The notes under the pieces: model-generated
What the model saw: the letters and a program-made list of their open reading frames with translations, nothing else
What the model was told of the DNA's origin: nothing
Databases searched by the model: none
Shown: piece after piece, positions 1 through 64,000 of the stretch
Numbering within the stretch: the first letter of the stretch is position 1
Layout of the letters: every line of letters begins with the position of its first letter
Made by a program: the position numbers and the translations under genes
Source of the DNA: Candidatus Poribacteria bacterium
Lineage (GTDB): Bacteria > Poribacteria > WGA-4E > WGA-3G
Reading direction: 5' to 3'
Length of the DNA: 64,000 nt
NCBI GenBank assembly: GCA_022821965.1
Contig: JAJECN010000010.1
Span: 1-64,000, forward strand

Positions 1-102
1 CGCATCGAGTATTTTATCACACAGGTGTATCATCAGAAACGTCCACATTCGGCGTTAGGGTATTTGACACCTATGGAATTTCAACGACAAACCTTATCTT
101 AA
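1..102 (+). CDS. IS3-family transposase, C-terminal end (runs off window)
   Basis: An open frame enters from the left edge and ends at TAA 100-102, giving 33 residues that include the block YHQKRPHSALGYLTPMEF. This is the characteristic end of the IS3-family OrfB integrase core (rve, DDE type), where the Y-x-x-x-RPHSALGYxTPxEF block follows the catalytic Glu. Only this tail lies in the window, so completeness cannot be judged. Just after the stop the sequence TTGCGAAATTGTGGTCTA (about 105-122) may be the right terminal inverted repeat; that is an inference from its position. Confidence 0.85.
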   Translation, partial: RIEYFITQVYHQKRPHSALGYLTPMEFQRQTLS

Positions 103-119
103 CTTTGCGAAATTGTGGT

Positions 120-845
120 CTAAATAAGCGTATGCACTACACATATTACTTTTGCTTGTTCTACCTTGCTAAAAGAAAATTCTGGAAATATCTTTTGCAC
201 ATTAAACATTATATGATGCGATAGTCCAAGCAAATTATAAGCTAACTCTGAAATTTCTATCATGAATTTAATAATTAATTGAGTAATAGTATAACCAAAT
301 GCTTCAAAGAATGGCAGGTTGCTAATTCGTGGATCTGCATATCCGCCATGTTGAGGAATATTATTATATTTAACGCTTGCATTTACCATTAACTTATCTA
401 TTTCACTAATAATGGATCTAAAATTATCCATGCTAATAATGGAATTAAGTTCAACTGATTCAAGATCCTTCTCTGTTTCAGGAATATGCAACGTATTATA
501 GTAATACATTAACCCCTGACTAGATTCACAATATGTAATATTCACCTTCGTCATTAGATTTAAATTTTCATATATATCTGCAATTCTATGCCCCCCGCGC
601 CCTGTAAATATTGGTTTAAAGTTTGCTATGGCAAGCGTTTTATATATAAGTTCAATTGCCAATCCTAAAGATCCGTAGCTGTAAGAAATAGGAGTAATAT
701 CGTCTACTCCATGCATAAAAATTTTTCTCTCGCCAGGATCAGCCTTATAGTTCGGATGTTCAAGTTCTTCTAATGCATTCTTTATATGAAGTTTTGCTTT
801 TGGTATCCAGTGCCTAACTTCTTGTGGAGATACATAATGTTGCAT
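120..845 (-). CDS. Unknown 241-aa protein, possibly IS-truncated, HEPN-like features
   Basis: I do not recognise this protein with certainty. It is AT-rich and mostly helical in appearance. Residues around 60-95 (ELIYKTLAIAN...GGHRIADIYENL) resemble the helix-loop-GHD/HxLxxLxxxL signature of HEPN-like proteins, and an R-x4-H string (RKIFMH, about residues 40-45) is present, but both matches are weak. AGGAA lies 8 bases before the ATG at 845. The stop codon (TAG, 120-122) lies in or right beside the presumed end of the IS element at 1-122, so the natural C-terminus may have been removed by insertion. It follows hsdS on the same strand, in a defence-type setting. Function is not assigned. Confidence 0.6.
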   Translation of the reverse strand: MQHYVSPQEVRHWIPKAKLHIKNALEELEHPNYKADPGERKIFMHGVDDITPISYSYGSLGLAIELIYKTLAIANFKPIFTGRGGHRIADIYENLNLMTKVNITYCESSQGLMYYYNTLHIPETEKDLESVELNSIISMDNFRSIISEIDKLMVNASVKYNNIPQHGGYADPRISNLPFFEAFGYTITQLIIKFMIEISELAYNLLGLSHHIMFNVQKIFPEFSFSKVEQAKVICVVHTLI

Positions 846-909
846 AATTCCATTCCTATTTATAACCTAAGTTGCCACCTGCGGAAAACGCGACAAACAC
901 CAAGTTTTC

Positions 910-2109
910 CTAATCCGCGTCATCCGCTCCAATCCGTGATTCAACCAACCGCACGCGCCCCGTGAGGAGCTGCTGCATCATGCCTTGTTTGATGGCGATA
1001 GTTTTATCCCTGTGTTGCTCCAGTACAGTGATCTCGGCATCCATATCGGAGAGGACAGTGGCGATGGCGCGTTGTTCTGTAATATCTTTCGGTATAGTAA
1101 AAGAAAAAGTCTGGAAAGTCGGCAGACGTAGCGAATCAACAGTTGCCTTTACCGTGTTTTGCATAGCGTGTTTACCGAATTGCAAGACCATGATGTAGTA
1201 GATTAATTTTCCAAACACACCTTCAACGAATCGATTAATCATGTAAACCCGTTGATGACAGTCAAAACGACCATTGATATAGTGAAAAATGTTTTCAATG
1301 CCGCCTTCACCTGGAACGAGAATCGCTTCACCGTCAAAGCAATAACTATTAATTCGTTCAACAATTGCCGAACGAACGAATAATGGATATTGTCCATTTT
1401 CATCTTTGTCTTCGTTGTTTTTACTACCTGTTTTTATGGTAGCAATATCTCCCAACTGTTTTATTTCCCATTTTCCGCTGAAGCCCGGCAGGTGCGTCTT
1501 GCCAGTGAGGAGTTGCTGCATGGTGGCTTGCTTGATTGCATGTTTCTTGGCGATGAGTGCGTTCAATGCGTTGATTAACCCATCTATATCTGACAAGACT
1601 TCGGCAATGGCACGTTGTTCTTCAATCTTAGGCGGGCAAGGAATCTCAATCAAATTGACATCTCTGCTATTAATAGCAGGATAATTTGATCCTGATAGTA
1701 TTTTGTCAATCTGGTCATTCACACCTTCACTAAATAGTTGGGAAAATAAAAAATAAGGAATGGATAAGCCATGTTTGGCACGAAGGACAGCAAAACCTGT
1801 TGAGCAAACCGCATTTGCTACTTGTTCGTGAAAAAAGAGATGTGCCATAAGATTTGGTCTGACTGTTGACATTAGCACATCGCCATTCCGAAGTATACGT
1901 TGCGCTCTTGAAGGTGCAGTCCGAAAAACCTCTTCAGAATAACCGAGTAATTTTCCGGAATCAACTTGCTCAAGTGTGATATAATTGAACTTGTAGTCGG
2001 GATTTGTGTTGCTTGAGAAATTCTGTGGATTTACATCTGAAATATCCGCTAACCGCTTCGTTTCCCATTCTCCATTAAATCTTTGCGAATCTGTTTTTGC
2101 TACACTCAT
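910..2109 (-). CDS. hsdS: Type I restriction-modification specificity subunit
   Basis: 399 residues with the classic duplicated plan: a target-recognition domain (about 12-155), a conserved helical spacer, a second target-recognition domain (about 213-340) and a second conserved spacer. The spacers carry the paired motifs EEQRAIAEVLSDIDGLI..KKHAIKQ..MQQLLTG and TEQRAIATVLSDMDAEI..AIKQGMMQQLLTG. In this family the two domains each read half of a bipartite target and the spacers form the coiled coil that sets the distance and binds HsdM. The start lies 2 bases after the hsdM stop, so the two are co-transcribed. No hsdR is in the window. The recognition sequence cannot be read from the protein. 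Confidence 0.93.
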   Translation of the reverse strand: MSVAKTDSQRFNGEWETKRLADISDVNPQNFSSNTNPDYKFNYITLEQVDSGKLLGYSEEVFRTAPSRAQRILRNGDVLMSTVRPNLMAHLFFHEQVANAVCSTGFAVLRAKHGLSIPYFLFSQLFSEGVNDQIDKILSGSNYPAINSRDVNLIEIPCPPKIEEQRAIAEVLSDIDGLINALNALIAKKHAIKQATMQQLLTGKTHLPGFSGKWEIKQLGDIATIKTGSKNNEDKDENGQYPLFVRSAIVERINSYCFDGEAILVPGEGGIENIFHYINGRFDCHQRVYMINRFVEGVFGKLIYYIMVLQFGKHAMQNTVKATVDSLRLPTFQTFSFTIPKDITEQRAIATVLSDMDAEITVLEQHRDKTIAIKQGMMQQLLTGRVRLVESRIGADDAD

Positions 2110-2111
2110 GA

Positions 2112-4565
2112 CTACTCCGTTCTCATCATTTTCAAATGTTCTTCAACCCTTATACTATATCCTTCCACTTCCTCCGCCAAAACGGGCAATGGCTGTGCGT
2201 AGCGTTCCTCTAATTCCTTCACGCGTTCTGTGAGATTCTGTGTCAACCGCTGCACTTCACCGATAATTGCTGCATGGATTATGGCGAACCATTTATCGTC
2301 AATTACAAGTTGTTTGATTTCCGTTTCGGTGAGTGTTGCGTAGCGTGCTAACACCTGTTCATCCAAGGCAAGTTGTGCTTCCTTCACCGCCTTGTCCGCT
2401 TTAGATTTCGCCTCAATTAGCGATAAGCAGTGTTCCAGTGCATCGTGTTCTTCATCGCTGTCTTGGGTCCCGTTGTATGTCATTAGATTGGGTGTGAGTT
2501 CTTTGAGTCTTGCGTTTACAGTGGTCTTTGTAACGTTTCCACTGTCGTTGACTACATCCGTGAGCAACCCTTCGTCACCGGTGTGTTCTTCAATATATTC
2601 ATCAAGTTTTTGCTCAGTAGTCTCCAGCGCGCTTTGGCGTGCGTCAATTTCTGCTTGTTCGTCGGTAAAATAGCGGGCAACAATCAGAGATGGCGGTAAT
2701 AGGTCCATCTTATATTTTTTTTTCTTGATAGTAAGGTCCGGGGTTTCCTTGAGGTCTTTGTCTTGGATAAGGTCGCGCGGTTGCGATGCTTCCACCCATC
2801 CGTCTGTGGTGATGAGATACACATCGTCCTGCATCACCTCATCCCAATAGTCCATCAGTTTTTGGTAAACATCGTAAGGGTCAAGCAGTGGTAAATTGTC
2901 GAATTGCATCAGCAAATCTTCCGACAGTGCATCAATAACATCTCTTGGTTTAGTATTCGCATCCATACCACCCAACAGCGGTTCGTGTGTGCTACGCCAC
3001 ATCTGAAAGACAGAGGTTACCTGCTGCTGGTAGTCTGTGAACTCGTTATGTGAGAGGATGGTTGTTTTTACGTGTTGCGTTTCCACCTGTGGGTCGCTAT
3101 AACCGGGTCTGCCGTTTGCTTTGAACAACTCTTGGCGTAATGTAGGAAACACTTCCCAATAGTCGTCAAGTGCGTCAATATTGGCGTTTGGGATACCACC
3201 GTTTAGATGCGCGTCGAGATCGTGGAGGTCTTCGGGGTCGCTGTTGTCAATATAGCGCGGGATATTGAGGTTATAGTCGTTGGCAGCATTAGTAATTTCA
3301 GATTTCGGCACTATTCGGGAATATCCGTCGATTTCGGTCTGTTTGTTGAAAACGGACACGATTTTATGGATGTCTTGTGCGCGGAGTCGGTTTTTGTTGC
3401 CATCTTTGAGGAAACCTTTACTCGCGTCTATCATAAAAATGCCGGTGCGATGGTCAGCATTTTCCTTGTCAATCACGATAATACAAGCGGGGATCCCAGT
3501 CCCGTAAAACAGATTGGCAGGTAAACCAATAATGCCTTTGATGTACCCACGTTCGATGAGGTTTCTGCGTATATCCGCCTCCTTGTTACCGCGGAATAGC
3601 ACGCCGTGTGGTAGGATGATTGCCCCTTTGCCTGTGCTTTTGAGGGATGCGATGAAGTGTAGTAGGAACGCATAATCGCCATTTTTGGCAGGCGGGATAC
3701 CGTATTCAAAACGTGCATATTCGTCCTGTTTAGGATTGAATCCGGTCGTCCACTCTTTGTCAGAAAAAGGTGGATTTGCGACAGCAAAGTCGAAGCGTTT
3801 GAGACCGGTGGCTGAATCTTTATCATTAGGTGCGGATAGTGTGTTACCGTGACTTATCTCTGCTGTTGCATTACCGTGAAGTATCATATTCATTCGTGCG
3901 AGTCCGTAGGTTGCATTGTCCTTCTCCTGTCCATAGATACTAAGCCCACGCGGTGCTTCATCAGCTGCCTTGAGCAGTAGTGAACCGGATCCGCAGGTCG
4001 GGTCGTATATCGTATTTATCCTTTGGGTATCAGGCCCAATGCCGATAACCTTCGCCATAATGCGAGAAACTTCGGCAGGGGTGTAGAACTGCCCCTTGCT
4101 TTTGCCAGATTCTGTCGCGAAATGCCGCATCAGATATTCATAAGCATCTCCGAGTAGGTCATCACCTTCAGCACGGTTGGCACTGAGGTCAAGGTCGTTG
4201 AATATTTCCACGAGTCCAGAGAGGCGATCCACCATCTCTTTGCCTTTGCCAAGTTTATTGTCGTCATTGAAATCAGCCTGATTAAAGTCGCTTATTTCTT
4301 CGTTTGCCTCAGCAAATTTATCGATAATCTGGTTGATCTTATCGCCGATCTCCTTGTCGCCTTTCAATTTCACCATATCGGTGAAACTTCCACCTTCTGG
4401 CACTTTTATGACCTCTCGGGGATTTCTTTCTGCCTTATCAGAGACATATTTCATGAACAGCAGCGTCAGGATGTAGTCTTTGTATTGGGAGGCATCCATG
4501 CCACCGCGCAGTTTGTTGCAGCTTTGCCATAGTTTTGCATAAAGTTGGGATTTTTTGATTGCCAT
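2112..4565 (-). CDS. hsdM: Type I restriction-modification DNA adenine methyltransferase subunit, extended
   Basis: 817 residues. An N-terminal HsdM helical domain (about 5-130) precedes the N6-adenine methyltransferase core: QFYTPAEVSR, the SAM-binding motif DPTCGSGSLL (188-197) and the catalytic NPPF (264-267). The usual HsdM is near 500 residues; here about 300 residues follow, containing strongly charged, probably coiled-coil segments (for example 630-720 and 760-815). AAGGATTCAGGT precedes the ATG at 4565. It forms an operon with hsdS. Expected role is methylation of one adenine on each strand of a bipartite site as an M2S complex; without a nearby hsdR it may act as a methylation-only unit or use an R subunit encoded elsewhere. 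Confidence 0.93.
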   Translation of the reverse strand: MAIKKSQLYAKLWQSCNKLRGGMDASQYKDYILTLLFMKYVSDKAERNPREVIKVPEGGSFTDMVKLKGDKEIGDKINQIIDKFAEANEEISDFNQADFNDDNKLGKGKEMVDRLSGLVEIFNDLDLSANRAEGDDLLGDAYEYLMRHFATESGKSKGQFYTPAEVSRIMAKVIGIGPDTQRINTIYDPTCGSGSLLLKAADEAPRGLSIYGQEKDNATYGLARMNMILHGNATAEISHGNTLSAPNDKDSATGLKRFDFAVANPPFSDKEWTTGFNPKQDEYARFEYGIPPAKNGDYAFLLHFIASLKSTGKGAIILPHGVLFRGNKEADIRRNLIERGYIKGIIGLPANLFYGTGIPACIIVIDKENADHRTGIFMIDASKGFLKDGNKNRLRAQDIHKIVSVFNKQTEIDGYSRIVPKSEITNAANDYNLNIPRYIDNSDPEDLHDLDAHLNGGIPNANIDALDDYWEVFPTLRQELFKANGRPGYSDPQVETQHVKTTILSHNEFTDYQQQVTSVFQMWRSTHEPLLGGMDANTKPRDVIDALSEDLLMQFDNLPLLDPYDVYQKLMDYWDEVMQDDVYLITTDGWVEASQPRDLIQDKDLKETPDLTIKKKKYKMDLLPPSLIVARYFTDEQAEIDARQSALETTEQKLDEYIEEHTGDEGLLTDVVNDSGNVTKTTVNARLKELTPNLMTYNGTQDSDEEHDALEHCLSLIEAKSKADKAVKEAQLALDEQVLARYATLTETEIKQLVIDDKWFAIIHAAIIGEVQRLTQNLTERVKELEERYAQPLPVLAEEVEGYSIRVEEHLKMMRTE

Positions 4566-4596
4566 ACCTGAATCCTTTGCTTGTGATGTTAGGGGA

Positions 4597-4626
4597 ATTA
4601 TAGCATAGACCGGGGGAGCAAGTCAA
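4597..4626 (-). promoter_or_regulatory. Predicted sigma70-type promoter of hsdMS
   Basis: Reading the minus strand, TTGACT (4621-4626) and TATAAT (4597-4602) are 18 bases apart, about 30 bases upstream of the hsdM start at 4565. The match is close to consensus. Confidence 0.7.
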
Positions 4627-4657
4627 TGGATTTAAGGCTGGATAATGGGAGTGTCTG

Positions 4658-5380
4658 TCAAAGTTCACCGATGCAGAACACGGTATTCTTTGCTTCTAAA
4701 CTCCGAATTTCGGAATAGTGGTAAACTTGGGTAACTTCCACTTCATTTTCAATGATAGCAGTGGGGCGTTCGATAACGAAGTCAGCGAAGTGTAGTGCGT
4801 TGAAAGCAACGTAAGCGAGGCTAAACATCTCAATCTGCCGATCGTATCGCTTTGACAGATCTGGAAATAGAACAATTCCTGTATCAACTTGGTAGATGCC
4901 CGCGTTTTCATCTATGTTCATCGTTTTAACCGGACACTCGATAATTGCCTGCTGATGCGTATTGGTATCCCATATTTCTGTGTGCGTTACGATGGGTAGA
5001 CATTTTTGTGTCGCCTCAAGAATGGCTGCGTTGCTATCAAGTACTCGGACCGGCGATGCCTCTTGAACATTAAATAGGGCACCTCCCCAATAATCCTGCG
5101 CCGGTTTGTACTCGACGTAGTTATCGTTGCAGTAAGCATGCCTTCTGAATACGGCTATATGTTCTGTGCCAAAAACGGGGAGGAAGTCATAGTTTGGATT
5201 TATGAAAAGGTTTTTCTCGGCAAAGGTGTGTTCGCTTTTACAGGAACCGCATTGGTAATAATCGCTGAAACTTCCATCTGTGTTATCTATTATGCGGCAT
5301 CGAGATTCGACCCAAAAGCGGGGTGCATTCCCGTTACCAACAGAGTTAATGAAAGAAAGTCCATAATTGAGGCAATTCAT
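4658..5380 (-). CDS. Unknown 240-aa protein
   Basis: Not recognised. The start at 5380 has GAGAGGAAAA just upstream. The N-terminal third contains a CGSCKSEH cluster (about residues 44-51) that could be half of a zinc-binding site, with further cysteines at 4, 29 and 82. There is no signal peptide or membrane span. The sequence is rich in aromatic residues and looks like an alpha/beta soluble protein. It lies upstream of hsdM, from which it is separated by the hsdMS promoter, so it is probably its own transcription unit. No function is proposed. Confidence 0.65.
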   Translation of the reverse strand: MNCLNYGLSFINSVGNGNAPRFWVESRCRIIDNTDGSFSDYYQCGSCKSEHTFAEKNLFINPNYDFLPVFGTEHIAVFRRHAYCNDNYVEYKPAQDYWGGALFNVQEASPVRVLDSNAAILEATQKCLPIVTHTEIWDTNTHQQAIIECPVKTMNIDENAGIYQVDTGIVLFPDLSKRYDRQIEMFSLAYVAFNALHFADFVIERPTAIIENEVEVTQVYHYSEIRSLEAKNTVFCIGEL

Positions 5381-5559
5381 TGATTTTCCTCTCGGTGTGG
5401 TATATGATTCGTTAAACCCATTTTAGTCCAACAGTGTTCACCTGTCAATCGGAATTTCTTGTTTCATCTATCCCATTTTGCTTTGTGTATTGTGTTGATT
5501 GGCTTTCGTCATTGAATGGTTTCGGCGTTTGAAAACCTATCGGCATTTCCTTTTGAAAA

Positions 5560-5811
5560 TTAAAAAACGCCAAAACCCAAAACGAGGCGGATAGCTCCCA
5601 AGAAAATAGCTACGGCACAGAGAACACACCCGGCAATAGCGTATTCTTTACTTGATGATAAGACTATGGCAACAATACTGAAAAGCAGTCCAAATACTGC
5701 GAACGGAATGTTAAGATAATTGAGTGAACCGAAACAAGGAATAAAACCTATGACCATTCCAAGAATAGCCAATACACCCCAAACTAAACTGATGACTGAT
5801 AGTATATTCAT
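5560..5811 (-). CDS. Small membrane protein, DUF4190-like
   Basis: 83 residues, nearly all hydrophobic, with about three membrane segments (residues 5-25, 30-50 and 55-80) separated by short loops such as SSSKEY. This is the layout of the small DUF4190-type membrane proteins of unknown role, but similarity is only by composition. GGAGAG stands 6 bases before the ATG. It is the last gene of a minus-strand series that starts with the sigma factor at 8399 and includes the DUF4097-like and DUF2752 genes. Confidence 0.65.
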   Translation of the reverse strand: MNILSVISLVWGVLAILGMVIGFIPCFGSLNYLNIPFAVFGLLFSIVAIVLSSSKEYAIAGCVLCAVAIFLGAIRLVLGFGVF

Positions 5812-5867
5812 TTTTTCTCTCCAAACTATGATAAAGCGTTATTACTGCGGAACACCGTTCCCAGATT

Positions 5868-6308
5868 TTAGAATTCCTTGGACATTGTGCCCGGCGCTGT
5901 TAGGAAACCGCGCCTACCGGGTGGGTTTCCATTATCACCGCGGAGCATTGCTCCCAAATTTTTAATAAAATGTGTGGTGTGTTTTATGGTAATCACGGCA
6001 CAGAACGTATTGAGGGCAAATACAGAATAGATATAGAGGCTTAGCGGGTTCAAGCGATATGCTTCGGTGAAGTCTCCGCGTGAGATGGCATAGAACGCGG
6101 TGGTCATCCCGCAGAAAACACACGGTTTCTGAAATTGTAATTGCCATTTGCCTTCCGGGATGAGCTGCGCTAACTGGTGTTGTGGCACAATAAATGGGAG
6201 GGCAAGCACAGTAAAAATGCCAGCACTCAAGATAAGCCATACCAACAGTCCAGCCAACGTCAACTCGTTTCGCCTGCGGTCTAACACGTTACACCTCTTC
6301 TGGATCAT
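5868..6308 (-). CDS. DUF2752 membrane protein
   Basis: 146 residues from the ATG at 6308, which overlaps the end of the upstream DUF4097-like gene by 20 bases; an in-frame upstream ATG at 6413 lies deep in that gene and is less likely. The core KPCVFCGMTTAF with a following NPLSLYIY is the DUF2752 signature (CPxCGxTTA...NPL). Membrane segments are near residues 17-38 and 78-100. The C-terminal tail (GDNGNPPGRRGF) looks unstructured. The biochemical role of DUF2752 is unknown. The overlap implies translational coupling with the DUF4097-like gene. Confidence 0.8.
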   Translation of the reverse strand: MIQKRCNVLDRRRNELTLAGLLVWLILSAGIFTVLALPFIVPQHQLAQLIPEGKWQLQFQKPCVFCGMTTAFYAISRGDFTEAYRLNPLSLYIYSVFALNTFCAVITIKHTTHFIKNLGAMLRGDNGNPPGRRGFLTAPGTMSKEF

Positions 6309-7698
6309 TTGCTTCTGTTTTTCGGAGTATGATATTTCCGCCGATAGAACGGAGCCGCAGGAGCGATCCGCCACCATTAATGGTTCCATGTAATTGATCG
6401 GGTTTGACAGCACCTTCCATCTCCGCTACCACCGGGAATTCCGTTGTCACTGAACCACCGAGCACTTTTGCTTCCACCGTCGCAGCGATATCTGGAATGA
6501 GCGAGACATTTATACCGCCACCTGCTGTCTCCAAATCCAGTAGTAAGTTTTGACTTGAAGATGCCTCTTGGAGTTGGCAGCGAATGGAACCGCCAGTCGT
6601 TTTCGCAAGGACAGGTCCATCGTTTTCTACTTCTATACCACCACCAGCAGTTTTCAGGTCTGCCCCACCGTTGCAGCCACGCAATGTGATACTACCACCG
6701 GAAGTTTTTCCATTGATAGCACCCGTGACATCAGTCATCTGGAGGCTTCCCCCTGAGGTTTTCGCTTTGACATCGCCGGTGCCACCCTCAAGTGCAATAT
6801 TTCCACCCTTCGTTTGAAGTGTTACATCCCCATTAAAGCCCTTGAGATTGATATTCCCAACTGATGTTACACCATCAATGCGTCCGGTAATATCTTGAAA
6901 ACGGAGTCCAGCACTGAACGTTTCTGCCTTTACGTCTCCTGTTATATTCGCGACAGAGATGTCGTCACAAGCAGTTTTCAAATCAAGATTATAGTGCCGT
7001 GGCACGAGGATATCAAACTGAACATCAAGATCGTTTTTCCGCTTCGTCCACCGTTTTGCGTTTCCTGTGAACTTCGCCTCAATTTTAACATCGGAACCTT
7101 CATGCGCTATCTGAACATCAAGATTCTTAAGGATTTCCGCTGCCCGTCGATTCGCCTTTATTTGCGCGGCGCGTTGAATGTGGACCGAGACGGTATCGTC
7201 CTCTGTGCTCTGTACGTCAATCCCGCCGCAGTCAGCGTCAATCGTTAGTTTCCCACCGGAGACGACAGGAAATGTTTCGGCGATGTCTTCCAGTGTACTT
7301 TCGGTTAGGAAGTCCGGCACAGCCTTGCGAATCAGATCCCCAAGCGGTTTGTCTGACAGTTCTTCTGTCAGATTCTCCATGAACCGTTTTCCGAAAAAAC
7401 TGTCAAGCCACCCTCTGAAATCCGCAGTTGTATCCAATTCTTCATTGAGGTACGCTGCGAGTTGATGGCAGGCAATTCCGATTTGACTGAAAGACGCATC
7501 TTCGTGAAGTTCGTCAAAAAGTCCGCCAGGGACCGCGTCGAGTCCATTCAAGCGCGTAAGCACATTATTGAATTGAATGATGCATCGCGCTTCGCCACCG
7601 CTGAATGCCCCTGTTAATGCCGCGTCTTCTGCGATCTTCGCGGTGTGCTCCAGCATGTGAAAAAGTCCTTTGAGTTCCTGTTGTCTCTGCTGTTCCAT
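6289..7698 (-). CDS. DUF4097-like adhesin-type beta-solenoid protein
   Basis: 469 residues. The first 150 are mainly helical. From about 150 to the end there are repeated short strands of the form GDVKAKTSGGSLQMTDVTG and GAINGKTSGGSITLRGCNG, the pattern of the DUF4097 (putative adhesin) right-handed beta-solenoid. No signal peptide is visible, so the solenoid may be cytoplasmic or exported by an unrecognised route. It is the second gene after an ECF sigma factor (83-base gap, occupied by a degenerate dispersed repeat). In other bacteria DUF4097 proteins often sit beside sigma or two-component regulators and respond to envelope stress; that role here is inference. Confidence 0.8.
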   Translation of the reverse strand: MEQQRQQELKGLFHMLEHTAKIAEDAALTGAFSGGEARCIIQFNNVLTRLNGLDAVPGGLFDELHEDASFSQIGIACHQLAAYLNEELDTTADFRGWLDSFFGKRFMENLTEELSDKPLGDLIRKAVPDFLTESTLEDIAETFPVVSGGKLTIDADCGGIDVQSTEDDTVSVHIQRAAQIKANRRAAEILKNLDVQIAHEGSDVKIEAKFTGNAKRWTKRKNDLDVQFDILVPRHYNLDLKTACDDISVANITGDVKAETFSAGLRFQDITGRIDGVTSVGNINLKGFNGDVTLQTKGGNIALEGGTGDVKAKTSGGSLQMTDVTGAINGKTSGGSITLRGCNGGADLKTAGGGIEVENDGPVLAKTTGGSIRCQLQEASSSQNLLLDLETAGGGINVSLIPDIAATVEAKVLGGSVTTEFPVVAEMEGAVKPDQLHGTINGGGSLLRLRSIGGNIILRKTEANDPEEV

Positions 7699-7734
7699 GA
7701 TTTTTACCTCAATTTATTAGTGCAGTCCGGTGCG

Positions 7735-7758
7735 GTTGTAAACCTCGCCAGCGAAGGA
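7735..7758 (-). repeat. Degenerate copy of the GCGAGGTT/AACCTCGC hairpin repeat
   Basis: GTAAACCTCGCCAGCGAAGG lies between the sigma factor and the DUF4097-like gene. It matches one arm and the flank of the hairpin repeats at 24790-24819 and 51835-51859. The second arm is eroded, so it probably does not terminate transcription. Confidence 0.6.
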
Positions 7759-7781
7759 AGCTGCATAAATCCTATCCATAA

Positions 7782-8399
7782 TTACGACATATCCTCACTG
7801 TAGCCATGTCTTTCCAGAATTGTTTTGAGCAGCTCTTTCGCTTTATGGAGCCGCCACTTCACTGTTGTCAGTGGGAGAGATAGGAATTCAGCCATCCGTT
7901 TCTGTGGCATCTCTGCCCAATAATAAAGTTCGATAACCTCTTTGTAGTCTGTGGGTAACTCCTGAATTGCGTCCCTGATCCCTTGTTCTGTCAATTCACG
8001 CGTCACAATGTCAGCGGGATCAGCAGCCGATGTATCCGCTGTCCTGTTTAAGTAAGGCTCCATATCCTCTTGCGGCTCATAGCGACTGATGCTTTTGTAG
8101 TAACGCAAGGCACGGTTACGAGTAATTGAATGGAGCCACGCCCCAAAACGGTTCAGATCAGTAAGTTGTGGCAGTGCCTCAAAAGCCCGTAAAAACGCAT
8201 CCTGCACGACATCCTCTGCGTCGGTAGGGTTCCGAACAATCTGTCGCGCGATCGTTAGCATAGCACGCCGGTAACGGTTTACCAATACATCAAATGCTTG
8301 TGTATTTCCAGCAAGTGCGGCAACGACTAATTCAGCATCATTCGCATCGATTAATTCGAGATTGTGTGGTATCTGCTCGCGAGCATCGCCTATAGGCAT
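7782..8399 (-). CDS. ECF-type RNA polymerase sigma factor
   Basis: 205 residues from the ATG at 8399, chosen because GGGAGAG lies about 7 bases upstream; a longer in-frame start at 8471 lacks this. Sigma region 2 is at about 20-95 (AFDVLVNRYRRAMLTIARQI..DAEDVVQDAFLRAFEALPQL..FGAWLHSITRNRALRYYK) and region 4 at about 140-195 (LPTDYKEVIELYYWAEMPQKRMAEFLSLPLTTVKWRLHKAKELL). This binds core RNA polymerase and directs it to alternative promoters. The downstream genes (DUF4097-like, DUF2752) are likely targets or partners. No anti-sigma factor is adjacent. Confidence 0.92.
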   Translation of the reverse strand: MPIGDAREQIPHNLELIDANDAELVVAALAGNTQAFDVLVNRYRRAMLTIARQIVRNPTDAEDVVQDAFLRAFEALPQLTDLNRFGAWLHSITRNRALRYYKSISRYEPQEDMEPYLNRTADTSAADPADIVTRELTEQGIRDAIQELPTDYKEVIELYYWAEMPQKRMAEFLSLPLTTVKWRLHKAKELLKTILERHGYSEDMS

Positions 8400-8566
8400 G
8401 AAAACTCTCCCTTCTTGCCTATTAGAGACATGGTCACACAAAAAGGATAGTGAAAAATATGTTTTCCGCAAAAAGGAGTGAGTCGTGAGCCGGAAAGAGA
8501 AAGCGTGTTTAACCGCCTTTCCAAGACGTAGGAGGGTCGAAGGTCGGGCGGTTTTGTTTCTGTATG

Positions 8567-9052
8567 CTACGAAGTCGGTCTATAGAGCATCACCAAACAA
8601 CCGCCGAGTGCAGCGAGCAAGATGCCCGCGACAAACTGCCATCGGACGGCTCCCCAACCTCCTGCTGGTGGATGTGAAAGCGTCGCAACGACAGCGTTCA
8701 CAATCGGCGCGCCTGCAAAAACAATAGACATCACGACAGCAGGTCTGCCACCTGCTCCAAAGGCGAGTAGAACGCCAAACGCGCCGATAGCACCGACAAG
8801 TCCCGCGACAAACGACCAAGTGATACCTGCACCTGTAAATTGCCAGCTGGCTCCGTTAAGAACGAGCATCAGTGCAGAACCGATGACTGCTGCAAGAAGG
8901 TAAGCGATCCCCACAAAGAGGAAGGCTTTGTAGCGCACATTAGGATCCACCTTAAGGTCCCCCATAGCCACCTGTCCCTGATGTAGAAAAACCCCGTACA
9001 GTCCCCATGCTGAGACGGTCATGAAAACAAAAATAAGCCATGTTTTAGTCAT
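8567..9052 (-). CDS. EamA-like five-span membrane protein
   Basis: 161 residues from the ATG at 9052, with AAAGGAAA about 7 bases before it; upstream in-frame ATG at 9115 is less likely. Five hydrophobic segments (about 5-24, 45-68, 75-105, 110-130, 140-158) and the pattern of glycine and alanine spacing match half of a drug/metabolite transporter (EamA, DMT superfamily). Such half-size proteins are thought to pair. The substrate is unknown. An inverted repeat AACCGCC/GGCGGTT at 8510-8554 follows but has no T-tract on this strand. Confidence 0.7.
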   Translation of the reverse strand: MTKTWLIFVFMTVSAWGLYGVFLHQGQVAMGDLKVDPNVRYKAFLFVGIAYLLAAVIGSALMLVLNGASWQFTGAGITWSFVAGLVGAIGAFGVLLAFGAGGRPAVVMSIVFAGAPIVNAVVATLSHPPAGGWGAVRWQFVAGILLAALGGCLVMLYRPTS

Positions 9053-9114
9053 AATCCATTTCCTTTTGATTTTTGCGACGAGCGCACTTCCGAAGCGCGC
9101 CAGCAATTGAAACA

Positions 9115-10404
9115 CTAAGTATACTTCTCAAAGACTTTCAGGAGTTGTTCTGCTACGACTGCATCGTTAAACTTCTGATGCACGTTGACTTTCCCGATTT
9201 TCCCAAGGGATTCACGCCGTTCGGCATTGTTAAGGAGTTCCATGATACCCGCCGCAACTGCTTCAGCAGATTCCGGCTCAACGAGAATTCCGCCCTCGGT
9301 TGCACCAATCATCTCTGGGAACGTACCGTGCTGAGGTTGGACAACCGGCACGCCGTTGGCAAGCGACTCTATGATGGACAATCCTTTGGACTCCCGGTAA
9401 ACGGTAGGGACGGAGAAAACATGTAAACGGTTAAGGAAATCAATCTTCTGAGTGCGTGTTACTTCACCGTGGTGCAAGAAACTGTCCGATAAACCCCATT
9501 CATGAATTTGATTCACGAGTTCCTCAAGATAGGGTTCATCTTTCTTTCCAAGGTATCCGGCAACATGCAGTTGAACGTTATCAGCACCGAATGCCTCCGC
9601 GACCCTACGGAACGCATCTACTAAAATATGTAATCCCTTCTCAGGACAGATACGTGCCAAATAGCCAATAATGAAGGGAGGCGGTTCCGGTTTTTGAACA
9701 GGTATCCCATGCCCATCCATGTTTAATCCCAGCGGGACCACGTCAATCTTATCGACAGGAACGTTAAGATACGCGTCCGCCATAAATTGTGCGTAGTAGT
9801 GACACGGTGCCACAAAACCATCCGGATCTACAGCACGTTCTCGGAGAAGAACTAATGCCTCGGCTTTATATGGCTCAATGAGATCTTGCAGAAAGATGTC
9901 TTCCCCTTGAAGTGCACAAATAACCGGTACATCCAATGCCTTCTTTATTTCTCGCGTGAAGCCTACCAACATAGAATTGGTGAGATAGACGACATCCGGC
10001 TTATTTTCTTCGGCAAGCCACTGCACTAACTTCGCCAATTCCTTCTTTTGATACCCTTGTTCGGCGCGGAGCATTGATACTGTGAGTTGTCCGAGGTCTT
10101 GAGCGTCCGTTGAACTACTGAATCGTGCCAACCCGTTCAATAGCGTCGGATTGTCGAGCAGTTTGTCTAATGCCCACGGTGTCCGCCTAAAAATGGAGAG
10201 TTTTTGCTGCAGATAGACGTTGACACCCCCGAAAAAAACGCGGTCCAGGCTCACATTTACCTCATCTGTTCGGGTGGGCGTGTAGGTTGGAATCAAGGCA
10301 ACGTTATGCCCTTGCTGCTTCAGGACCGTGGCTACCATATTGTCGTGGATACAAGTTCCGCAGTACATGCCAGCAGCCCCTGCAGTAATATAAGCGACTT
10401 TCAT
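9115..10404 (-). CDS. Family 4-type glycosyltransferase
   Basis: 429 residues from ATG 10404 (MKVAYITAGAAGMYCGTCIHDN). The GT-B fold is evident: an N-terminal acceptor domain with GTCIHDN, and a C-terminal donor domain with GYLARICPEKGLHILVDAF, VPTVYRESKGLSIIESLANGVPVVQP and the E-x7-E type segment. It probably transfers a sugar from a nucleotide diphosphate donor to a glycan or lipid, in the cytoplasm. There is no good Shine-Dalgarno immediately before 10404; AGGAGA lies 28 bases upstream, so the start could be an alternative codon a few residues earlier. It is divergent from rpmB. The substrate is unknown. Confidence 0.85.
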   Translation of the reverse strand: MKVAYITAGAAGMYCGTCIHDNMVATVLKQQGHNVALIPTYTPTRTDEVNVSLDRVFFGGVNVYLQQKLSIFRRTPWALDKLLDNPTLLNGLARFSSSTDAQDLGQLTVSMLRAEQGYQKKELAKLVQWLAEENKPDVVYLTNSMLVGFTREIKKALDVPVICALQGEDIFLQDLIEPYKAEALVLLRERAVDPDGFVAPCHYYAQFMADAYLNVPVDKIDVVPLGLNMDGHGIPVQKPEPPPFIIGYLARICPEKGLHILVDAFRRVAEAFGADNVQLHVAGYLGKKDEPYLEELVNQIHEWGLSDSFLHHGEVTRTQKIDFLNRLHVFSVPTVYRESKGLSIIESLANGVPVVQPQHGTFPEMIGATEGGILVEPESAEAVAAGIMELLNNAERRESLGKIGKVNVHQKFNDAVVAEQLLKVFEKYT

Positions 10405-10526
10405 GTTTTCTGTAAGAATGTGAAATGGTTCTCCTCTGTTTGCAGTGGTTTGTACGCGAGGTTCGTGAAACTTGTGTGTTTCCAAGCTGGTAGCAGGAGC
10501 ATAGGGACACAAACCTTAAGAGATAT

Positions 10527-10555
10527 AGTATACCAGACCCTCTAAAAAAAGTCAT
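10527..10555 (-). promoter_or_regulatory. Predicted promoter of the glycosyltransferase
   Basis: On the minus strand ATGACT (10550-10555) and TATACT (10527-10532) are 17 bases apart, about 120 bases upstream of the glycosyltransferase start. Confidence 0.5.
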
Positions 10556-10614
10556 TTTTATTTTTCTTTGACTTGTAGCAAGTATATAGGACGCTGGCAC
10601 GCTGGCAAACAAAT

Positions 10615-10643
10615 TTGCATTTTCTCTATAATTGTGGTATTAT
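10615..10643 (+). promoter_or_regulatory. Predicted promoter of rpmB
   Basis: TTGCAT (10615-10620) and TATTAT (10638-10643) are 17 bases apart. A consensus TATAAT at 10627-10632 overlaps and is an alternative -10 element, with a poorer -35. Both would start transcription 40-60 bases upstream of the rpmB ATG. Confidence 0.5.
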
Positions 10644-10695
10644 TAATGTTTGGATTTAATCGATACTCTAAAGAAAAAGGGGAAGGAGAAACACA

Positions 10696-10908
10696 ATGTC
10701 AAGAGTCTGTACGATCTGTAGCAAACGTCCGATGACAGGGAATCAGATTAGTAAATCACGACGGCATACAAAAAGGCGTTGGCTTCCAAACCTTCAACGG
10801 GTCCGTATCCAAACAGCGGAAGGAACAAGACGGGTTCGTGTTTGCACGCAATGCCTGCGGAGCGGGAAAGTTACTAAAGTTATCTCAAAGATGCCTCAAA
10901 TTGTATAG
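10696..10908 (+). CDS. rpmB: Ribosomal protein bL28
   Basis: 70 residues with the bL28 core: MSRVCTICSKRPMTGNQISKS, then HTKRRWLPNLQRVRIQ and a C-terminal VCTQCLRSGKV. It keeps the paired cysteines (CTIC and CTQC), so it is the zinc-binding C+ form. It is a structural protein of the large ribosomal subunit near the exit site. GGAAGGAG lies 9 bases before the ATG. It stands alone, divergent from the glycosyltransferase and convergent with rel. Confidence 0.95.
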   Translation: MSRVCTICSKRPMTGNQISKSRRHTKRRWLPNLQRVRIQTAEGTRRVRVCTQCLRSGKVTKVISKMPQIV

Positions 10909-10946
10909 AGAACTGCGATTTGGAAATTGCCGCTACTGAGAAAAAT

Positions 10947-13154
10947 TTAGGACTTGCGAGTGACGCGCTGTACACCTTTTAAGTGTCGAATCGCTTGCAG
11001 GACTTCATCCAACTGCCGAGCACCTATCACATCTATCGTCAGATTATCAGAGGCTTCAGAATCAATATGAACAGCAGAAGGTTGGAAGGTTCCGCTGCGG
11101 ATATTCACCTTGTAATGTGCAATAGCCGTGGTGATTTCACCGAGCATACCGGGTCGGTCATTGCACTCGACGAGGATTTTAACAGGGTAAACGAGAGGTG
11201 GGTGGTCTCCATTTTCGGAGGGCGGCTTTTCGTGCCATTTGACACCTAAAAGTCGTTCCGGTTCATCAAGGATGCGGATACAGCCTGCTCTATGAACAGA
11301 AACGCCGCGTCCCCGTGTGAGGTAACCGATGACTTGATCGCCCGGAATCGGGTTACAGCACTTCATAATCCGTATCATGCCCAGATCAATGTCATTTTCA
11401 AGTTGGATAGCCGGTGGTGATTCGAGTTTTTGCTGTCGGTTTGTATCTTCGGAAGGTTCGGTCTCTGGTTTCGGCACTTCAGGCTTTAACAAATTGACGA
11501 CATGGGTAGCAGATTCATCCGCATTGCCAATTCGGACGAAAAGTTCCTCAATATTTTTGAGTTTGAGTTGCTTCGCAATGTCAAGCAGTTTCGGGGAATT
11601 GAGATAATCACGCGAATTAAGATAGGAAACCCGTAACTCCGCTGCGAGCAATTTCTTGCCCAATTCCAATGCCTCAGTCTTATCCTTTTCACGAAACCAG
11701 TGATTGATTTTAGTCCGTGCCGTAGCGGTTTTGACATACGACAACCAACTCCGGCTCGGTCTCCCATTCGGTCGTGTCCGAATATTGACCTGATCTCCGT
11801 TCTCAAGCACACGTCGAATCGGTGCAACCGCACCGTTAACCTCCGCGCCGACACAGGTGTGCCCAACATCCGTATGAATTTTATAGGCAAAGTCGATCGC
11901 CGTCGCGCCAGCGGGTAACCTAAAGAGATCTCCTTTCGGCGAAAAGACATAAACCTCATCTTGGAAGAGTTCCAATTTCATGGATTCCACGAAATGATGC
12001 GGGCTATCTTGTGCCTCCTGTATGTCCTCAAGTATCTGCTTATAACTCGCGAAAATGGAACGCCCCTGTTGGCTCCTCGGTAACCCTTCCTTATAACTCC
12101 AATGCGCAGCAATGCCATCTTCAGCAATCTTATGCATCTGATACGTGCGAACCTGGATTTCAATAGGTCTGCCATTATCAAGAATCGTGGTGTGGAGGGA
12201 CTGATACCCGTTTTTCTTCGGCTGCCCAATCCAATCTCGAAGTCGATCGGGATGGTAATTCCATTTGCTATGGAGCGCGCCGAGGGCGATGTAGCAATCC
12301 GCTTCGGTTTTAACGAGGATTCGAAGACCAATTAAGTCTTGGATTTCACTGAAGGGCGTTTTTTTCTGCTGCATCTTCTGATGGATGCTATAGATATGCT
12401 TCGTTCTACCGTGGACGTCGGCGAAAACATTCCGTTTTTCGAGTTCTCCGCGAATCTGCTTAACCATCTTCTCACAGTATGCCTCTCGCTCAGTGAGTTT
12501 CTGGTTCAGAAGTTCGGCAATTTTCCGGTATTCGATGGGATAGAGATGCTTAAATGCTAAGTCTTCAAGGCGGCCCATGATACGCCAAAGCCCCAATCGA
12601 TGTGCGATCGGGGCATAAATTTCCAATGTCTCCTTTGCAATGCGTTGACATTTCTCACTTGAGAGGAACTCCAGCGTTTCCATGTTATGAAGGCGATCCG
12701 CGAGTTTAATGAGGATGACCCGCATGTCTTCCGCTGTCGCCAACAAGAGTTTCCGATAGGTCTCGGCTTGGCGTTTCCGATGAACTCGCTGTTCAACTGT
12801 GTTTTTAGCAGCCGGGGCTTGGGAAGCGATACTGAGTTTATACTGTCCGATCTTTGTGACACCCTCGACGAGATTGGCGATATTGGCACCGAACCGCACC
12901 TTCATCTCTTCGCGCTTGATGCCTGTATCCTCAAGGACATCGTGCATGAGTCCGGCACAGATTGTGTGTGTATCGAGTCGGAGTTCAGCGAGTATCTCAG
13001 CAGTTTTGAGACAATGTGTAAAGTAAGGTTCCCCAGATTTTCGTCGTTGCCCTTTATGTGCCTTTTGTGAGAAACGGTAGCAACGCTCCAGCAGCTCAAC
13101 TTCTGCATCCGGGTTATAGGTTTGAATCTGACTGATTAGCGATTTGACACTCAT
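10947..13154 (-). CDS. rel: Bifunctional (p)ppGpp synthetase/hydrolase, RelA/SpoT type
   Basis: 735 residues with the full long-RSH order: HD hydrolase domain (about 20-200; YFTHCLKTAEIL and HDVLEDT retained, so hydrolysis is expected), synthetase domain (about 240-360; GRTKHIYSIHQKM, KPNGYQSLHTT-like string PKKNGYQSLHT), TGS (about 400-460; VYVFSPKGDLFRLPAGATAIDFAY), a conserved Cys-containing region and a C-terminal ACT domain (RPGMLGEITTAIAHYKVNI). It makes and degrades the stringent-response alarmone. Its start lies inside the end of recJ (41-base overlap), with no clear Shine-Dalgarno, so translation is probably coupled to recJ. Confidence 0.95.
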   Translation of the reverse strand: MSVKSLISQIQTYNPDAEVELLERCYRFSQKAHKGQRRKSGEPYFTHCLKTAEILAELRLDTHTICAGLMHDVLEDTGIKREEMKVRFGANIANLVEGVTKIGQYKLSIASQAPAAKNTVEQRVHRKRQAETYRKLLLATAEDMRVILIKLADRLHNMETLEFLSSEKCQRIAKETLEIYAPIAHRLGLWRIMGRLEDLAFKHLYPIEYRKIAELLNQKLTEREAYCEKMVKQIRGELEKRNVFADVHGRTKHIYSIHQKMQQKKTPFSEIQDLIGLRILVKTEADCYIALGALHSKWNYHPDRLRDWIGQPKKNGYQSLHTTILDNGRPIEIQVRTYQMHKIAEDGIAAHWSYKEGLPRSQQGRSIFASYKQILEDIQEAQDSPHHFVESMKLELFQDEVYVFSPKGDLFRLPAGATAIDFAYKIHTDVGHTCVGAEVNGAVAPIRRVLENGDQVNIRTRPNGRPSRSWLSYVKTATARTKINHWFREKDKTEALELGKKLLAAELRVSYLNSRDYLNSPKLLDIAKQLKLKNIEELFVRIGNADESATHVVNLLKPEVPKPETEPSEDTNRQQKLESPPAIQLENDIDLGMIRIMKCCNPIPGDQVIGYLTRGRGVSVHRAGCIRILDEPERLLGVKWHEKPPSENGDHPPLVYPVKILVECNDRPGMLGEITTAIAHYKVNIRSGTFQPSAVHIDSEASDNLTIDVIGARQLDEVLQAIRHLKGVQRVTRKS

Positions 13155-15705
13155 TTTCTTGACGCAAAAGTATGCGCTCCCACATAGATTCGATGTTCTC
13201 TTTTAGTTGAAACTCGATAAAAGACGGACTTGTCTGTTTTATCCATTCCCCTCTCAGATAAGTCGGAGAATGAGACAAGTCACTTTTCTCAGCAGGAAGG
13301 AGTTGGACGCGTCTGTGCCCCGGTTCTCCATCCCGTGTGATGCACTGCAATTCCTCAAAGATGGTAAGTCCAGTTTGAAGTGTTGGTAGTGTTCCGAGTT
13401 GACCTTTCAGCATTTCCGCTTCAGGGTATCCGTCCGCACCGTTTGTCTGTATAGCTTGCCGTATATTTCCGTACAACCGACGCAATTCGTCATCTGCCGG
13501 ATACTTTTTAGAGATCCAAGTGCGCATCTCCACTTCATCTGTATCGTTATAGATGAGATGCAAATAGGAAGTCTCAGTCGTCACAAAAGCAGGTTCACAA
13601 CGTTTTAAAAAGAGGTTCTCGCTTGGTGCGAGGTGACAGAAAACAACGTGTTTAACAAAGGGAAACGCACTCAAATCCGAAAAGGTGCTACTCGATGCTA
13701 TTGTTCGGAGCTCACCGTTCTTTAATTGTTCCAATAACGCTGCTTCCTCTGCCTCCGATATTGTATCATCGTGCCGCGCGATTCCTTCAATGTTTTCCGG
13801 TAAGAGCCTTGTGAGCAGCAGCTCTAACATCTCTTCATCTCGTACGTAAATTATACAAGATTCCTCTCGCTCAAGCAACTTTAAAAGGTAATTCTTTTTA
13901 TTAACGTTTCTTTTGTCAACAAGTTTTACAGAAGATTCATCGCTGAGCTTGGGAAATACATCCCAGTTCATGTCCCTGCCTTCGGAGCGTACTTCCCAGT
14001 CGTCAAGGAGGAGCTGTACGGAATAGGTGCCTTGCCACTCGTTAATTTGGGGTGAAAAGGCAATATCGAGCGACATATTAGGACGTCTGAAAGTGATAAG
14101 TTTTTCACCCGCCCCCCATTTAATTGCGCGCCGTTTTATCGTACCATCACTGATAAACATTTGCAGGTGATTTTTCTCTTTCCCCATTTGGGAGGGGATG
14201 CCATCAACTTTGACGCGCCGTGCACCAAAGACGGGTGATGGATTGTCCTTTCCAAAGGGCTCAAATTGTTCAAGCTCCTTTAGCATGTCTAACGTCAAAA
14301 GCGAAAGATGTGTTTCAAATTCAAGGTCCAACTTGGGTTGCAGTGCCTCTTCAGATAGATGCTCACAAGTGTATTCGTTGAAAGCCGTTTTGAATTTGGG
14401 GATATTTTTTGTCTTGAGCGTCAATCCTGCTGCTGCGGCATGTCCACCGTGTTTCACGAGCAATTCTGTGCAGGCAACAAGGCTGTCGGCGAGGTTCATT
14501 CCATCAATACAACGTCCTGACCCATTTGCTTCATCGCCGTTAATTGCAAGGACAATGACAGGTTTGTAATAGGTTTCTTTCAAACGAGAGGCAACGATGC
14601 CGACAACACCTTGTGCCTTTTCGTTCCACTTATCACTGGCAACAACGATCCCCTTTGTATCATCTTCTACTTCTTTTTCGATTATCTCTTGTGCTTGATC
14701 TTGTATCTGCCTTTCCAAATCCTGTCGTCTCTGATTTGTCTCGTTGAGTTGAGAGGCAATACGGGTTGCGACATCATCGGAATCGGTGGTAAGGAGGTCA
14801 ACCACTTTGTGGGCGGTATCCATCCGTCCGGCGGCATTGATACGGGGGCCCAACTTATAAGAGAGCGAGTAGCCGTCAAGAGGTTTGTCAATTTTGTGAC
14901 CGGCGGCTTCGCATAAAGCATTAATCCCCGGACGTTCGCGCTTGTTAAGTTCGGCAAGTCCTAAACGGCTCAAAATCCGATTTTCTCCAGTCAACGATGC
15001 GATGTCCACGACGGTCCCCAACGCTACCAGATCAAGCAGTGATTCAAGAAATGCGCTATCGTCTTCTATCAATCCTTGTGCCAGTTTGAAGGCTAAACCG
15101 ACACCAGCGAGTTCGGTATAAGGATATTCGTTCCCCGGAACCTTCGGTGAAATCAAGGCGTGCGCGGGGGGCTGTTCCGCCTCCGGTTGGTGGTGATCCG
15201 TGATAATAACATCCATACCAAGCTGATTGGCTAACGCGACCTCCTTGACTGACGTGATGCCGCAGTCTACAGTAATTATCAATTTAGCATCGTTCTCTTG
15301 GTGAATTTTTTTTACTGTGTCCTCACTTAGTCCATACCCCTCTCCAAACCGATTCGGAATATAGTAGTTGGCGGGAACATCTATGTGACGGAAGACATTG
15401 AGCAACAGCGCAGTTGCGGTCGTGCCATCGGTATCGTAATCACCATAGATGCATATCTTCTCACCCCGCGCGATTGCTTTGTGTATCCGTTCTATGGCTT
15501 TGTCCATATTCGCTAATTTAAAAGGTGGATGGAGTGCGTCAAAAGTTGGGTAAAGGTAGGTGTGCGCTTCGGTAGCAGTTTGTATCCCACGATTGATAAG
15601 GAGTTGCGCGGCGAGCAGAGAGATACCGAGTTCCGATGCCAATGCTAAACTGCTCTCAAAATCTGAATTTCTGAACCGCCACTTTTTGGAGGAGGGCTTT
15701 CTCAT
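13114..15705 (-). CDS. recJ: Single-stranded-DNA-specific exonuclease RecJ
   Basis: 863 residues. DHH-family motifs are present: YGDYDTDG (87-94) and a later DHHQPEA; the DHHA1 domain carries GGHAAAAGLT. In this family two metals coordinated by these Asp/His residues drive 5'-3' degradation of single-stranded DNA in recombination and mismatch repair. The OB-fold follows (about 460-570). The protein is longer than the common 560-580-residue form: about 290 extra C-terminal residues resemble the extended RecJ of some Firmicutes, whose C-terminal domain contacts partner proteins. It overlaps rel and follows a small ORF by 40 bases. Confidence 0.93.
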   Translation of the reverse strand: MRKPSSKKWRFRNSDFESSLALASELGISLLAAQLLINRGIQTATEAHTYLYPTFDALHPPFKLANMDKAIERIHKAIARGEKICIYGDYDTDGTTATALLLNVFRHIDVPANYYIPNRFGEGYGLSEDTVKKIHQENDAKLIITVDCGITSVKEVALANQLGMDVIITDHHQPEAEQPPAHALISPKVPGNEYPYTELAGVGLAFKLAQGLIEDDSAFLESLLDLVALGTVVDIASLTGENRILSRLGLAELNKRERPGINALCEAAGHKIDKPLDGYSLSYKLGPRINAAGRMDTAHKVVDLLTTDSDDVATRIASQLNETNQRRQDLERQIQDQAQEIIEKEVEDDTKGIVVASDKWNEKAQGVVGIVASRLKETYYKPVIVLAINGDEANGSGRCIDGMNLADSLVACTELLVKHGGHAAAAGLTLKTKNIPKFKTAFNEYTCEHLSEEALQPKLDLEFETHLSLLTLDMLKELEQFEPFGKDNPSPVFGARRVKVDGIPSQMGKEKNHLQMFISDGTIKRRAIKWGAGEKLITFRRPNMSLDIAFSPQINEWQGTYSVQLLLDDWEVRSEGRDMNWDVFPKLSDESSVKLVDKRNVNKKNYLLKLLEREESCIIYVRDEEMLELLLTRLLPENIEGIARHDDTISEAEEAALLEQLKNGELRTIASSSTFSDLSAFPFVKHVVFCHLAPSENLFLKRCEPAFVTTETSYLHLIYNDTDEVEMRTWISKKYPADDELRRLYGNIRQAIQTNGADGYPEAEMLKGQLGTLPTLQTGLTIFEELQCITRDGEPGHRRVQLLPAEKSDLSHSPTYLRGEWIKQTSPSFIEFQLKENIESMWERILLRQENECQIANQSDSNL

Positions 15706-15745
15706 GATGTTCTTACCGGTATTGGAGACAGGAAACCTGGTTATG

Positions 15746-15979
15746 CTATGGTTCTGACTTATGAAGTTTTTTCTGGTGTTCGGCGATGATTTTCCCTAAT
15801 TCTCTCAAGGCATCGTTAACGGATTTCGCGTCCGAGAACATTTCGGCTACATCGTCGTCAAGCCGAACCAAATTTGTTCCTGCGTGGTATCGCTCCGCAT
15901 ATTTGCCTCGAACTCCTTCACTGAAATCATATTCATCGAGCATATCTGGATCATGTTGATTGGATGTTGCTTGACTCAT
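15746..15979 (-). CDS. Small antitoxin-like protein upstream of recJ
   Basis: 77 residues from ATG 15979, which has AGGAG 6 bases upstream (the longer in-frame ATG at 16015 does not). The core LDEYDFSEGVRGKYAERYHAGTNLVRLDDDVAEMFSDAKSVNDALREL is a widespread small-protein pattern (YDFSxGxRGKYAxRY...LDxDVAxxFxxxxxVNxALR) usually annotated as hypothetical or as a toxin-antitoxin component. No toxin partner is adjacent. It leads the operon with recJ and rel. Antitoxin function is inference from the family's common neighbours. Confidence 0.75.
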   Translation of the reverse strand: MSQATSNQHDPDMLDEYDFSEGVRGKYAERYHAGTNLVRLDDDVAEMFSDAKSVNDALRELGKIIAEHQKKLHKSEP

Positions 15980-16025
15980 AGGTTCTCCTTTCGTAAGATG
16001 TTGCATTCCGAACACTCTGAAAGTA

Positions 16026-16054
16026 TTATAGCCGATTTAACAACTTATTTCAAG
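16026..16054 (-). promoter_or_regulatory. Predicted promoter of the small ORF-recJ-rel operon
   Basis: On the minus strand TTGAAA (16049-16054) and TATAAT (16026-16031) are 17 bases apart, about 45 bases upstream of the ATG at 15979. Confidence 0.7.
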
Positions 16055-16213
16055 GAGAAACAGCGTCTACATCTCCACGCTAAAGCATGGAGTTTTGACG
16101 CTGAAGAATATGATAACAGGTTCGCTTTTGGAAGTCAAGTTTTTGCGATGTTGCTCTATTTTCCTTTACCGGTTGGAACATTTCGCAAATGCGACGTGAG
16201 CATAAGCAATACG

Positions 16214-17863
16214 TTAATCTGAAACTGGAACTTCAAAACTTTCTCGGGTACGCATGTCATACCCTCTCGTCCCGGGGGGCGGCTTAATGGAAAACCGAGA
16301 TTCAGGAATAGGTTCGTTAATCCGAATGTTTGTGAATTGCACCGTTGTTGTTTTGACATCAGTTTTTGGACCTGTCTGGTCATCGGTTTCGGTAGTAACC
16401 CACTTGGCAGATTCCGGGAACCAGAGGTCGGGTGCGACCTCTTTGAACTTGAAATCCTTCGTTATAGCAATCATGGGATTAGCAAACACATAGCGTTCGG
16501 GCCGGTAGCTTTTCTTTGGATTTAGCCACAGTTCTATTACAACACCGAACATATTCCCTTTAACATGGTACACATCGCTATCGTTGAAACGTACCTCTTC
16601 AATGCTTTGGACATCAAGTCCATCAATAAGCATTACGAGAGATTCTTTTCCACCACTGAGGTCCCATCCCCAGAAGCGAGGATCATCAGATGGGTCATCG
16701 ACGATTTCGCTTCTGCGACTCATCATCATACCGTTAAATGTTTCCCTGAGTGTCTCAAATGTTTCGCCATCATAAGCGTATTGCTTTGTCCCTGTAATTG
16801 GAAGGTTCCGGTCAGGCTCGTACTGAATAACATCTCGTGTCACAACGCATCTCATTTTGCGTCCAGAAAACTCGAAAGTTCCTTTCCATGTACCACTGGG
16901 GGCACGTCCCATTCCAGGGAGTTTATCAGAGGCGACACTGGTAGTCTCCCGAAGAAAATCAACGCGTCCGCTTTTAAGCAGCCCATCGTAATAGGTAATC
17001 CCTTCGCGAATCAGCTGAAGCAGCTCTTCTTCATTTTTTGATAGTACGAGCGGGGCTGCCGCTTCTTCATTTTTAGCAAGCACTTCAGGATCTATCTCAC
17101 TTCGGATTAAGGGAATCTGGGAACTTGAACTATCCTCATGGCGTTGTTTTGACACTTCATCAAAATGATAGAGTCCTATGGTGTCAGTATCTGTGTTGAA
17201 CGCACTTGTCGGGACATCGTAGTTTCCTTTATAGCGGACAACACTGCTGATCCGCAACTCATCAATATAGACTCCCGAAGCGAAACGCGTTTTGTCACCC
17301 AGAGGTGCTGGCATTTCCGTCAAAAGTGGCATACCGCCAAGGACAAGATGATTCTTATTTGGCACTGGCAGTTCGCTCCCATCATCTCCACCTCCTAAAA
17401 TAAGACCATTGCTGCCGATAGCAGCACCGCGGTCGATTGTCGCGACATAATGCACCCACTGACGGATCGGCAGACTTTCTGTCTGCGTCACCATTGAAAA
17501 GTCTTTAGTTCCATTGGAAAGGATTTTAGTTCCATTGGAAAGGATGCCGAGCCGAGTATCCATCACATTATCTCTATCTTCGTCTAAAGGCAGCCCAATC
17601 ATAAAGCAGCTGAATCGGTCTGTTTGACCGACGAGAGAAAAGCGGACTTGATTGGGCAATGTCTCGTCTACATAGATCCACGCTTCAATTGTGAGTTCAC
17701 CGGTGAGTTCAGGAAACCACGGTGCATCCGTTTGGACTTGCCCGAGTTTAGGGTTCAGTTCAAGCCAACCACCACCGGCAGGAGACGGTTCGTGCGGTGC
17801 TGCGAACAATATGATCGGAGTCATTAAAATACCAATTAGAATTGCCCATGTGATAGTTTTCAT
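16214..17863 (-). CDS. Secreted LamG-domain protein with LolA-like C-terminal part
   Basis: 549 residues, AAGGAG 8 bases before the ATG. A signal peptide spans about 1-22 (ITWAILIGILMTPIILFAAP). Residues 30-225 form a LamG/concanavalin-A-like domain (GELTIEAWIYVDE, RQWVHYVATID, GVYIDELRISSVVRY, TIGLYHFDE). From about 300 to 549 a second domain (TWKGTFEFSGRKMRCVVTRD, VYHVKGNMFGVVIELWLNPKKSYRPERY, NIRINEPIPESRFSIKPPPG) resembles the LolA/LolB-like half-barrel of lipoprotein carriers. A 7-residue tandem duplication (ILSNGTK) comes from a 21-bp DNA repeat. It is the last gene of the sigma-propeller operon. Probably periplasmic or surface located; function unknown. Confidence 0.8.
   Translation of the reverse strand: MKTITWAILIGILMTPIILFAAPHEPSPAGGGWLELNPKLGQVQTDAPWFPELTGELTIEAWIYVDETLPNQVRFSLVGQTDRFSCFMIGLPLDEDRDNVMDTRLGILSNGTKILSNGTKDFSMVTQTESLPIRQWVHYVATIDRGAAIGSNGLILGGGDDGSELPVPNKNHLVLGGMPLLTEMPAPLGDKTRFASGVYIDELRISSVVRYKGNYDVPTSAFNTDTDTIGLYHFDEVSKQRHEDSSSSQIPLIRSEIDPEVLAKNEEAAAPLVLSKNEEELLQLIREGITYYDGLLKSGRVDFLRETTSVASDKLPGMGRAPSGTWKGTFEFSGRKMRCVVTRDVIQYEPDRNLPITGTKQYAYDGETFETLRETFNGMMMSRRSEIVDDPSDDPRFWGWDLSGGKESLVMLIDGLDVQSIEEVRFNDSDVYHVKGNMFGVVIELWLNPKKSYRPERYVFANPMIAITKDFKFKEVAPDLWFPESAKWVTTETDDQTGPKTDVKTTTVQFTNIRINEPIPESRFSIKPPPGTRGYDMRTRESFEVPVSD
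17504..17545. repeat. Perfect 21-bp tandem duplication inside the LamG gene
   Basis: TTTAGTTCCATTGGAAAGGAT occurs twice in immediate succession (17504-17524 and 17525-17545). It adds seven residues in frame to the LamG protein and is of the size made by replication slippage. Confidence 0.95.
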
Positions 17864-17910
17864 GAGATAGCTCCTTATCTGTTTTTAGAGAGTTCAGACG
17901 CGAAATGCTC

Positions 17911-19371
17911 CTACTTTCCAACAAAAGCAAAAATCGGAATCTTAACAAGGTGCATCTTTGGATGGTTCGTCCGGAGTCGAACTTCGCCTTTCAGAACACC
18001 CTTTGCTAAAACTGATGGCAACGTTAGTGTTAATTGATAGTTGTTACTGTCGGCTTGTCGTTTTACCGTAATTGTTCCGATATCGACTTCGATCTTCTCA
18101 ATCTGGAGTTCGGTACCCGTTAAGTTTTTAAGCACTAATACTTTCGTATTTTCTTCGGTGGAATTAATGCGCCCGAAGAAAAATTGGTTAGGCGCGAGTG
18201 TGTAAGCTTGATTCACTTCCCCCGATATGGGCAGCGTGATAGCTCTCATTTCTCCTTTGTGGTCAATGTATTCAATCGTGAGTTTCTCGTTAAATCCGCC
18301 TTTGGGCATCTGGTTAGTTTCAAAATTCAGTTCAATATCCGCGGTGCGCCACGGATAAACGACATTGGCACTACGGAGGACGGGTTGAATCCATTCCTGT
18401 GAACTTTTAATATTCTGAATCATCAGAGCCGTCTCACGGGGATTTTTTAGCCCAACAATCTTCTTTGGCTGCGATGCCCCGGTGCTTTCCACATAGATGT
18501 TCTCAGGGACAAAGACAACGGGGAATTCCTGAGCGCGCCCAAAAGAGACAAACGTGTACGGACGTTGCGGTGTATCCGTTTGAATATGGACAGTTTGAAA
18601 AGATGTCCTATAGGCTGCAACTGCAGTCGAACCGATCCCCAAAACAGCACCTTTCCCTGCAGGAATGACACTTGTCTTTGGCTCAGCGATAACCGTATGT
18701 CCCGTATTACCTGCGACAGAGACGATTTGTATCGGTGCATCACTTCGATTTTTAAGGCGGACAGGAAACTGATATCCTGCTAAATCTTGTTCCGCGAAGC
18801 CGTGCTGCAGTGTGATTAAGGCATCTAAATCCAGCAACGTGGGTGAAACATTTAAAACCGGTTGTTTTTGCTGACGTTGACTTTCCGAGAGGGCGAGTAC
18901 ACGTCCCGTCCAGAGATCCAAAAATCGATCTCGGGAGACAACGGTGGCTGCCTGATATAGAAGCCTATTGGGTGTATCAAAGAGACGCGCCCACTTTTTG
19001 TTTGCATATTCAACGACGATGAAATGTCCAGCGGTAGGGTCCGCATTTGCAGGGTTTTCGTCTTCAAATGTAGTCTTGAGATGCGCAATGACTGGCGTTT
19101 TAAACTTTCTGAGTTCTTCATAAGTGAGATTGTGTTCTTCCAACTCAAGTCCAACCTCCTTGGCAGCATCAATGAGATTCGCAAAACCGGTGCCATGATT
19201 CCCCTCAGTCTTCTGAATAAGCGTGTTTTCGACTTGCACCGGTGATACTTGAATGCCCAAGATATTGGCAAGATGGTAAAGGCTGGTAACATCAGAGGTC
19301 TGTTTGTCCTCAGCGGCGAAAGCGAGCGGGAGGACAAGTAGAACGATAAGAAGGGAGATTAGGACTTTCAT
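17911..19371 (-). CDS. Secreted C39-like pseudo-peptidase with ASH/DUF1573-like domains
   Basis: 486 residues with a signal peptide (1-19) and AAAGGAG before the ATG. Residues 25-160 look like a C39 papain-like domain: SLYHLANILGI, HGTGFANLIDAAKEVGLELE, LKTPVIAHL-type strand, AGHFIVVEYANKKWARLFDTP. The catalytic His (H116) and Asp (D132) positions are kept, but the N-terminal Cys of the CGxxAL motif is replaced (DVTSLYHL) and I see no cysteine anywhere in the protein. Residues 170-486 carry strands with repeated VxLKNxTG and IPIFAFV patterns, as in ASH/DUF1573 domains. Probably a binding rather than a proteolytic protein. It is the middle gene of the sigma-propeller operon. Confidence 0.75.
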   Translation of the reverse strand: MKVLISLLIVLLVLPLAFAAEDKQTSDVTSLYHLANILGIQVSPVQVENTLIQKTEGNHGTGFANLIDAAKEVGLELEEHNLTYEELRKFKTPVIAHLKTTFEDENPANADPTAGHFIVVEYANKKWARLFDTPNRLLYQAATVVSRDRFLDLWTGRVLALSESQRQQKQPVLNVSPTLLDLDALITLQHGFAEQDLAGYQFPVRLKNRSDAPIQIVSVAGNTGHTVIAEPKTSVIPAGKGAVLGIGSTAVAAYRTSFQTVHIQTDTPQRPYTFVSFGRAQEFPVVFVPENIYVESTGASQPKKIVGLKNPRETALMIQNIKSSQEWIQPVLRSANVVYPWRTADIELNFETNQMPKGGFNEKLTIEYIDHKGEMRAITLPISGEVNQAYTLAPNQFFFGRINSTEENTKVLVLKNLTGTELQIEKIEVDIGTITVKRQADSNNYQLTLTLPSVLAKGVLKGEVRLRTNHPKMHLVKIPIFAFVGK

Positions 19372-19402
19372 AATTTCTCCTTTTGCCTGTAAAAGGTAGA
19401 AG

Positions 19403-22400
19403 TTATTCCATCACTCCTACCCACACTTCTTCTCCAAGCGAGATGTGAAATAGACCGCGTTGTTCAGTAGCGATGTAAAGTCTGTCGTTGCTAACAATGA
19501 GGGATATAACTTTACCCGGAACTTCTGGAGAAATCTGTTGCCATTCGGTTTTCAAGCGATAGACCCCCGTATCGCCAGCACCATAAACCGTGGTACTATT
19601 TATAGCGAATCGGTCTATGACAATACGTGTACCCATTGTATCGGTTATCACGCGCCAGTCTTCTCCATTCTGTGAGGATAAAACGCCTTTATTAGTTGCG
19701 ACGTAAACCGTTCCGCCTGCAAAGACTATCTCGTTGAAATGCGTAAAGCGAAGCGGAAGACTTGATGTAATGTCCTTCCAACTGTCTCCACCATCAAACG
19801 ATTGAAAGAGTTCACCATTCCGTTTACCCACATAGACAATTTCTGCTGCAACCGCTAACTTGAACCCTTTATCCAATTCGCCATCAGGTTGTTCACTAGT
19901 ATCTATCAATCCTGTGTTTCGCCATTCCCGCTTATCGGGTTTCCACTTGAAAAGCCGTCGCTGGCATTCCATGTAGAATGCCCCGTCACTGACAGCAAAT
20001 CCTCCAGCTTCCCAATGTTTTTTCCTAAAATACAACGTAACCGGTAGACTGTCACCTTCCTCAGGATCATCAGCGAAATGCTCCTGTTTCACTTCTTCAA
20101 CGCTCGTCCATAACTCATAGGTTAAGGCTTCTCTTGTCCACACATTAAAGGATGCTGATCGCCTTGCGAAAGCGGGTATCTTGTGAACAGGAACGAACGC
20201 ATCACTATTCAGCGGTAAATGAAAAACGCGTAAGTCGTCCTCTTCAGGTATAATTCCATAAAGAGCGTTGTTAGTTGCTACCAACCTTGAATCAAGCGAG
20301 AAATCGCTTTGAGGCTGCTCCTTTTTTACAGACCTAAGCGTAACGCCGCCCGTATTAACTGGAACGTTTTTCCACGACGTACCCCCGTCAACTGATTGGA
20401 AAACATCGCTGCCGGTGTGCATGTAGAGTCTGTCATTGAACGCCACTAAATCCTGCATTCTGGTACCAGCCACCCCTCTCATAAATGGTCGCCACGATTC
20501 ACCCGCATCAGTTGTCCGATGAACACCGGAGGGACTAACATTGTAAAACGTATTCTCGTCTATTGCTACAGTTGAAAAACTATCCAGCGTAAACAAATTT
20601 CTGTCGAATCCGAGGTGTGTCCAAGTTTGTCCGCCATCCCTTGAGCGTAATTCAGCGACACCGAGCAGCAAAAGGGTCTCACCGTCAACCACAAGTTTTA
20701 TACCTGTTGGTGTTCTCACAAACGGAGACTTATTTTTCGGTGTTATCTCAGTCCACGACTCTCCCAAATCAGTCGAATAGAAAATTTTACTTGAACTCGC
20801 GTTGTAACCACGCACTATTTGCCCGGCATCCTTTAGTCTTGATTCAAGCAGTCCTAAAGTAAAAAGATCGTGACCTGTTACGACATAGAGGTTGTTTTCA
20901 TGACTCACTAAAGAATGAATAACTTCGGATGCAGCCACGGACAATTGCTCCCAAGTGCCTGAATTGAGGCGGTAAAGTCCGGTGTTTGTGCCAGCAAATA
21001 CTGTATTTTCTATCGCAGCTACCGTCGTAATCGTTTGATCTATCAGTCCATTGTTAAGGAGTCTCCACTGTGCACCAGCATCGGTAGAGCGGAAGATGCC
21101 TTTATCTTCAAGGGCGAGATACATTACGGGAAGGGATTGTGATCCGTGTCCTTGTGCCTCATCTGTTATGATCAATCCAATAGCACGCCCCTTTGGTCTC
21201 GGACATAATTCATTCCATGTTTCGCCATCATTCGTTGAAGTAAACACTTCATCAGTAGAGACAATATAGAGAGTATTCTCGAATTCTGCCATAGGCATTC
21301 GGGACTCACTGATTGGAACGCTGGTGTCAATGAGTGCCCATCCAGTTGTCCCATCTGTCAATCTGTAGATACCTGATGATGTAACGGCGTAAACGGTTTT
21401 TTCAGGTGTAACAAAGATATTAAAGGCGTTACCACCTTGAGGTCCATCTGTATGGGTCCACTGTGAAGTAGAAAACTTGGCGGAATCTTCCAGCGTATTG
21501 GCTGCTAAAAATGTCTCAGAAACTTGTAGTCCGTTTCCACTACTTTTACTGGGGATAGAAGCACGTCCAACTTGATTTCGTACAGCTGGTTTTGCATCAA
21601 TATCAAGCGTAATATGGGCATCAATGATTTCAATTGTGGGTTCAGATTGTGCTTCAAAACTATATGGATGTTGAAAACGGGCGAGGTATTGATTGCTAAC
21701 ACCGAGCAATAACAGAATCAAGACGGCAGCTGCGCCAAATGCCGCCCACGGTAGCAGCGGTTTCCCTACCGGAGAGGGGGTCTGTTTTATATCAGCAACT
21801 TGTTGCATAATGCTTTCGGTGAGATTGGCAGGTAAGTGGATACTCCCAAGCGTTTCGCGAATCAAGAGCTGCTCTTCCTTCCGTAAACGCTTTTTCGCTC
21901 GCCGAAGCCTACTTTTAATCGTGTTCACTGACACCCCTAAAAATTTCCCAATCTCTTTTGCTGTCATTTCACCGAGATAGTAGAGTGTCACGACTGTGCG
22001 TTCACTCTCTGGCAATTTTTGGAGCAGCCTTTGGACGATTTCATAATGATGATCAGAGACCTCTGACTCACGTTGCTCCGATATATAATGCGTATAAGAA
22101 GATTGCTCTATCTCTTCGAGTGGGGTGTTTTCCAACGATTGCGTCACCGACGTATTTTTTTCGCGCCAATTAATGCAAAGCCGATTCGCGATGACATAAA
22201 GCCATCCAGCAAACAGATTGGGATCTTTTAGTGTTGCAAGGCTTTTGTATACTCGGAGAAAGGTGTCCTGCGTAATCTCCTCAGCGATATGGAAATCCCC
22301 AATTTTTCGCCATACAAGCGCGTGGACACTTTTTTGGTGCTTCTGGACCAAAATACTGAATGCCTCGTCATCACCTGATAAAATTCTGCGAATCAGTTGA

Positions 22401-22417
22401 ACATCGTTTTCTACCAT
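19403..22417 (-). CDS. ECF sigma factor fused through a membrane span to an Asp-box beta-propeller
   Basis: 1004 residues in one uninterrupted frame; GGAG 7 bases before the ATG. Sigma region 2 is at 7-88 (DEAFSILVQKHQKSVHALVWRKIGDF..FAGWLYVIANRLCINWREK) and region 4 at 125-180 (LPESERTVVTLYYLGEMTAKEIGKFLGVSVNTIKSRLRRAKKRLRK). A single membrane span follows at 221-241, preceded by a basic stretch, so the N-terminus should be cytoplasmic. From 320 to the end there are about eight BNR/Asp-box motifs (STNDGETW, STDAGAQW, STDLGESW, SRDGGQTW, TTDAGESW, SVDGGTSW, SFDGGDSW, SSQNGEDW) of a sortilin/Ycf48-type propeller. A plausible one-protein transmembrane signalling device. It heads an operon with the two secreted proteins downstream (gaps of 31 and 47 bases). 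Confidence 0.9.
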   Translation of the reverse strand: MVENDVQLIRRILSGDDEAFSILVQKHQKSVHALVWRKIGDFHIAEEITQDTFLRVYKSLATLKDPNLFAGWLYVIANRLCINWREKNTSVTQSLENTPLEEIEQSSYTHYISEQRESEVSDHHYEIVQRLLQKLPESERTVVTLYYLGEMTAKEIGKFLGVSVNTIKSRLRRAKKRLRKEEQLLIRETLGSIHLPANLTESIMQQVADIKQTPSPVGKPLLPWAAFGAAAVLILLLLGVSNQYLARFQHPYSFEAQSEPTIEIIDAHITLDIDAKPAVRNQVGRASIPSKSSGNGLQVSETFLAANTLEDSAKFSTSQWTHTDGPQGGNAFNIFVTPEKTVYAVTSSGIYRLTDGTTGWALIDTSVPISESRMPMAEFENTLYIVSTDEVFTSTNDGETWNELCPRPKGRAIGLIITDEAQGHGSQSLPVMYLALEDKGIFRSTDAGAQWRLLNNGLIDQTITTVAAIENTVFAGTNTGLYRLNSGTWEQLSVAASEVIHSLVSHENNLYVVTGHDLFTLGLLESRLKDAGQIVRGYNASSSKIFYSTDLGESWTEITPKNKSPFVRTPTGIKLVVDGETLLLLGVAELRSRDGGQTWTHLGFDRNLFTLDSFSTVAIDENTFYNVSPSGVHRTTDAGESWRPFMRGVAGTRMQDLVAFNDRLYMHTGSDVFQSVDGGTSWKNVPVNTGGVTLRSVKKEQPQSDFSLDSRLVATNNALYGIIPEEDDLRVFHLPLNSDAFVPVHKIPAFARRSASFNVWTREALTYELWTSVEEVKQEHFADDPEEGDSLPVTLYFRKKHWEAGGFAVSDGAFYMECQRRLFKWKPDKREWRNTGLIDTSEQPDGELDKGFKLAVAAEIVYVGKRNGELFQSFDGGDSWKDITSSLPLRFTHFNEIVFAGGTVYVATNKGVLSSQNGEDWRVITDTMGTRIVIDRFAINSTTVYGAGDTGVYRLKTEWQQISPEVPGKVISLIVSNDRLYIATEQRGLFHISLGEEVWVGVME

Positions 22418-22629
22418 CAGGATTCTCCACGATTAATGCGTAGCGTTGAAACCGTGTATATCTAAAACGCTGTTTTACCCTTTATAATTTAAAGACCAGA
22501 ATTTGATTGGAAAAGGGTGCATAATTTGAAAGAATTGTAATAATCTTAATTTTACAATAAAATCTGAAAATATGTTAGTATTTTGGAAAACAAGGTTCCT
22601 CCATGCTCCGCTGGTGGGGTTCCTTAAAG

Positions 22630-22665
22630 TTGCATACCGATAACTGACAATTGATAACTCATATC
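22630..22665. repeat. Dispersed repeat, ATAACTGACAATTGATAAC type
   Basis: CCGATAACTGACAATTGATAACTCATATCGG. Related strings occur at 48383-48415, 49626-49655, 53503-53565, 53606-53640 and, more degenerate, 61800-61845, always between genes. Confidence 0.65.
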
Positions 22666-22731
22666 GGAGAGATTTCTAACCCCGATCCGTTCTAAAAAGT
22701 GAATGGTTCTGGTGTTGTCAGAAAATATAAC

Positions 22732-22760
22732 TTGACAAAATAAATCGTTTATGGTATTAT
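22732..22760 (+). promoter_or_regulatory. Predicted promoter of the ferredoxin gene
   Basis: TTGACA (22732-22737) and TATTAT (22755-22760) are 17 bases apart, with a leader of about 145 bases before the ferredoxin ATG at 22911. Confidence 0.75.
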
Positions 22761-22910
22761 TATAGTGTCCTGAATCGCAACTCAGCAGACACAGCAAAAA
22801 ATCCGCCATATATGACGATGTTTTTGCAACGCCTTCATCAAGTGAGCGAAGTCGCCCCTACATGGTATGGAGGTTTTTATTGTAAATCAAGCGGAAAGGA
22901 GTTTTTCAAC

Positions 22911-23168
22911 ATGACGTATGTGATTTGTGAACCGTGTATTGATGTTAAGGATAGTTCGTGCGTTGATGTATGTCCAGTGGACTGCATCCATCCCCTACCG
23001 GATGCTGACGAGTTTGAAGAAGTCAATATGCTTTACATCGACCCAGAAGAGTGTATCGATTGTGGTGTATGCGAACCCGAATGCCCCGTCGAAGCTATCT
23101 TCATGGAAGAGGATGTCCCCGAAGAATGGGAGGAGTTCATCGAAATCAATGCGGAATACTTTGAATAA
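22911..23168 (+). CDS. 7Fe-type ferredoxin
   Basis: 85 residues from ATG 22911, chosen because AAAGGAG lies about 10 bases upstream and the protein begins MTYVICEPC as other ferredoxins of this type. Cysteines at 9, 17, 21 (C-x7-C-x3-CP) and 48, 51, 54, 58 (CxxCxxCxxxCP) follow the pattern of seven-iron ferredoxins with one [3Fe-4S] and one [4Fe-4S] cluster; extra cysteines are at 6 and 25. The C-terminus is very acidic ([13 protein letters not shown]). It carries electrons in the cytoplasm; the partner is not shown by the context. A strong terminator follows. Confidence 0.93.
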
Positions 23169-23204
23169 CGGAGAGTAGAAGCAATCCTTCGATCGCGACT
23201 CACT

Positions 23205-23262
23205 AAACGGTTGTTGATTTGCGGGACCGCCTGCGGTCGCACAAATTGGCAACCGTTTTTTT
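23205..23262 (+). terminator. Rho-independent terminator after ferredoxin
   Basis: A nested hairpin: AAACGGTTG (23205-23213) pairs with CAACCGTTT (23250-23258), and inside it ATTTG/CAAAT and GACCGC/GCGGTC pair. Seven T residues end the structure (23256-23262). Confidence 0.8.
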
Positions 23263-23293
23263 GCTAAACGGGAAGCCATTTTGAGGAACCATC

Positions 23294-23605
23294 ATGCAGC
23301 AATTTCAACCAACTCGCATTGAAAGAAGCAGTAAAAGCCTGAAAATCGAATGGAAAGATTCGGACCAAAATGAATTGTCCTACCACCTTCTCCGACAAAA
23401 ATGCCCGTGTGCCCGCTGCGATGCCATACGATTAGGAAAAGATCCTTTTCAGATCCTGCCCTCTGACGATTTTTTTGAAAACCTATCTCTTGTGGATATT
23501 CAGCGAGTCGGACGCTACGCCGTACGGTTGGTATGGAGCGATGGACACCGGACTGGAATTTACACTTTCGAGTTTTTACGTGAGTTGAGCGAAGCACAGC
23601 CATGA
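23294..23605 (+). CDS. DUF971 protein
   Basis: 103 residues. The order IERSSKSLKIEWKDSDQNELSYHLLRQKCPCARC followed by RVGRYAVRLVWSDGHRTGIYTFEFLREL is the DUF971 (gamma-butyrobetaine-hydroxylase-like N-terminal) fold, with the CPCARC cysteine cluster and the WSDGHxxGIYxF signature. Related proteins occur beside Fe-S cluster carrier and Mrp/ApbC genes, and a metal- or cluster-binding role is suspected. Its neighbour here is a ferredoxin. It probably has its own start signal because a terminator separates the two. Confidence 0.9.
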   Translation: MQQFQPTRIERSSKSLKIEWKDSDQNELSYHLLRQKCPCARCDAIRLGKDPFQILPSDDFFENLSLVDIQRVGRYAVRLVWSDGHRTGIYTFEFLRELSEAQP

Positions 23606-23673
23606 TTTAACCCAAATAGTGTTTAGTGTCTGTGCAGTTTTCTGTGAAGGTATAATACTCAGATGTTTTTGCT

Positions 23674-24666
23674 TTACTTACCGGTTTGTTTAAGTCTGCT
23701 CCAGAGGGTTGTCTGCTGCCCCTCACTGGGTGATACTGAGAGAAGGACTTTTGGAACCCACTCGGTAGAACCTAATACTAACCCTCTCGTCGCCTCAATT
23801 GGTTTCCCAACCCCACCGTCTATTGCGTTTACGATGCAGACAACCGGCTCCGCAAAATCGTCAGCTCCGAGAACCGGTTTCAACGGTCCTATCACTTCCG
23901 ACAAAACATAGGCAATCCATTTGCCACTCGGCGACCATACAGGTTCAGAGGTAAAAGTTTGTTGATCTAACCATGTGAGTTGGCGCAAGTTTTTCCCAGT
24001 TATGTCAATTCTGAAAATATCCATTCCTCCTTCGGCGCCTTTAGAGATAAAAGAAATCTGCTTGCCATCCGGCGACCACGAACATCCCATAGAAGTCGCA
24101 TCTGCGAGATGCTTCAACCCTTTCCCGTTAGCACTCATCACAAAAAGAGATGTTGAAACAAAGGCAATTGATTGACTGTCCGGAGACCAAGCGGGTTTGG
24201 TACCCCCTTTTTGCTTCGTCAGTTGCATCAAATTTCCGCCATCTACATCTATTCTATAAATATCCCTACTCCCGGCACGCTCCGAGATGAATGCGATCCA
24301 TTTTCCATTTGGAGACCATGCAGGCGACAAATCTTTGGTAGCATCGAAAGTCAACCGAAGGTCTGTCTCCCGCCTTACAACATCCATCACGTAAATATCA
24401 AAATTTCTGTTTCGATACGTGGAATAAGCAATCGAACCTCCATGGGGGGCCCAAGTGAAATCGCTCGAGCGTTCCAAATCTGTTAAAATGCTTTGGCGTA
24501 TCTCTCCCCGAGTATTCATGAGCGTAAGATGAATGTCTTCGCCTTTTTGAGAAATAAAAGAGATGACATCCCGCGCAGCTGACCAGCCACTACTGATGAA
24601 TAGACAACTGCTGAACAACACTGTCGTCCCTAATACTATGTAAGTTCGCATACGTTTCATATCCAC
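23674..24666 (-). CDS. Secreted TolB-like beta-propeller protein
   Basis: 330 residues, starting at GTG 24666 with GAGGAG 5 bases upstream (ATG 24660 is the alternative). A signal peptide or N-terminal anchor spans about 6-28. The rest is a series of WD40-like/PD40 blades of the TolB type: WAPHGGSIAYSTYRNRNFDIYVMDV, WSPNGKWIAFISERAGSRDIYRIDVDG, WSPDSQSIAFVS, WSPDGKQISFISKGAEGGMDIFRID and WSPSGKWIAYV. Such proteins sit in the periplasm; in Pal-Tol systems they bind Pal, but no tol or pal gene is nearby, so this is a free-standing relative. Confidence 0.88.
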   Translation of the reverse strand: MDMKRMRTYIVLGTTVLFSSCLFISSGWSAARDVISFISQKGEDIHLTLMNTRGEIRQSILTDLERSSDFTWAPHGGSIAYSTYRNRNFDIYVMDVVRRETDLRLTFDATKDLSPAWSPNGKWIAFISERAGSRDIYRIDVDGGNLMQLTKQKGGTKPAWSPDSQSIAFVSTSLFVMSANGKGLKHLADATSMGCSWSPDGKQISFISKGAEGGMDIFRIDITGKNLRQLTWLDQQTFTSEPVWSPSGKWIAYVLSEVIGPLKPVLGADDFAEPVVCIVNAIDGGVGKPIEATRGLVLGSTEWVPKVLLSVSPSEGQQTTLWSRLKQTGK

Positions 24667-24789
24667 AAATTCTCCTCTTTTGGTTTCCTAATAAAAAGCG
24701 CAGGAAATGAGTGCTACATACGCCTCGCTCGATTTACTGAGAGTCACTCTGACTCAAATTGGGTTAATTTAGGGTTTTACTATGCCCCT

Positions 24790-24819
24790 AAAAAAATAGG
24801 CGAGGTTAAAAACCTCACC
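24790..24819 (-). terminator. Terminator after the YkgJ-type gene, made of a dispersed repeat
   Basis: On the minus strand GGTGAGGT and ACCTCGCC form an 8-bp stem with a 5-base loop, followed directly by TATTTTTTT. The sequence matches the hairpin repeat family also seen at 51835-51859 and (degenerate) 7735-7758. Confidence 0.75.
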
Positions 24820-24850
24820 AACGGAAAAAGTGTGGAAGATGTCCAGTGGG

Positions 24851-25420
24851 TTACTCTGATAACAATTGAGAGACGAGATAACAGTTCGGCGTTTTTTGGG
24901 TAGCACCGAGTTCTCTACTAAGGTCTTGACACACCCGCCAGTAGCGCGTGTAATTGAGTGGGCGGAATTGGCGGCGTTTTCCGATGAAGGTTTTGTGGCA
25001 GCAGGCTAACTCATTGCTGTTTTGAATTGGGTATCCCCAGACGCGGCAGATGACTGGACGGTGTTCATAAACGGAGCAGACACCACCGATGAGCATAGGG
25101 CATTCGCCTTCAGGGGTGCCTTTGACCACTTCAATCGCTTTCATGCCTGCATCCGGCATTATGTCTTCAGCATCGTAGCCGTGCGCTTTTAATTTTTTGA
25201 TGCTCCGTTCCGCCTTCTGGTGAATATGTGTGCGGAGTTCGGCAGGGAGTGCGTCCAACCCTACCTTCAGATCACGAGCTTCGACCTCACTTATCGCCAT
25301 TGTTGAGGTGTTTCGGCAGCAGGAAAAACAGTCAGAAGGGCACGGCACGCCTCCCGACTCCTCGCGCAAACGTTCAACATCGCGTTGAATTTCATCAACG
25401 AGTTCGTAATACGCTTTCAT
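24851..25420 (-). CDS. YkgJ-family cysteine-cluster protein
   Basis: 189 residues. The cysteines CPSDCFSCCRN near the N-terminus and CPMLIGGVCSVYEHRPVICRVWGYP in the middle match the YkgJ/zinc- or iron-chelating CxxxCxxCC...C-x7-CxxYxxRPxxCRxxG pattern. Members bind a metal or Fe-S cluster; the reaction is unknown. It starts 8 bases after the end of the cold-shock/Sm-like gene, so the two are co-transcribed, and a repeat-derived terminator ends the unit at 24790. Confidence 0.88.
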   Translation of the reverse strand: MKAYYELVDEIQRDVERLREESGGVPCPSDCFSCCRNTSTMAISEVEARDLKVGLDALPAELRTHIHQKAERSIKKLKAHGYDAEDIMPDAGMKAIEVVKGTPEGECPMLIGGVCSVYEHRPVICRVWGYPIQNSNELACCHKTFIGKRRQFRPLNYTRYWRVCQDLSRELGATQKTPNCYLVSQLLSE

Positions 25421-25428
25421 AGCAGCAC

Positions 25429-26379
25429 CTAACCTATGGAAAAGTTGTGGATAGCATGCCGAAAGATAACAACCTTTGCCCCGTTCTCTAAAATGAGCTT
25501 AATCTCATACGGACTGACCCAATCTATAGTCCCGCGAAAGATTTCACCTTCGCGGAGGTGAACCGCAATCGGGGTGCCATTTTTTCGGGCGTTTTGAACG
25601 GCTTCCGTATCAATCTCAGGTGCCTGTGCGTCAGGCGCGAGTTGCGTCAATTGCTGTGCCTTCACAGCGTCATCAATACCAACAGAAGCCTGAACCCTTT
25701 CCGCATCAACATCTTTATAGCAGTATTTAACATCTGTTTTCGCGACGTGCTGTTTCTTTCCATTGCTGTTGAGCGTCAAAGTAGAGAGTGTCATTTCAAG
25801 GACGGTAGCAGGCATCTGCACGTGTTTATACAACGCGAAAAACATAGACGTTTCAAAATTAATCTGCTTGAGAATGTAAAGGTCGCCAAAGCTGAGTTGC
25901 TTTGAAGACGGGGCTTGTTCCTCTCGTGATTGTGCTGTGGAATCGTCAGCATCTCTCGTTGGGGTGTTTTGAGGCTCTGTTTTGGACCCAGAAGGTGCTG
26001 CGGGTGTATTACGGTCTCGGCGACTTCGAACGGGTCTTGATTTATCGTTTTCCTGATTAGTGTCGGTTATTGCCGCATCACTGAGAAGTTGTCCCTGATT
26101 CTGAGCAGGAAAGCCAGCATAACCGCGTGGAATAATTGCCTTTCCCTGCCGCAGCCATCGGCGTTCTGTCGGTGTCAATAATACTTCGACATTTTGGGCA
26201 ACGAGTCCCTTCTCGCCTTCAATAATGTTGTATTTTACGCGCTGCCCGACACGGAGTTCTTCATATTCGGGCTGCTTAATAGCGGAGCTGTGTAAGAAGA
26301 CATCAGCGTCACTGCTATCTTGTGCGATAAACCCGAAGCCTTTATCAAAATTATAATACTTAATCCGTCCTGTAGGCAT
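25429..26379 (-). CDS. Cold-shock domain protein with Sm/Hfq-like C-terminal modules
   Basis: 316 residues; AGGAG 6 bases before the ATG. Residues 1-67 are a cold-shock domain with RNP1 (KGFGFIA) and RNP2 (VFLHSSAI). A low-complexity charged linker (about 85-155) follows. Residues 265-316 (AVHLREGEIFRGTIDW..YEIKLILENGAKVVIFRHAIHNF) have the Sm1/Sm2 pattern of Hfq, including a hydrophobic-K/R-HAI ending like Hfq's YKHAI. Residues about 165-225 (MPATVLEMTLSTLTLNSNGKK..KTDVKYCY) align by eye with the same module, suggesting a tandem. All parts are RNA-binding folds, so an RNA chaperone or translation regulator is likely. Fusion to Sm modules is unusual. Confidence 0.85.
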   Translation of the reverse strand: MPTGRIKYYNFDKGFGFIAQDSSDADVFLHSSAIKQPEYEELRVGQRVKYNIIEGEKGLVAQNVEVLLTPTERRWLRQGKAIIPRGYAGFPAQNQGQLLSDAAITDTNQENDKSRPVRSRRDRNTPAAPSGSKTEPQNTPTRDADDSTAQSREEQAPSSKQLSFGDLYILKQINFETSMFFALYKHVQMPATVLEMTLSTLTLNSNGKKQHVAKTDVKYCYKDVDAERVQASVGIDDAVKAQQLTQLAPDAQAPEIDTEAVQNARKNGTPIAVHLREGEIFRGTIDWVSPYEIKLILENGAKVVIFRHAIHNFSIG

Positions 26380-26626
26380 TATATGCTCCTGTGGTCTTGT
26401 CCCTTTTCAGACGGGTGACGTTAACCATTCGCGTTCCTGCGCGAGCATTCCTTTTTTTACAAGGGGAGCCTGTGAGCGGGTCCCCAAATCTGTCAGAGCC
26501 GTTCAACTGTTGTAACCTCGCACACTTCAATGTATCCGAGCAACCGTTGGATCACAACTCCTTATTATATAAAGTACCAGAAAGCCATACACTTAATTAA
26601 TAGCACTGCAGAATGTAAGGTTTTTC

Positions 26627-26655
26627 TTGACACAACACTCTCGCTCTTTTATAAT
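26627..26655 (+). promoter_or_regulatory. Consensus promoter of the amidohydrolase
   Basis: TTGACA (26627-26632) and TATAAT (26650-26655), both perfect, 17 bases apart. The leader to the ATG at 26813 would be about 150 bases. Confidence 0.8.
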
Positions 26656-26734
26656 AGAGCGAACCTCATCTCGCTTTATAGCAAGTGCCGCCCTATAAGA
26701 CCGAAAAGAGAGGCAAATTGCCAAGACACTATAT

Positions 26735-26763
26735 ATTAAAGCATAATCCAACACATTTGTCAA
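26735..26763 (-). promoter_or_regulatory. Predicted minus-strand promoter far upstream of the cold-shock/Sm gene
   Basis: On the minus strand TTGACA (26758-26763) and TTTAAT (26735-26740) are 17 bases apart. A transcript would have a leader of about 350 bases before the start at 26379 and would run across the plus-strand promoter at 26627. Confidence 0.55.
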
Positions 26764-26812
26764 GTACGAGACGACAGACCTGCCGGTTTCAGTTTTTAAA
26801 GGAGACTTTAGT

Positions 26813-28102
26813 ATGGCAACCACCGATTTGACACATCACATCCAATCCATCCGCCTTGTTGATACACACGAGCACATGAAGCGCGAAGCCGAATGGGTGG
26901 AAAATGGTCCCGATATCCTCCAAGATCTGTTCGGAAACTATGTTCCAGCCGACCTGGTAACAGCCGGTGCCTCTCCAGCAGCGATGGGTAACCTGATGGA
27001 TGCCTCCCAAGACATTGCATCACGGTTTGAAGGTATCCGAGACGCGTGGGAAGCGACACAGTTTACTGGATATGGCGAGGCAGTCAGCCTCATCGCGAAA
27101 CACATCTATGGACTTGACGAACTGACAGGCGATGGACTCGCGGGTGCCGATAACTTAAAGACGCTTCGCACTCCCGGTAAACGTTATCACATTTTACACG
27201 ACATCGCGAATCTTGACCACATTCAAACAGATGACTTTAGTTGGCAGTGTACACCGGACACCTCCGGTCCCGATTTTTTCCTCTATGATCTTTCGTGGGC
27301 GACATTCTGTGGCGGACAGGTCGATCCGAGTGCTATTCACGCTGAAACAGGCGTTGAAGTCAACGACCTCGCATCACTAAAAAGTGCTATGGAGGCGATC
27401 TTTGCCAAGCACGCGCCGTGCGCTATTGCCGTAAAATCGCAGCACGCTTACAATCGCACGCTCAACTGGATCGAAAGGAGCGATGCAGAGGCTGCTACTG
27501 CACTTAACGCCGTACTTACGAAACCCGCTTCAGATATTGACGAAGCAACGCGGCTCTGTCTCGGCGATTGGTGCTGGGCGAGAGGTGTTGAACTCACGAT
27601 TGAACACAATCTTCCCTTTAAAATTCATACTGGCTACTATGCGGGTAACAACCGAATGCCAGTGCGACGTATCCCTGCTGGCAATATGTGTGCGCTGTTC
27701 ACTCGTTATCTTGACGCGAAGTTCGTCTTGATGCACATCGCCTACCCTTACAACGATGAATTGGTCGCGCTTGCGAAACATTATCGTAACATCTGGGTTG
27801 ACTTCTGTTGGGCATGGAGCATTGATCCGTATAGCTCGCGTGATTTCCTCCGCCGATGTATTCATGCGGTGCCGTCAAATAAACTGTTCGCCTTCGGTGG
27901 CGATACAGGATGGCCCACCAGCGCGATGGCTTATGCGATTCAAGCGCGGAACGAAATTCGACGCGCGCTCGAAGCCGAGATTGCGGACGGTTACCTCACC
28001 GAAAAACAGGCGATGGCGTTTGCGACCCGGATTATGAATACAAATCAGTACGACTGCTTCGATATAGGTGGCACTCGCTCAAACATTGCGAAAGCGGCGT
28101 AA
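26813..28102 (+). CDS. Amidohydrolase-superfamily protein, uronate-isomerase-like
   Basis: 429 residues; AAAGGAG lies about 11 bases before the ATG. The metal-binding HxH is seen as DTHEH near residue 20, followed by typical barrel strands: PFKIHTGYYAG (strand 5/6 His), KFVLMHIAYPY (His) and FGGDTGWP with the catalytic Asp. This set matches the amidohydrolase 2/uronate isomerase side of the superfamily, which act on sugar acids or related hydroxy acids. It ends 1 base before the end of the convergent mtnA. The substrate is not known. Confidence 0.85.
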   Translation: MATTDLTHHIQSIRLVDTHEHMKREAEWVENGPDILQDLFGNYVPADLVTAGASPAAMGNLMDASQDIASRFEGIRDAWEATQFTGYGEAVSLIAKHIYGLDELTGDGLAGADNLKTLRTPGKRYHILHDIANLDHIQTDDFSWQCTPDTSGPDFFLYDLSWATFCGGQVDPSAIHAETGVEVNDLASLKSAMEAIFAKHAPCAIAVKSQHAYNRTLNWIERSDAEAATALNAVLTKPASDIDEATRLCLGDWCWARGVELTIEHNLPFKIHTGYYAGNNRMPVRRIPAGNMCALFTRYLDAKFVLMHIAYPYNDELVALAKHYRNIWVDFCWAWSIDPYSSRDFLRRCIHAVPSNKLFAFGGDTGWPTSAMAYAIQARNEIRRALEAEIADGYLTEKQAMAFATRIMNTNQYDCFDIGGTRSNIAKAA

Positions 28103-28103
28103 G

Positions 28104-29144
28104 TTATGCGTCTCGTAAAGCCTTCAGACTATCTGTATAAGGCGCGTGCGCGACACCTTTTTCCGTAATAATCGCCGTGACTAATGCCGCAGGTGTAACA
28201 TCAAATGCGGGACTATAGACCTTCACACCTTCAGGTGCTGTCAGCTTTCCGAAGCCTTCTGTTACCTCTTCCGCTGCCCGCTGTTCAATGGGAATCTCTG
28301 CTCCCGTTTCAAGGGCGAAATCCAAGGTTGAAGTCGGCGCGGCGACATAAAAAGGGATACCGTGTGCCTCTGCAAGGATAGCAACGTTATAGGTGCCGAT
28401 CTTGTTCGCGGTGTCACCGTTTGCCGCAATCCGGTCGGCTCCGACAATAACGCACTGGATTTTACCCTCTTTCATGACCTGTGCTGCCATGTTATCACAG
28501 ATAAGGGTTACATCAATGCCTGCTTGCATGAGTTCCCAAGTGGTGAGACGTGCGCCTTGCAACAGTGGACGCGTCTCATCAGCATAAACTTGAATTTTTT
28601 TACCGGCTTCATGTGCACTGAACATAACGGCTAATGCTGTGCCGTAGTCAGAGGTCGCTAACCCACCGGCGTTGCAGTGTGTTAAAATAGTATCGTTTTC
28701 ATTCAGCAACGCCATGCCGTGCTGCCCGATAGCACGACACATCGCTTTGTCCTCATCAATAATCTCCAAAGCCTCAGCAAGTAGCACCTCTTTGAGTTCT
28801 GGAATCTGAAGATGGTTGTTCTTTTCTGCTGTCTGTGTCATCCTATCAAGTGCCCAAAATAAATTAACAGCTGTTGGTCGCGACGTTGCCAGATAATCGG
28901 TAGCGGACTTGAGTTCAGCGGCAAAATCATCGTAGGTCTCCGCCGTGGAATCCCATATTCCGAGCACCGCGCCCAAGGCACCAGCAATACCGATTGCGGG
29001 TGCACCGCGCACACGTAGCGATTTAATTGCTTCCCAGGTTGATGGAAGATCATCGCAATAAATTTGCTTGAATTCGTTGGGCAACAGCGTCTGGTCGATC
29101 ATCCGAATTCTGCCATCCGCCCACTCAATTGTTGAGACTGCCAT
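28104..29144 (-). CDS. mtnA: S-methyl-5-thioribose-1-phosphate isomerase
   Basis: 346 residues with the eIF2B-alpha-like signature: IKSLRVRGAPAIGIAGALG near 44-62, THCNAGGLATSDYGTAL (catalytic Cys near 157), IVGADRIAANGDTANKIGTY (catalytic Asp) and PFYVAAPTSTLD. It converts methylthioribose-1-phosphate to the ribulose form in methionine salvage. CAGGAGGG lies upstream of the ATG. No other salvage genes are adjacent; it is convergent with the amidohydrolase. Confidence 0.95.
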   Translation of the reverse strand: MAVSTIEWADGRIRMIDQTLLPNEFKQIYCDDLPSTWEAIKSLRVRGAPAIGIAGALGAVLGIWDSTAETYDDFAAELKSATDYLATSRPTAVNLFWALDRMTQTAEKNNHLQIPELKEVLLAEALEIIDEDKAMCRAIGQHGMALLNENDTILTHCNAGGLATSDYGTALAVMFSAHEAGKKIQVYADETRPLLQGARLTTWELMQAGIDVTLICDNMAAQVMKEGKIQCVIVGADRIAANGDTANKIGTYNVAILAEAHGIPFYVAAPTSTLDFALETGAEIPIEQRAAEEVTEGFGKLTAPEGVKVYSPAFDVTPAALVTAIITEKGVAHAPYTDSLKALRDA

Positions 29145-29280
29145 TTTTCGGTAAGGTTCCCTCCTGAAAAAAACGAAGTATATTTGAAAGAAATAGACAA
29201 AAGATTACGGTTGGTGTTAAAAGATGATAGCACTTTCCATGTCATAGGGCAATCAAAATTCACGGTTCAGCTTTTTGATG

Positions 29281-30918
29281 TTAAATAGGACATGTTAGAT
29301 GCCCAAGTTCGTTGGTTAAACGCAGGTTCTCAGAATAATCGACTGGGCAATCGATAACCGAAGGGACCTTCTGACTGAATGCATCTTTGAGTATGGGTAC
29401 CAGTTCGTCACTCCCTTCGACTCTATAGCCCTTGGCACCGAAGGCTTCGGCGTATTTAACAAAATCGGGATTCGTGAAGTCGATGTGTGCGGGTCTGCCA
29501 AAGCCGTTCATCTGTTTCCACTCAATAAGTCCGTAAGCCTCGTCATTGAAGATAAGCGTCACAAAAGGGACACCTGTTCGGACGGCGGTTTCGAGTTCTT
29601 GTGAGTTCATCATGAACCCGCCATCACCGCAGATTGCTAAACATTTACGCTCTGGGTAGATAAGTTTGGCGACGAAAGCCCCAGGTAGTGCAATGCCCAT
29701 GGAGGCGAACCCGTTAGAGATGATGCATGTATTGGGTTGATAGCACGGGTACATGCGGGCAATCCACATCTTGTGTGCCCCAACATCGGAGATGAGAATG
29801 TCATCTTCAGCGAGAACGGAGCGGACATCACTCAGGATTTTTTGTGGTTTCATCGGGAACCCAGCATCATCGCGATGTTGGTCGAGTTGATCGAGTATGA
29901 TTTTCCGCAAGGTGTTTGAGGCATACTCTGAATCTTTAGGATGGATCTCTTGGGACATTAGGTGTCTGAGGCTCTGTCGAATGTTGCCGACCATTTCAAC
30001 ATCAGTGACATAGGCGGCATCACTTTCGCTCGGTTCCGTGTCAATATGGATAAGTTTCTTATTCCGATCAGGATTCCAGAGACGAGGATGGTACTCGACA
30101 ATATCATAGCCGATTGCGATAACAAGGTCTGCCCGGTCAAACCCACAAGAGACGAAATCGTTTGCTTGCAATCCGACACTGAGGAGCGAGAGTCGATGGG
30201 TCCACGGAATACTGCCTTTGCCCATGAAGGTGTGTGCAACCGGAATATTTGTCATCTCAGCGAATTGCGTCAGAATTCGAGAGGCACCTTGACGGACAAC
30301 GCCATTCCCTGCCAGGATAATGGGTTGCTTAGCATCGTTAATCAGCTGCGCGGCGCGTGCCAAACAGGACGCAACGGGTTCTGCCTCACTCGGAAAATCG
30401 TGTGGTACGGGTTCCGCACTGACTTCCATTTTTGCGACATCCTCTGGAAAATCGATGTGTGTCGCACCCGGCTTTTCTCCCATCGCGACCTTAAAGGCTT
30501 TGCTGATTGATTCCGGTATGATTTCAGGGAGGTGGAGGAGTGTATTCCATTTTGTCATCGGTTTGAAGACAGAAACGACATCCATATATTGATGCGATTC
30601 TTTGTGCATCCTGTCGAGGCTTGCTTGTCCGGTGATTGCAACGAGCGGTGCCCTGTCCATATTGGCATCAGCAACTCCCGTGACGAGGTTCATGGCTCCG
30701 GGACCGAGGGTAGAGAGACAGACACCGGCGCGCCCGGTGAGTCGTCCGTAGACATCCGCCATAAAGGCTGCACCGCGTTCATCGCGGGTCTGAATAAATT
30801 GAATATCGGATTCCAATAAGGCATCCATTAAATCCAAGTTCTCCTCACCCGGTAATCCGAAAATATAATCAACGTTTTCGTTTTCTAAGCATTTAACGAT
30901 CAGTTCTGATGCTTTCAT
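29281..30918 (-). CDS. Thiamine-diphosphate-dependent acetolactate-synthase-like enzyme
   Basis: 545 residues with three ThDP-enzyme domains: N-terminal PYR domain with the activating Glu (GLPGEENLDLMDAL), a central DHS-like domain, and a C-terminal PP domain with the metal/ThDP motif GDGGFMMNSQELETAV..FNDEAYG. The sequence resembles catabolic acetolactate synthase (AlsS type) more than the biosynthetic IlvB, but other pyruvate- or glyoxylate-using members cannot be excluded. No small regulatory subunit is adjacent. GGAAGTG lies near the start. A second family member, ilvB, is at 53.6-55.3 kb with its small subunit. Confidence 0.88.
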   Translation of the reverse strand: MKASELIVKCLENENVDYIFGLPGEENLDLMDALLESDIQFIQTRDERGAAFMADVYGRLTGRAGVCLSTLGPGAMNLVTGVADANMDRAPLVAITGQASLDRMHKESHQYMDVVSVFKPMTKWNTLLHLPEIIPESISKAFKVAMGEKPGATHIDFPEDVAKMEVSAEPVPHDFPSEAEPVASCLARAAQLINDAKQPIILAGNGVVRQGASRILTQFAEMTNIPVAHTFMGKGSIPWTHRLSLLSVGLQANDFVSCGFDRADLVIAIGYDIVEYHPRLWNPDRNKKLIHIDTEPSESDAAYVTDVEMVGNIRQSLRHLMSQEIHPKDSEYASNTLRKIILDQLDQHRDDAGFPMKPQKILSDVRSVLAEDDILISDVGAHKMWIARMYPCYQPNTCIISNGFASMGIALPGAFVAKLIYPERKCLAICGDGGFMMNSQELETAVRTGVPFVTLIFNDEAYGLIEWKQMNGFGRPAHIDFTNPDFVKYAEAFGAKGYRVEGSDELVPILKDAFSQKVPSVIDCPVDYSENLRLTNELGHLTCPI

Positions 30919-30986
30919 AGATGCACTTCCTTGTGTTTTTTGAGTATAGGAAAAATTTGTTTTTTCTCTCTGAATTGCTTACTATT

Positions 30987-31015
30987 AATATAACAGATTG
31001 AATTTAGAATTGCAA
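30987..31015 (-). promoter_or_regulatory. Predicted promoter of the acetolactate-synthase-like gene
   Basis: On the minus strand TTGCAA (31010-31015) and TATATT (30987-30992) are 17 bases apart, about 70 bases before the start at 30918. Confidence 0.5.
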
Positions 31016-31068
31016 TTTTAAAGTAGCAAACGTATAAGGGGCACCGTACAATAACGTCACAAATAATT

Positions 31069-34000
31069 ATGGCAAAGAAAATTATCTATCTCTACATTCT
31101 CGTTCTATTTGTAAATTCGCAACCCGTCTTTGCGCAAAGCAACTCAGACGACTTTTCCTACATCACCGAAACACCGGGAGAACTGATTGTCCGTTTACAT
31201 CCAGATGCCTCCAGCGAGCAACTTGAAGCGTTAAGTAGACGACTCGGTGCGGTGTCTATTTCTCCCATCTTTCCACCGACTACGCCTGGTGGACAACACC
31301 CACGACTCCGCCGTAATTATCTCATCCGATTTCCAACAGGGTGGGTGCTGGAGCCCTTACAGCGACGGTATGAACGGCACGCTGCAATTGAGGCAGTTGA
31401 GACGAACCGTCTCAACCGGTTTTGTGCGGAAACGGCACCGAACGACCCAAACTATACAGAACAGTGGAATCTAAATTTGCTAAACATGCCGCAGGCATGG
31501 GAGATTGAACACGGAAAACCACAAGTGACAGTGGCAGTTGTTGATAGTGGTATAGCAACGCAACATCCAGAATTTCGTTTGCAGCTTTGGGAAAACGTCG
31601 GTGAGATTCCACAAAACGGCATTGACGATGACGGAAACGGCTATGTTGACGACAGAAACGGATGGGACTTTAGCGACGCACCGACCCTTCTCGGCAGTGG
31701 CGATTGGACAGAACGCGATAATGACCCTGAAGACGAGGGCGGACACGGGACACATGTCTCTGGTATCATCGCTGCGGAAGCGAACAATGGAATTGGAATT
31801 GCGGGAATCGCCCAAAATTGTCGTTTGATGCCTGTAAGGGCGAGTTTCAAATTTGGAGGTGGCACGTATATTCAGAATGACGATGCCGCTGCTGCCATCG
31901 TCTATGCAGCCGATAGCGGCGCAAGTGTAATTAACATGAGTTGGGGAGATACGGTGCGTGCCTTCATTATAGAAGATGCAATAGAATACGCTTACAATCG
32001 TGGGTGCGTCTTAGTCGGTGCAGCCGGAAATTCAGCAGTATCGGGTTCTTACTATCCCGCGGCTCTCAAAACCGTCGTCTCTGTTGCAGGAGTTGGACAG
32101 GAAAGACAGATGTGGGACGGTTCTAATTTTGGTGCCACAATTAACATCGCCGCACCGGCCGAGGAAATCCTCAGCACAGCACTTAATGGAGAATACCGAA
32201 AGAGGTCCGGGACATCTATGGCGGCTGCCCATGTCTCTGGCGTTGCTGCGCTTGTCCTATCTGCAAGTCCACACGCCACTCATACAGAGGTTCAAGAGAA
32301 ACTAATTGGGACTGCGAACCCACTTTTCATTACTGAACTCGTTGGTGCCGGTTCACTGGATGCACACGCCGCACTCGCCGCTTCAACGCCCTTCATCGCA
32401 CGGATCAACACCGAGCGGACATTCCAGCAAGCTATCGAAAAAATTGAAATCTTCGGCAGCGCAAGTGGTGTTGAATTCACTGCCTACTGGTTAGAGTATG
32501 GTATCGGCGAAATACCGAACTTATGGTTCCCTTTGGGAGCCGTGCAAACCGAACCGAAGTTGAATGCTTGTTTACACGAGTGGGACACTTCCACCTTAGC
32601 AGAAGGTGGGTATACACTACGACTCAGCGTTAAATTGGTAGACGGAGATATCAAGAGAGTTAAAACAGTTGTTGATGTAAGTCACAGATCTCCACTTATT
32701 TTAAGACATGAATCGCAGCCATGGCTTGCCGGAAGCAAACTGGAGCCAATAGTGATGTGGGAAACAGAGGAACTCACCACAGGCAAAATAGAACTCCTCA
32801 CGGCAAATGGAAATATTGATAGAACGGGACACTCAGACGCAGAGAATCTGCTTCATATTGTCAACTTGTCCGACTTGGGTGTTCCGCCGGATGTCTATAT
32901 GTACCGCTTGGTAGCGCGAAATCGTGCAGGATTCTTTCACATTGATAACAACAACGGTGGGTTATATCGGATTGAAGTGCGGAATCCAGCAATTCATTCA
33001 TCGCATCTCTCGCAAGTCGCATCTGCTGATCGTGGGTTGCACGCTATTGCTTCGCCAGTGGATATAAACGGAAATGGAAGATTAGAACTCTTCGCTGTCG
33101 AAATGGATACCGGTACCGCACAAATTTTTGAGATAGGAGATAACAATACCTACGAACAGGTCTTTTCATTCACTGAACCGCTATGGCTCTGGGCGACAGC
33201 GGATACAGATAATGACGGGCTTATAGAGATATTGTGCAACGCTTCAGGCACGGCATTTTTGTTGGAGCAGCCCACACAAGGTGAATTTCCAACGGAACGT
33301 ATCTGGGAAGCGCGAGGGAGCTGGAGTCGGACAATTGTAGATGCGGATGCAGATGGTACGCCTGAAATCTTTGCGCGCGACGATGCGACCAATTCTATTT
33401 CAGTATACGAGGCAGACGGAGATAACAATCATAAAGTTATAGCCACTCTTGAAAATCCCACAGGAGGAGACAACGGACTTAGTGCGAATTTTGCGACAGG
33501 CGATTTTGATGGCGATGGACGGATAGAAATTTTAGTCGGGGACAGCGATGGAGAGTTGTTCATATACGAGGCAGTTGGAAATAACCAATATAGACAAACG
33601 TGGGTAAGTCCACTGTCCGAAGGGATTCCGCAACTTTTTGCCGCTGGAGACCTTGACGGCGATGGAAACGCAGAGTTCGCTATCTGTGCGAAGACGGGGA
33701 CTCAAGTTGGTACCATAAAATTGGATAATCGGTACTATCACTGGCTTTTGACGGTTTTCAGTTCAGAAGGTGATGATACATACCGTCCTGTGTGGCAGCA
33801 GCGTATTCGTGATATACATGACAGCGGGAATGGGATGACTATTGCGGATGCAAACAGTGATGGACGAAATGAACTTTGTATCTCTGTCCAACCGAATTTC
33901 TATCTCGTGCAATATGACGGGACAACGTATCGACCTATCTGGCACCATTCCGCAACAAGCACTTTTGAACCGATTGTGGCGAATCTAAGCGGAGATGGCG

Positions 34001-34677
34001 AAAATATACTGCTATTCAATAGCAATAACACTTTGACGGCTTTCAATCGGAGCTCAAACGGCAGACTTTCAGAGTCATCCGAATCGGTATCTGTTGTGCC
34101 AACCCATCACCCGCGGCTGCTTACCGCTGTGCTTTCACCGCCGAATCAACTTCTGCTGCAGTTTGACAAACCAATGGGTGTCTCAGCGACACACGCTGGA
34201 CGCTACCGTCTGTATAGGCAAGAAAACATGGAAAACGGTTCGGATAGTTATACACCGCGCTCAGCAATCCTCGATAAGACACAAAAACGGGTTGTGCTTA
34301 CATTCTCATCTGAGGTTTTCCGCACTGGAAATTATTATCGGATTGAGGCATTGCAACTTTCGGATATATATGGTGCTGATCTCGCAGACGATGCCAAAAC
34401 TTTGACAATAACGCTCCCCGCACCAACGTTGGCAGCGGCGATTGTCTACCCCAATCCGGCAAAAGAATGCAATCAGGTTACCTTCGATAAAATACCGGTG
34501 GGAACTAACATTTACATTTACGATGTCGGTGGGAACTGTATCGCCTCATTTACTCAGACAGAACATGAAAGAGATAGGAGGGTTTGGGACCTCACAGGGG
34601 TCAGCAGTGGTATTTATATCTATGTTCTTTCATCTGAAAGGGATCAGCGCGTCGGCAAGCTTTCTATCGTCCGCTAA
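31069..34677 (+). CDS. Secreted subtilase with FG-GAP repeats and T9SS-like sorting tail
   Basis: 1202 residues. Signal peptide 1-22; propeptide-like segment 30-115; peptidase S8 domain about 140-430 with the full triad D159 (VVDSG), H226 (HGTHVSG), S383 (GTSMA) and oxyanion N321. Residues about 660-1010 contain repeated FG-GAP/VCBS-type calcium loops (DINGNGRLELF, DTDNDGLIEIL, DADADGTPEIF, DFDGDGRIEIL, DLDGDGNAEF, DANSDGRNEL). The last 80 residues (VYPNPAKECNQVTF...VWDLTGVSSGIYIYVLSSERDQRVGKLSIVR) match the type IX secretion sorting domain layout. An active, exported or surface-bound protease is expected. No clear Shine-Dalgarno is visible. Confidence 0.92.
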   Translation: MAKKIIYLYILVLFVNSQPVFAQSNSDDFSYITETPGELIVRLHPDASSEQLEALSRRLGAVSISPIFPPTTPGGQHPRLRRNYLIRFPTGWVLEPLQRRYERHAAIEAVETNRLNRFCAETAPNDPNYTEQWNLNLLNMPQAWEIEHGKPQVTVAVVDSGIATQHPEFRLQLWENVGEIPQNGIDDDGNGYVDDRNGWDFSDAPTLLGSGDWTERDNDPEDEGGHGTHVSGIIAAEANNGIGIAGIAQNCRLMPVRASFKFGGGTYIQNDDAAAAIVYAADSGASVINMSWGDTVRAFIIEDAIEYAYNRGCVLVGAAGNSAVSGSYYPAALKTVVSVAGVGQERQMWDGSNFGATINIAAPAEEILSTALNGEYRKRSGTSMAAAHVSGVAALVLSASPHATHTEVQEKLIGTANPLFITELVGAGSLDAHAALAASTPFIARINTERTFQQAIEKIEIFGSASGVEFTAYWLEYGIGEIPNLWFPLGAVQTEPKLNACLHEWDTSTLAEGGYTLRLSVKLVDGDIKRVKTVVDVSHRSPLILRHESQPWLAGSKLEPIVMWETEELTTGKIELLTANGNIDRTGHSDAENLLHIVNLSDLGVPPDVYMYRLVARNRAGFFHIDNNNGGLYRIEVRNPAIHSSHLSQVASADRGLHAIASPVDINGNGRLELFAVEMDTGTAQIFEIGDNNTYEQVFSFTEPLWLWATADTDNDGLIEILCNASGTAFLLEQPTQGEFPTERIWEARGSWSRTIVDADADGTPEIFARDDATNSISVYEADGDNNHKVIATLENPTGGDNGLSANFATGDFDGDGRIEILVGDSDGELFIYEAVGNNQYRQTWVSPLSEGIPQLFAAGDLDGDGNAEFAICAKTGTQVGTIKLDNRYYHWLLTVFSSEGDDTYRPVWQQRIRDIHDSGNGMTIADANSDGRNELCISVQPNFYLVQYDGTTYRPIWHHSATSTFEPIVANLSGDGENILLFNSNNTLTAFNRSSNGRLSESSESVSVVPTHHPRLLTAVLSPPNQLLLQFDKPMGVSATHAGRYRLYRQENMENGSDSYTPRSAILDKTQKRVVLTFSSEVFRTGNYYRIEALQLSDIYGADLADDAKTLTITLPAPTLAAAIVYPNPAKECNQVTFDKIPVGTNIYIYDVGGNCIASFTQTEHERDRRVWDLTGVSSGIYIYVLSSERDQRVGKLSIVR

Positions 34678-34795
34678 TACCATTTCTGATTAAAATTGTA
34701 GCATAAACTTTTAGTTTGTGTTTCTTTTGTAGCATAGACTGTTAGTCTGTGCACTAAAGGGCGGGTAATGCGATATAAACTTTTAGAAATGGTAT
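34677..34795. repeat. 119-bp inverted-repeat element between convergent genes
   Basis: ATACCATTTCT (34677-34687) and AGAAATGGTAT (34785-34795) are a perfect 11-bp inverted repeat. Inside are two related 24-bp units (34697-34720 and 34728-34751) of the form TGTAGCATARACTKTTAGTYTGTG, each with an internal palindrome (AAACTTTTAGTTT, AGACTGTTAGTCT). This is the size and layout of a small non-autonomous element; its left end overlaps the stop codon of the subtilase gene. Confidence 0.7.
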
Positions 34796-34812
34796 AAGTT
34801 TCGATTACCGCG

Positions 34813-36813
34813 CTACTGTCCCGCATTAAGAGGAACAAAGGCAGGGTTGAGTTTGAACACGTTTCGGATTGCTTTCGCTGCCTTTTTCCGTTCGTTGGCT
34901 TTGAGTGCAACTTGTGCGAGATGATAGTGTGGTTCAATAGCATCGCTTTGCAGATCAATGGCACGTTCTAAAGTTTTCATTGCCTTATTCACCTGCCCCC
35001 GTCTTGATAAAACCCAGCCAAGGGTATCATGATAGGCGGCGACATCTGGGTTCAGTGTCACTGCTGTATAGGCTAATGCTTCAGCGAGTCTCAGGTTGGG
35101 GGCAGTTTGCAAAACAGGATCCGTAGACAACAGCGGTAAAATTTGCGAGTCTGCAGATAAGATGTGCGGATAATTGTCTGCATAGAGACGCGCAAGGTTA
35201 TTATATGCCTCGCCATATTTAGGGGCAAGACGTATCGCCTGCTCGTAGGCACGTTGTGCCTCTAATACACGTCCGAGTTTCATGTACGCTATACCAAGGA
35301 TATTGTAGGTTTCATAGTCACGTGTCGTTCTTGCATTTATCGAAGTAAGTGGATACACACCAGCAAGCGAAGCTTCGGCGGCAAATACGTCGGGGTTGTC
35401 ATCCTCGCGCGCCTCTAAAAAGGTCTCATACGCCTCAGCGGCGAGTGCATACTGACCTTCCTTGAAGTAGGCAAACCCCAGTTTTCTATAGAAGTTAATC
35501 GGTAAGATACTGAGATTCTTACTCAATTCATACGAATTAATGGCTTTCCTATAATACCCTTCTTGAATGTAGAAATCACCTTCTGCCAAAGAGCGTTTTA
35601 CCAACTCCGGTAGCTCACCTTCAGAAAGCCCAATGAGAGATAGCGGGCTTAACTCTACGCTGCTATATTTCTGATATTGGATAAAACTGATCGTAGCGAT
35701 AATGAGAGCAGCCCATAATAGCAGATAAACACGCGTTCGGTATATCCACTGTTTGGAGAGGTACCTGCCCGGGTGTATCAGCGTGAGAAAAAAATTCTCA
35801 CGGGGTGGTTCTTCGAGGGCAGTTCCTATTGGATGATACGGCACAGTGTCAGCATTGGGGGCTAATACAGGAAGGTTAACCGAAGAACCCGCGAGACGAG
35901 TGGATCGCGCGATGGATTCTGCCAAATCGTCTATTTCCTTGTCCGCTTTTTCTCGTTGTGCCGATTCCGTATCAGTTGCTACCTGCTCTGTAGGTGCTTC
36001 AGGATGTGTCGGATCCGTGATGTCGGTTCCCTCTTCTACAGATTCCGCTTCACCCATAGCCTCAATCGGTTCCTCAGTTATCTCTTCTGGTGCCGCCACA
36101 TTTTCCTCGTCTGGGTCAATAGGCGGATTTGTAAATGTCGCCTCTATGGAAACATTCGGCTGTCCCTCACCAGGTTCAGCTGCTGATACCTCATCTGTCA
36201 CTGTCTCCTCTACCTGTTCTGCAAGAGGATCGTCGGATGCCTCTGTTTGAAACCGCTGTGTGCTGTGAGCGGATGGAATATCCGATTCCGGTGCTGTTAC
36301 TTCCACTTCTGGCACAACCTGTGAATCCCCAAAACTTGCTGTTGGTGATGGTTCATTTACATCCATCTGTTCATCCTGCTGCTCAGGTTCAAATGTCTCT
36401 GGAGATACTGAAGGACTTCCGTCAGCATAACGGGTCCGAATGCGTGCGATACTTTTTTTCACCTCTATCCGCGTAAGTATAGAACCCGTAGTGGGGATCG
36501 ATTTGAGCAGAGGAAGGGCATCAGGTGTAGCCAACTCACCAATAGCTTCAAGTATTGCCCAAAGCGTAAGATCGTTTGACTCGACCTGCAATGCTTCAAG
36601 TAGCGGCTCAGCTGCGCGAGTTGCGTCCAGCTGCGCAAGTGCTTTCGCAGCTTCGCGCCGTATCACCGAATCCGAATCAGCAAGGCACTCAATTAGGGCT
36701 CTTATTCCCTGTGGATTGCCTTCTGCAACAAGACTTGTGATCGCGCTGCTGCGCACAATGCTCGGTTGTGTAGTGTCTGTTAAATTCTGGATGAGTTGCT
36801 GAAAAGATAACAT
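34813..36813 (-). CDS. HEAT-repeat/TPR membrane protein
   Basis: 666 residues. HEAT or PBS-lyase-like repeats occupy about 15-130 (IRALIECLADSDSVIRREAAKALAQLD). A long acidic, low-complexity linker (about 135-300, rich in E, P, S and T) leads to one membrane span near 365-385 (LLLWAALIIATISFI). TPR units follow (about 400-660; GDFYIQEGYYRKAINSYELSK, LGFAYFKEGQYALAAEAYETFLEA, GIAYMKLGRVLEAQRAYEQAIRLAP, GWVLSRRGQVNKAMKTLERAIDL). A cytoplasmic HEAT part and an outer TPR part linked by the span suggest a scaffold. No partner is indicated by the neighbours. Confidence 0.85.
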   Translation of the reverse strand: MLSFQQLIQNLTDTTQPSIVRSSAITSLVAEGNPQGIRALIECLADSDSVIRREAAKALAQLDATRAAEPLLEALQVESNDLTLWAILEAIGELATPDALPLLKSIPTTGSILTRIEVKKSIARIRTRYADGSPSVSPETFEPEQQDEQMDVNEPSPTASFGDSQVVPEVEVTAPESDIPSAHSTQRFQTEASDDPLAEQVEETVTDEVSAAEPGEGQPNVSIEATFTNPPIDPDEENVAAPEEITEEPIEAMGEAESVEEGTDITDPTHPEAPTEQVATDTESAQREKADKEIDDLAESIARSTRLAGSSVNLPVLAPNADTVPYHPIGTALEEPPRENFFLTLIHPGRYLSKQWIYRTRVYLLLWAALIIATISFIQYQKYSSVELSPLSLIGLSEGELPELVKRSLAEGDFYIQEGYYRKAINSYELSKNLSILPINFYRKLGFAYFKEGQYALAAEAYETFLEAREDDNPDVFAAEASLAGVYPLTSINARTTRDYETYNILGIAYMKLGRVLEAQRAYEQAIRLAPKYGEAYNNLARLYADNYPHILSADSQILPLLSTDPVLQTAPNLRLAEALAYTAVTLNPDVAAYHDTLGWVLSRRGQVNKAMKTLERAIDLQSDAIEPHYHLAQVALKANERKKAAKAIRNVFKLNPAFVPLNAGQ

Positions 36814-37186
36814 AATTTTTCTTTACGCAAATTGACCCCTATTACTATTCTTAATATACTATCCCCATTAATAAAACGATTTTTATAGAAATAGGGTTTC
36901 AAATCTCCGCGACAGGGCAGGGACTCGTATCCAAAGAAAGTGTAAATATGGCGAATTTTACAATGAACCTAACATTTTTGAGTTGTAAGAGGGAACTCCG
37001 ATTCCCGACTGAAACTGATAACCCTCTTGTAGGAGGGGTTTCTAACCCCGATTTTAGAACGCGCGTCTAAGCCCCAGCAGGGCGACAGGCATATAGTCCT
37101 TGATTTTTTTGGCAAAATATTTACACACCCACAACATTCACCGTATTACAGATATGTAGAAAGTGGTTTCCCTTGTTTCGTAGTCT

Positions 37187-37212
37187 ATATTTCAAATTGA
37201 TATTTCAAATTG
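37187..37212 (+). promoter_or_regulatory. Tandem 13-bp repeat, candidate HicB operator
   Basis: ATATTTCAAATTG is repeated exactly twice (37187-37199 and 37200-37212). The second copy overlaps the -35 element of the hicBA promoter (37210-37215), the position expected for autoregulation by an antitoxin. Confidence 0.55.
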
Positions 37213-37238
37213 ATTTTGCTCTGAATTTGTGCTATACT
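37210..37238 (+). promoter_or_regulatory. Predicted promoter of hicBA
   Basis: TTGATT (37210-37215) and TATACT (37233-37238) are 17 bases apart, 34 bases before the hicB ATG. Confidence 0.7.
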
Positions 37239-37271
37239 TGTTGTATTATCTTTTAAAGGAGGATAGAACTG

Positions 37272-37487
37272 ATGACACAAACTTATACCGCTGTTATCCA
37301 ACAAGACGAAGGTTGGTGGATCGGTTGGATACAGGAAATTCCCGGAGTCAACTGCCAAGAACGAACTAAGAATGAATTGATGGTTAGCCTTAAAAGCGGG
37401 CTTGAGGATATTTTGGAACTTAACCGGGAGGAGGCGATCGGCAGAACGGAAGGCGAGACTTTTGAGGAAGTTACAATCGTGCTATGA
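37272..37487 (+). CDS. hicB: HicB-type antitoxin
   Basis: 71 residues: YTAVIQQDEGWWIGWIQEIPGVNCQERTKNELMVSLKSGLEDILEL is the HicB partial RNase-H-like fold (xAVxxxEExGYxAxxPxLPGxxxxGxTxxEAxxNxxEAI). It binds and blocks the HicA toxin and represses the operon. The protein lacks the extra C-terminal DNA-binding domain found in longer HicB forms, so it may bind DNA as a complex. AAAGGAGG precedes the ATG. Its stop overlaps the hicA start (ATGA, 37484-37487). Confidence 0.88.
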   Translation: MTQTYTAVIQQDEGWWIGWIQEIPGVNCQERTKNELMVSLKSGLEDILELNREEAIGRTEGETFEEVTIVL

Positions 37488-37669
37488 AACGGAGATATCT
37501 GATTCAACATCTTAAAAGGCACGGTTGCTATTTTATTCGCGAAGGTGGTAGCCACTCGATATGGGGACGTTCAGGGGACAGAGTCAAGGCTGCGATCCCC
37601 CGGCACACGGAGATCGCGAATCGCCTAGCGAAGGACATCTGTAAACAATTACGGATCCCACCTCCATAG
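37484..37669 (+). CDS. hicA: HicA-type mRNA interferase toxin
   Basis: 61 residues, ATG in ATGA overlap with hicB. The fold signature LIQHLKRHGCYFIREGGSHSIWG with the catalytic His (GGSHSIW) and the closing PRHTEIANRLAKDICKQL are typical of HicA, which cleaves mRNA through a dsRNA-binding-like fold. The antitoxin-first order is a common arrangement. All key residues are present, so the pair should be functional. Confidence 0.9.
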   Translation: MKRRYLIQHLKRHGCYFIREGGSHSIWGRSGDRVKAAIPRHTEIANRLAKDICKQLRIPPP

Positions 37670-38025
37670 TCAGACACACGGGGATCCGTTACAACTGAAC
37701 TTATTTGAACAAGTGTTTAAAGCCGAATTTAACAAGTTAGAAACAGATTTTGCACTCTACATAGTCTTCTTGTTGTTCAGTCGCAAGGGCATCCCATCCA
37801 GAGCTCCTACCTCTTACATCCCACGCTTGCAAACATTTTTTTATTCCTTCTAACAACCACGGCGGATTTACTTTAATAGAATCAGAAGAAAAACAGGGCG
37901 CAATCACTGACGACCAGTAATATTCAAAAACTCGGACATTTTTGCTAAGAAAAAGACCGCTTGACATTTCCAAGCGAAGTCTGTATCATAGAGCATATAT
38001 CTTTTCAACACACATCGGAGAAATT
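37670..38025. other. Intergenic region before the solute-binding protein gene
   Basis: 356 bases. An open frame of 78 codons on the minus strand (37737-37973) has no recognisable Shine-Dalgarno and its start overlaps the strong plus-strand promoter at 37961-37989, so it is not counted as a gene. A plus-strand frame without start (37670-37850) reads GDPLQLNLFEQVFKAEFNKL, perhaps a gene remnant. Nothing else is seen. Confidence 0.5.
37961..37989 (+). promoter_or_regulatory. Predicted promoter of the solute-binding protein operon
   Basis: TTGACA (37961-37966) and TATCAT (37984-37989) are 17 bases apart, 36 bases before the ATG at 38026. Confidence 0.8.
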
Positions 38026-39618
38026 ATGCGAAACAAACTTTTCACACAGGTCTTCTTACTCATTGTCCTGATACTACCGATTGCCATGTTTTCGCCTGTA
38101 TTTGCCGACTCGCATTCAAAACAGGGCGGCACCCTAATATTCGGTCGCGGTGGTGATTCTGTCGGATTAGACCCAGCCCTTGAGGAAGATGGGGAATCCT
38201 TCAAAGTCTGTGATAACATCTACGACACACTCGTTCAATATAAAGAGGGGAGTGCTGAACTTGAGCCAGGTCTCGCCAGAAGTTGGGAGAACTCAGAAGA
38301 CGGTTTGACTTGGACTTTCCACCTTCGGCAAGGCGTAACCTTCCATGATGGAACTCCATTCAATGCCGAAGCTGTTCTCTTTTCCCTTAACCGACAACAC
38401 GATAAAACCCATCCGTTCCATAAGGTAGGCGGCAGCTACATTTACTGGATAGCCACAGGCTTGGCAGAGATTGTCGATAAAATTACCGCTGTAGATGACT
38501 TTACCGTCCAAATTCGCCTTAAAACGGCTTATGCCCCTTTTATCTATACGATTGCAATAACGCCTTTCTCCATTGTTAGCCCAACAGCGGCGCAAAAATG
38601 GGGCGATGAGTTTTCCAACAATCCAGTTGGTACCGGTCCGTTCAAGTTTGTGCGGTGGGACAGAAAAGATAAAATCGTGCTTGCGGCAAACGATGACTAT
38701 TGGGGCGGACGTCCTATGTTAGATAGGGTTATCTTCCGTTCTATTCCTGATAACTCGGTGAGACTTATTGAACTTCAGCAAGGAAGTCTCCACGCGATGG
38801 AGTTCCCAAATCCGGACGATTTGGAACAGATTCGAGACGATGAAACGCTTGAGTTGATAGCGCAACCGGGGATGAGTATCGGTTATCTCGCAATGAATAT
38901 GGACAAGCCACCTTTCGACAATCTTAAAGTCCGACTCGCGATAAACCACGCCATTAACAAATCAGTGATTATTGAATATCTATATCAGGGAATGGGCATC
39001 CCCGCGAAGAACCCGATTCCGCCAACACTCTGGAGTTATGACGATTCGATCGAGGGGTACGCTTATGATCCAGAACTGGCAAAGCGACTCCTCACTGAAG
39101 CAGGATACCCCGACGGTTTTGAGACGACACTCTGGGCATTGCCTGTCCCGCGCCCCTATATTCCTGACGGACGCGCGCTTGCAGAGGCACTGCAATCCGA
39201 ACTCCGGAATGTTGGCGTTGAAACAAAAATCGTGACGTTTGACTGGGGCACCTATCTTGAGAAAACGAAATATGGGGAGCACGATATGGCAATGTTAGGA
39301 TGGAGTGCCGATTTCGGTGACCCAGATAATTTCCTCTATTTTCTTTTAAGCAAATCGTCAGCGGAGAAGCCTGCCGGAAATATCGCATTTTATCGCAGCG
39401 ATGAAATGCAAGACGTTTTAGAGCAGGCGAGAGCAACCTCGGATCGAGAAAAGCGGGTTTCGCTCTACCAAGAGGCACAGCAGATTTTTCATAAAGATGT
39501 CCCGTGGGTTCCGCTGGCACACGCAAAACAGATTTTAGTGATTAACAAAAAAGTCAAGAATCTCAAACTCCATCCGTTGAAGTGGAGGTACTTCCGTCAG
39601 ATTTGGATTGAGGAATAA
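38026..39618 (+). CDS. ABC-type peptide/nickel solute-binding protein (SBP family 5)
   Basis: 530 residues from ATG 38026 (CGGAGAAATT upstream); the longer frame to 37942 runs through the promoter. Signal peptide about 1-27. Family-5 signatures follow: DSVGLDPALEEDGESFKVCDNIYDTLVQYKEGSAELEPGLARSWENSEDGLTWTFHLRQGVTFHDG, then NPVGTGPFKFVRWDR and YRSDEMQDVLEQA...REKRVSLYQEAQQIFHKDVPWVPLAH. It captures oligopeptides, opines or similar solutes in the periplasm. No permease or ATPase genes follow; instead a dehydrogenase starts 1 base after its stop and two dioxygenases follow. Confidence 0.92.
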   Translation: MRNKLFTQVFLLIVLILPIAMFSPVFADSHSKQGGTLIFGRGGDSVGLDPALEEDGESFKVCDNIYDTLVQYKEGSAELEPGLARSWENSEDGLTWTFHLRQGVTFHDGTPFNAEAVLFSLNRQHDKTHPFHKVGGSYIYWIATGLAEIVDKITAVDDFTVQIRLKTAYAPFIYTIAITPFSIVSPTAAQKWGDEFSNNPVGTGPFKFVRWDRKDKIVLAANDDYWGGRPMLDRVIFRSIPDNSVRLIELQQGSLHAMEFPNPDDLEQIRDDETLELIAQPGMSIGYLAMNMDKPPFDNLKVRLAINHAINKSVIIEYLYQGMGIPAKNPIPPTLWSYDDSIEGYAYDPELAKRLLTEAGYPDGFETTLWALPVPRPYIPDGRALAEALQSELRNVGVETKIVTFDWGTYLEKTKYGEHDMAMLGWSADFGDPDNFLYFLLSKSSAEKPAGNIAFYRSDEMQDVLEQARATSDREKRVSLYQEAQQIFHKDVPWVPLAHAKQILVINKKVKNLKLHPLKWRYFRQIWIEE

Positions 39619-39619
39619 T

Positions 39620-40645
39620 ATGAAAAAATCCGTATTTCGTGTAGGTGTCACACCGGACTTTCTGGGTCCCGATGGCACCTCTGATTTAGATAACTTTGCC
39701 GGTCCGCTTTTTGATGGAGCCGGTCTACAATGGGAATATATTGCTGAAAATACACCCGTATTACAAGCAACACAGGTGCAGGATTACGATGCACTCTTAG
39801 TATTGGGTACGGGTATCACATCGGAGACGTTCACAGGTGCAGACAAATTGTCTATCATCGCTCGATTCGGTGTCGGTTATGATAAAGTGGACGTGGAAGC
39901 CTGTACTGAAAACGGTGTGCTGCTAACAATTGCCCCTGACGGTGTTCGCCGTCCGGTTGCTACCTCTATTATGACCTTTGTCCTATCGCTGAGCCACATG
40001 CTGTTGATAAAGGATCAACTCACCCGTGCTGGCGGTTGGAGAAACACACAAAACTATAGGGGAATGGGGTTGGTTGGCAGAACGCTGGGGCTTGTTGGTA
40101 TGGGGAACATTGGGAAAGAAGCGTTCAAACTGGCAAAACCTTTTGGGATGCACCATATCACTTACGATCCGTACGTCACACCTGCTGAAGCAGCAGAAGT
40201 CGGTGTAGAACTCGTTGATTTAGATACTTTGATGCGAACCGCTGATTTTGTATGTGTCTGCTGCCCGCTAAATGAAGAGACGCGAGGGATTGTTGATGCA
40301 AGACGTATCGGCTTGATGAAACCGACGGCTTACCTCATCAACACCGCACGCGGTCCAATCGTTGACCAGAAGGCACTCACAGAGGCACTCCAGAATAAAC
40401 AGATTCAGGGCGCAGGGCTTGATGTCTTTGAGCAGGAACCAATTAGCGATGACGACCCGCTGTTAAGTCTGGACAATGTAATCCTTACACCGCACAGTAT
40501 CTGTTGGACAGACGAATGCTTTGAAGGCAACGCCAAGAGTGCGTGTCAGAGTATTATCAGTGTGGCTTCTGGGCAAATCCCTTCGTATATTGTTAACCGC
40601 GATGTTATAGACAGTCCGAAACTACAGCAAAAGTTGGCAGGATAA
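39620..40645 (+). CDS. D-isomer-specific 2-hydroxyacid dehydrogenase
   Basis: 341 residues from ATG 39620, 1 base after the stop of the solute-binding protein, with GAGGAA upstream. The NAD-binding site is GLVGMGNIGKEAF, and the catalytic Arg (INTARGPIVD), Glu (GLDVFEQEP) and His (LTPHSICW) of the family are all present. It interconverts a 2-keto acid and a D-2-hydroxy acid, or acts as a phosphoglycerate-dehydrogenase-like enzyme; substrate unknown. It links a transporter component to two dioxygenases, suggesting a catabolic operon. Confidence 0.92.
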   Translation: MKKSVFRVGVTPDFLGPDGTSDLDNFAGPLFDGAGLQWEYIAENTPVLQATQVQDYDALLVLGTGITSETFTGADKLSIIARFGVGYDKVDVEACTENGVLLTIAPDGVRRPVATSIMTFVLSLSHMLLIKDQLTRAGGWRNTQNYRGMGLVGRTLGLVGMGNIGKEAFKLAKPFGMHHITYDPYVTPAEAAEVGVELVDLDTLMRTADFVCVCCPLNEETRGIVDARRIGLMKPTAYLINTARGPIVDQKALTEALQNKQIQGAGLDVFEQEPISDDDPLLSLDNVILTPHSICWTDECFEGNAKSACQSIISVASGQIPSYIVNRDVIDSPKLQQKLAG

Positions 40646-40671
40646 AACTTGAGTGGGAAGAGGAACATATC

Positions 40672-41886
40672 ATGCAAGTTGATCGGCAACAGTTCGCTGA
40701 GGAAGGTTACAACATTCTGCGAGGGGTCGTGCCGAAAGCAGAACTTGAACCGTTGCGTCGTAGTATTGAACACATGGTCAATCGGAGAAAAGAGATTTCC
40801 GCGCAACGACGTTTCCCCAGTGATCCAACAGGTGGTGATTGGGAGAATTCTGCGCAACCGCGCCTGAAATTTGATACTGACTGTGATGAAATGTCTGCCT
40901 CTGCGATCGAATTTCTGTTCCACGAAAATACGTTAGGCGTTGGTCAGCAGCTGATGGAAGCAGAGCACGTTGTACCGCACCAATTCGCCTGCATCTGTAG
41001 CGGAAGCCGAGATGCTGGTCCCATGCACTGGCATCGTGACATCGGTCCGGGTGAACCGGCTCCACTGCGTGGCATGATTTCAAATATGGAGCATCACGGA
41101 CCCAGCTATCTTCAGTGGAACATCGCCTTATATGACGATAGCGTTTTCTGGATTGTCCCTTGCAGTCACCGGCGAATCAACACCGACGAAGAGCGCAAAC
41201 AACTCGCAGAGAATCCGTCTGTTCCATTGCCCGGTGGAATACCTGTTGAACTGAACGCGGGAGACGGTGTTGTGTATACACATCTGCTATTGCACTGGGG
41301 CAGCTACTACAGCAGCAAGATGCGGCGTACACTGCATCCGGGTTATCGTCCATTCGGATTTGCTGCACTGCCCAATGTTCATTGGCGACACTGGGAACCG
41401 GGATTCTATCATTATCTTTCAAGTCCAGTGCGAGAACAGTTTGAGGCATGGGATGCCCTCTTTTTTCAGGAGTTTGACCAGATAACAGCTATCTTCCATA
41501 GCATCATTAAGGGAGATGCAAACCGCTTCCGCACTGAACTGGAGGTGTTGCATCCATCGCCGCGCGACCAGATGGTGAGCATTGTTATGCTTTCAAAACT
41601 GGCTGGCAAATTGTATAACCTGAAGCACACAACTGCCAACCCAGCTTCCTTGTGGGGTAACAGTCGAGACATCACTTATCTCGGAAACCATTTTACGCCT
41701 GAACAGACAGTCGGACTCTGGCAACAATTCCAGCCACTCGACCAAAAACTGAAACTTCCAGAGGAGACATACCAACCCGGATTCCAACGAACATCTGACT
41801 ATAACCCGAACGATATGCCCACGGACTTCAGCGTCGAAGACTTTATTACCAGTTGGGAAACCGCAGCGATTGTTGTTGATCCATAA
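40672..41886 (+). CDS. Phytanoyl-CoA-dioxygenase-family protein (PhyH 1)
   Basis: 404 residues. The Fe(II) site HxD is at H121-D123 (PMHWHRDIG), and a distal His lies in the second half (VYTHLLLHWGSYYSSKMRRTLH), followed by the 2-oxoglutarate-binding Arg. It belongs to the Fe(II)/2-oxoglutarate oxygenases, which hydroxylate or otherwise oxidise organic substrates. The about 130 residues after the core are an extension not needed for the fold. AAGAGGAAC lies upstream. It follows the hydroxyacid dehydrogenase by 26 bases. PhyH paralogues are abundant in this kind of genome; substrates are unknown. Confidence 0.85.
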   Translation: MQVDRQQFAEEGYNILRGVVPKAELEPLRRSIEHMVNRRKEISAQRRFPSDPTGGDWENSAQPRLKFDTDCDEMSASAIEFLFHENTLGVGQQLMEAEHVVPHQFACICSGSRDAGPMHWHRDIGPGEPAPLRGMISNMEHHGPSYLQWNIALYDDSVFWIVPCSHRRINTDEERKQLAENPSVPLPGGIPVELNAGDGVVYTHLLLHWGSYYSSKMRRTLHPGYRPFGFAALPNVHWRHWEPGFYHYLSSPVREQFEAWDALFFQEFDQITAIFHSIIKGDANRFRTELEVLHPSPRDQMVSIVMLSKLAGKLYNLKHTTANPASLWGNSRDITYLGNHFTPEQTVGLWQQFQPLDQKLKLPEETYQPGFQRTSDYNPNDMPTDFSVEDFITSWETAAIVVDP

Positions 41887-41910
41887 TCCGATAAAATGTG
41901 GAGGGACATC

Positions 41911-42705
41911 ATGCTTACAGAACAGCAAATCAAGCATTTTCACACCTTGGGATTCCTTATTTTTCGGCAATCACTCAACCAAGACGAGCTGAACACAATA
42001 CACGGGGAGTTTGAGGCAGCAATGGAGGCGGCATATCGTCACGCGCCATTTGATGGAACGCGTAGACACTGGCTGCCAATGATGGGACCCGAAACACCAT
42101 TCTTCGCGAGTTTGCCGGAAGACCCACGGTTCTCTGAAGTGGCAGAACAACTGTACGGCGACGATGTATTCTTCGTTGTTTCAGATGCAAACCGTTACGT
42201 CGGCAACACAGGGTGGCATCCAGACCATAACGCCGATCCGACCCAAGACTGCTACGGGGTGAAGTTCGCCTACTATCTCGAACCTGTTGATGCCGAAAGT
42301 GGAGCGTTGCGGTTGATCCCAGGTTCTCATAAAAGGTCGTTGCACGACGATCTGCGGGAGAATTTGAATGAACTGGGATTGGAGATTTGCGATGTTCCGG
42401 GTTATGTCTGCAAATCGGAACCGGGAGATGTTGTTGCTTTTGACATGCGTTGCTGGCACGCAAGTTGGGGTGGCAATGATGACCGGCGGATGTGCACAAT
42501 AGTTTACTATAACAATCCGAAGACCCCTGAAGAAGATGCTGCCACACGCAATCGCGCGCGAAGCAATGCGAAGAGTCCTGAACACTTTAACCGACCGGGT
42601 ACCTCACTCTACGATCCACACTGGGTTGCCAATCCAACTGGCAGTGAAAGGCGACAACGTTGGATCGATCGGTTGCGTGAGTTGGAATTTCTGGGTACTG
42701 GTTAA
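41911..42705 (+). CDS. Phytanoyl-CoA-dioxygenase-family protein (PhyH 2)
   Basis: 264 residues from ATG 41911, since GGAGGG is placed 7 bases before it rather than before the ATG at 41896. The N-terminus LTEQQIKHFHTLGFLIFRQSLNQDEL is the standard PhyH opening; HxD is H103-D105 (TGWHPDH), and ESGALRLIPGSHK precedes the distal His (FDMRCWHASWGG) and the 2-oxoglutarate-binding Arg (DDRRMCTIVYYN). It is the last gene of the solute-binding protein operon. Substrate unknown. An 11-bp inverted repeat follows at 42728-42806. Confidence 0.92.
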   Translation: MLTEQQIKHFHTLGFLIFRQSLNQDELNTIHGEFEAAMEAAYRHAPFDGTRRHWLPMMGPETPFFASLPEDPRFSEVAEQLYGDDVFFVVSDANRYVGNTGWHPDHNADPTQDCYGVKFAYYLEPVDAESGALRLIPGSHKRSLHDDLRENLNELGLEICDVPGYVCKSEPGDVVAFDMRCWHASWGGNDDRRMCTIVYYNNPKTPEEDAATRNRARSNAKSPEHFNRPGTSLYDPHWVANPTGSERRQRWIDRLRELEFLGTG

Positions 42706-42727
42706 ATGTAGAATATTTCCCCATCTC

Positions 42728-42806
42728 TGTTGTGGATGTTTTGGTTGTTGGGTTAACCCGTGTTAGATTGCCTTATGACTTGCTTCTGTCTTTCCCATCC
42801 ACAACA
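42728..42806. repeat. Inverted repeat TGTTGTGGATG/CATCCACAACA
   Basis: Perfect 11-bp arms (42728-42738 and 42796-42806) with a 57-base loop that contains the palindrome GGGTTAACCC. No T-tract follows either arm, so it is not a standard terminator. It sits just after the PhyH operon. Confidence 0.6.
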
Positions 42807-42977
42807 CTACCTTGTCTTTTAAAGCAGCTGATGCTGCCTTCCATAAAACATTTCTATCTGCCAATTTGCGGAATTATGCAACCTTTCCCACTCGATTCGC
42901 GTCACTTGGTCAAAATCGGGTGAGTGCCGAGATTTGAAATTCAAGTTTATCCGTACCGATAGGAGAGATTGACATTG

Positions 42978-44243
42978 ATGAAAAACAATGATGTGGCATT
43001 GGTTCGCCGCACGCTGGCAGGTGACGAAACTGCCTTCGCGATGTTGGTTGAGAGATACCAAAAACAGGTGCACGCGACAGCGTGGCGTACAATTAAGGAT
43101 TTCCATATTGCTGAGGACATCGTCCAAGAAACCTTCCTGAAAGCACATCAGAAACTTGAGACGCTGAACGATCCGCATCGATTCTCTGCGTGGATTAACG
43201 CCATTGCCACGCGCTGTTGTCTCGCATGGTTTCGCGAGAAACGCCTGAATTCCGAACTTTCTGAGAATATAAACATCGCCATGAGGCACGACGACCCGTA
43301 TTCCGGATATCTCGCGGGGGAGCAAGCTAAAGAGGCAACGCAAGAACTACGCGAGATCGTTAAAGAGTGGCTTGCGAAATTGCGGGAAAGTGAACGCACA
43401 GTCGTTACCCTTCACTACTTCGATGGCATGTCCTGCGAAGAGATCGCCGCTTTTTTAGATGTAACGACCAATACGATAAAAAGTCGGCTCAGCCGTGCGC
43501 GGCAGCGATTAAAGAAACAGGAACTTCCAGGGCAATCTACTCCTGGCGACTTTCAAACTTTCGCGACACTAAGTGAGGTAGCTAAAATGGAACGCAATAT
43601 CAAGGTCAGCTTTAATGCCGCTACCGAAAGTGGCAATCAATCAGGAGATGGAAGTGTCTCTTTAATAAGAAACGATGCGCTTTTACGAGTTAAAAGTCTT
43701 AATTGCGGTTGGGAAGGAGACAGTCAATTTGAGTGTGTGCTAACAGCTTTGCTCGGAACGGCTATTACGCCTTCTGTTCTCAGATTTCCGATAGTTGTAG
43801 GTGATACTTGGACTCAGGAAGGATTTTGGAATTCGCAAGTGGAGACGATCTTGGATGGTCATGAACAAGTAGAAGTGCCCGCTGGTGTTTTCCCTACGTG
43901 TCTGAAGCATAAGAGCATCCTTACCGACATCGATTCGCACTCACAGAACAGCCTGCTTATCATTAGTAACGACAAACGCTATGAGCCAAGTGACAGGCAG
44001 ATGAGTCCGTTCGTTAACGGCGTGCGTTATTTGTGGTTTGCTAAAGGAATTGGACTCGTGAAAACGCGTTATGAGCATGCCAACGGCATCACAACAGAAA
44101 TAGAATTAATGGAATATAGAACCCCGGGCAAGACAGAAGAATATCTGCCCTTGCAGATTGGTTCTACGTACACATATAAATCGCGTAGTTCCTATCTCGA
44201 CGAAACGATTATTGAAACGTGGCGCGTCACGGAAAACTTTTGA
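42978..44243 (+). CDS. ECF sigma factor with C-terminal extension of unknown fold
   Basis: 421 residues from ATG 42978, AGGAGAG 10 bases upstream; a TTG at 42969 is an alternative. Residues 6-180 are an ECF sigma factor very similar to that at 22417: region 2 (AFAMLVERYQKQVHATAWRTIKDFHIAEDIVQETFLKAH) and region 4 (LRESERTVVTLHYFDGMSCEEIAAFLDVTTNTIKSRLSRARQRLKK). Residues 186-421 form a beta-rich extension without a membrane span (VGDTWTQEGFW, HEQVEVPAGVFPTCLKH, YLWFAKGIGLVKTRYEHANG..TEIELMEYRTPG), resembling secreted or lipoprotein domains with a VPAGxF...WxAxGxGLVK pattern. It lies just upstream of two permease genes. Confidence 0.88.
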   Translation: MKNNDVALVRRTLAGDETAFAMLVERYQKQVHATAWRTIKDFHIAEDIVQETFLKAHQKLETLNDPHRFSAWINAIATRCCLAWFREKRLNSELSENINIAMRHDDPYSGYLAGEQAKEATQELREIVKEWLAKLRESERTVVTLHYFDGMSCEEIAAFLDVTTNTIKSRLSRARQRLKKQELPGQSTPGDFQTFATLSEVAKMERNIKVSFNAATESGNQSGDGSVSLIRNDALLRVKSLNCGWEGDSQFECVLTALLGTAITPSVLRFPIVVGDTWTQEGFWNSQVETILDGHEQVEVPAGVFPTCLKHKSILTDIDSHSQNSLLIISNDKRYEPSDRQMSPFVNGVRYLWFAKGIGLVKTRYEHANGITTEIELMEYRTPGKTEEYLPLQIGSTYTYKSRSSYLDETIIETWRVTENF

Positions 44244-44321
44244 ATCCGAGCGGTATCTATTTGAAGAGGACAGACGTAGAAGCGAAACCTACCTACGCCT
44301 ATTGTAACTGGAGACAAAGTA

Positions 44322-45809
44322 ATGCTTTGGGTAATTATTAGAAGAGAAATCACAGCAAATATCTTAAGTTTCAGATTCCTGATGGGGTTACTCATCTATT
44401 TTTCCCTGATTGTGACAAATCTCTTTGTTTTGACCAGAGGTTACGAGGACAGACTGCAAAGCTATCAAACGGCTGTACGAGAAAACGAAGATCGGATAAG
44501 TCAAGTAACGAGATACTCTGAATTCGGGCTCACTCACATGTTAAAATGTGATAGAAACCCGAAATTACTTAGCATTTTCAACGAAGGCGTGGATAAGAGA
44601 AAAGGAAATACAGTGACGGTGGCGCACGGATATGTTCCCGCCGTTGCTGAACAACACGGTTCTGATAATCCGTATCTGAACATTTTTTCTTCGATTGATT
44701 TCACGGTAATCTGCCAAGTGGTGATGAGCCTGCTCGCGCTACTCTTCGCTTACGACGCGATATCACGAGAAAAGGAAGCAGGGACTTTGAGGTTAGCACT
44801 CTCTTGCGCGGTTCCGAGACCAACGCTGCTTCTGGGAAAATATATTGCAGGAATGGTATCTATTTCGCTTCCGCTTATTGCGAGTTTCGTTGCTGGCTTA
44901 TTGGTGATACAATTTTCCCCCTATGTCTCCTTCAGCGGTTCAGATTGGGGACGAATACTGTTAATCTTTCTGCTATCTATGCTTTACGTCTCGCTCTTTT
45001 TTCTCATCGGACTTTTTCTTTCCACTCGAACTGACCGACCTTCTATCACGCTCATGTTCTCAATGTGCGTCTGGGTGCTTTTCGTGCTTATCGTTCCAAA
45101 TCTAACAGTTTTATTGGTGGAACATGCAAGTCCGATACAGTCAGAGGAACCGTATAGAGAGCAGGCACGTGACCAGTGGAAGCAATATGAAGCCGAAGTT
45201 AAAGACTATTTAGAGAAACGAGGGGTTGAGGGACCACTCGATCGCGCCAATTTTGGTGGTGTAGGTGCTCGCTCAGGTGTCAACGACTATGACAGTGGTG
45301 AGACAGTCCAAGTGGGTGGTTTTGAGAACGAAGAAGGTGTACCCTTTGCCCAAGAATGTTATGGATTCAAAGAAAATCTTCGTGCGCAATACGCAGATAG
45401 GATATGGCAAATACGTAAAGAGTATCTCGACAGAAATCCGAACCGGCAATCTCTATTAGCACTGAACATATCCCGTATATCTCCGGCAGCGGTTTATTAC
45501 AATGCTGCTGCAATTTTTGCGAAAACAGACTTGGGTAGTTTCTGGCGATTTATGGAACAGACCCGGCAATATCGCCGTGAATGGGTTGACTATCTAAGAG
45601 ACGAAAAAATATTCTCTTCACGCAGATGGTTTACGACTGAATTTGAAGACCCTATTGACTTGAGCAGGATTCCAAGATTTAACGGACAGGGTGAAGACAT
45701 CGGCAACAGTCTGCAACGCGCGTCATTGGATATTATGATACTCGCTGTATTAAACATGCTGTTCTTTATGGGCGCGTTCATCTCATTCCTACGCTACGAC
45801 GTTGTATAG
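44322..45809 (+). CDS. ABC-2-type transporter permease (1)
   Basis: 495 residues with about six membrane segments: one at 14-35, then a large extracytoplasmic loop (about 40-125), and a cluster at 128-290 (VICQVVMSLLALLFAYDAI, LPLIASFVAGLLVIQF, ILLIFLLSMLYVSLFFLIGLFLS, MFSMCVWVLFVLIVPNLTVLLV), a second large loop, and a last span near 470-490. The motif AYDAISREKEAGTLRLALSCAVPRPTLLLGKY is the cytoplasmic coupling region of ABC-2/DUF3526-type permeases. CTGGAG precedes the ATG. No ATPase gene is in the vicinity. Confidence 0.88.
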   Translation: MLWVIIRREITANILSFRFLMGLLIYFSLIVTNLFVLTRGYEDRLQSYQTAVRENEDRISQVTRYSEFGLTHMLKCDRNPKLLSIFNEGVDKRKGNTVTVAHGYVPAVAEQHGSDNPYLNIFSSIDFTVICQVVMSLLALLFAYDAISREKEAGTLRLALSCAVPRPTLLLGKYIAGMVSISLPLIASFVAGLLVIQFSPYVSFSGSDWGRILLIFLLSMLYVSLFFLIGLFLSTRTDRPSITLMFSMCVWVLFVLIVPNLTVLLVEHASPIQSEEPYREQARDQWKQYEAEVKDYLEKRGVEGPLDRANFGGVGARSGVNDYDSGETVQVGGFENEEGVPFAQECYGFKENLRAQYADRIWQIRKEYLDRNPNRQSLLALNISRISPAAVYYNAAAIFAKTDLGSFWRFMEQTRQYRREWVDYLRDEKIFSSRRWFTTEFEDPIDLSRIPRFNGQGEDIGNSLQRASLDIMILAVLNMLFFMGAFISFLRYDVV

Positions 45810-45839
45810 TGGTGGTTCAGGGTTTGCAAAGGAGCCAAC

Positions 45840-47309
45840 ATGATCTGGCACATAGCAAAACGAGAAATCCTTGATAATTTGACGCGTTTTCGATTTGCAC
45901 TCACGCTTATTCTGATAATGGTGCTGATGGTGCTGAATGCTGTGGTATTTGTTAGCAGTCAATATCCTCGAAGGATCGCGGAATATTCCAAAGATACCAA
46001 CCAAGCCGTCGAATCACTCAAAACGAAAAGCAGTAATTTAAGTGAACTTGCAGTAAAAGGTCCAGGATATCTACACAAACCGGTTAGTCCATTAACCTTC
46101 ATTGCAATGGGAGAGGATGCAAACTTACCCAAGCGAGTTGAAGGGGCTCCAAGTGGCGGCTATGGTATAGGTATGACAACACCTGATTTTAGTTTCAGCT
46201 ACTCTTGGTCGGCAAACTGGTGGCTTCAGTACCCACAGCATACATCCCGTAAAAACGATTCGTTGCCAAACTTCACGGAATTGGATTGGACGTTTATCAT
46301 CGGGTTGGTTATGAGTTTTATGGCGATTCTGTTCACTTACGATGCAATCTCTGGAGAACGTGAAACAGGCACGTTAAGCTTGCTCATGTCTAATTCCGTG
46401 TCACGCGCGACCGTGCTTCTGGGAAAATTCATGGGTGCGTTTCTCACGATCCTGATTCCGTTGTTTATTGGGGTACTGCTGAACTTAATGATCGTCAATG
46501 CGTCAAGATTAGTGTCGCTTAGCGGAGGCGAATGGGCGCGGGTGGGGATAATCTTTGTTGCTTCTGCTGTCTACATCTCAATATTCCTATGGCTTGGCCT
46601 GTTTATTTCAAGCCAATTTTCTAATTCGTCAGGCAGTTTGCTGACGTTGCTGTTAATTTGGATCGTGTTTGTGGTGCTTATCCCGAACACCATGGGTGTA
46701 TTGGCAAGCGGCTTCCAGCAAGTGTCCTCAAGAAGCGAAATTTCTCGCATACAGAAAGCAAGAGAAGACGAAATTGATAATCGCTACAAAGAAGGAGATA
46801 AGCTTTACAGAATAGGTTCACCTTCTGACACGCCACCTAAAATTGAGGTGTTAAGGCTATGGGCTGACTACCTCAATGAACATGCTGATGCAAAGAGCAG
46901 ACTTCTAGATGAACATCTAAATAAACAGTTTGCACAGGTCGAGTTTACGCAACAAATTACGCGACTATCCCCGGCTGCTATCTATAAATATGCGGTAGAA
47001 TCTCTCGCCGGTACGGGATTTGCCAGACATAAAAGGTTCGTCCAACACGCGCGCCGCTACCGACAGCAGTTCGTTGACTTTATCAAATCGGAAGATAGAG
47101 GAGACAACGACAGTTACCACGTTTATCTTGTAAAAGAAGGGTTATCCCAAAAACCAGTTGCCTTTAATAGCATTCCTAAGTTTTCAGAACAGTTGACTGT
47201 GCGTATCACCTTTGGAGGGGCACTGTTGGATCTAACGTTGTTAGTCTCGCTCGCGCTCCTCCTGTTCATGGCGGCAGTTTTAGTCTTTATGAGAATTGAT
47301 GTTAAATAG
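45840..47309 (+). CDS. ABC-2-type transporter permease (2)
   Basis: 489 residues, 30 bases after the first permease and clearly its paralogue: an N-terminal span, a long outer loop, TYDAISGERETGTLSLLMSNSVSRATVLLGKFMGAFLTI as coupling region, then four or five spans and a C-terminal span near 465-485. AAAGGAGC is placed before the ATG. The two subunits probably form a heterodimeric permease; the ATP-binding subunit must be encoded elsewhere. The substrate is unknown; the pair is probably co-transcribed with the extended sigma factor upstream. Confidence 0.88.
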   Translation: MIWHIAKREILDNLTRFRFALTLILIMVLMVLNAVVFVSSQYPRRIAEYSKDTNQAVESLKTKSSNLSELAVKGPGYLHKPVSPLTFIAMGEDANLPKRVEGAPSGGYGIGMTTPDFSFSYSWSANWWLQYPQHTSRKNDSLPNFTELDWTFIIGLVMSFMAILFTYDAISGERETGTLSLLMSNSVSRATVLLGKFMGAFLTILIPLFIGVLLNLMIVNASRLVSLSGGEWARVGIIFVASAVYISIFLWLGLFISSQFSNSSGSLLTLLLIWIVFVVLIPNTMGVLASGFQQVSSRSEISRIQKAREDEIDNRYKEGDKLYRIGSPSDTPPKIEVLRLWADYLNEHADAKSRLLDEHLNKQFAQVEFTQQITRLSPAAIYKYAVESLAGTGFARHKRFVQHARRYRQQFVDFIKSEDRGDNDSYHVYLVKEGLSQKPVAFNSIPKFSEQLTVRITFGGALLDLTLLVSLALLLFMAAVLVFMRIDVK

Positions 47310-47354
47310 TCGTGATTCGGAGATTGATTCTACACCGGCTGTAGCAGATCCTTT

Positions 47355-47383
47355 TTGACTGTTCCCACCGAATGTGCTATCAT
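47355..47383 (+). promoter_or_regulatory. Orphan promoter-like sequence opposing PhyH 3
   Basis: TTGACT (47355-47360) and TATCAT (47378-47383) are 17 bases apart on the plus strand. The only gene downstream is on the other strand (47456-48304), so any transcript would be antisense to it. Confidence 0.4.
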
Positions 47384-47455
47384 TTTAATAACAACATATT
47401 CCGTAATATCGTAGAAATATATCCCTACATGTATTTGATTTTCGCGTCTGTTGGA

Positions 47456-48304
47456 TTAATCGACAGACGGACGTGGTGGGTTGCCCCAGTTCCCGTTTTT
47501 ATCCTCTCCACTCACGACGACACCTTCTTTATCCCAGCGGAAGGATGCTTGGACATCAGAAGTACAGTAGCGTAATGTGAGACCACACCGTCGCTTCGGT
47601 GAGGGGTTGGCGTTTGATCCGTGTAAAAGCAGGTCGGTATGGATAGAGATTTGACCTGCCTTGAGTTCAACATCGACGGGTTCGCCGTACTGTTCAGCGT
47701 CTTCAACGATTTGACCCAACACGCTGTTGTCATCGGGTGTGCTATGTCGCGCGGTTAAATGTCCTATATGATGCGAACCTGTAATAAACCGCATCGCACC
47801 GTTTTCAACAGTTGCGTCGTCAATCGCGAGCCAGACGGTAACGGTTTTTGAGGGAGTGAGGGGCCAGTAACCGGCATCTTGATGCCAACCGACGGTCTGC
47901 GAATCGTGGGGCATCTTGCAGAAGTAGTGCGCACCCCAACCGATAACGTCTTCACCAATCAGGTCTTTCACACAGGCGACGATCTTTGGGTGTGTGAGCA
48001 GGTCATAAACCTTCCCGTATTTTATATGTGCGGAGATAATCGAATAACTACTTCCGCCGTCTGAAAGAACGTTTGCTAACAGGGCATCAAAGTATTGACG
48101 GTGTTCGCCAATTTCAGCTTCATCGAAAATGGGGATGCCTTTGATATAACCGAAGCGGTTGAAATCTGCCAACTGTTCTTGGGTTAGTACCTTCGGATGT
48201 TCCGTGGTGCTTGGATGAAATTGGAGATCGCGCCCCATTTCAGCGAGTTGTTCCCACGTCGGCATGATTTTGTCGGTTTTGTAGGTTACGCCTTGGTTTG
48301 ACAT
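47456..48304 (-). CDS. Phytanoyl-CoA-dioxygenase-family protein (PhyH 3)
   Basis: 282 residues from ATG 48304 (AAGGTG 9 bases upstream; a GTG at 48316 would add four residues). The opening LTQEQLADFNRFGYIKGIPIFDEAEI, the HxD site in VGWHQDAGYWPLTP, then NGAMRFITGSHHIGHL and the distal HTDLLLHGSNANPSPKRRCGLTLRY with the 2-oxoglutarate-binding Arg make it a complete PhyH enzyme. It is a single gene, not adjacent to the other two, and differs from them in sequence. Substrate unknown. Confidence 0.92.
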   Translation of the reverse strand: MSNQGVTYKTDKIMPTWEQLAEMGRDLQFHPSTTEHPKVLTQEQLADFNRFGYIKGIPIFDEAEIGEHRQYFDALLANVLSDGGSSYSIISAHIKYGKVYDLLTHPKIVACVKDLIGEDVIGWGAHYFCKMPHDSQTVGWHQDAGYWPLTPSKTVTVWLAIDDATVENGAMRFITGSHHIGHLTARHSTPDDNSVLGQIVEDAEQYGEPVDVELKAGQISIHTDLLLHGSNANPSPKRRCGLTLRYCTSDVQASFRWDKEGVVVSGEDKNGNWGNPPRPSVD

Positions 48305-48382
48305 TTGTTGCTTCACCTTGTGTAAATTCTGATTTCATTCTACCACAAATACGACGAAAATGGTATAATATATTAAGTGTTC

Positions 48383-48415
48383 GGTTATCGGTTGTCGGTT
48401 ATCAGTAATTAGAAA
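48383..48415. repeat. Dispersed repeat upstream of the KOW-like gene
   Basis: GGTTATCGGTTGTCGGTTATCAGTAA-type string; member of the TGTCAGTTATCAGT family. Confidence 0.6.
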
Positions 48416-48492
48416 ATCTTTCTATAAACAAATCAATCATCTAACTTTCCAAAAATCATATTACAGATCATATCTTGAAATTGAGGTAATTA

Positions 48493-49626
48493 ATGGCGCA
48501 TGCATATACCCCCGGTCTTAAGGTCACCGAGGGAATGACAATTCAAAAAGAACGTCGGCTCCCGCTTGAAGGTGAAGTCCTCGTCGAAACCGGCACAACA
48601 GTTGATGCAGAAGATGTTGTCGCGAAGGCAGATCTGCCGGGCAATGTTCAACTGCTAAACGTTGCTAATCTGCTCAGTGTCCCACCTGAAGAGGTTGCGG
48701 AATATATGCTTAAATCTGTGGGTGAAGCCGTCGCAGAAGACGAGGTTATCGCCACGACAAAAGGACTCTTTGGACTTTTCAAATCGCAAGCACTTTCACC
48801 GATCGACGGCACGATTGAAGCCGTATCGGATGTCACGGGACAGGTTATCCTTCGCGAGCCGCCCATCCCTGTGGAAGTCAAAGCCTACACAAACGGCACG
48901 GTAACGGAGACTGTCCCCAATGAAGGTGTCACAGTGGAGACTTACGGCACTTACATTCAAGGTATTTTCGGGGTTGGCGGTGAAACGGTTGGGAACTTAG
49001 TCGTCATCTCTCAATCGTCGGGTGATGAACTGACGGTTGAACAGATATTACCTGAGCATCGAGATAATATTCTGGTCGGTGGTTCTCTTGTTACGACCGA
49101 GGCAATTCAGAAAGCAATCCAGCAGGGTGTCAAGGGCATCATTGCTGGCGGCATTGATGACGCGGATCTGCGGAAACTTCTCGGTTATGAACTTGGAGTC
49201 GCTATTACCGGCTCTGAGGAAATCGGCATCACACTCGTTATTACGGAAGGGTTCGGGAAGATAGCGATGGCGGAGCAGACGTTCACACTCTTGAAAGCGC
49301 GGGAAGGCATGAAAACCTCCATCAACGGTGCGACACAGATTCGTGCTGGGGTTGTGCGTCCAGAGATTGTTATTCCGTTGGTATCGGACACTATAGAAAC
49401 GGAGGAAGAGAAGAAGGATGGAAATTTGGACGGTGTTTTGGAAATTGGTAGCTTAGTGCGGATCATTCGGGAACCGTATTTCGGGCAATTGGGACGTGTC
49501 ACGGAACTGCCGGTAGAACTTCAGAACTTGGAGACGGAGGCACAGGTGCGGGTGTTGCGGGTTGAACTTGCGGACGGTCAACAAACGACACTTCCTCGTG
49601 CTAACGTTGAAGCGATTGAAGAATAG
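48493..49626 (+). CDS. Unknown protein with barrel-sandwich-like and KOW-like segments
   Basis: 377 residues. The N-terminal half (about 8-150) has repeated strand patterns typical of biotinyl/lipoyl-type barrel-sandwich folds: LEGEVLVETGTTVDAEDVVAKADLPG, GEAVAEDEVIATTKGLFGLFKSQALSPIDGTIEAVSD, VEVKAYTNGTVTETVPNEGVTVE. A middle part (KAIQQGVKGIIAGGIDDADLRKLLG, GITLVITEGFGKIAMAEQTFTLL) looks alpha/beta, and the end has IGSLVRIIREPYFGQLGRVTELP, a KOW-like motif. No Lys biotinylation motif (AMKM) is present. Dispersed repeats lie on both sides (48383-48415, 49626-49655). Function unknown. Confidence 0.75.
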   Translation: MAHAYTPGLKVTEGMTIQKERRLPLEGEVLVETGTTVDAEDVVAKADLPGNVQLLNVANLLSVPPEEVAEYMLKSVGEAVAEDEVIATTKGLFGLFKSQALSPIDGTIEAVSDVTGQVILREPPIPVEVKAYTNGTVTETVPNEGVTVETYGTYIQGIFGVGGETVGNLVVISQSSGDELTVEQILPEHRDNILVGGSLVTTEAIQKAIQQGVKGIIAGGIDDADLRKLLGYELGVAITGSEEIGITLVITEGFGKIAMAEQTFTLLKAREGMKTSINGATQIRAGVVRPEIVIPLVSDTIETEEEKKDGNLDGVLEIGSLVRIIREPYFGQLGRVTELPVELQNLETEAQVRVLRVELADGQQTTLPRANVEAIEE

Positions 49627-49655
49627 TTGTCAGTTTTCGGTTATCAGTAAGAAAG
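49626..49655. repeat. Dispersed repeat downstream of the KOW-like gene
   Basis: GTTGTCAGTTTTCGGTTATCAGTAA-type string directly after the stop codon; same family and almost the same sequence as that at 53503. Confidence 0.65.
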
Positions 49656-49709
49656 CGTTATTTCTGGAAACTAACAACTGTAATTCGTTCTCAGTCCATT
49701 ACGTAAATC

Positions 49710-49802
49710 CTAATCTTTATAAGCATTCCTTATAGCAGTTCCAGCGACTATGCCGAGCCCTGTGAGAAATATGACTAACATAGAAATTGCAAACCATTCC
49801 AT
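49710..49802 (-). CDS. Tiny membrane protein, 30 aa, coupled to the gene before it
   Basis: A 30-residue frame (MEWFAISMLVIFLTGLGIVAG then TAIRNAYKD) from ATG 49802 to TAG 49710. Its start overlaps the stop of the 75-aa gene in TAATG, a classic translational coupling. AGGAC-type sequence (GGAGGACTT) lies 8 bases upstream of the ATG. One membrane segment covers residues 4-22, with a basic C-terminus. Too short for ordinary gene prediction; the overlap, good ribosome site and clean hydrophobic profile support it. Function unknown. Confidence 0.7.
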   Translation of the reverse strand: MEWFAISMLVIFLTGLGIVAGTAIRNAYKD

Positions 49803-50029
49803 TATAAGTCCTCCAATTTGTTAATTTTGCGATAGGCAACGCTGTTAACCCAAATAGTTGCCAATGTGACCAAGAATGCTGCAATTACCCCAATTGTAAG
49901 GAGAAGCGGGCTGGCTTTTCCATAATTCTGAACGCCCCACGCAACAAGAGAAATGTCCGCTGCAAGCAAGATGGCGAAAACCACTTTTAACCAGCCAATT
50001 TCTTCCTTAACCTTATCAATGTGTGCCAT
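49802..50029 (-). CDS. Small two-span membrane protein
   Basis: 75 residues: a short amphipathic start (MAHIDKVKEEIGWLK), two membrane segments (about 13-33 and 42-63), and a charged end (KINKLEDL). The opening DKVKEEIGWLKVVF is a recurring pattern of small uncharacterised inner-membrane proteins. It is co-transcribed with the 30-aa protein whose start overlaps its stop. The promoter is at 50052-50081. Confidence 0.75.
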   Translation of the reverse strand: MAHIDKVKEEIGWLKVVFAILLAADISLVAWGVQNYGKASPLLLTIGVIAAFLVTLATIWVNSVAYRKINKLEDL

Positions 50030-50051
50030 AAGTTAGTATCTCCACATAGTT

Positions 50052-50081
50052 AGTATACCCTGAAACGTAGGTTTCTTGCAA
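50052..50081 (-). promoter_or_regulatory. Predicted promoter of the small membrane protein pair
   Basis: On the minus strand TTGCAA (50076-50081) and TATACT (50052-50057) are 18 bases apart, about 25 bases upstream of the ATG at 50029. Confidence 0.55.
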
Positions 50082-50143
50082 GAAAACATTATCAAACCAG
50101 GGCTGTGGTGATGCGTTTGTAAGTCTTGTGTTTACTAAAATGT

Positions 50144-51271
50144 CTACTTACTTTTATAAAGTTGGTTTTCATACCACTTCACATTGCCGGTGCTGAGGCC
50201 GCTCGCGACGATGTCCAATCTACCGTTTCCGTTCATGTCTAAGACGTGCATCTGCCCGACACCTAACCCACCATCGTCAATTGTCTCTTTGCTCCAGCGA
50301 TTTTGTGTCAGATTTTCTGGACGGTAGAGGTGCAAACTTGTGCCTTCGCCGTTGTAACCGCAGATGACTTCAAGCACACCGTCGTCATCAACGTCCACGG
50401 CGGCGAGAGAATGTCCGCGATTGAGTGTATCGTCAATGAGATGACGCTCCCACGGATCGGTCCGTAGATCGCCGGTGGCTTTATACCAGACGAGGTTGTT
50501 TCCATGCCACGGCTCAATCGCTAAGATTTCGTTGATGCCGTCGCCGTCAATGTCTGCAGCATAAGTATCGCTACACTCGCGGTCATTGATGATCCACTTA
50601 CCCCAGTCGTCGGTCATGGGTGCTGCAGGCGGTTCATACCAGATCAGTCCCTCCGTGCAACTGATTAAAACATCATCGCGACCATCTTGGTCAACATCGT
50701 TAATACTCAAGCCGTGGTTGATGTGGAGAGAATCGTCGAGGAGGTGGGATTGCCAAGTGGTTACTTCTCGCGGGGTATCCGAAAGCTCATAGCACCAGAG
50801 AGAACCCGGACTGTGCCATTCGCCGGGTTTGCCATCTTCGCCGCGGATGGAGGCAACAATGAGGAAAGGTGCTGATGTTGACGCGTTTCCAGAGAAATTC
50901 GCCAATGCGATGCGATGAATGAACGGGACATCAGCGATACGGTGGCTCGTCCAGTTTTGCCCGTCTTGTGCGGGTGCCTCAAGCCAGTGGAGATAGCCCT
51001 CTGCAGCGTTTACCCCGCGGTTGAAACCACTGCCAACGATGAGATCGGGCGTTCCGTTGTCGGTCAGATCATAAGGAGCAATAGTGATATGCCCACTGTC
51101 CTGATCGGTTACGAGATGTCTCTTCCAATGAGGTGCCTCATACCAAGCAATGATCGGTTCGCCTGTAGAGCCAGCGATGATGTCAAGTTGTCCGTCTCCG
51201 TTTATATCGGCGACGGCAAGCCCATAAACGCTTTTGAAGGTGTTATCAAGTAGATGTCCTCTGAATTCCAC
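50144..51271 (-). CDS. FG-GAP/VCBS-repeat protein
   Basis: 375 residues from GTG 51271, because GAGGAGG is placed 6 bases before it; a GTG at 51286 would add five residues but overlaps that site. Repeats of the integrin-like FG-GAP/VCBS type run the whole length: VADINGDGQLDIIAGS, VDQDGRDDVLISC, DIDGDGINEILAIE, DVDDDGVLEVICGY and DMNGNGRLDIVASG. These form a calcium-binding beta-propeller. No signal peptide is visible. Function unknown; such proteins are numerous in this kind of genome. Confidence 0.85.
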   Translation of the reverse strand: MEFRGHLLDNTFKSVYGLAVADINGDGQLDIIAGSTGEPIIAWYEAPHWKRHLVTDQDSGHITIAPYDLTDNGTPDLIVGSGFNRGVNAAEGYLHWLEAPAQDGQNWTSHRIADVPFIHRIALANFSGNASTSAPFLIVASIRGEDGKPGEWHSPGSLWCYELSDTPREVTTWQSHLLDDSLHINHGLSINDVDQDGRDDVLISCTEGLIWYEPPAAPMTDDWGKWIINDRECSDTYAADIDGDGINEILAIEPWHGNNLVWYKATGDLRTDPWERHLIDDTLNRGHSLAAVDVDDDGVLEVICGYNGEGTSLHLYRPENLTQNRWSKETIDDGGLGVGQMHVLDMNGNGRLDIVASGLSTGNVKWYENQLYKSK

Positions 51272-51318
51272 GGCTAACCTCCTCACGCAACAGCATACAC
51301 CGTGCGCCTCCCGTTACT

Positions 51319-51753
51319 TTAGGGATTGCGGAAAAATCTTAATATTCCAGGCTCTATCTCGTACCCGACACTCGACCAGAACGCAACAGCCCCTGGATAC
51401 TTCTCCTCCACAAGTGCTGTGATGCGTTTAGCACCCTGTCCCACTAAACATTTTTCGCCTTCCTTGACTAAAGCGCGTCCGATGCCGCGTCGTCGGTAGT
51501 CAGGATGAACTGCGATTCGATACATATTCCCGCGCCATCCATCAAAAGTAGCGATTAAGGAGCCAACGATGCGGCTATCTGCCTCAGCAATCAGCACGGA
51601 TGCGGGGCTTTCTATCGTATTTTGAATGTCTGTGATCGTATCTGTGATGCTCGGAGATGTTCCTGCGGTTTGCCACAACGCGAGGAGTGCTTCTGCCTCT
51701 GCTAGACCGCACTCCCGGATTAAGAAAGTATCTGTGTTGTCCGACAAATTCAT
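51319..51753 (-). CDS. GNAT-family N-acetyltransferase
   Basis: 144 residues from ATG 51753 (MNLSDNTDTFLIRECGLAEAEALL); a longer frame to 51906 would run back through the ilvC terminator. The acetyl-CoA motif is YRIAVHPDYRRRGIGRALVKEGEKCL (motif A, R/QxxGxG/A), followed by ITALVEEKYPGAVAFWSSVGY (motif B). It transfers an acetyl group to an unknown amine, possibly an antibiotic or a protein terminus. No clear Shine-Dalgarno is seen. It lies just after the ilvBNC operon terminator. Confidence 0.88.
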   Translation of the reverse strand: MNLSDNTDTFLIRECGLAEAEALLALWQTAGTSPSITDTITDIQNTIESPASVLIAEADSRIVGSLIATFDGWRGNMYRIAVHPDYRRRGIGRALVKEGEKCLVGQGAKRITALVEEKYPGAVAFWSSVGYEIEPGILRFFRNP

Positions 51754-51834
51754 ATCTTTAGAACAGGAGTAATATAGATACCAGAAACTAAGCAAAATCA
51801 AGAAGTTGCTGCTTCCAGCGGAGCGCGCTATATG

Positions 51835-51859
51835 AAAAGGCGAGGTTACAAACCTCGCC
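51835..51859 (-). terminator. ilvBNC operon terminator made of a dispersed repeat
   Basis: On the minus strand GGCGAGGTT and AACCTCGCC form a perfect 9-bp stem (loop TGT), directly followed by TTTT. It lies about 40 bases after the ilvC stop and is a full copy of the hairpin repeat family. Confidence 0.8.
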
Positions 51860-51895
51860 AGCGAAAAATAAACCGTTCTACGAGAGCAGAAAATC

Positions 51896-52888
51896 TTATT
51901 CGTCAAGCCAACTCATCATGCTGCGGAGATTCTTGCCGACCTCTTCTATTTCGAGTTCTGCCTCCTGCCGGCGGAGCGCGCCGAGTACAGGTTGGTTCGC
52001 CTCATTTTCTAAGACCCACTCCCGTGCGAAGACACCTTCCTGCACGTCCTTCAAGATTTGGCGCATCTTGTCTCGGACGCTGTCGTCAATAATCTGCGGT
52101 CCACGGGTGAGATCTCCAAATTCGGCAGTATTGCTAATATCGTTCCGCATTTTGCTCAATCCGCCGGAGTAAATTAAATCGACAATCAACTTGAGTTCAT
52201 GGAGACACTCAAAGTAAGCCATCTCTGGCTGGTAACCCGCTTCAACAAGTGTGTCAAAGGCGGCTTTAATGAGTGCAGCGGTTCCGCCACAGAGAACGGC
52301 TTGTTCACCGAAGAGATCGGTTTCGGTTTCCTCACGGAAAGTTGTTTCAATGACCCCAGAGCGAGTACCGCCGATGCCTCTGGCATAAGCGAGCGCGACA
52401 TCGCGTGCGAGACCAGTTGTATCTTGATGGATGGCGATGAGGCATGGCACCCCGCCACCGCCTTCAAACACTTCACGGACGAGGGAACCAGGTCCCTTCG
52501 GCGCAATCATTGCGACATCAATATCGCCAGCAGGCACAATCTGCCCAAAATGGACGCTGAACCCGTGTGAGACGAGCAGCATATTGCCTGCTTCCATATT
52601 TGGAGCAATCTGGTCGCGATAGACAGCTGCGTGCCGTTCGTCGGGAATGAGTACCTGAACAATATCAGCCATTGCTGTGGCTTCTTCGACGTTCTTGACG
52701 GTCAAGCCTTCCGCTTCGGCGCGCGCTTTTGAGCGGCTGCCTTCGTATAAGGCGACGACAACGTTTGCACCGCTGTCTTTGAGGTTTAGCGACTGTGCGC
52801 GTCCTTGCGCACCGTAGCCGACAACAGCGACGGTACGCTCTTTCAGTAAGTCAAAATTAGCATCACTATCGTAATAAATCGTTGCCAT
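51896..52888 (-). CDS. ilvC: Ketol-acid reductoisomerase
   Basis: 330 residues from ATG 52888. The N-terminal Rossmann site is [30 protein letters not shown] and VLIPDERHA follow; the catalytic region has the family's metal-binding acid residues ([28 protein letters not shown]). It is the class I (short) form. It performs the isomeroreduction step of valine, leucine and isoleucine synthesis with NAD(P)H and Mg. It starts 4 bases after the ilvN stop. An upstream ATG at 52909 is possible but lies inside ilvN. Confidence 0.95.
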
Positions 52889-52892
52889 TTTT

Positions 52893-53393
52893 TTAATTTT
52901 CCTTTCCACGCAGCATCGCTATTTTGCCGGTGCGTGCTAACTCAAGGATACCGTATGTATTGAAAATATCAATCGCGGCTTTCAATTTACCCTCATCACC
53001 GGTAATTTCGAGGACAAGGGAAGCAGGTTTCATATCTATAACCCGCCCACGGAAGACTTCCGCGACTTGTAGAACCTCGGTACGTTTTTGGGGATCATCG
53101 GTAGCGATCTTGATAAGAACAAGTTCTCGCTCAACATGCGTTCCAGCGGTGGAGAGGTCAGTCACCTCAATAACGTCAATGAGTCTGTTTAAATGGTGGT
53201 AGATCTGTTCAATTATCTGTGCGTCACCGTGTGTGACAAGGGTTATCTGCGAAATGCTTTTGTCATGCGTTTCGGCGACGTTAAGACTGTCGATATTAAA
53301 GCCGCGTCCGCTGAAAAGTCCTGCAACACGTGCGAGGACTCCGAATCGGTTTTCGACTAAAACGGAAAAGATGTGTCGTTCTTCTGGGTGCAT
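52893..53393 (-). CDS. ilvN: Acetolactate synthase small subunit
   Basis: 166 residues from ATG 53393: [31 protein letters not shown] is the ACT domain, followed by [28 protein letters not shown] and the ALS small-subunit C-terminal domain ([30 protein letters not shown]). It is the regulatory, valine-sensitive partner of IlvB. A longer frame to 53462 runs into the repeat-rich spacer and is not favoured. The start has no obvious Shine-Dalgarno. It is the middle gene of ilvB-ilvN-ilvC. Confidence 0.95.
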
Positions 53394-53650
53394 TTTTTTA
53401 TAGTTTTCGGTTCGCCTGCGGCGCAGGCTTTCGGTTTTGACCAAGAACTCGCGCCTTAGCAAAATTATCTGTAGACGAGTTCTTGGTCAAGGTTATCAGG
53501 GAATAGTTGTCAGTTTTCGGTTCGGTTTTTCTACGAAAAACCTTTCAGTCATCAGTTAAGAGGTGTTTTTGATACGGTGTTTCCCCTCATTTAACAGGAC
53601 CCTCTTGTAACTGACAACTGATAACCAATAACTGACAACCATTAAAATCG
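53394..53650. repeat. Repeat-rich ilvB-ilvN spacer with inverted repeats
   Basis: 257 bases between two cotranscribed genes, unusual for an operon. It holds a perfect 15-bp inverted repeat (TTGACCAAGAACTCG 53437-53451 and its complement 53476-53490), a palindrome GCCTGCGGCGCAGGC, and copies of the GTTGTCAGTTTTCGG / AACTGATAACC dispersed repeat at 53503-53565 and 53606-53640. Confidence 0.75.
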
Positions 53651-55327
53651 TTAAGATAGCCCGCGGATAACATCTCCAAGTCCAGCACCAGCTGGCACCA
53701 TTGGGAACACATTCTCCTCTTCATCAACGATAAAGTCAATAACCACAGGTCCATCGGTAATCCCTTTCGCCTTCTGTAATGCGGGTTCGACCTCGTCTGG
53801 GTGTTCAACCCGCAGCCCTGTGGCACCGAATGCCTGTGCAAGCAATGCGAAATCAGGATTATCGTGGTAATCGACAGCAGAATAGCGTTTGCCGTGGAAC
53901 AATTCCTGCCACTGACGCACCATCCCCAGGTACATATTGTTGATGATGAAAACCTTAAGCGGCAGTTTCATCGTAATCGCTGGCACCAATTCTTGGATTG
54001 TCATGATATAGGAACCGTCTCCATTGATGTTGACAACGGTTTTATCTGGACATCCGAGCTGCGCACCGATTGCGGCGGGGAGGCTAAAGCCCATCGTGCC
54101 GAGACCGCCGGAGTTGAGCCACTGCCGTGGTTCGGTGAATTTGAAGTATTGCGCCGCCCACATCTGGTGCTGCCCGACATCCGCGACGACAATGGCATCG
54201 CTGTAATGCTCGTAAATCTGCTCAATAACATATTGCGGCATTACCTTATCGGCTTTCTGCTCATATTCAAACGGGTACTTCCGCTTCCATTCCTGAATCT
54301 GGTCGCGCCATGGGTCAATGTCTGCTGTCCCAACCTGTTTATTCAGTTCTGTCAGAACGCTCTTCGCATCACCTACGATCGGAACATCCACCGGTACATT
54401 TTTTCCAATACAGGAGGCATCGATATCGATGTGGATTTTCTTCGCGTTGGGTGCGAATTTACTGAGATCACCCGTAACGCGGTCATCGAACCTCGCACCG
54501 ATAGCGATAACAAGGTCCGAATCAGTGAAGGCGTAATTCGCGCAACAAGAACCGTGCATTCCGGGCATTTCCATCGCTAAAGGATGCGTTTCGGGAAACG
54601 CGCCGAGTCCCATTAATGTAACAGTAATCGGAATCTGGGTTTTGAGAGTAAGTTGTCGCAGTTCCTCACTGGCATTGGCGAGTACAACGCCACCACCGGC
54701 ATAAAGCATGGGACGTTTCGCTTCTTTAATAAGTGCCGCTGCCTTCTCGATTTGCGCCGGATCGCCATGAACTTGCGGTTTGTAACTGCGGATGTCAACT
54801 GTTTCTGGATATTGAAACAGTGCTTCGTGCAACTGGGCATCTTTGGCGATGTCAATAATTACGGGACCGGGTTTTCCGGTCTTCGCGATGTGAAACGCTT
54901 CAGCGACGACATCTGCTACCTCATCGCAACTTGTGATAAGGTAACTGTGCTTACAGATCGGACGTGTTACGCCGATAACATCACACTCTTGGAAGGCATC
55001 GCTACCGATATAATGGGTGAAAACCTGTCCAGTAATCGCAACCATTGGTATCGAATCCATATAAGCGGTTGCGATGCCGGTGACAAGATTCGTTGCGCCG
55101 GGACCGGAAGTTGCGAGCGCGACCCCGACATCCCCAGTGGCGCGTGCGTAGCCATCAGCGGCGTGGGAAGCTCCTTGTTCATGCCGCATCGGTATCAATT
55201 TAACCTCGGTCTCGCTGTAAAGGGCATCGAAAATCGGCATCGCCGCGCCACCGTTCACACCGAAGATATATTCGACACCTTCCCGCTTGAGACTGTCAAC
55301 AAGGATTTGCGCTCCTGAAAGTTCCAT
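53651..55327 (-). CDS. ilvB: Acetolactate synthase large subunit
   Basis: 558 residues from ATG 55327 (GAGGAAAA upstream); a longer frame to 55459 is part of the T-box leader. PYR domain with activating Glu-position segment VEYIFGVNGGAAMPIFDAL (Glu replaced by Asn-Gly-Gly in this short window), YARATGDVGVALATSGPGATNLVTGIATAYMDSIPMVAITGQV as in other IlvB proteins, FAD/DHS-like middle, and PP motif INGDGSYIMTIQELVPAITMKLPLKVFIINNMYLGMVRQWQ. It makes acetolactate and acetohydroxybutyrate. Its expression is controlled by the T-box leader upstream. The unusual GVNGG in place of the common GxPGG should be noted. Confidence 0.95.
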   Translation of the reverse strand: MELSGAQILVDSLKREGVEYIFGVNGGAAMPIFDALYSETEVKLIPMRHEQGASHAADGYARATGDVGVALATSGPGATNLVTGIATAYMDSIPMVAITGQVFTHYIGSDAFQECDVIGVTRPICKHSYLITSCDEVADVVAEAFHIAKTGKPGPVIIDIAKDAQLHEALFQYPETVDIRSYKPQVHGDPAQIEKAAALIKEAKRPMLYAGGGVVLANASEELRQLTLKTQIPITVTLMGLGAFPETHPLAMEMPGMHGSCCANYAFTDSDLVIAIGARFDDRVTGDLSKFAPNAKKIHIDIDASCIGKNVPVDVPIVGDAKSVLTELNKQVGTADIDPWRDQIQEWKRKYPFEYEQKADKVMPQYVIEQIYEHYSDAIVVADVGQHQMWAAQYFKFTEPRQWLNSGGLGTMGFSLPAAIGAQLGCPDKTVVNINGDGSYIMTIQELVPAITMKLPLKVFIINNMYLGMVRQWQELFHGKRYSAVDYHDNPDFALLAQAFGATGLRVEHPDEVEPALQKAKGITDGPVVIDFIVDEEENVFPMVPAGAGLGDVIRGLS

Positions 55328-55386
55328 GCCAATTTTCCTCATAAAAGGTAGTAGGCACACTCCGTTGTGCCGTAACTCGTTGAAAT

Positions 55387-55424
55387 AAAAAAACCTTCTC
55401 GTTCCAAACATGGAGACGAGAAGG
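55387..55424 (-). terminator. T-box terminator hairpin
   Basis: On the minus strand CCTTCTCGT (55416-55424) pairs with ACGAGAAGG (55394-55402), followed by seven T residues (55387-55393). It lies between the T-box core and the ilvB start, as expected. Confidence 0.85.
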
Positions 55425-55532
55425 ACATTTGCACTGACCTTACCGTGGTACCACTCCAATTCCCTTTCTCATTTCCATTTAATGAGAAAGAGCACTCTTT
55501 GGGATGCGATAACGGGCATCACACCGGCTAAT

Positions 55533-55570
55533 CCTACAATTCGCGATTCGGAGATCGCTCCTACAATTGT
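55533..55570. repeat. Dispersed repeat inside the T-box leader
   Basis: A 38-base segment with CCTACAATT at both ends (55533-55541 and 55560-55568) around CGATTCGGAGATCG. A related sequence, TGATTCGGAGATTGATTCTACA, occurs at 47313-47335. It appears to be inserted between stem I and the antiterminator. Confidence 0.6.
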
Positions 55571-55775
55571 TCAGATGAGCAGCTCCAGGGCGACCTTCAG
55601 TCGTGGAAACTTGAGGAGACCTTTCAGCCGATGAGTCTCCATCTCTTGCAAGCCCGGACGACTTACTCCTCCCCTTCAACGCCTTTTCTGGTAATCTATT
55701 TAATTTTTTAATTACGCACACCGTTTTAGTAAGTTTCACGGACACACTAAAACGAATTATATTTACACTTCTTTA

Positions 55776-55804
55776 AGTATAACACATTTAAAGAACGATG
55801 TCAA
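55776..55804 (-). promoter_or_regulatory. Consensus promoter of ilvBNC
   Basis: On the minus strand TTGACA (55799-55804) and TATACT (55776-55781) are 17 bases apart. The leader to ilvB would be about 440 bases and carries the T-box. An 8-base T run on the same strand lies directly upstream of the -35 element. Confidence 0.85.
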
Positions 55805-55832
55805 AAAAAACTTAATTCGGCAGACATCCGCT

Positions 55833-55888
55833 ATTTTGGGAGTAAAGGGTAGGTCTGAAACGCTGTTCGCGCCTACCCCTCCCAAAAT
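55833..55888 (-). other. Strong hairpin after sodA
   Basis: ATTTTGGGAG-TAAA-GGGTAGG (55833-55853) pairs with CCTACCC-CTCCCAAAAT (55872-55888), leaving a 4-base bulge. The T run on this strand (55803-55810) is 22 bases further on, so it may act as a terminator or as an RNA end-protecting structure for sodA. Confidence 0.6.
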
Positions 55889-55908
55889 CCTAAACTTGTT
55901 GTGAAAAG

Positions 55909-56514
55909 TTAGGCATTCGCCACATAGAGTTCGTTGACTCGCGTCCAGTTGATGACGTTTGTCCACGCTTCAACGTAAGCCGGACGGAGATTCTGATATT
56001 TCAGATAGTATGCGTGTTCCCAGACATCGATTCCGAGAAGCGGCGTATGTCCCTGCATGATCGGGCTGTCTTGATTCGCCGTGGAATAGATTTCTAACCC
56101 ACTGTCACCAAGGACAAGCCATGCCCAACCGGAGCCGAAGCGTGTCGTTGCGGCTGTCACAAACTGTTCTTTCGCCGCTTCAAGTGATCCGAAAGCACCG
56201 CTTATTGCTGCAGCGATTTCTCCACCGGGTTCACCACCGTTGGGGCTCATGATGGACCAGAAGAGTGAATGATTGGCGTGTCCACCACCGTTGTTGATGA
56301 CGGCTTGACGCTTGTCTTCCGGGACCTGATCAAGGTTACTGAGCAGTTCGTGAATATCCATATCAGCGAGATCACCGAGTCCCTCTAAAGCAGTGTTGAG
56401 GTTGTTGACGTAGCCTTGATGGTGTTTGCCGTGATGGATTTCCATCGTTTGCGTGTCAATATGGGGTTCCAAAGCATCATGCGCATAAGGGAGCGCTGGT
56501 AATGTGTGTGCCAT
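55909..56514 (-). CDS. sodA: Superoxide dismutase, Fe/Mn type
   Basis: 201 residues: [38 protein letters not shown] holds the first His ligands, [13 protein letters not shown] the second His region, and [25 protein letters not shown] gives the Asp and last His. The retained GxG and the WLV..G motif suit the Mn/Fe family; metal choice cannot be fixed by eye. There is no signal peptide, so it is cytoplasmic. AGGAGG is placed 8 bases before the ATG. It is a single-gene unit with a strong promoter and a hairpin after it. Confidence 0.95.
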
Positions 56515-56605
56515 TTAAAAATAGCCTCCTATTTTGTTTTTTTACTTGCGCTTGCGAGTTTTGCGCTAAGGGGCGTGCAAGCAACGTTCTCAAAAAATCT
56601 AAAAG

Positions 56606-56634
56606 AGTATAACAGATTTGTCAGAAGTGTGCAA
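56606..56634 (-). promoter_or_regulatory. Predicted promoter of sodA
   Basis: On the minus strand TTGCAC (56629-56634) and TATACT (56606-56611) are 17 bases apart, about 90 bases upstream of the sodA ATG. Confidence 0.7.
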
Positions 56635-56691
56635 GTTTTTTCTGAAAGGTGAGATTTCAAACATTGTGAATAGGAAACGGTGGATGGAAGG

Positions 56692-59600
56692 CTAATCATC
56701 CGATTGGCTTACCTCAGAAATTACACCAACACGGCATACGCGCTTATAGGTGCAATAACTACAGGGTTCCGTTTTGTTACGGGGGGTAAGGGGCTTGTCA
56801 CCATGCTCTTCAGAATCTACAAAGCCGTATTCTTCAGTCTCTATAAAACCATCTTCTTCAGACCCCGAAAAGGTTTTGACGCGTGTGATGAGCGGGAATT
56901 TCCCGTTAGAGATACTGTCAACATACTGTTGAATGTAACCACGGGTCCGGGTGAGTCGTTCGTTGAACAGTTCATCATCCAGCAGCTGACCACTTCTGGA
57001 ACCCACCGACCTCCAGTCTGTGCCGTTGTAAGCACTGTAGGCAACTTCGTTTAAAGACTCCTTGCCAATACCGAGTTCAACTGTACATTGGTCCAGCCTG
57101 ATTTTATGATAGAGTCCGGCTGCCGAGTCTAATCCCGATAGTCCATTCTCTTCCAGCAATTTTTCTGTGATTTGAAGGTAGATTGGGAGTTGGAGACTCC
57201 GTCCATTAAGAATCTCCGGCATTCTAATTGTGGAGCTGCCAGTCTTATAATCGACAACATTAAAGACACCGTTTCCAATATCAATGCGGTCAATTCTGCC
57301 CTTCATGCGTACGCCACCGATGCGGATTGGTTTCGGACAACTGAGTTCAGAATCCGCCGAATCACCCGATTGACCGAAGTTAATTTCAAAGTAGTGCGGA
57401 ATAACGGGTAAATCATAGGTGCGTTCCGCTTCAAGCCATTTATGCACAGCAACGCGAAGTTTCTCTATGTCCATTTCCCAAAAGAGGTTACCTTCACCAA
57501 CAGGGATCTCCTTGCGTAGGCTGCGGTGTTCCTCAGATTTGGTATTTAACATTTCATCTAATTGCTTTTTCGCGTCTTCAAAAACCTCCTCGCTACATTG
57601 TCCAATACTCGGATATCCTTGTTCGCGGCGACTGTTGTAGAATGCGCGGAGAACATCATGAAGCAATGACCCTCTTTCAAGGCTGGATAACTCATCCTCT
57701 GTCTCGTCCTCTTCAATATGGAACCTCAAAACACCATCAACAAAGTACTGAAACGGACACTTTGCGTAAGTTTCCAATTCTGTGACGGAATAAATTTTCT
57801 GCCGCCGATTTTCCAACCGTGCTTGGCTTTGGTTAGAAAGCATTTCAGCCATTAACACGCCTTCATAAGCCAAATGCTCGTGTGTTTCCTCGCGACTTTT
57901 TTCAACCGCAATTACATGGTCTATCAGAGAACGCATGTCTGCTAAGTTATTTGGGAATTCTTGGTTGGATGGCGTAGGTATAGTCCATACGTGATTGCCG
58001 TATGTACTGAGAAAACCGGGAACGCTACCTCGTTCAGGATTCGCGACTTCAATCGTCTCAACGTCGGCGATTGCTTTTAATTGTCCAAGAAACGGAGAGG
58101 GGATCAATTCTGCTTCACGCTCACGTTTCGGGACAAGGAGATAGAGTCTTTCGCGAAAGGACTTCAGAACCCCATAGAATATGAACCGATTATTGTACAG
58201 ATGCTCTTCTTCATTTCGATAGGGATGGTCTGGAAGCAATGGATCAGGACGATAAACTTCTGGAAATTTGCCTTCTACAAAATCACATAAAAATACGGTA
58301 TTAAACTCCAGGCTTCTCAAATCGCTAAGTTGAGCAATTATTTTGACAGTTTCTCCTTTTGTTATTGCTCTGTTTTGATAGTTTGTGTGTTTTGCAATGT
58401 GATGGAGTTTTTCAACATATTCATCAAGAGGACGCAATCTTTCGCTTTCCGATTTTAACACGCCACAGAGTTCTTTTACAATTCTATCGAATTGGCGATA
58501 TGCTTCTACTTCGCCTTCAACAACATCTGAATTTTCCCCAAGCATCGGGTTTAGAATACGCTGGATGACCTCACCTTTCTTAAGTAAGTCATTGACATAT
58601 CTCTGAAACTCATTGGGGTGAAATCTACTTGTATGTGATGCCGGTTCAATACCAGAGAAATAGGGCCCATCTAACGGGGTTCGACGGAGTGACAGCCGGG
58701 AAAAGATGGCTTTGACAACCTCCGACTTCGTCAATGGCATGCTTTCTACAAGTGAGTAGGGAATTTCGTAAGCTGCAAAAACCTCAGCGATGCGTTGTTC
58801 ATACTGACTCATATTGTAACAGGCAACACAGATTTCACTTAACTTGCAGTGCCCCTCTGAGACACGTTTTTGGATCAGATGCGCAATCTGTTCCACTTCT
58901 TCGGAACGATCAACTGGTTTCAACACTTTAATGTGAGGAGCCGCAATTCGGGGCGCGCGGGGATTATCTGTTTGAAACAGGTTATTGGCGTAATGTTGAT
59001 GCCGTTCGGGTTCACGCTCAAAGTCCGGATCGATATTAGCATTTACGGCACTAAATTGCGAGACAAGATTGATAATATTTTTATACAGATCTTCGTTTTC
59101 TTCACTACAATCGGTTCGGAACCACATCTCTATTTGAGGCATCTTGGCAATGTGAGTCAAGATTTTAATATCGGCTTTGGAAAGAACGGTAAACCCTTCA
59201 ACAACAACAGTGTTGACTTTTGGAAATGCCCCACGCATAAACTGCGAATTGAAATCGTTAGCAAGGTACAGACGCTTGCCTTGTTCATCTATCCATTGGT
59301 CTTTGAGTTTGGTTTCATAATCGTTATAAATGCGAACAAGGTCATCCTCGGTTGAATTCTGTGATTTGCCATTTCCAATATTTAGCGTATTCTCTCCGTA
59401 TTCCTTAAGACGGTTCATTGTGTCTGCGATGAGGGAGAGTGTACTATCCGGCACAGGGATGTTTTGGCTGGGACGGAATGTATCATAACGGTAAGCCTCA
59501 GGATCGTTGGATTGAGAATTCGCTATCTCATGCAGCCAAAGTTTTTGGATGCCTGCGGAAATGTGAAATTTCGCTGGGCGGATTTGGTTATATAGCCTTT

Positions 59601-59775
59601 GAATGAAACTTCCAAGTGTATGGACGCGCAAGTTGGCAACCGCGCGATTTGGATGATAACCGACCAATTCACGCTGACGTTTCAAACGCGCGGCATCGGT
59701 CGGAACAATGACAACAAAGGTATTCGCCTCATCGTTTTCAATGCGGGTTTTAAGGATTTTTTCTATATCTCGCAT
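56692..59775 (-). CDS. AddB-like PD-(D/E)XK nuclease of the RecB/AddB type
   Basis: 1027 residues. The N-terminal two thirds is helicase-like but lacks a clear Walker A motif. The C-terminal nuclease shows GRIDRID (D829) and VVDYKTG (D842, K844), the PD-(D/E)XK core, and the cysteines AKCPFQYFVD with PCSYCTYKRVCRVG (C1005, C1008, C1014) of the 4Fe-4S cluster found in AddB and Cas4. It probably processes DNA ends in recombination repair. It starts 27 bases after metG and is cotranscribed. The partner helicase-nuclease AddA is not in this window. A short repeated acidic segment (EEDGFIETEEYGFVDSEEHG) lies near the end. Confidence 0.85.
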   Translation of the reverse strand: MRDIEKILKTRIENDEANTFVVIVPTDAARLKRQRELVGYHPNRAVANLRVHTLGSFIQRLYNQIRPAKFHISAGIQKLWLHEIANSQSNDPEAYRYDTFRPSQNIPVPDSTLSLIADTMNRLKEYGENTLNIGNGKSQNSTEDDLVRIYNDYETKLKDQWIDEQGKRLYLANDFNSQFMRGAFPKVNTVVVEGFTVLSKADIKILTHIAKMPQIEMWFRTDCSEENEDLYKNIINLVSQFSAVNANIDPDFEREPERHQHYANNLFQTDNPRAPRIAAPHIKVLKPVDRSEEVEQIAHLIQKRVSEGHCKLSEICVACYNMSQYEQRIAEVFAAYEIPYSLVESMPLTKSEVVKAIFSRLSLRRTPLDGPYFSGIEPASHTSRFHPNEFQRYVNDLLKKGEVIQRILNPMLGENSDVVEGEVEAYRQFDRIVKELCGVLKSESERLRPLDEYVEKLHHIAKHTNYQNRAITKGETVKIIAQLSDLRSLEFNTVFLCDFVEGKFPEVYRPDPLLPDHPYRNEEEHLYNNRFIFYGVLKSFRERLYLLVPKREREAELIPSPFLGQLKAIADVETIEVANPERGSVPGFLSTYGNHVWTIPTPSNQEFPNNLADMRSLIDHVIAVEKSREETHEHLAYEGVLMAEMLSNQSQARLENRRQKIYSVTELETYAKCPFQYFVDGVLRFHIEEDETEDELSSLERGSLLHDVLRAFYNSRREQGYPSIGQCSEEVFEDAKKQLDEMLNTKSEEHRSLRKEIPVGEGNLFWEMDIEKLRVAVHKWLEAERTYDLPVIPHYFEINFGQSGDSADSELSCPKPIRIGGVRMKGRIDRIDIGNGVFNVVDYKTGSSTIRMPEILNGRSLQLPIYLQITEKLLEENGLSGLDSAAGLYHKIRLDQCTVELGIGKESLNEVAYSAYNGTDWRSVGSRSGQLLDDELFNERLTRTRGYIQQYVDSISNGKFPLITRVKTFSGSEEDGFIETEEYGFVDSEEHGDKPLTPRNKTEPCSYCTYKRVCRVGVISEVSQSDD

Positions 59776-59802
59776 TTTGTCACAGCAAACGGAGCATACC
59801 TA

Positions 59803-61698
59803 CTATCTTACCTGGGTGCCGAGCGGCATTTCTGTTTCAAGGGTTGCGAGGACTACGGAGTCACCGCTCCCCGCGAGAACCATACCTTGCGACTCAACAC
59901 CGCGAATGGTGGCAGGTTCTAAGTTCACGACGACTATTACCTGTTTTCCTATCAAGGTCTCTGGTGTATAGTGTTCAGCGATTCCTGCGACTAACTGCCG
60001 TTTTTCAGTGCCAAGGTTGACCTGCAATTTAAGGAGTCGATCAGCTCCTTCAATGGGCTCAGCAGCGAGGATACGTGCGACCCGAAGATCCAACTTTTGG
60101 AAATCAGCAAAGGAGACCAAGTCAGCTGTTTTTTCTTCCTTTTTTTGCTTCGGCTTGGCTGCTTTTTTCGGTTGCGGTTGTTCCTGTTTTTTGGTATCAA
60201 CGCGTGGGAAAATAGGTTTACCTCTGCTAACTGTTAAGCCAACAGGTAAACGTCCCCATTCTGCGACAGTATCAAATTCCGGTAAACCGATCTGTCTCTG
60301 AATTTTCTCAGCGGTGTCTGGAACAAAAGGCGAGATTAGCACAGAGATGAACCGCAATGCCTCTAAACTATTGTAAAGGATCGTGCCCATTCTCGGTTTC
60401 GTCTCCGGTTTTGCGAGGGTCCAGACCTGCGTCTGTTGGACATATCGATTGATGCGCCGCACAAACTCCCAGATAGTTTCTAACGCAGCGTCGAACGCGA
60501 ACACACTTATGTGCGCGTCTAATTGATCAATAGTAGTCTGCGCGATCGCTTCGATTTCATCGTCGAATTCCCCCGGTGTTGTCGGTGTGGGAATCCGCTC
60601 AAAGTTCTTGTTGACTAAACCGAGGACGCGATTGAGCAGGTTGCCGAGATCGTTCGCGAGATCAGCGTTGTAGCGGGCGTGCAAACGGGCAGGGCGGTAA
60701 TCACCATCGTTGCCGAAACTAAATTCGCGTAGGAGGTAATAACGGAATGCATCCAATCCGTATTGCGCGATGTCTGCATCCAAGTCAACGAAAATACCTC
60801 GCGTTTTACTCAACGCTTCGCCATCTTTCGTCATCATCCCGTGTGCGACGATCTGCTTGGGAAGTGGTAAGTCTACAGCCATCAACATTGCGGGCCAGAT
60901 CAGCGCATGGAAGCGGGTGATGTCCTTCCCCATCATGTGGACATCAGCGGGCCAAAAAGTGCGATACTGCTCGCTATCGGTTTCATAACCGAGTGCTGTC
61001 ATATAATTCATCAATGCTTCAATCCAGACGTAGACGATATGCTCAGGATCAAATGGTAAGGAAATTCCCCATGAGACAGAGGAGCGAGAGATGCTTATAT
61101 CTTCCAATCCGGAATCGAGTACACTCAAAAGCTCATTACGTCGAGCTGCTGGATAGACAAAGTCTGGATTTTCATGGAAATGCGCCAGTAAGCGATCTTG
61201 ATACTTGGAGAGTCTAAAGAAGTAGTTTTCTTCTTCGAGCCATTCCAAAGGCAATTTATGAATCGGGCAGATTTTTTCGGCTGTCAATTCTTTTTCTGGA
61301 ACAAACCGCTCACAGGGGAGGCAATAGTGTCCTTTATAAGTCCCTTTGTAGATATCTCCGCTGTCGTAGAGGGCAGTGAGGAATTTTTCCGCACCGCGTT
61401 TGTGCATATCGCTTGTCGTGCGCATGAAGATGTCGTGTGAGATATTCAGCCGTTTCCAAAATTTGATAAATGTAGGTGCTATTTTATCGCAATAATCTTG
61501 TGGGGTAAGTCCTGCCTCTTCAGCGGCTTTATGTATCTTTGCACCATGCTCATCAACGCCCGTCAAAAAGAACACCTCATCGCCTTTGAGGCGGTGATAG
61601 CGCGCCAAAGTATCTGCGACAATGGTACTATAACCGTGTCCCGCATGCGGTTCATCGTTGACGTAGTAGATGGGTGTGGTGATGTAAAATGCACTCAT
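59803..61698 (-). CDS. metG: Methionyl-tRNA synthetase with C-terminal tRNA-binding domain
   Basis: 631 residues. Class I signatures: HAGHGY in the HIGH position near residue 18, a zinc-type insert (CLPCERF...CPIHK), and MMTKDGEALSKTRG for KMSKS. The anticodon-binding helical domain follows (about 350-490), then a Lys-rich linker, and the C-terminal EMAP/Trbp111-type tRNA-binding domain (about 525-631; RVARILAAEPIEGADRLLKLQVNLGTEKRQLVAGIAEHYTPE). It charges methionine on tRNA and tRNAfMet. GGAAAGACG precedes the start. Operon with the AddB-like gene. Confidence 0.95.
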   Translation of the reverse strand: MSAFYITTPIYYVNDEPHAGHGYSTIVADTLARYHRLKGDEVFFLTGVDEHGAKIHKAAEEAGLTPQDYCDKIAPTFIKFWKRLNISHDIFMRTTSDMHKRGAEKFLTALYDSGDIYKGTYKGHYCLPCERFVPEKELTAEKICPIHKLPLEWLEEENYFFRLSKYQDRLLAHFHENPDFVYPAARRNELLSVLDSGLEDISISRSSVSWGISLPFDPEHIVYVWIEALMNYMTALGYETDSEQYRTFWPADVHMMGKDITRFHALIWPAMLMAVDLPLPKQIVAHGMMTKDGEALSKTRGIFVDLDADIAQYGLDAFRYYLLREFSFGNDGDYRPARLHARYNADLANDLGNLLNRVLGLVNKNFERIPTPTTPGEFDDEIEAIAQTTIDQLDAHISVFAFDAALETIWEFVRRINRYVQQTQVWTLAKPETKPRMGTILYNSLEALRFISVLISPFVPDTAEKIQRQIGLPEFDTVAEWGRLPVGLTVSRGKPIFPRVDTKKQEQPQPKKAAKPKQKKEEKTADLVSFADFQKLDLRVARILAAEPIEGADRLLKLQVNLGTEKRQLVAGIAEHYTPETLIGKQVIVVVNLEPATIRGVESQGMVLAGSGDSVVLATLETEMPLGTQVR

Positions 61699-61760
61699 CG
61701 TCTTTCCTTCTGTTTTTTTTGGGGTTCCCGTTCAGTCAGCATTGACTCATTTGTTAAGAA

Positions 61761-61789
61761 ATTATACCACGAGAAAGCCTCTTTGTCAA
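61761..61789 (-). promoter_or_regulatory. Consensus promoter of metG
   Basis: On the minus strand TTGACA (61784-61789) and TATAAT (61761-61766), both perfect, are 17 bases apart, about 60 bases upstream of the metG start. Confidence 0.85.
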
Positions 61790-61859
61790 TCTCTGTTTCT
61801 TGGCTATCAGTCATCGGCGGTCAGCAGTCGGTAGTTCGTCATCAAAGGAGAGGGAACAC

Positions 61860-62840
61860 TTATTTGAGTAATTTCAAACACATAACCTCTAAAGCCAAGG
61901 TAGCGTTTGTGTTTGTGTTTTCGATGAGGGATTTGGTGTCAAAGATAGTCTGGATGGCTTGCTGTATGCGCAGCCGAGAGTAGCGGGGAACAATCGCTCG
62001 GAGTTCGTCAAGGGAGTGAACGTGTGCTATGAGTTCGCTGGGCGCGCCCTGTTGTAAAAAGAGAAGATCGCGATACCACGTCACCAACTCATTTAAAGTC
62101 TCTGGGTTATCTTTGAAGTTTTCAGCGAGTTTGAACGCGGCTAATAGATTTGTCTCTTTGAGGATTTCTGGAACGCTCTCAGTGTGTATATCGCCTTTTT
62201 CAAGTTGTGTGAGTGCTTTTCCGATTGCGCCATCCGCTGCAATTGCGAGCGTCGTTGCTTGATCTGGTGCGACCGAAAATTTATTCACCAAAATTTCTGC
62301 TAACGCTTGTGTCGGCATTGGATGAAATTGGAGGATTTGGCACCGAGAACGGGTCGTAGGGAGCAATGCTTGGATGTTTGATGTAAGCAGAATTAAAACT
62401 GAGGCTGCAGGTGGCTCCTCCAACGTCTTGAGCAGACAGTTTTCCGCCTCTGGGTTCATCCGTTCTGTGTCTGCTAAAATATAGATTTTTCGCCTCGCTT
62501 CAAGGGGCTCATAGATAATCTGTTTCTGCAATTCTCGGATTTGTCCGATCTTCAGCAGACTCCCTTCAGGTCGGATGAACTGTAAATCCGGGTGGTTCCC
62601 GGAATCTACTTTTCGACAGGCGAGACATGTTCCGCACACCTGTCCCTTCCCAATAACGGGTGGGGACCCCGGTTGCGCCCCTTGTTGGCAAAGAATCAGT
62701 TGCGCAAAATAGCGAGCGACCGTTTCCTTTCCAACGCCTTCCGGTCCATAGAAAAGATACGCACCAGCAATACGATCCGATGCGACGGTTCGTTGGAGTT
62801 GTTCGACAATTTGTTGGTGTCCTATGATTGGATTTTGCAT
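61860..62840 (-). CDS. holB: DNA polymerase III delta-prime subunit
   Basis: 326 residues from ATG 62840 (GAAGGAAAA 5 bases before it; an in-frame ATG at 62867 is less good). IIGHQQIVEQLQRTVASDRIAGAYLFYGPEGVGKETVARYFAQ has the Walker A-like GPEGVGKE; the zinc module is CGTCLACRKVDSGNHPDL; and EAENCLLKTLEEPPAASVLILLTSN with the SRC arginine finger (TRSRCQILQF) follows. It is a clamp-loader subunit. It follows tmk by 46 bases, the usual tmk-holB pairing. Confidence 0.93.
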   Translation of the reverse strand: MQNPIIGHQQIVEQLQRTVASDRIAGAYLFYGPEGVGKETVARYFAQLILCQQGAQPGSPPVIGKGQVCGTCLACRKVDSGNHPDLQFIRPEGSLLKIGQIRELQKQIIYEPLEARRKIYILADTERMNPEAENCLLKTLEEPPAASVLILLTSNIQALLPTTRSRCQILQFHPMPTQALAEILVNKFSVAPDQATTLAIAADGAIGKALTQLEKGDIHTESVPEILKETNLLAAFKLAENFKDNPETLNELVTWYRDLLFLQQGAPSELIAHVHSLDELRAIVPRYSRLRIQQAIQTIFDTKSLIENTNTNATLALEVMCLKLLK

Positions 62841-62886
62841 TTTTCCTTCTTCATAACTTTCGCACACTTTACAAGCGTTTCGTCGT

Positions 62887-63501
62887 TTACCATACGTAGT
62901 CTTGATATTCAGCTAAGATCGCAGCGTGGACAGTATCTGGAGACTGTGTAGCGTCTATCAGTTTGATACGATGTGGGTTCGCTTTCGCGACGGATAGGTA
63001 TCCTTCGCGAACCTTCCGATGAGATTCCAACGACTCTCTGTCGAGACGGTCGCGGGGCACGCCTCCTTGCTGTTGGCGTGATAGTCCTATCTCTGGAGAC
63101 AGATCGAGGATAAAGGTGATGTCAGGTGTCAAGCCGTCAGTAGCAGTGTGATTTAATTGGTGAATAAACGCAAGGTCGATGTCCCCGCGATAGCCTTGAT
63201 ACGCCACAGTAGCATCAATAAACCTATCACAGATGACGGTTCGCTTCGCGTGTAATGCGGGACGTATGAGTTCGTTGACGTGTTGTGTGCGTGCGGCAGC
63301 TATCAGCAACAACTCTGTCATCGGTGTTATTCCATCTGATGTCAGAAAGATATCGCGAATTTGTTCAGAAATGTGTGTGCCGCCGGGTTCACGGGTGAGC
63401 AGAGCGTCCGGTCCCAGAACAGTTGCCAAGCGTTGTGATTGCGTCGTCTTACCTGACCCTTCTATACCTTCAAATGTAATAAAAATTCCACGTTGTGCCA
63501 T
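62887..63501 (-). CDS. tmk: Thymidylate kinase
   Basis: 204 residues from ATG 63501 (AAGGAA 10 bases upstream; the frame extends further but without a site). P-loop FEGIEGSGKTTQSQRL (Walker A), LLTREPGGTHISEQIRDI, the ICDRFIDATVAYQGY segment with the conserved DR, and the LID arginine region SRQQQGGVPRDRLDRES. It phosphorylates dTMP to dTDP. It is co-transcribed with holB downstream and probably with the lactonase-like gene upstream (110-base gap). Confidence 0.95.
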   Translation of the reverse strand: MAQRGIFITFEGIEGSGKTTQSQRLATVLGPDALLTREPGGTHISEQIRDIFLTSDGITPMTELLLIAAARTQHVNELIRPALHAKRTVICDRFIDATVAYQGYRGDIDLAFIHQLNHTATDGLTPDITFILDLSPEIGLSRQQQGGVPRDRLDRESLESHRKVREGYLSVAKANPHRIKLIDATQSPDTVHAAILAEYQDYVW

Positions 63502-63611
63502 TTTTTTGTTGTTCCTTGCGGTTAAACGACGTGCGATGGAACATTGACGATCCTTGATGACGAGCCGGCCGAGCACTACGTGTCGGACTCGGTTTATAGA
63601 TAAGGGGCAAA

Positions 63612-64000
63612 TCAGATAAAAAGCACCCACATAGGGTTTTCCCCAACAGCATAGGTGGTGAGAGGAGACAATGCTCCACTTTCCCGATTGATGCGGTAGG
63701 TAGCGAGTTTTCCTGAACCCTGCCCACCGACAAAGAGATAATTGCCAGTTCCGTCAATGTTGAAAACGCGCGGGGTGGGTTCGGTTAGTTGATGCCCGAT
63801 GGGAGTTAATTCGCCGCTCTCTTCATCGATTGCGAATCCTGCAATGCTGTCGTGCCCGCGATTGGAGACGTAGAGAAATGTTGCCTGTGGATCGATGTGA
63901 ATTTGAGCGCAAGTATTATCCGCATCAAAATCTGCGGGGAGCGTAGAGAGATCTTCTTGTAGGTCTATCAAGGTCCCCGGGTGCTCTTCTTCCCACAAGG
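63612..64000 (-). CDS. Lactonase-type seven-blade propeller protein, C-terminal part (runs off window)
   Basis: The frame is open to the right edge; at least 128 residues are seen. Repeated blades FLYVSNRGHDSIAGFAIDEESGELTPIGHQL, TPRVFNIDGTGNYLFVGGQGSGKLATYRINRESGALSPL and EVGENPMWV-like ending (AVGENPMWVLFI) are the C-terminal blades of the YkgB/Pgl 6-phosphogluconolactonase propeller family. Members open lactone rings in sugar metabolism, but many uncharacterised relatives exist. The start lies outside the window. Confidence 0.9.
   Translation of the reverse strand, partial: LWEEEHPGTLIDLQEDLSTLPADFDADNTCAQIHIDPQATFLYVSNRGHDSIAGFAIDEESGELTPIGHQLTEPTPRVFNIDGTGNYLFVGGQGSGKLATYRINRESGALSPLTTYAVGENPMWVLFI

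Follow-up and report, generated by a model that had tools for sequence, protein, structure and literature searches.

A poribacterial protein that joins a cold-shock domain to two predicted Hfq-type Sm domains

Among the general RNA chaperones of bacteria, Hfq and the cold-shock proteins (Csp) are the two best known, and each has been studied as a small protein in its own right. Tandem Hfq proteins are already known. In LIN28 and the Y-box proteins the partners of the cold-shock domain (CSD) are zinc knuckles or basic tails, not Sm domains. We analyzed a 64,000-nucleotide stretch of DNA (hereafter the window) from a member of the Poribacteria, a bacterial group first known from sponges. A first-pass annotation of the window, made from the sequence, had described one gene as a CSD fused to one or two Sm/Hfq-like modules and had noted no standard family with this order, which holds within Pfam and NCBIfam. 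CSD and Hfq domains are each already known; we searched the open-access literature for a CSD-Sm-Sm chain, for tandem Hfq and for poribacterial Hfq or cold-shock proteins, and in those open-access papers found no published description of a CSD-Sm-Sm chain.

The gene reads from an ATG to a stop codon at 25429-25431 on the minus strand and encodes a CSD followed by an extension that is conserved, a linker that varies and two predicted Sm domains of the Hfq type, referred to here as SmA and SmB. Its features are as follows.

25429..26379, minus strand: the CSD-SmA-SmB protein, 316 amino acids, conserved at full length in relatives
26179..26379, minus strand: cold-shock domain, residues 1-67 (PF00313, dN/dS, RNP1 and RNP2)
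26089..26178, minus strand: conserved extension after the CSD, residues 68-97, beginning LTPTERRWLRQGKAIIPRGYAGFP (alignment, dN/dS)
25900..26088, minus strand: variable linker, residues 98-160, probably disordered (dN/dS, pLDDT, length variation)
25675..25899, minus strand: SmA, the predicted first Sm domain, residues 161-235 (predicted topology, fold matches, match to L093, dN/dS)
25432..25611, minus strand: SmB, the predicted second Sm domain, residues 257-316, with the Sm2 motif FRH (PF21979 and PF17209, PDB Hfq match, model)
26386..26390, minus strand: AGGAG, the likely ribosome-binding site (read from the sequence and from the alignment of relatives)

The sequence CAGGAG ahead of the start codon is kept in nearly all aligned relatives. 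We considered whether the arrangement might be a chance fusion or a misassembly, and ruled this out because the architecture is conserved in dozens of independent assemblies.

We found that both segments proposed as Sm/Hfq-like in the first-pass annotation are borne out by predicted folds, fold matches and profiles; a prediction with no Sm fold in either segment would have argued against that proposal, and both are predicted to fold as Sm. An AlphaFold2 model of the full protein, built from an alignment of 34 relatives (A1), contains a helix followed by five strands twice, at residues 164-222 and 258-315, with block pLDDT values of 72-94 from residue 181 onward and of about 85-94 over most of SmB. 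The predicted elements of SmA are a helix at residues 164-171 and strands at 178-183, 187-196, 200-205, 208-213 and 217-222. Compared with the PDB by Foldseek, the whole model matched Hfq proteins best, with a best E of 3.1e-4 and a target TM of 0.88. Since that search had possibly aligned SmB only, we folded residues 156-250 alone, which left the topology unchanged at a mean pLDDT of only 65.6. The best 50 PDB matches of SmA alone were all Hfq or an archaeal Hfq-like protein (probability 1.00, target TM 0.61-0.80), with a best E of 3.7e-3 and none below 1e-3.

Sequence profiles pointed to the same assignment. Residues 259-312 of SmB matched Hfq_1 (PF21979) at 26.6 bits against a cut-off of 27 (E 6.4e-6), and in the genome search SmB reached 29.7 bits, above that cut-off; the match to Hfq (PF17209) was 22.1 bits against a cut-off of 27 (E 1.2e-4). 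The SmB profile also matched Hfq among PDB sequences, with a best E of 3e-6. SmA alone matched no Pfam family and its profile found, among PDB sequences, Hfq only at E 0.51, so that the case for SmA from sequence depends on intermediates, together with structure. One such intermediate is a 96-amino-acid free-standing Hfq of a distant Poribacterium (L093), which exceeds the cut-offs of both Pfam families, Hfq and Hfq_1, and which aligned with the SmA profile at a score of 44.8 and an E of 2.6e-9 (hhalign). Two further single-domain Hfq-type proteins, one over the cut-offs (L199) and one just under them (L194), align with the tandem profile over its SmA half. A profile-profile comparison of SmA with SmB found nothing on a shallow alignment; on a diverse alignment it gave a score of 21.4, above the maximum of 15.8 among 60 column shuffles (mean 10.0, sd 2.3), and in the same register as an earlier by-eye alignment of the two segments. 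Together, the models and profiles indicate two Sm domains in the CSD-SmA-SmB protein, not one.

The CSD claimed in the first-pass annotation is identified by PF00313, with a match over residues 3-65 (E 1.7e-19, 69.9 bits against a cut-off of 27). Its motifs RNP1 (KGFGFI) and RNP2 (DVFLH) fall in invariant alignment columns, and AlphaFold modelled the domain poorly (pLDDT about 30-58). With 316 amino acids and two further domains, the protein is not a stand-alone CspA-type Csp of about 70 amino acids. The extension at residues 68-97 is largely invariant in the 34-sequence alignment and is present in related families too, and the linker has a pLDDT below 50 and differs in length between relatives. 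We calculated pairwise dN/dS for the gene of the window against five relatives. The CSD was the most constrained part (0.00-0.01), followed by the extension (0.00-0.06, from the four comparisons with usable dS), SmA (0.03-0.25) and SmB (0.11-0.67, the top value coming from the closest pair, which has few changes), and the linker gave 0.49-1.27. The CSD, SmA and SmB are thus under purifying selection and the linker is near-neutral; folded parts that are kept around a drifting linker are the pattern expected of tethered domains that work together.

We asked how widely the architecture is distributed. We searched 40 related genomes and scanned a named genome collection, and the full-length relatives that this gave were all from Poribacteria. 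Among 85 poribacterial genomes searched, 56 of the 59 that belong to the family of the window (f1) contain the full-length gene; of the exceptions, G002 has a 22-residue piece at a contig end only, and the assemblies of G004 and G018 are without it. Thirteen Poribacteria outside this family also contain it (G024-G030, G032, G033, G035-G037 and G039), and some deeper poribacterial families (e.g., G038, G046 and G048) have Sm-Sm without a CSD, their N-termini being rich in Arg or Gly. When we ran the tandem profile over about 300 further genomes outside Poribacteria, a CSD followed by Sm-Sm was found in both of the genomes sampled from another phylum (L186 in G126 and L185 in G271), and Sm-Sm with no recognised CSD in G181, G178 and G154. 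A 538-amino-acid Sm-Sm frame in G181 (L184; 230-1843, minus strand) continues into a stretch resembling the ParB N-terminus, where the match is weak (17.7 bits, under the cut-off). No plasmid record carries the whole architecture. These data indicate that the CSD-SmA-SmB architecture is real and old.

We next considered whether free-standing counterparts accompany the gene. In the genome of the window (95% complete) the gene is the sole CSD match, and the only Hfq-type matches are the gene itself and a 277-amino-acid paralogue (L001; 1471-2301, minus strand, G000:C10) with the same tandem Sm region and an N-terminal part that reads as KOW- or Tudor-like. A check for a separate hfq, which the first-pass annotation had suggested, found no free-standing Hfq in this genome. 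Across the family, the matches of the phylum search included no free-standing frame of Hfq size. The family also showed no free CSD frame except one of 80 amino acids at a contig edge (G055), and five single-contig genomes (G005, G009, G021, G070 and G084) agree with this absence. Outside the family, most poribacterial genomes have a free Csp of 65-109 amino acids. Because the genomes are mostly draft MAGs, the absence of free hfq and csp genes is strong, not absolute. Within the family, the CSD-SmA-SmB protein seems to replace a separate Csp and a separate Hfq.

We then compared the Sm residues with those of Hfq, using the E. coli Hfq residue numbering and mapping positions onto SmA and SmB by hand from alignments. 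In this hand mapping, SmB F306-R307-H308 and Y291 stand at Hfq Y55-K56-H57 and F42, R265 and K266 stand at the rim positions R16 and R17, and D257, V288, H274, I280 and R282 replace Q8, F39, Y25, K31 and Q33, respectively. Since these last five positions are changed, the ligand preference of SmB may differ from that of Hfq. SmB retains the motif FRH[AG] in most members, even where overall identity falls to about 30%. In SmA the Sm2 position reads AKT and then VKYCYK, so that the Sm2 lysine is kept and the histidine is absent.

Our data suggest, as the reading that we favor and hold to be likely, that the CSD-SmA-SmB protein is a composite housekeeping RNA chaperone that does the jobs of both Csp and Hfq, perhaps as a ring. 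The Sm domains would assemble into this ring, possibly from three chains that form a six-domain pseudo-hexamer like that of Hfq. SmB would bind U-rich RNA ends through FRH, because the uridine-binding proximal site and the rim are partly kept, and SmA, being without the Sm2 histidine, would have a chiefly structural role or a different specificity. Tethered by flexible linkers, the CSDs would act beside the ring, melting secondary structure there and binding mRNA that is single-stranded. One chain would then do what a free CspA and a free Hfq do separately elsewhere, and this would explain the apparent absence of the free proteins from the family. The KOW-like paralogue described above counts against this reading, as it could carry out Hfq-like work too.

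The Sm-Sm module is also found at or near the C-terminus of other poribacterial proteins; in the most divergent of these the call rests on SmB or on the tandem profile. GmrSD type IV restriction enzymes carry Sm-Sm without a CSD (L098), with a C-terminal CSD (L100 and L103) or with two CSD stretches (L191); two more proteins, GmrSD-type by sequence likeness only, carry it with one or more C-terminal CSD stretches (L104 and L193). For a restriction enzyme of the GmrSD type, which acts on DNA, a tail that binds RNA is unexpected. Sm-Sm likewise follows a sacsin/TmtA ATPase (L099, and L102 by sequence likeness to L099 only), a UvrD helicase with GIY-YIG and GrpE (L101 and L192, the latter also with S1), a predicted RNase H-like exonuclease (L095) and, with a CSD after it, three S1 domains (L190). 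Its attachment to such different proteins would fit a module that serves mainly for assembly or localization, either as a ring scaffold or for docking to the ribosome, an RNase or RNA polymerase, with the CSD alone handling RNA; we consider this unlikely, and we give the same low probability to its corollary, that the protein is a multimerised RNA melter or antiterminator of the CspA/CspE type. The missing Sm2 histidine in SmA, the change of most known Hfq contact residues in SmB and the position of the CSD as the most constrained part agree with such a role. Against it, the retention of FRH[AG] in most SmB domains suggests a ligand site, and ring assembly and RNA binding go together in Hfq proteins.

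Within Poribacteria, the proteins to which Sm-Sm, and sometimes a CSD, is fused include GmrSD, TmtA/sacsin and GajB-like helicase proteins, which raises the question of a network for defence or nucleic-acid surveillance, where Sm-Sm would recognise RNA that is foreign or damaged, and the form with the CSD would act as a regulator or decoy. We regard this as improbable: nearly every genome of the family has the CSD-SmA-SmB gene, which lies among conserved neighbours and is under strong constraint, whereas defence genes are usually patchy, and PADLOC detects only a CSD profile in the protein.

The surroundings of the gene comprise three further features.

24851..25420, minus strand: YkgJ-type CxxCxxCC metal-binding protein (PF03692; conserved position)
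24799..24819, minus strand: terminator-like hairpin with a 9-pair stem and a T run, after the YkgJ-type gene (consensus scan only)
26428..26448, minus strand: conserved leader element ATGCTCGCGCAGGAACGCGAA, 49-69 nucleotides upstream of the start (alignment of upstream regions)

The downstream partner named in the first-pass annotation is marginal by score (PF03692, 23.3 bits against a cut-off of 23) and conserved by position. It begins 8 nucleotides downstream of the CSD-SmA-SmB gene on the same strand, and is the next gene downstream, with the same orientation, in all 35 of the related loci with a full gene; it is probably the operon partner of the CSD-SmA-SmB gene. Three loci from other families keep it, and six (L063-L068) show none within the short stretch covered. 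In most loci where the contig reaches, DUF971-like and ferredoxin genes are found beyond it on the opposite strand, and mtnA-like and amidohydrolase genes upstream (all of these names read from the sequence). A redox- or metal-linked RNA regulator acting with the YkgJ-type protein, with SmA C220 as part of the sensor, would make use of this partner, of the adjoining DUF971-like and ferredoxin genes and of the invariance of C220 in the 34-sequence alignment, but is very improbable, as the YkgJ-type gene was not found beside the gene in those six short stretches and some members at a greater distance have M or Y in place of C220.

The leader element was also tried as a simple conserved short upstream ORF, and this was rejected: several relatives have a different frame there or one that ends after three codons. 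Read as a hairpin, the element is also broken in some relatives, and an Rfam search of the locus gave a chance match only. A consensus scan placed a sigma-70 promoter sequence with 12 of 12 matching positions (TTGACA, 17 nucleotides, TATAAT) at 26627-26655 on the plus strand, upstream of the divergent amidohydrolase gene. Elsewhere in the window, a 1004-amino-acid ORF (19403-22417, minus strand) reads by eye as an ECF-type sigma factor with a predicted membrane segment and beta-propeller-like repeats.

Returning to the composite RNA chaperone that we favor, we propose tentatively, and at somewhat short of even odds, a broader picture, in which Csp and Hfq became, in this lineage, a single essential ring that chaperones RNA and bears cold-shock arms, the free form of each was lost, and the tandem Sm region is used again on defence nucleases and helicases as a general tail for targeting RNA. 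With Csp and Hfq joined and apparently no free copies, the family offers a natural test of how the two activities cooperate. Our data further suggest that two unlike domains in tandem can make up an Sm ring. That restriction enzymes and helicases also carry Sm-Sm suggests a portable tail for RNA binding or assembly, which would link RNA chaperones to phage defence. Our data also give a likely role to a gene that is near-ubiquitous in the group and whose SmA is missed by current family libraries.

Compared with described systems, the protein stands closest to several at once. The Sm fold predicted for SmA and SmB is that of Hfq (PF17209, TIGR02383) and the cyanobacterial-type Hfq-related proteins (PF21979, NF047718). 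Like Hfq, SmB keeps the Sm2 pattern (FRH for YKH), an aromatic residue at position 42 and the rim Arg/Lys; unlike Hfq, there are two Sm domains per chain with a CSD ahead of them, SmA is without the Sm2 histidine and many distal-face residues are changed. At 22.8 bits against a cut-off of 61.7 for the Hfq equivalog TIGR02383, the protein is, by profile score, outside the NCBIfam Hfq equivalog family. The tandem Hfq model PRK14091 (NCBIfam, 176 positions), for proteins with two domains per chain and both copies close to Hfq, scored 16.2 bits against a cut-off of 270; two Hfq domains per chain would be shared, but PRK14091 is without a CSD, and SmA and SmB are only distantly related. With the CspA family (PF00313) the protein shares a CSD with RNP1 and RNP2, but a free Csp has about 70 amino acids, and here 30 conserved residues extend the CSD and two Sm domains follow. 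As in LIN28 and the eukaryotic Y-box proteins, a CSD stands on one chain with further RNA-binding parts. To judge from these sequence comparisons, the CSD-SmA-SmB protein may combine Hfq-like with CspA-like working and have RNA preferences of its own.
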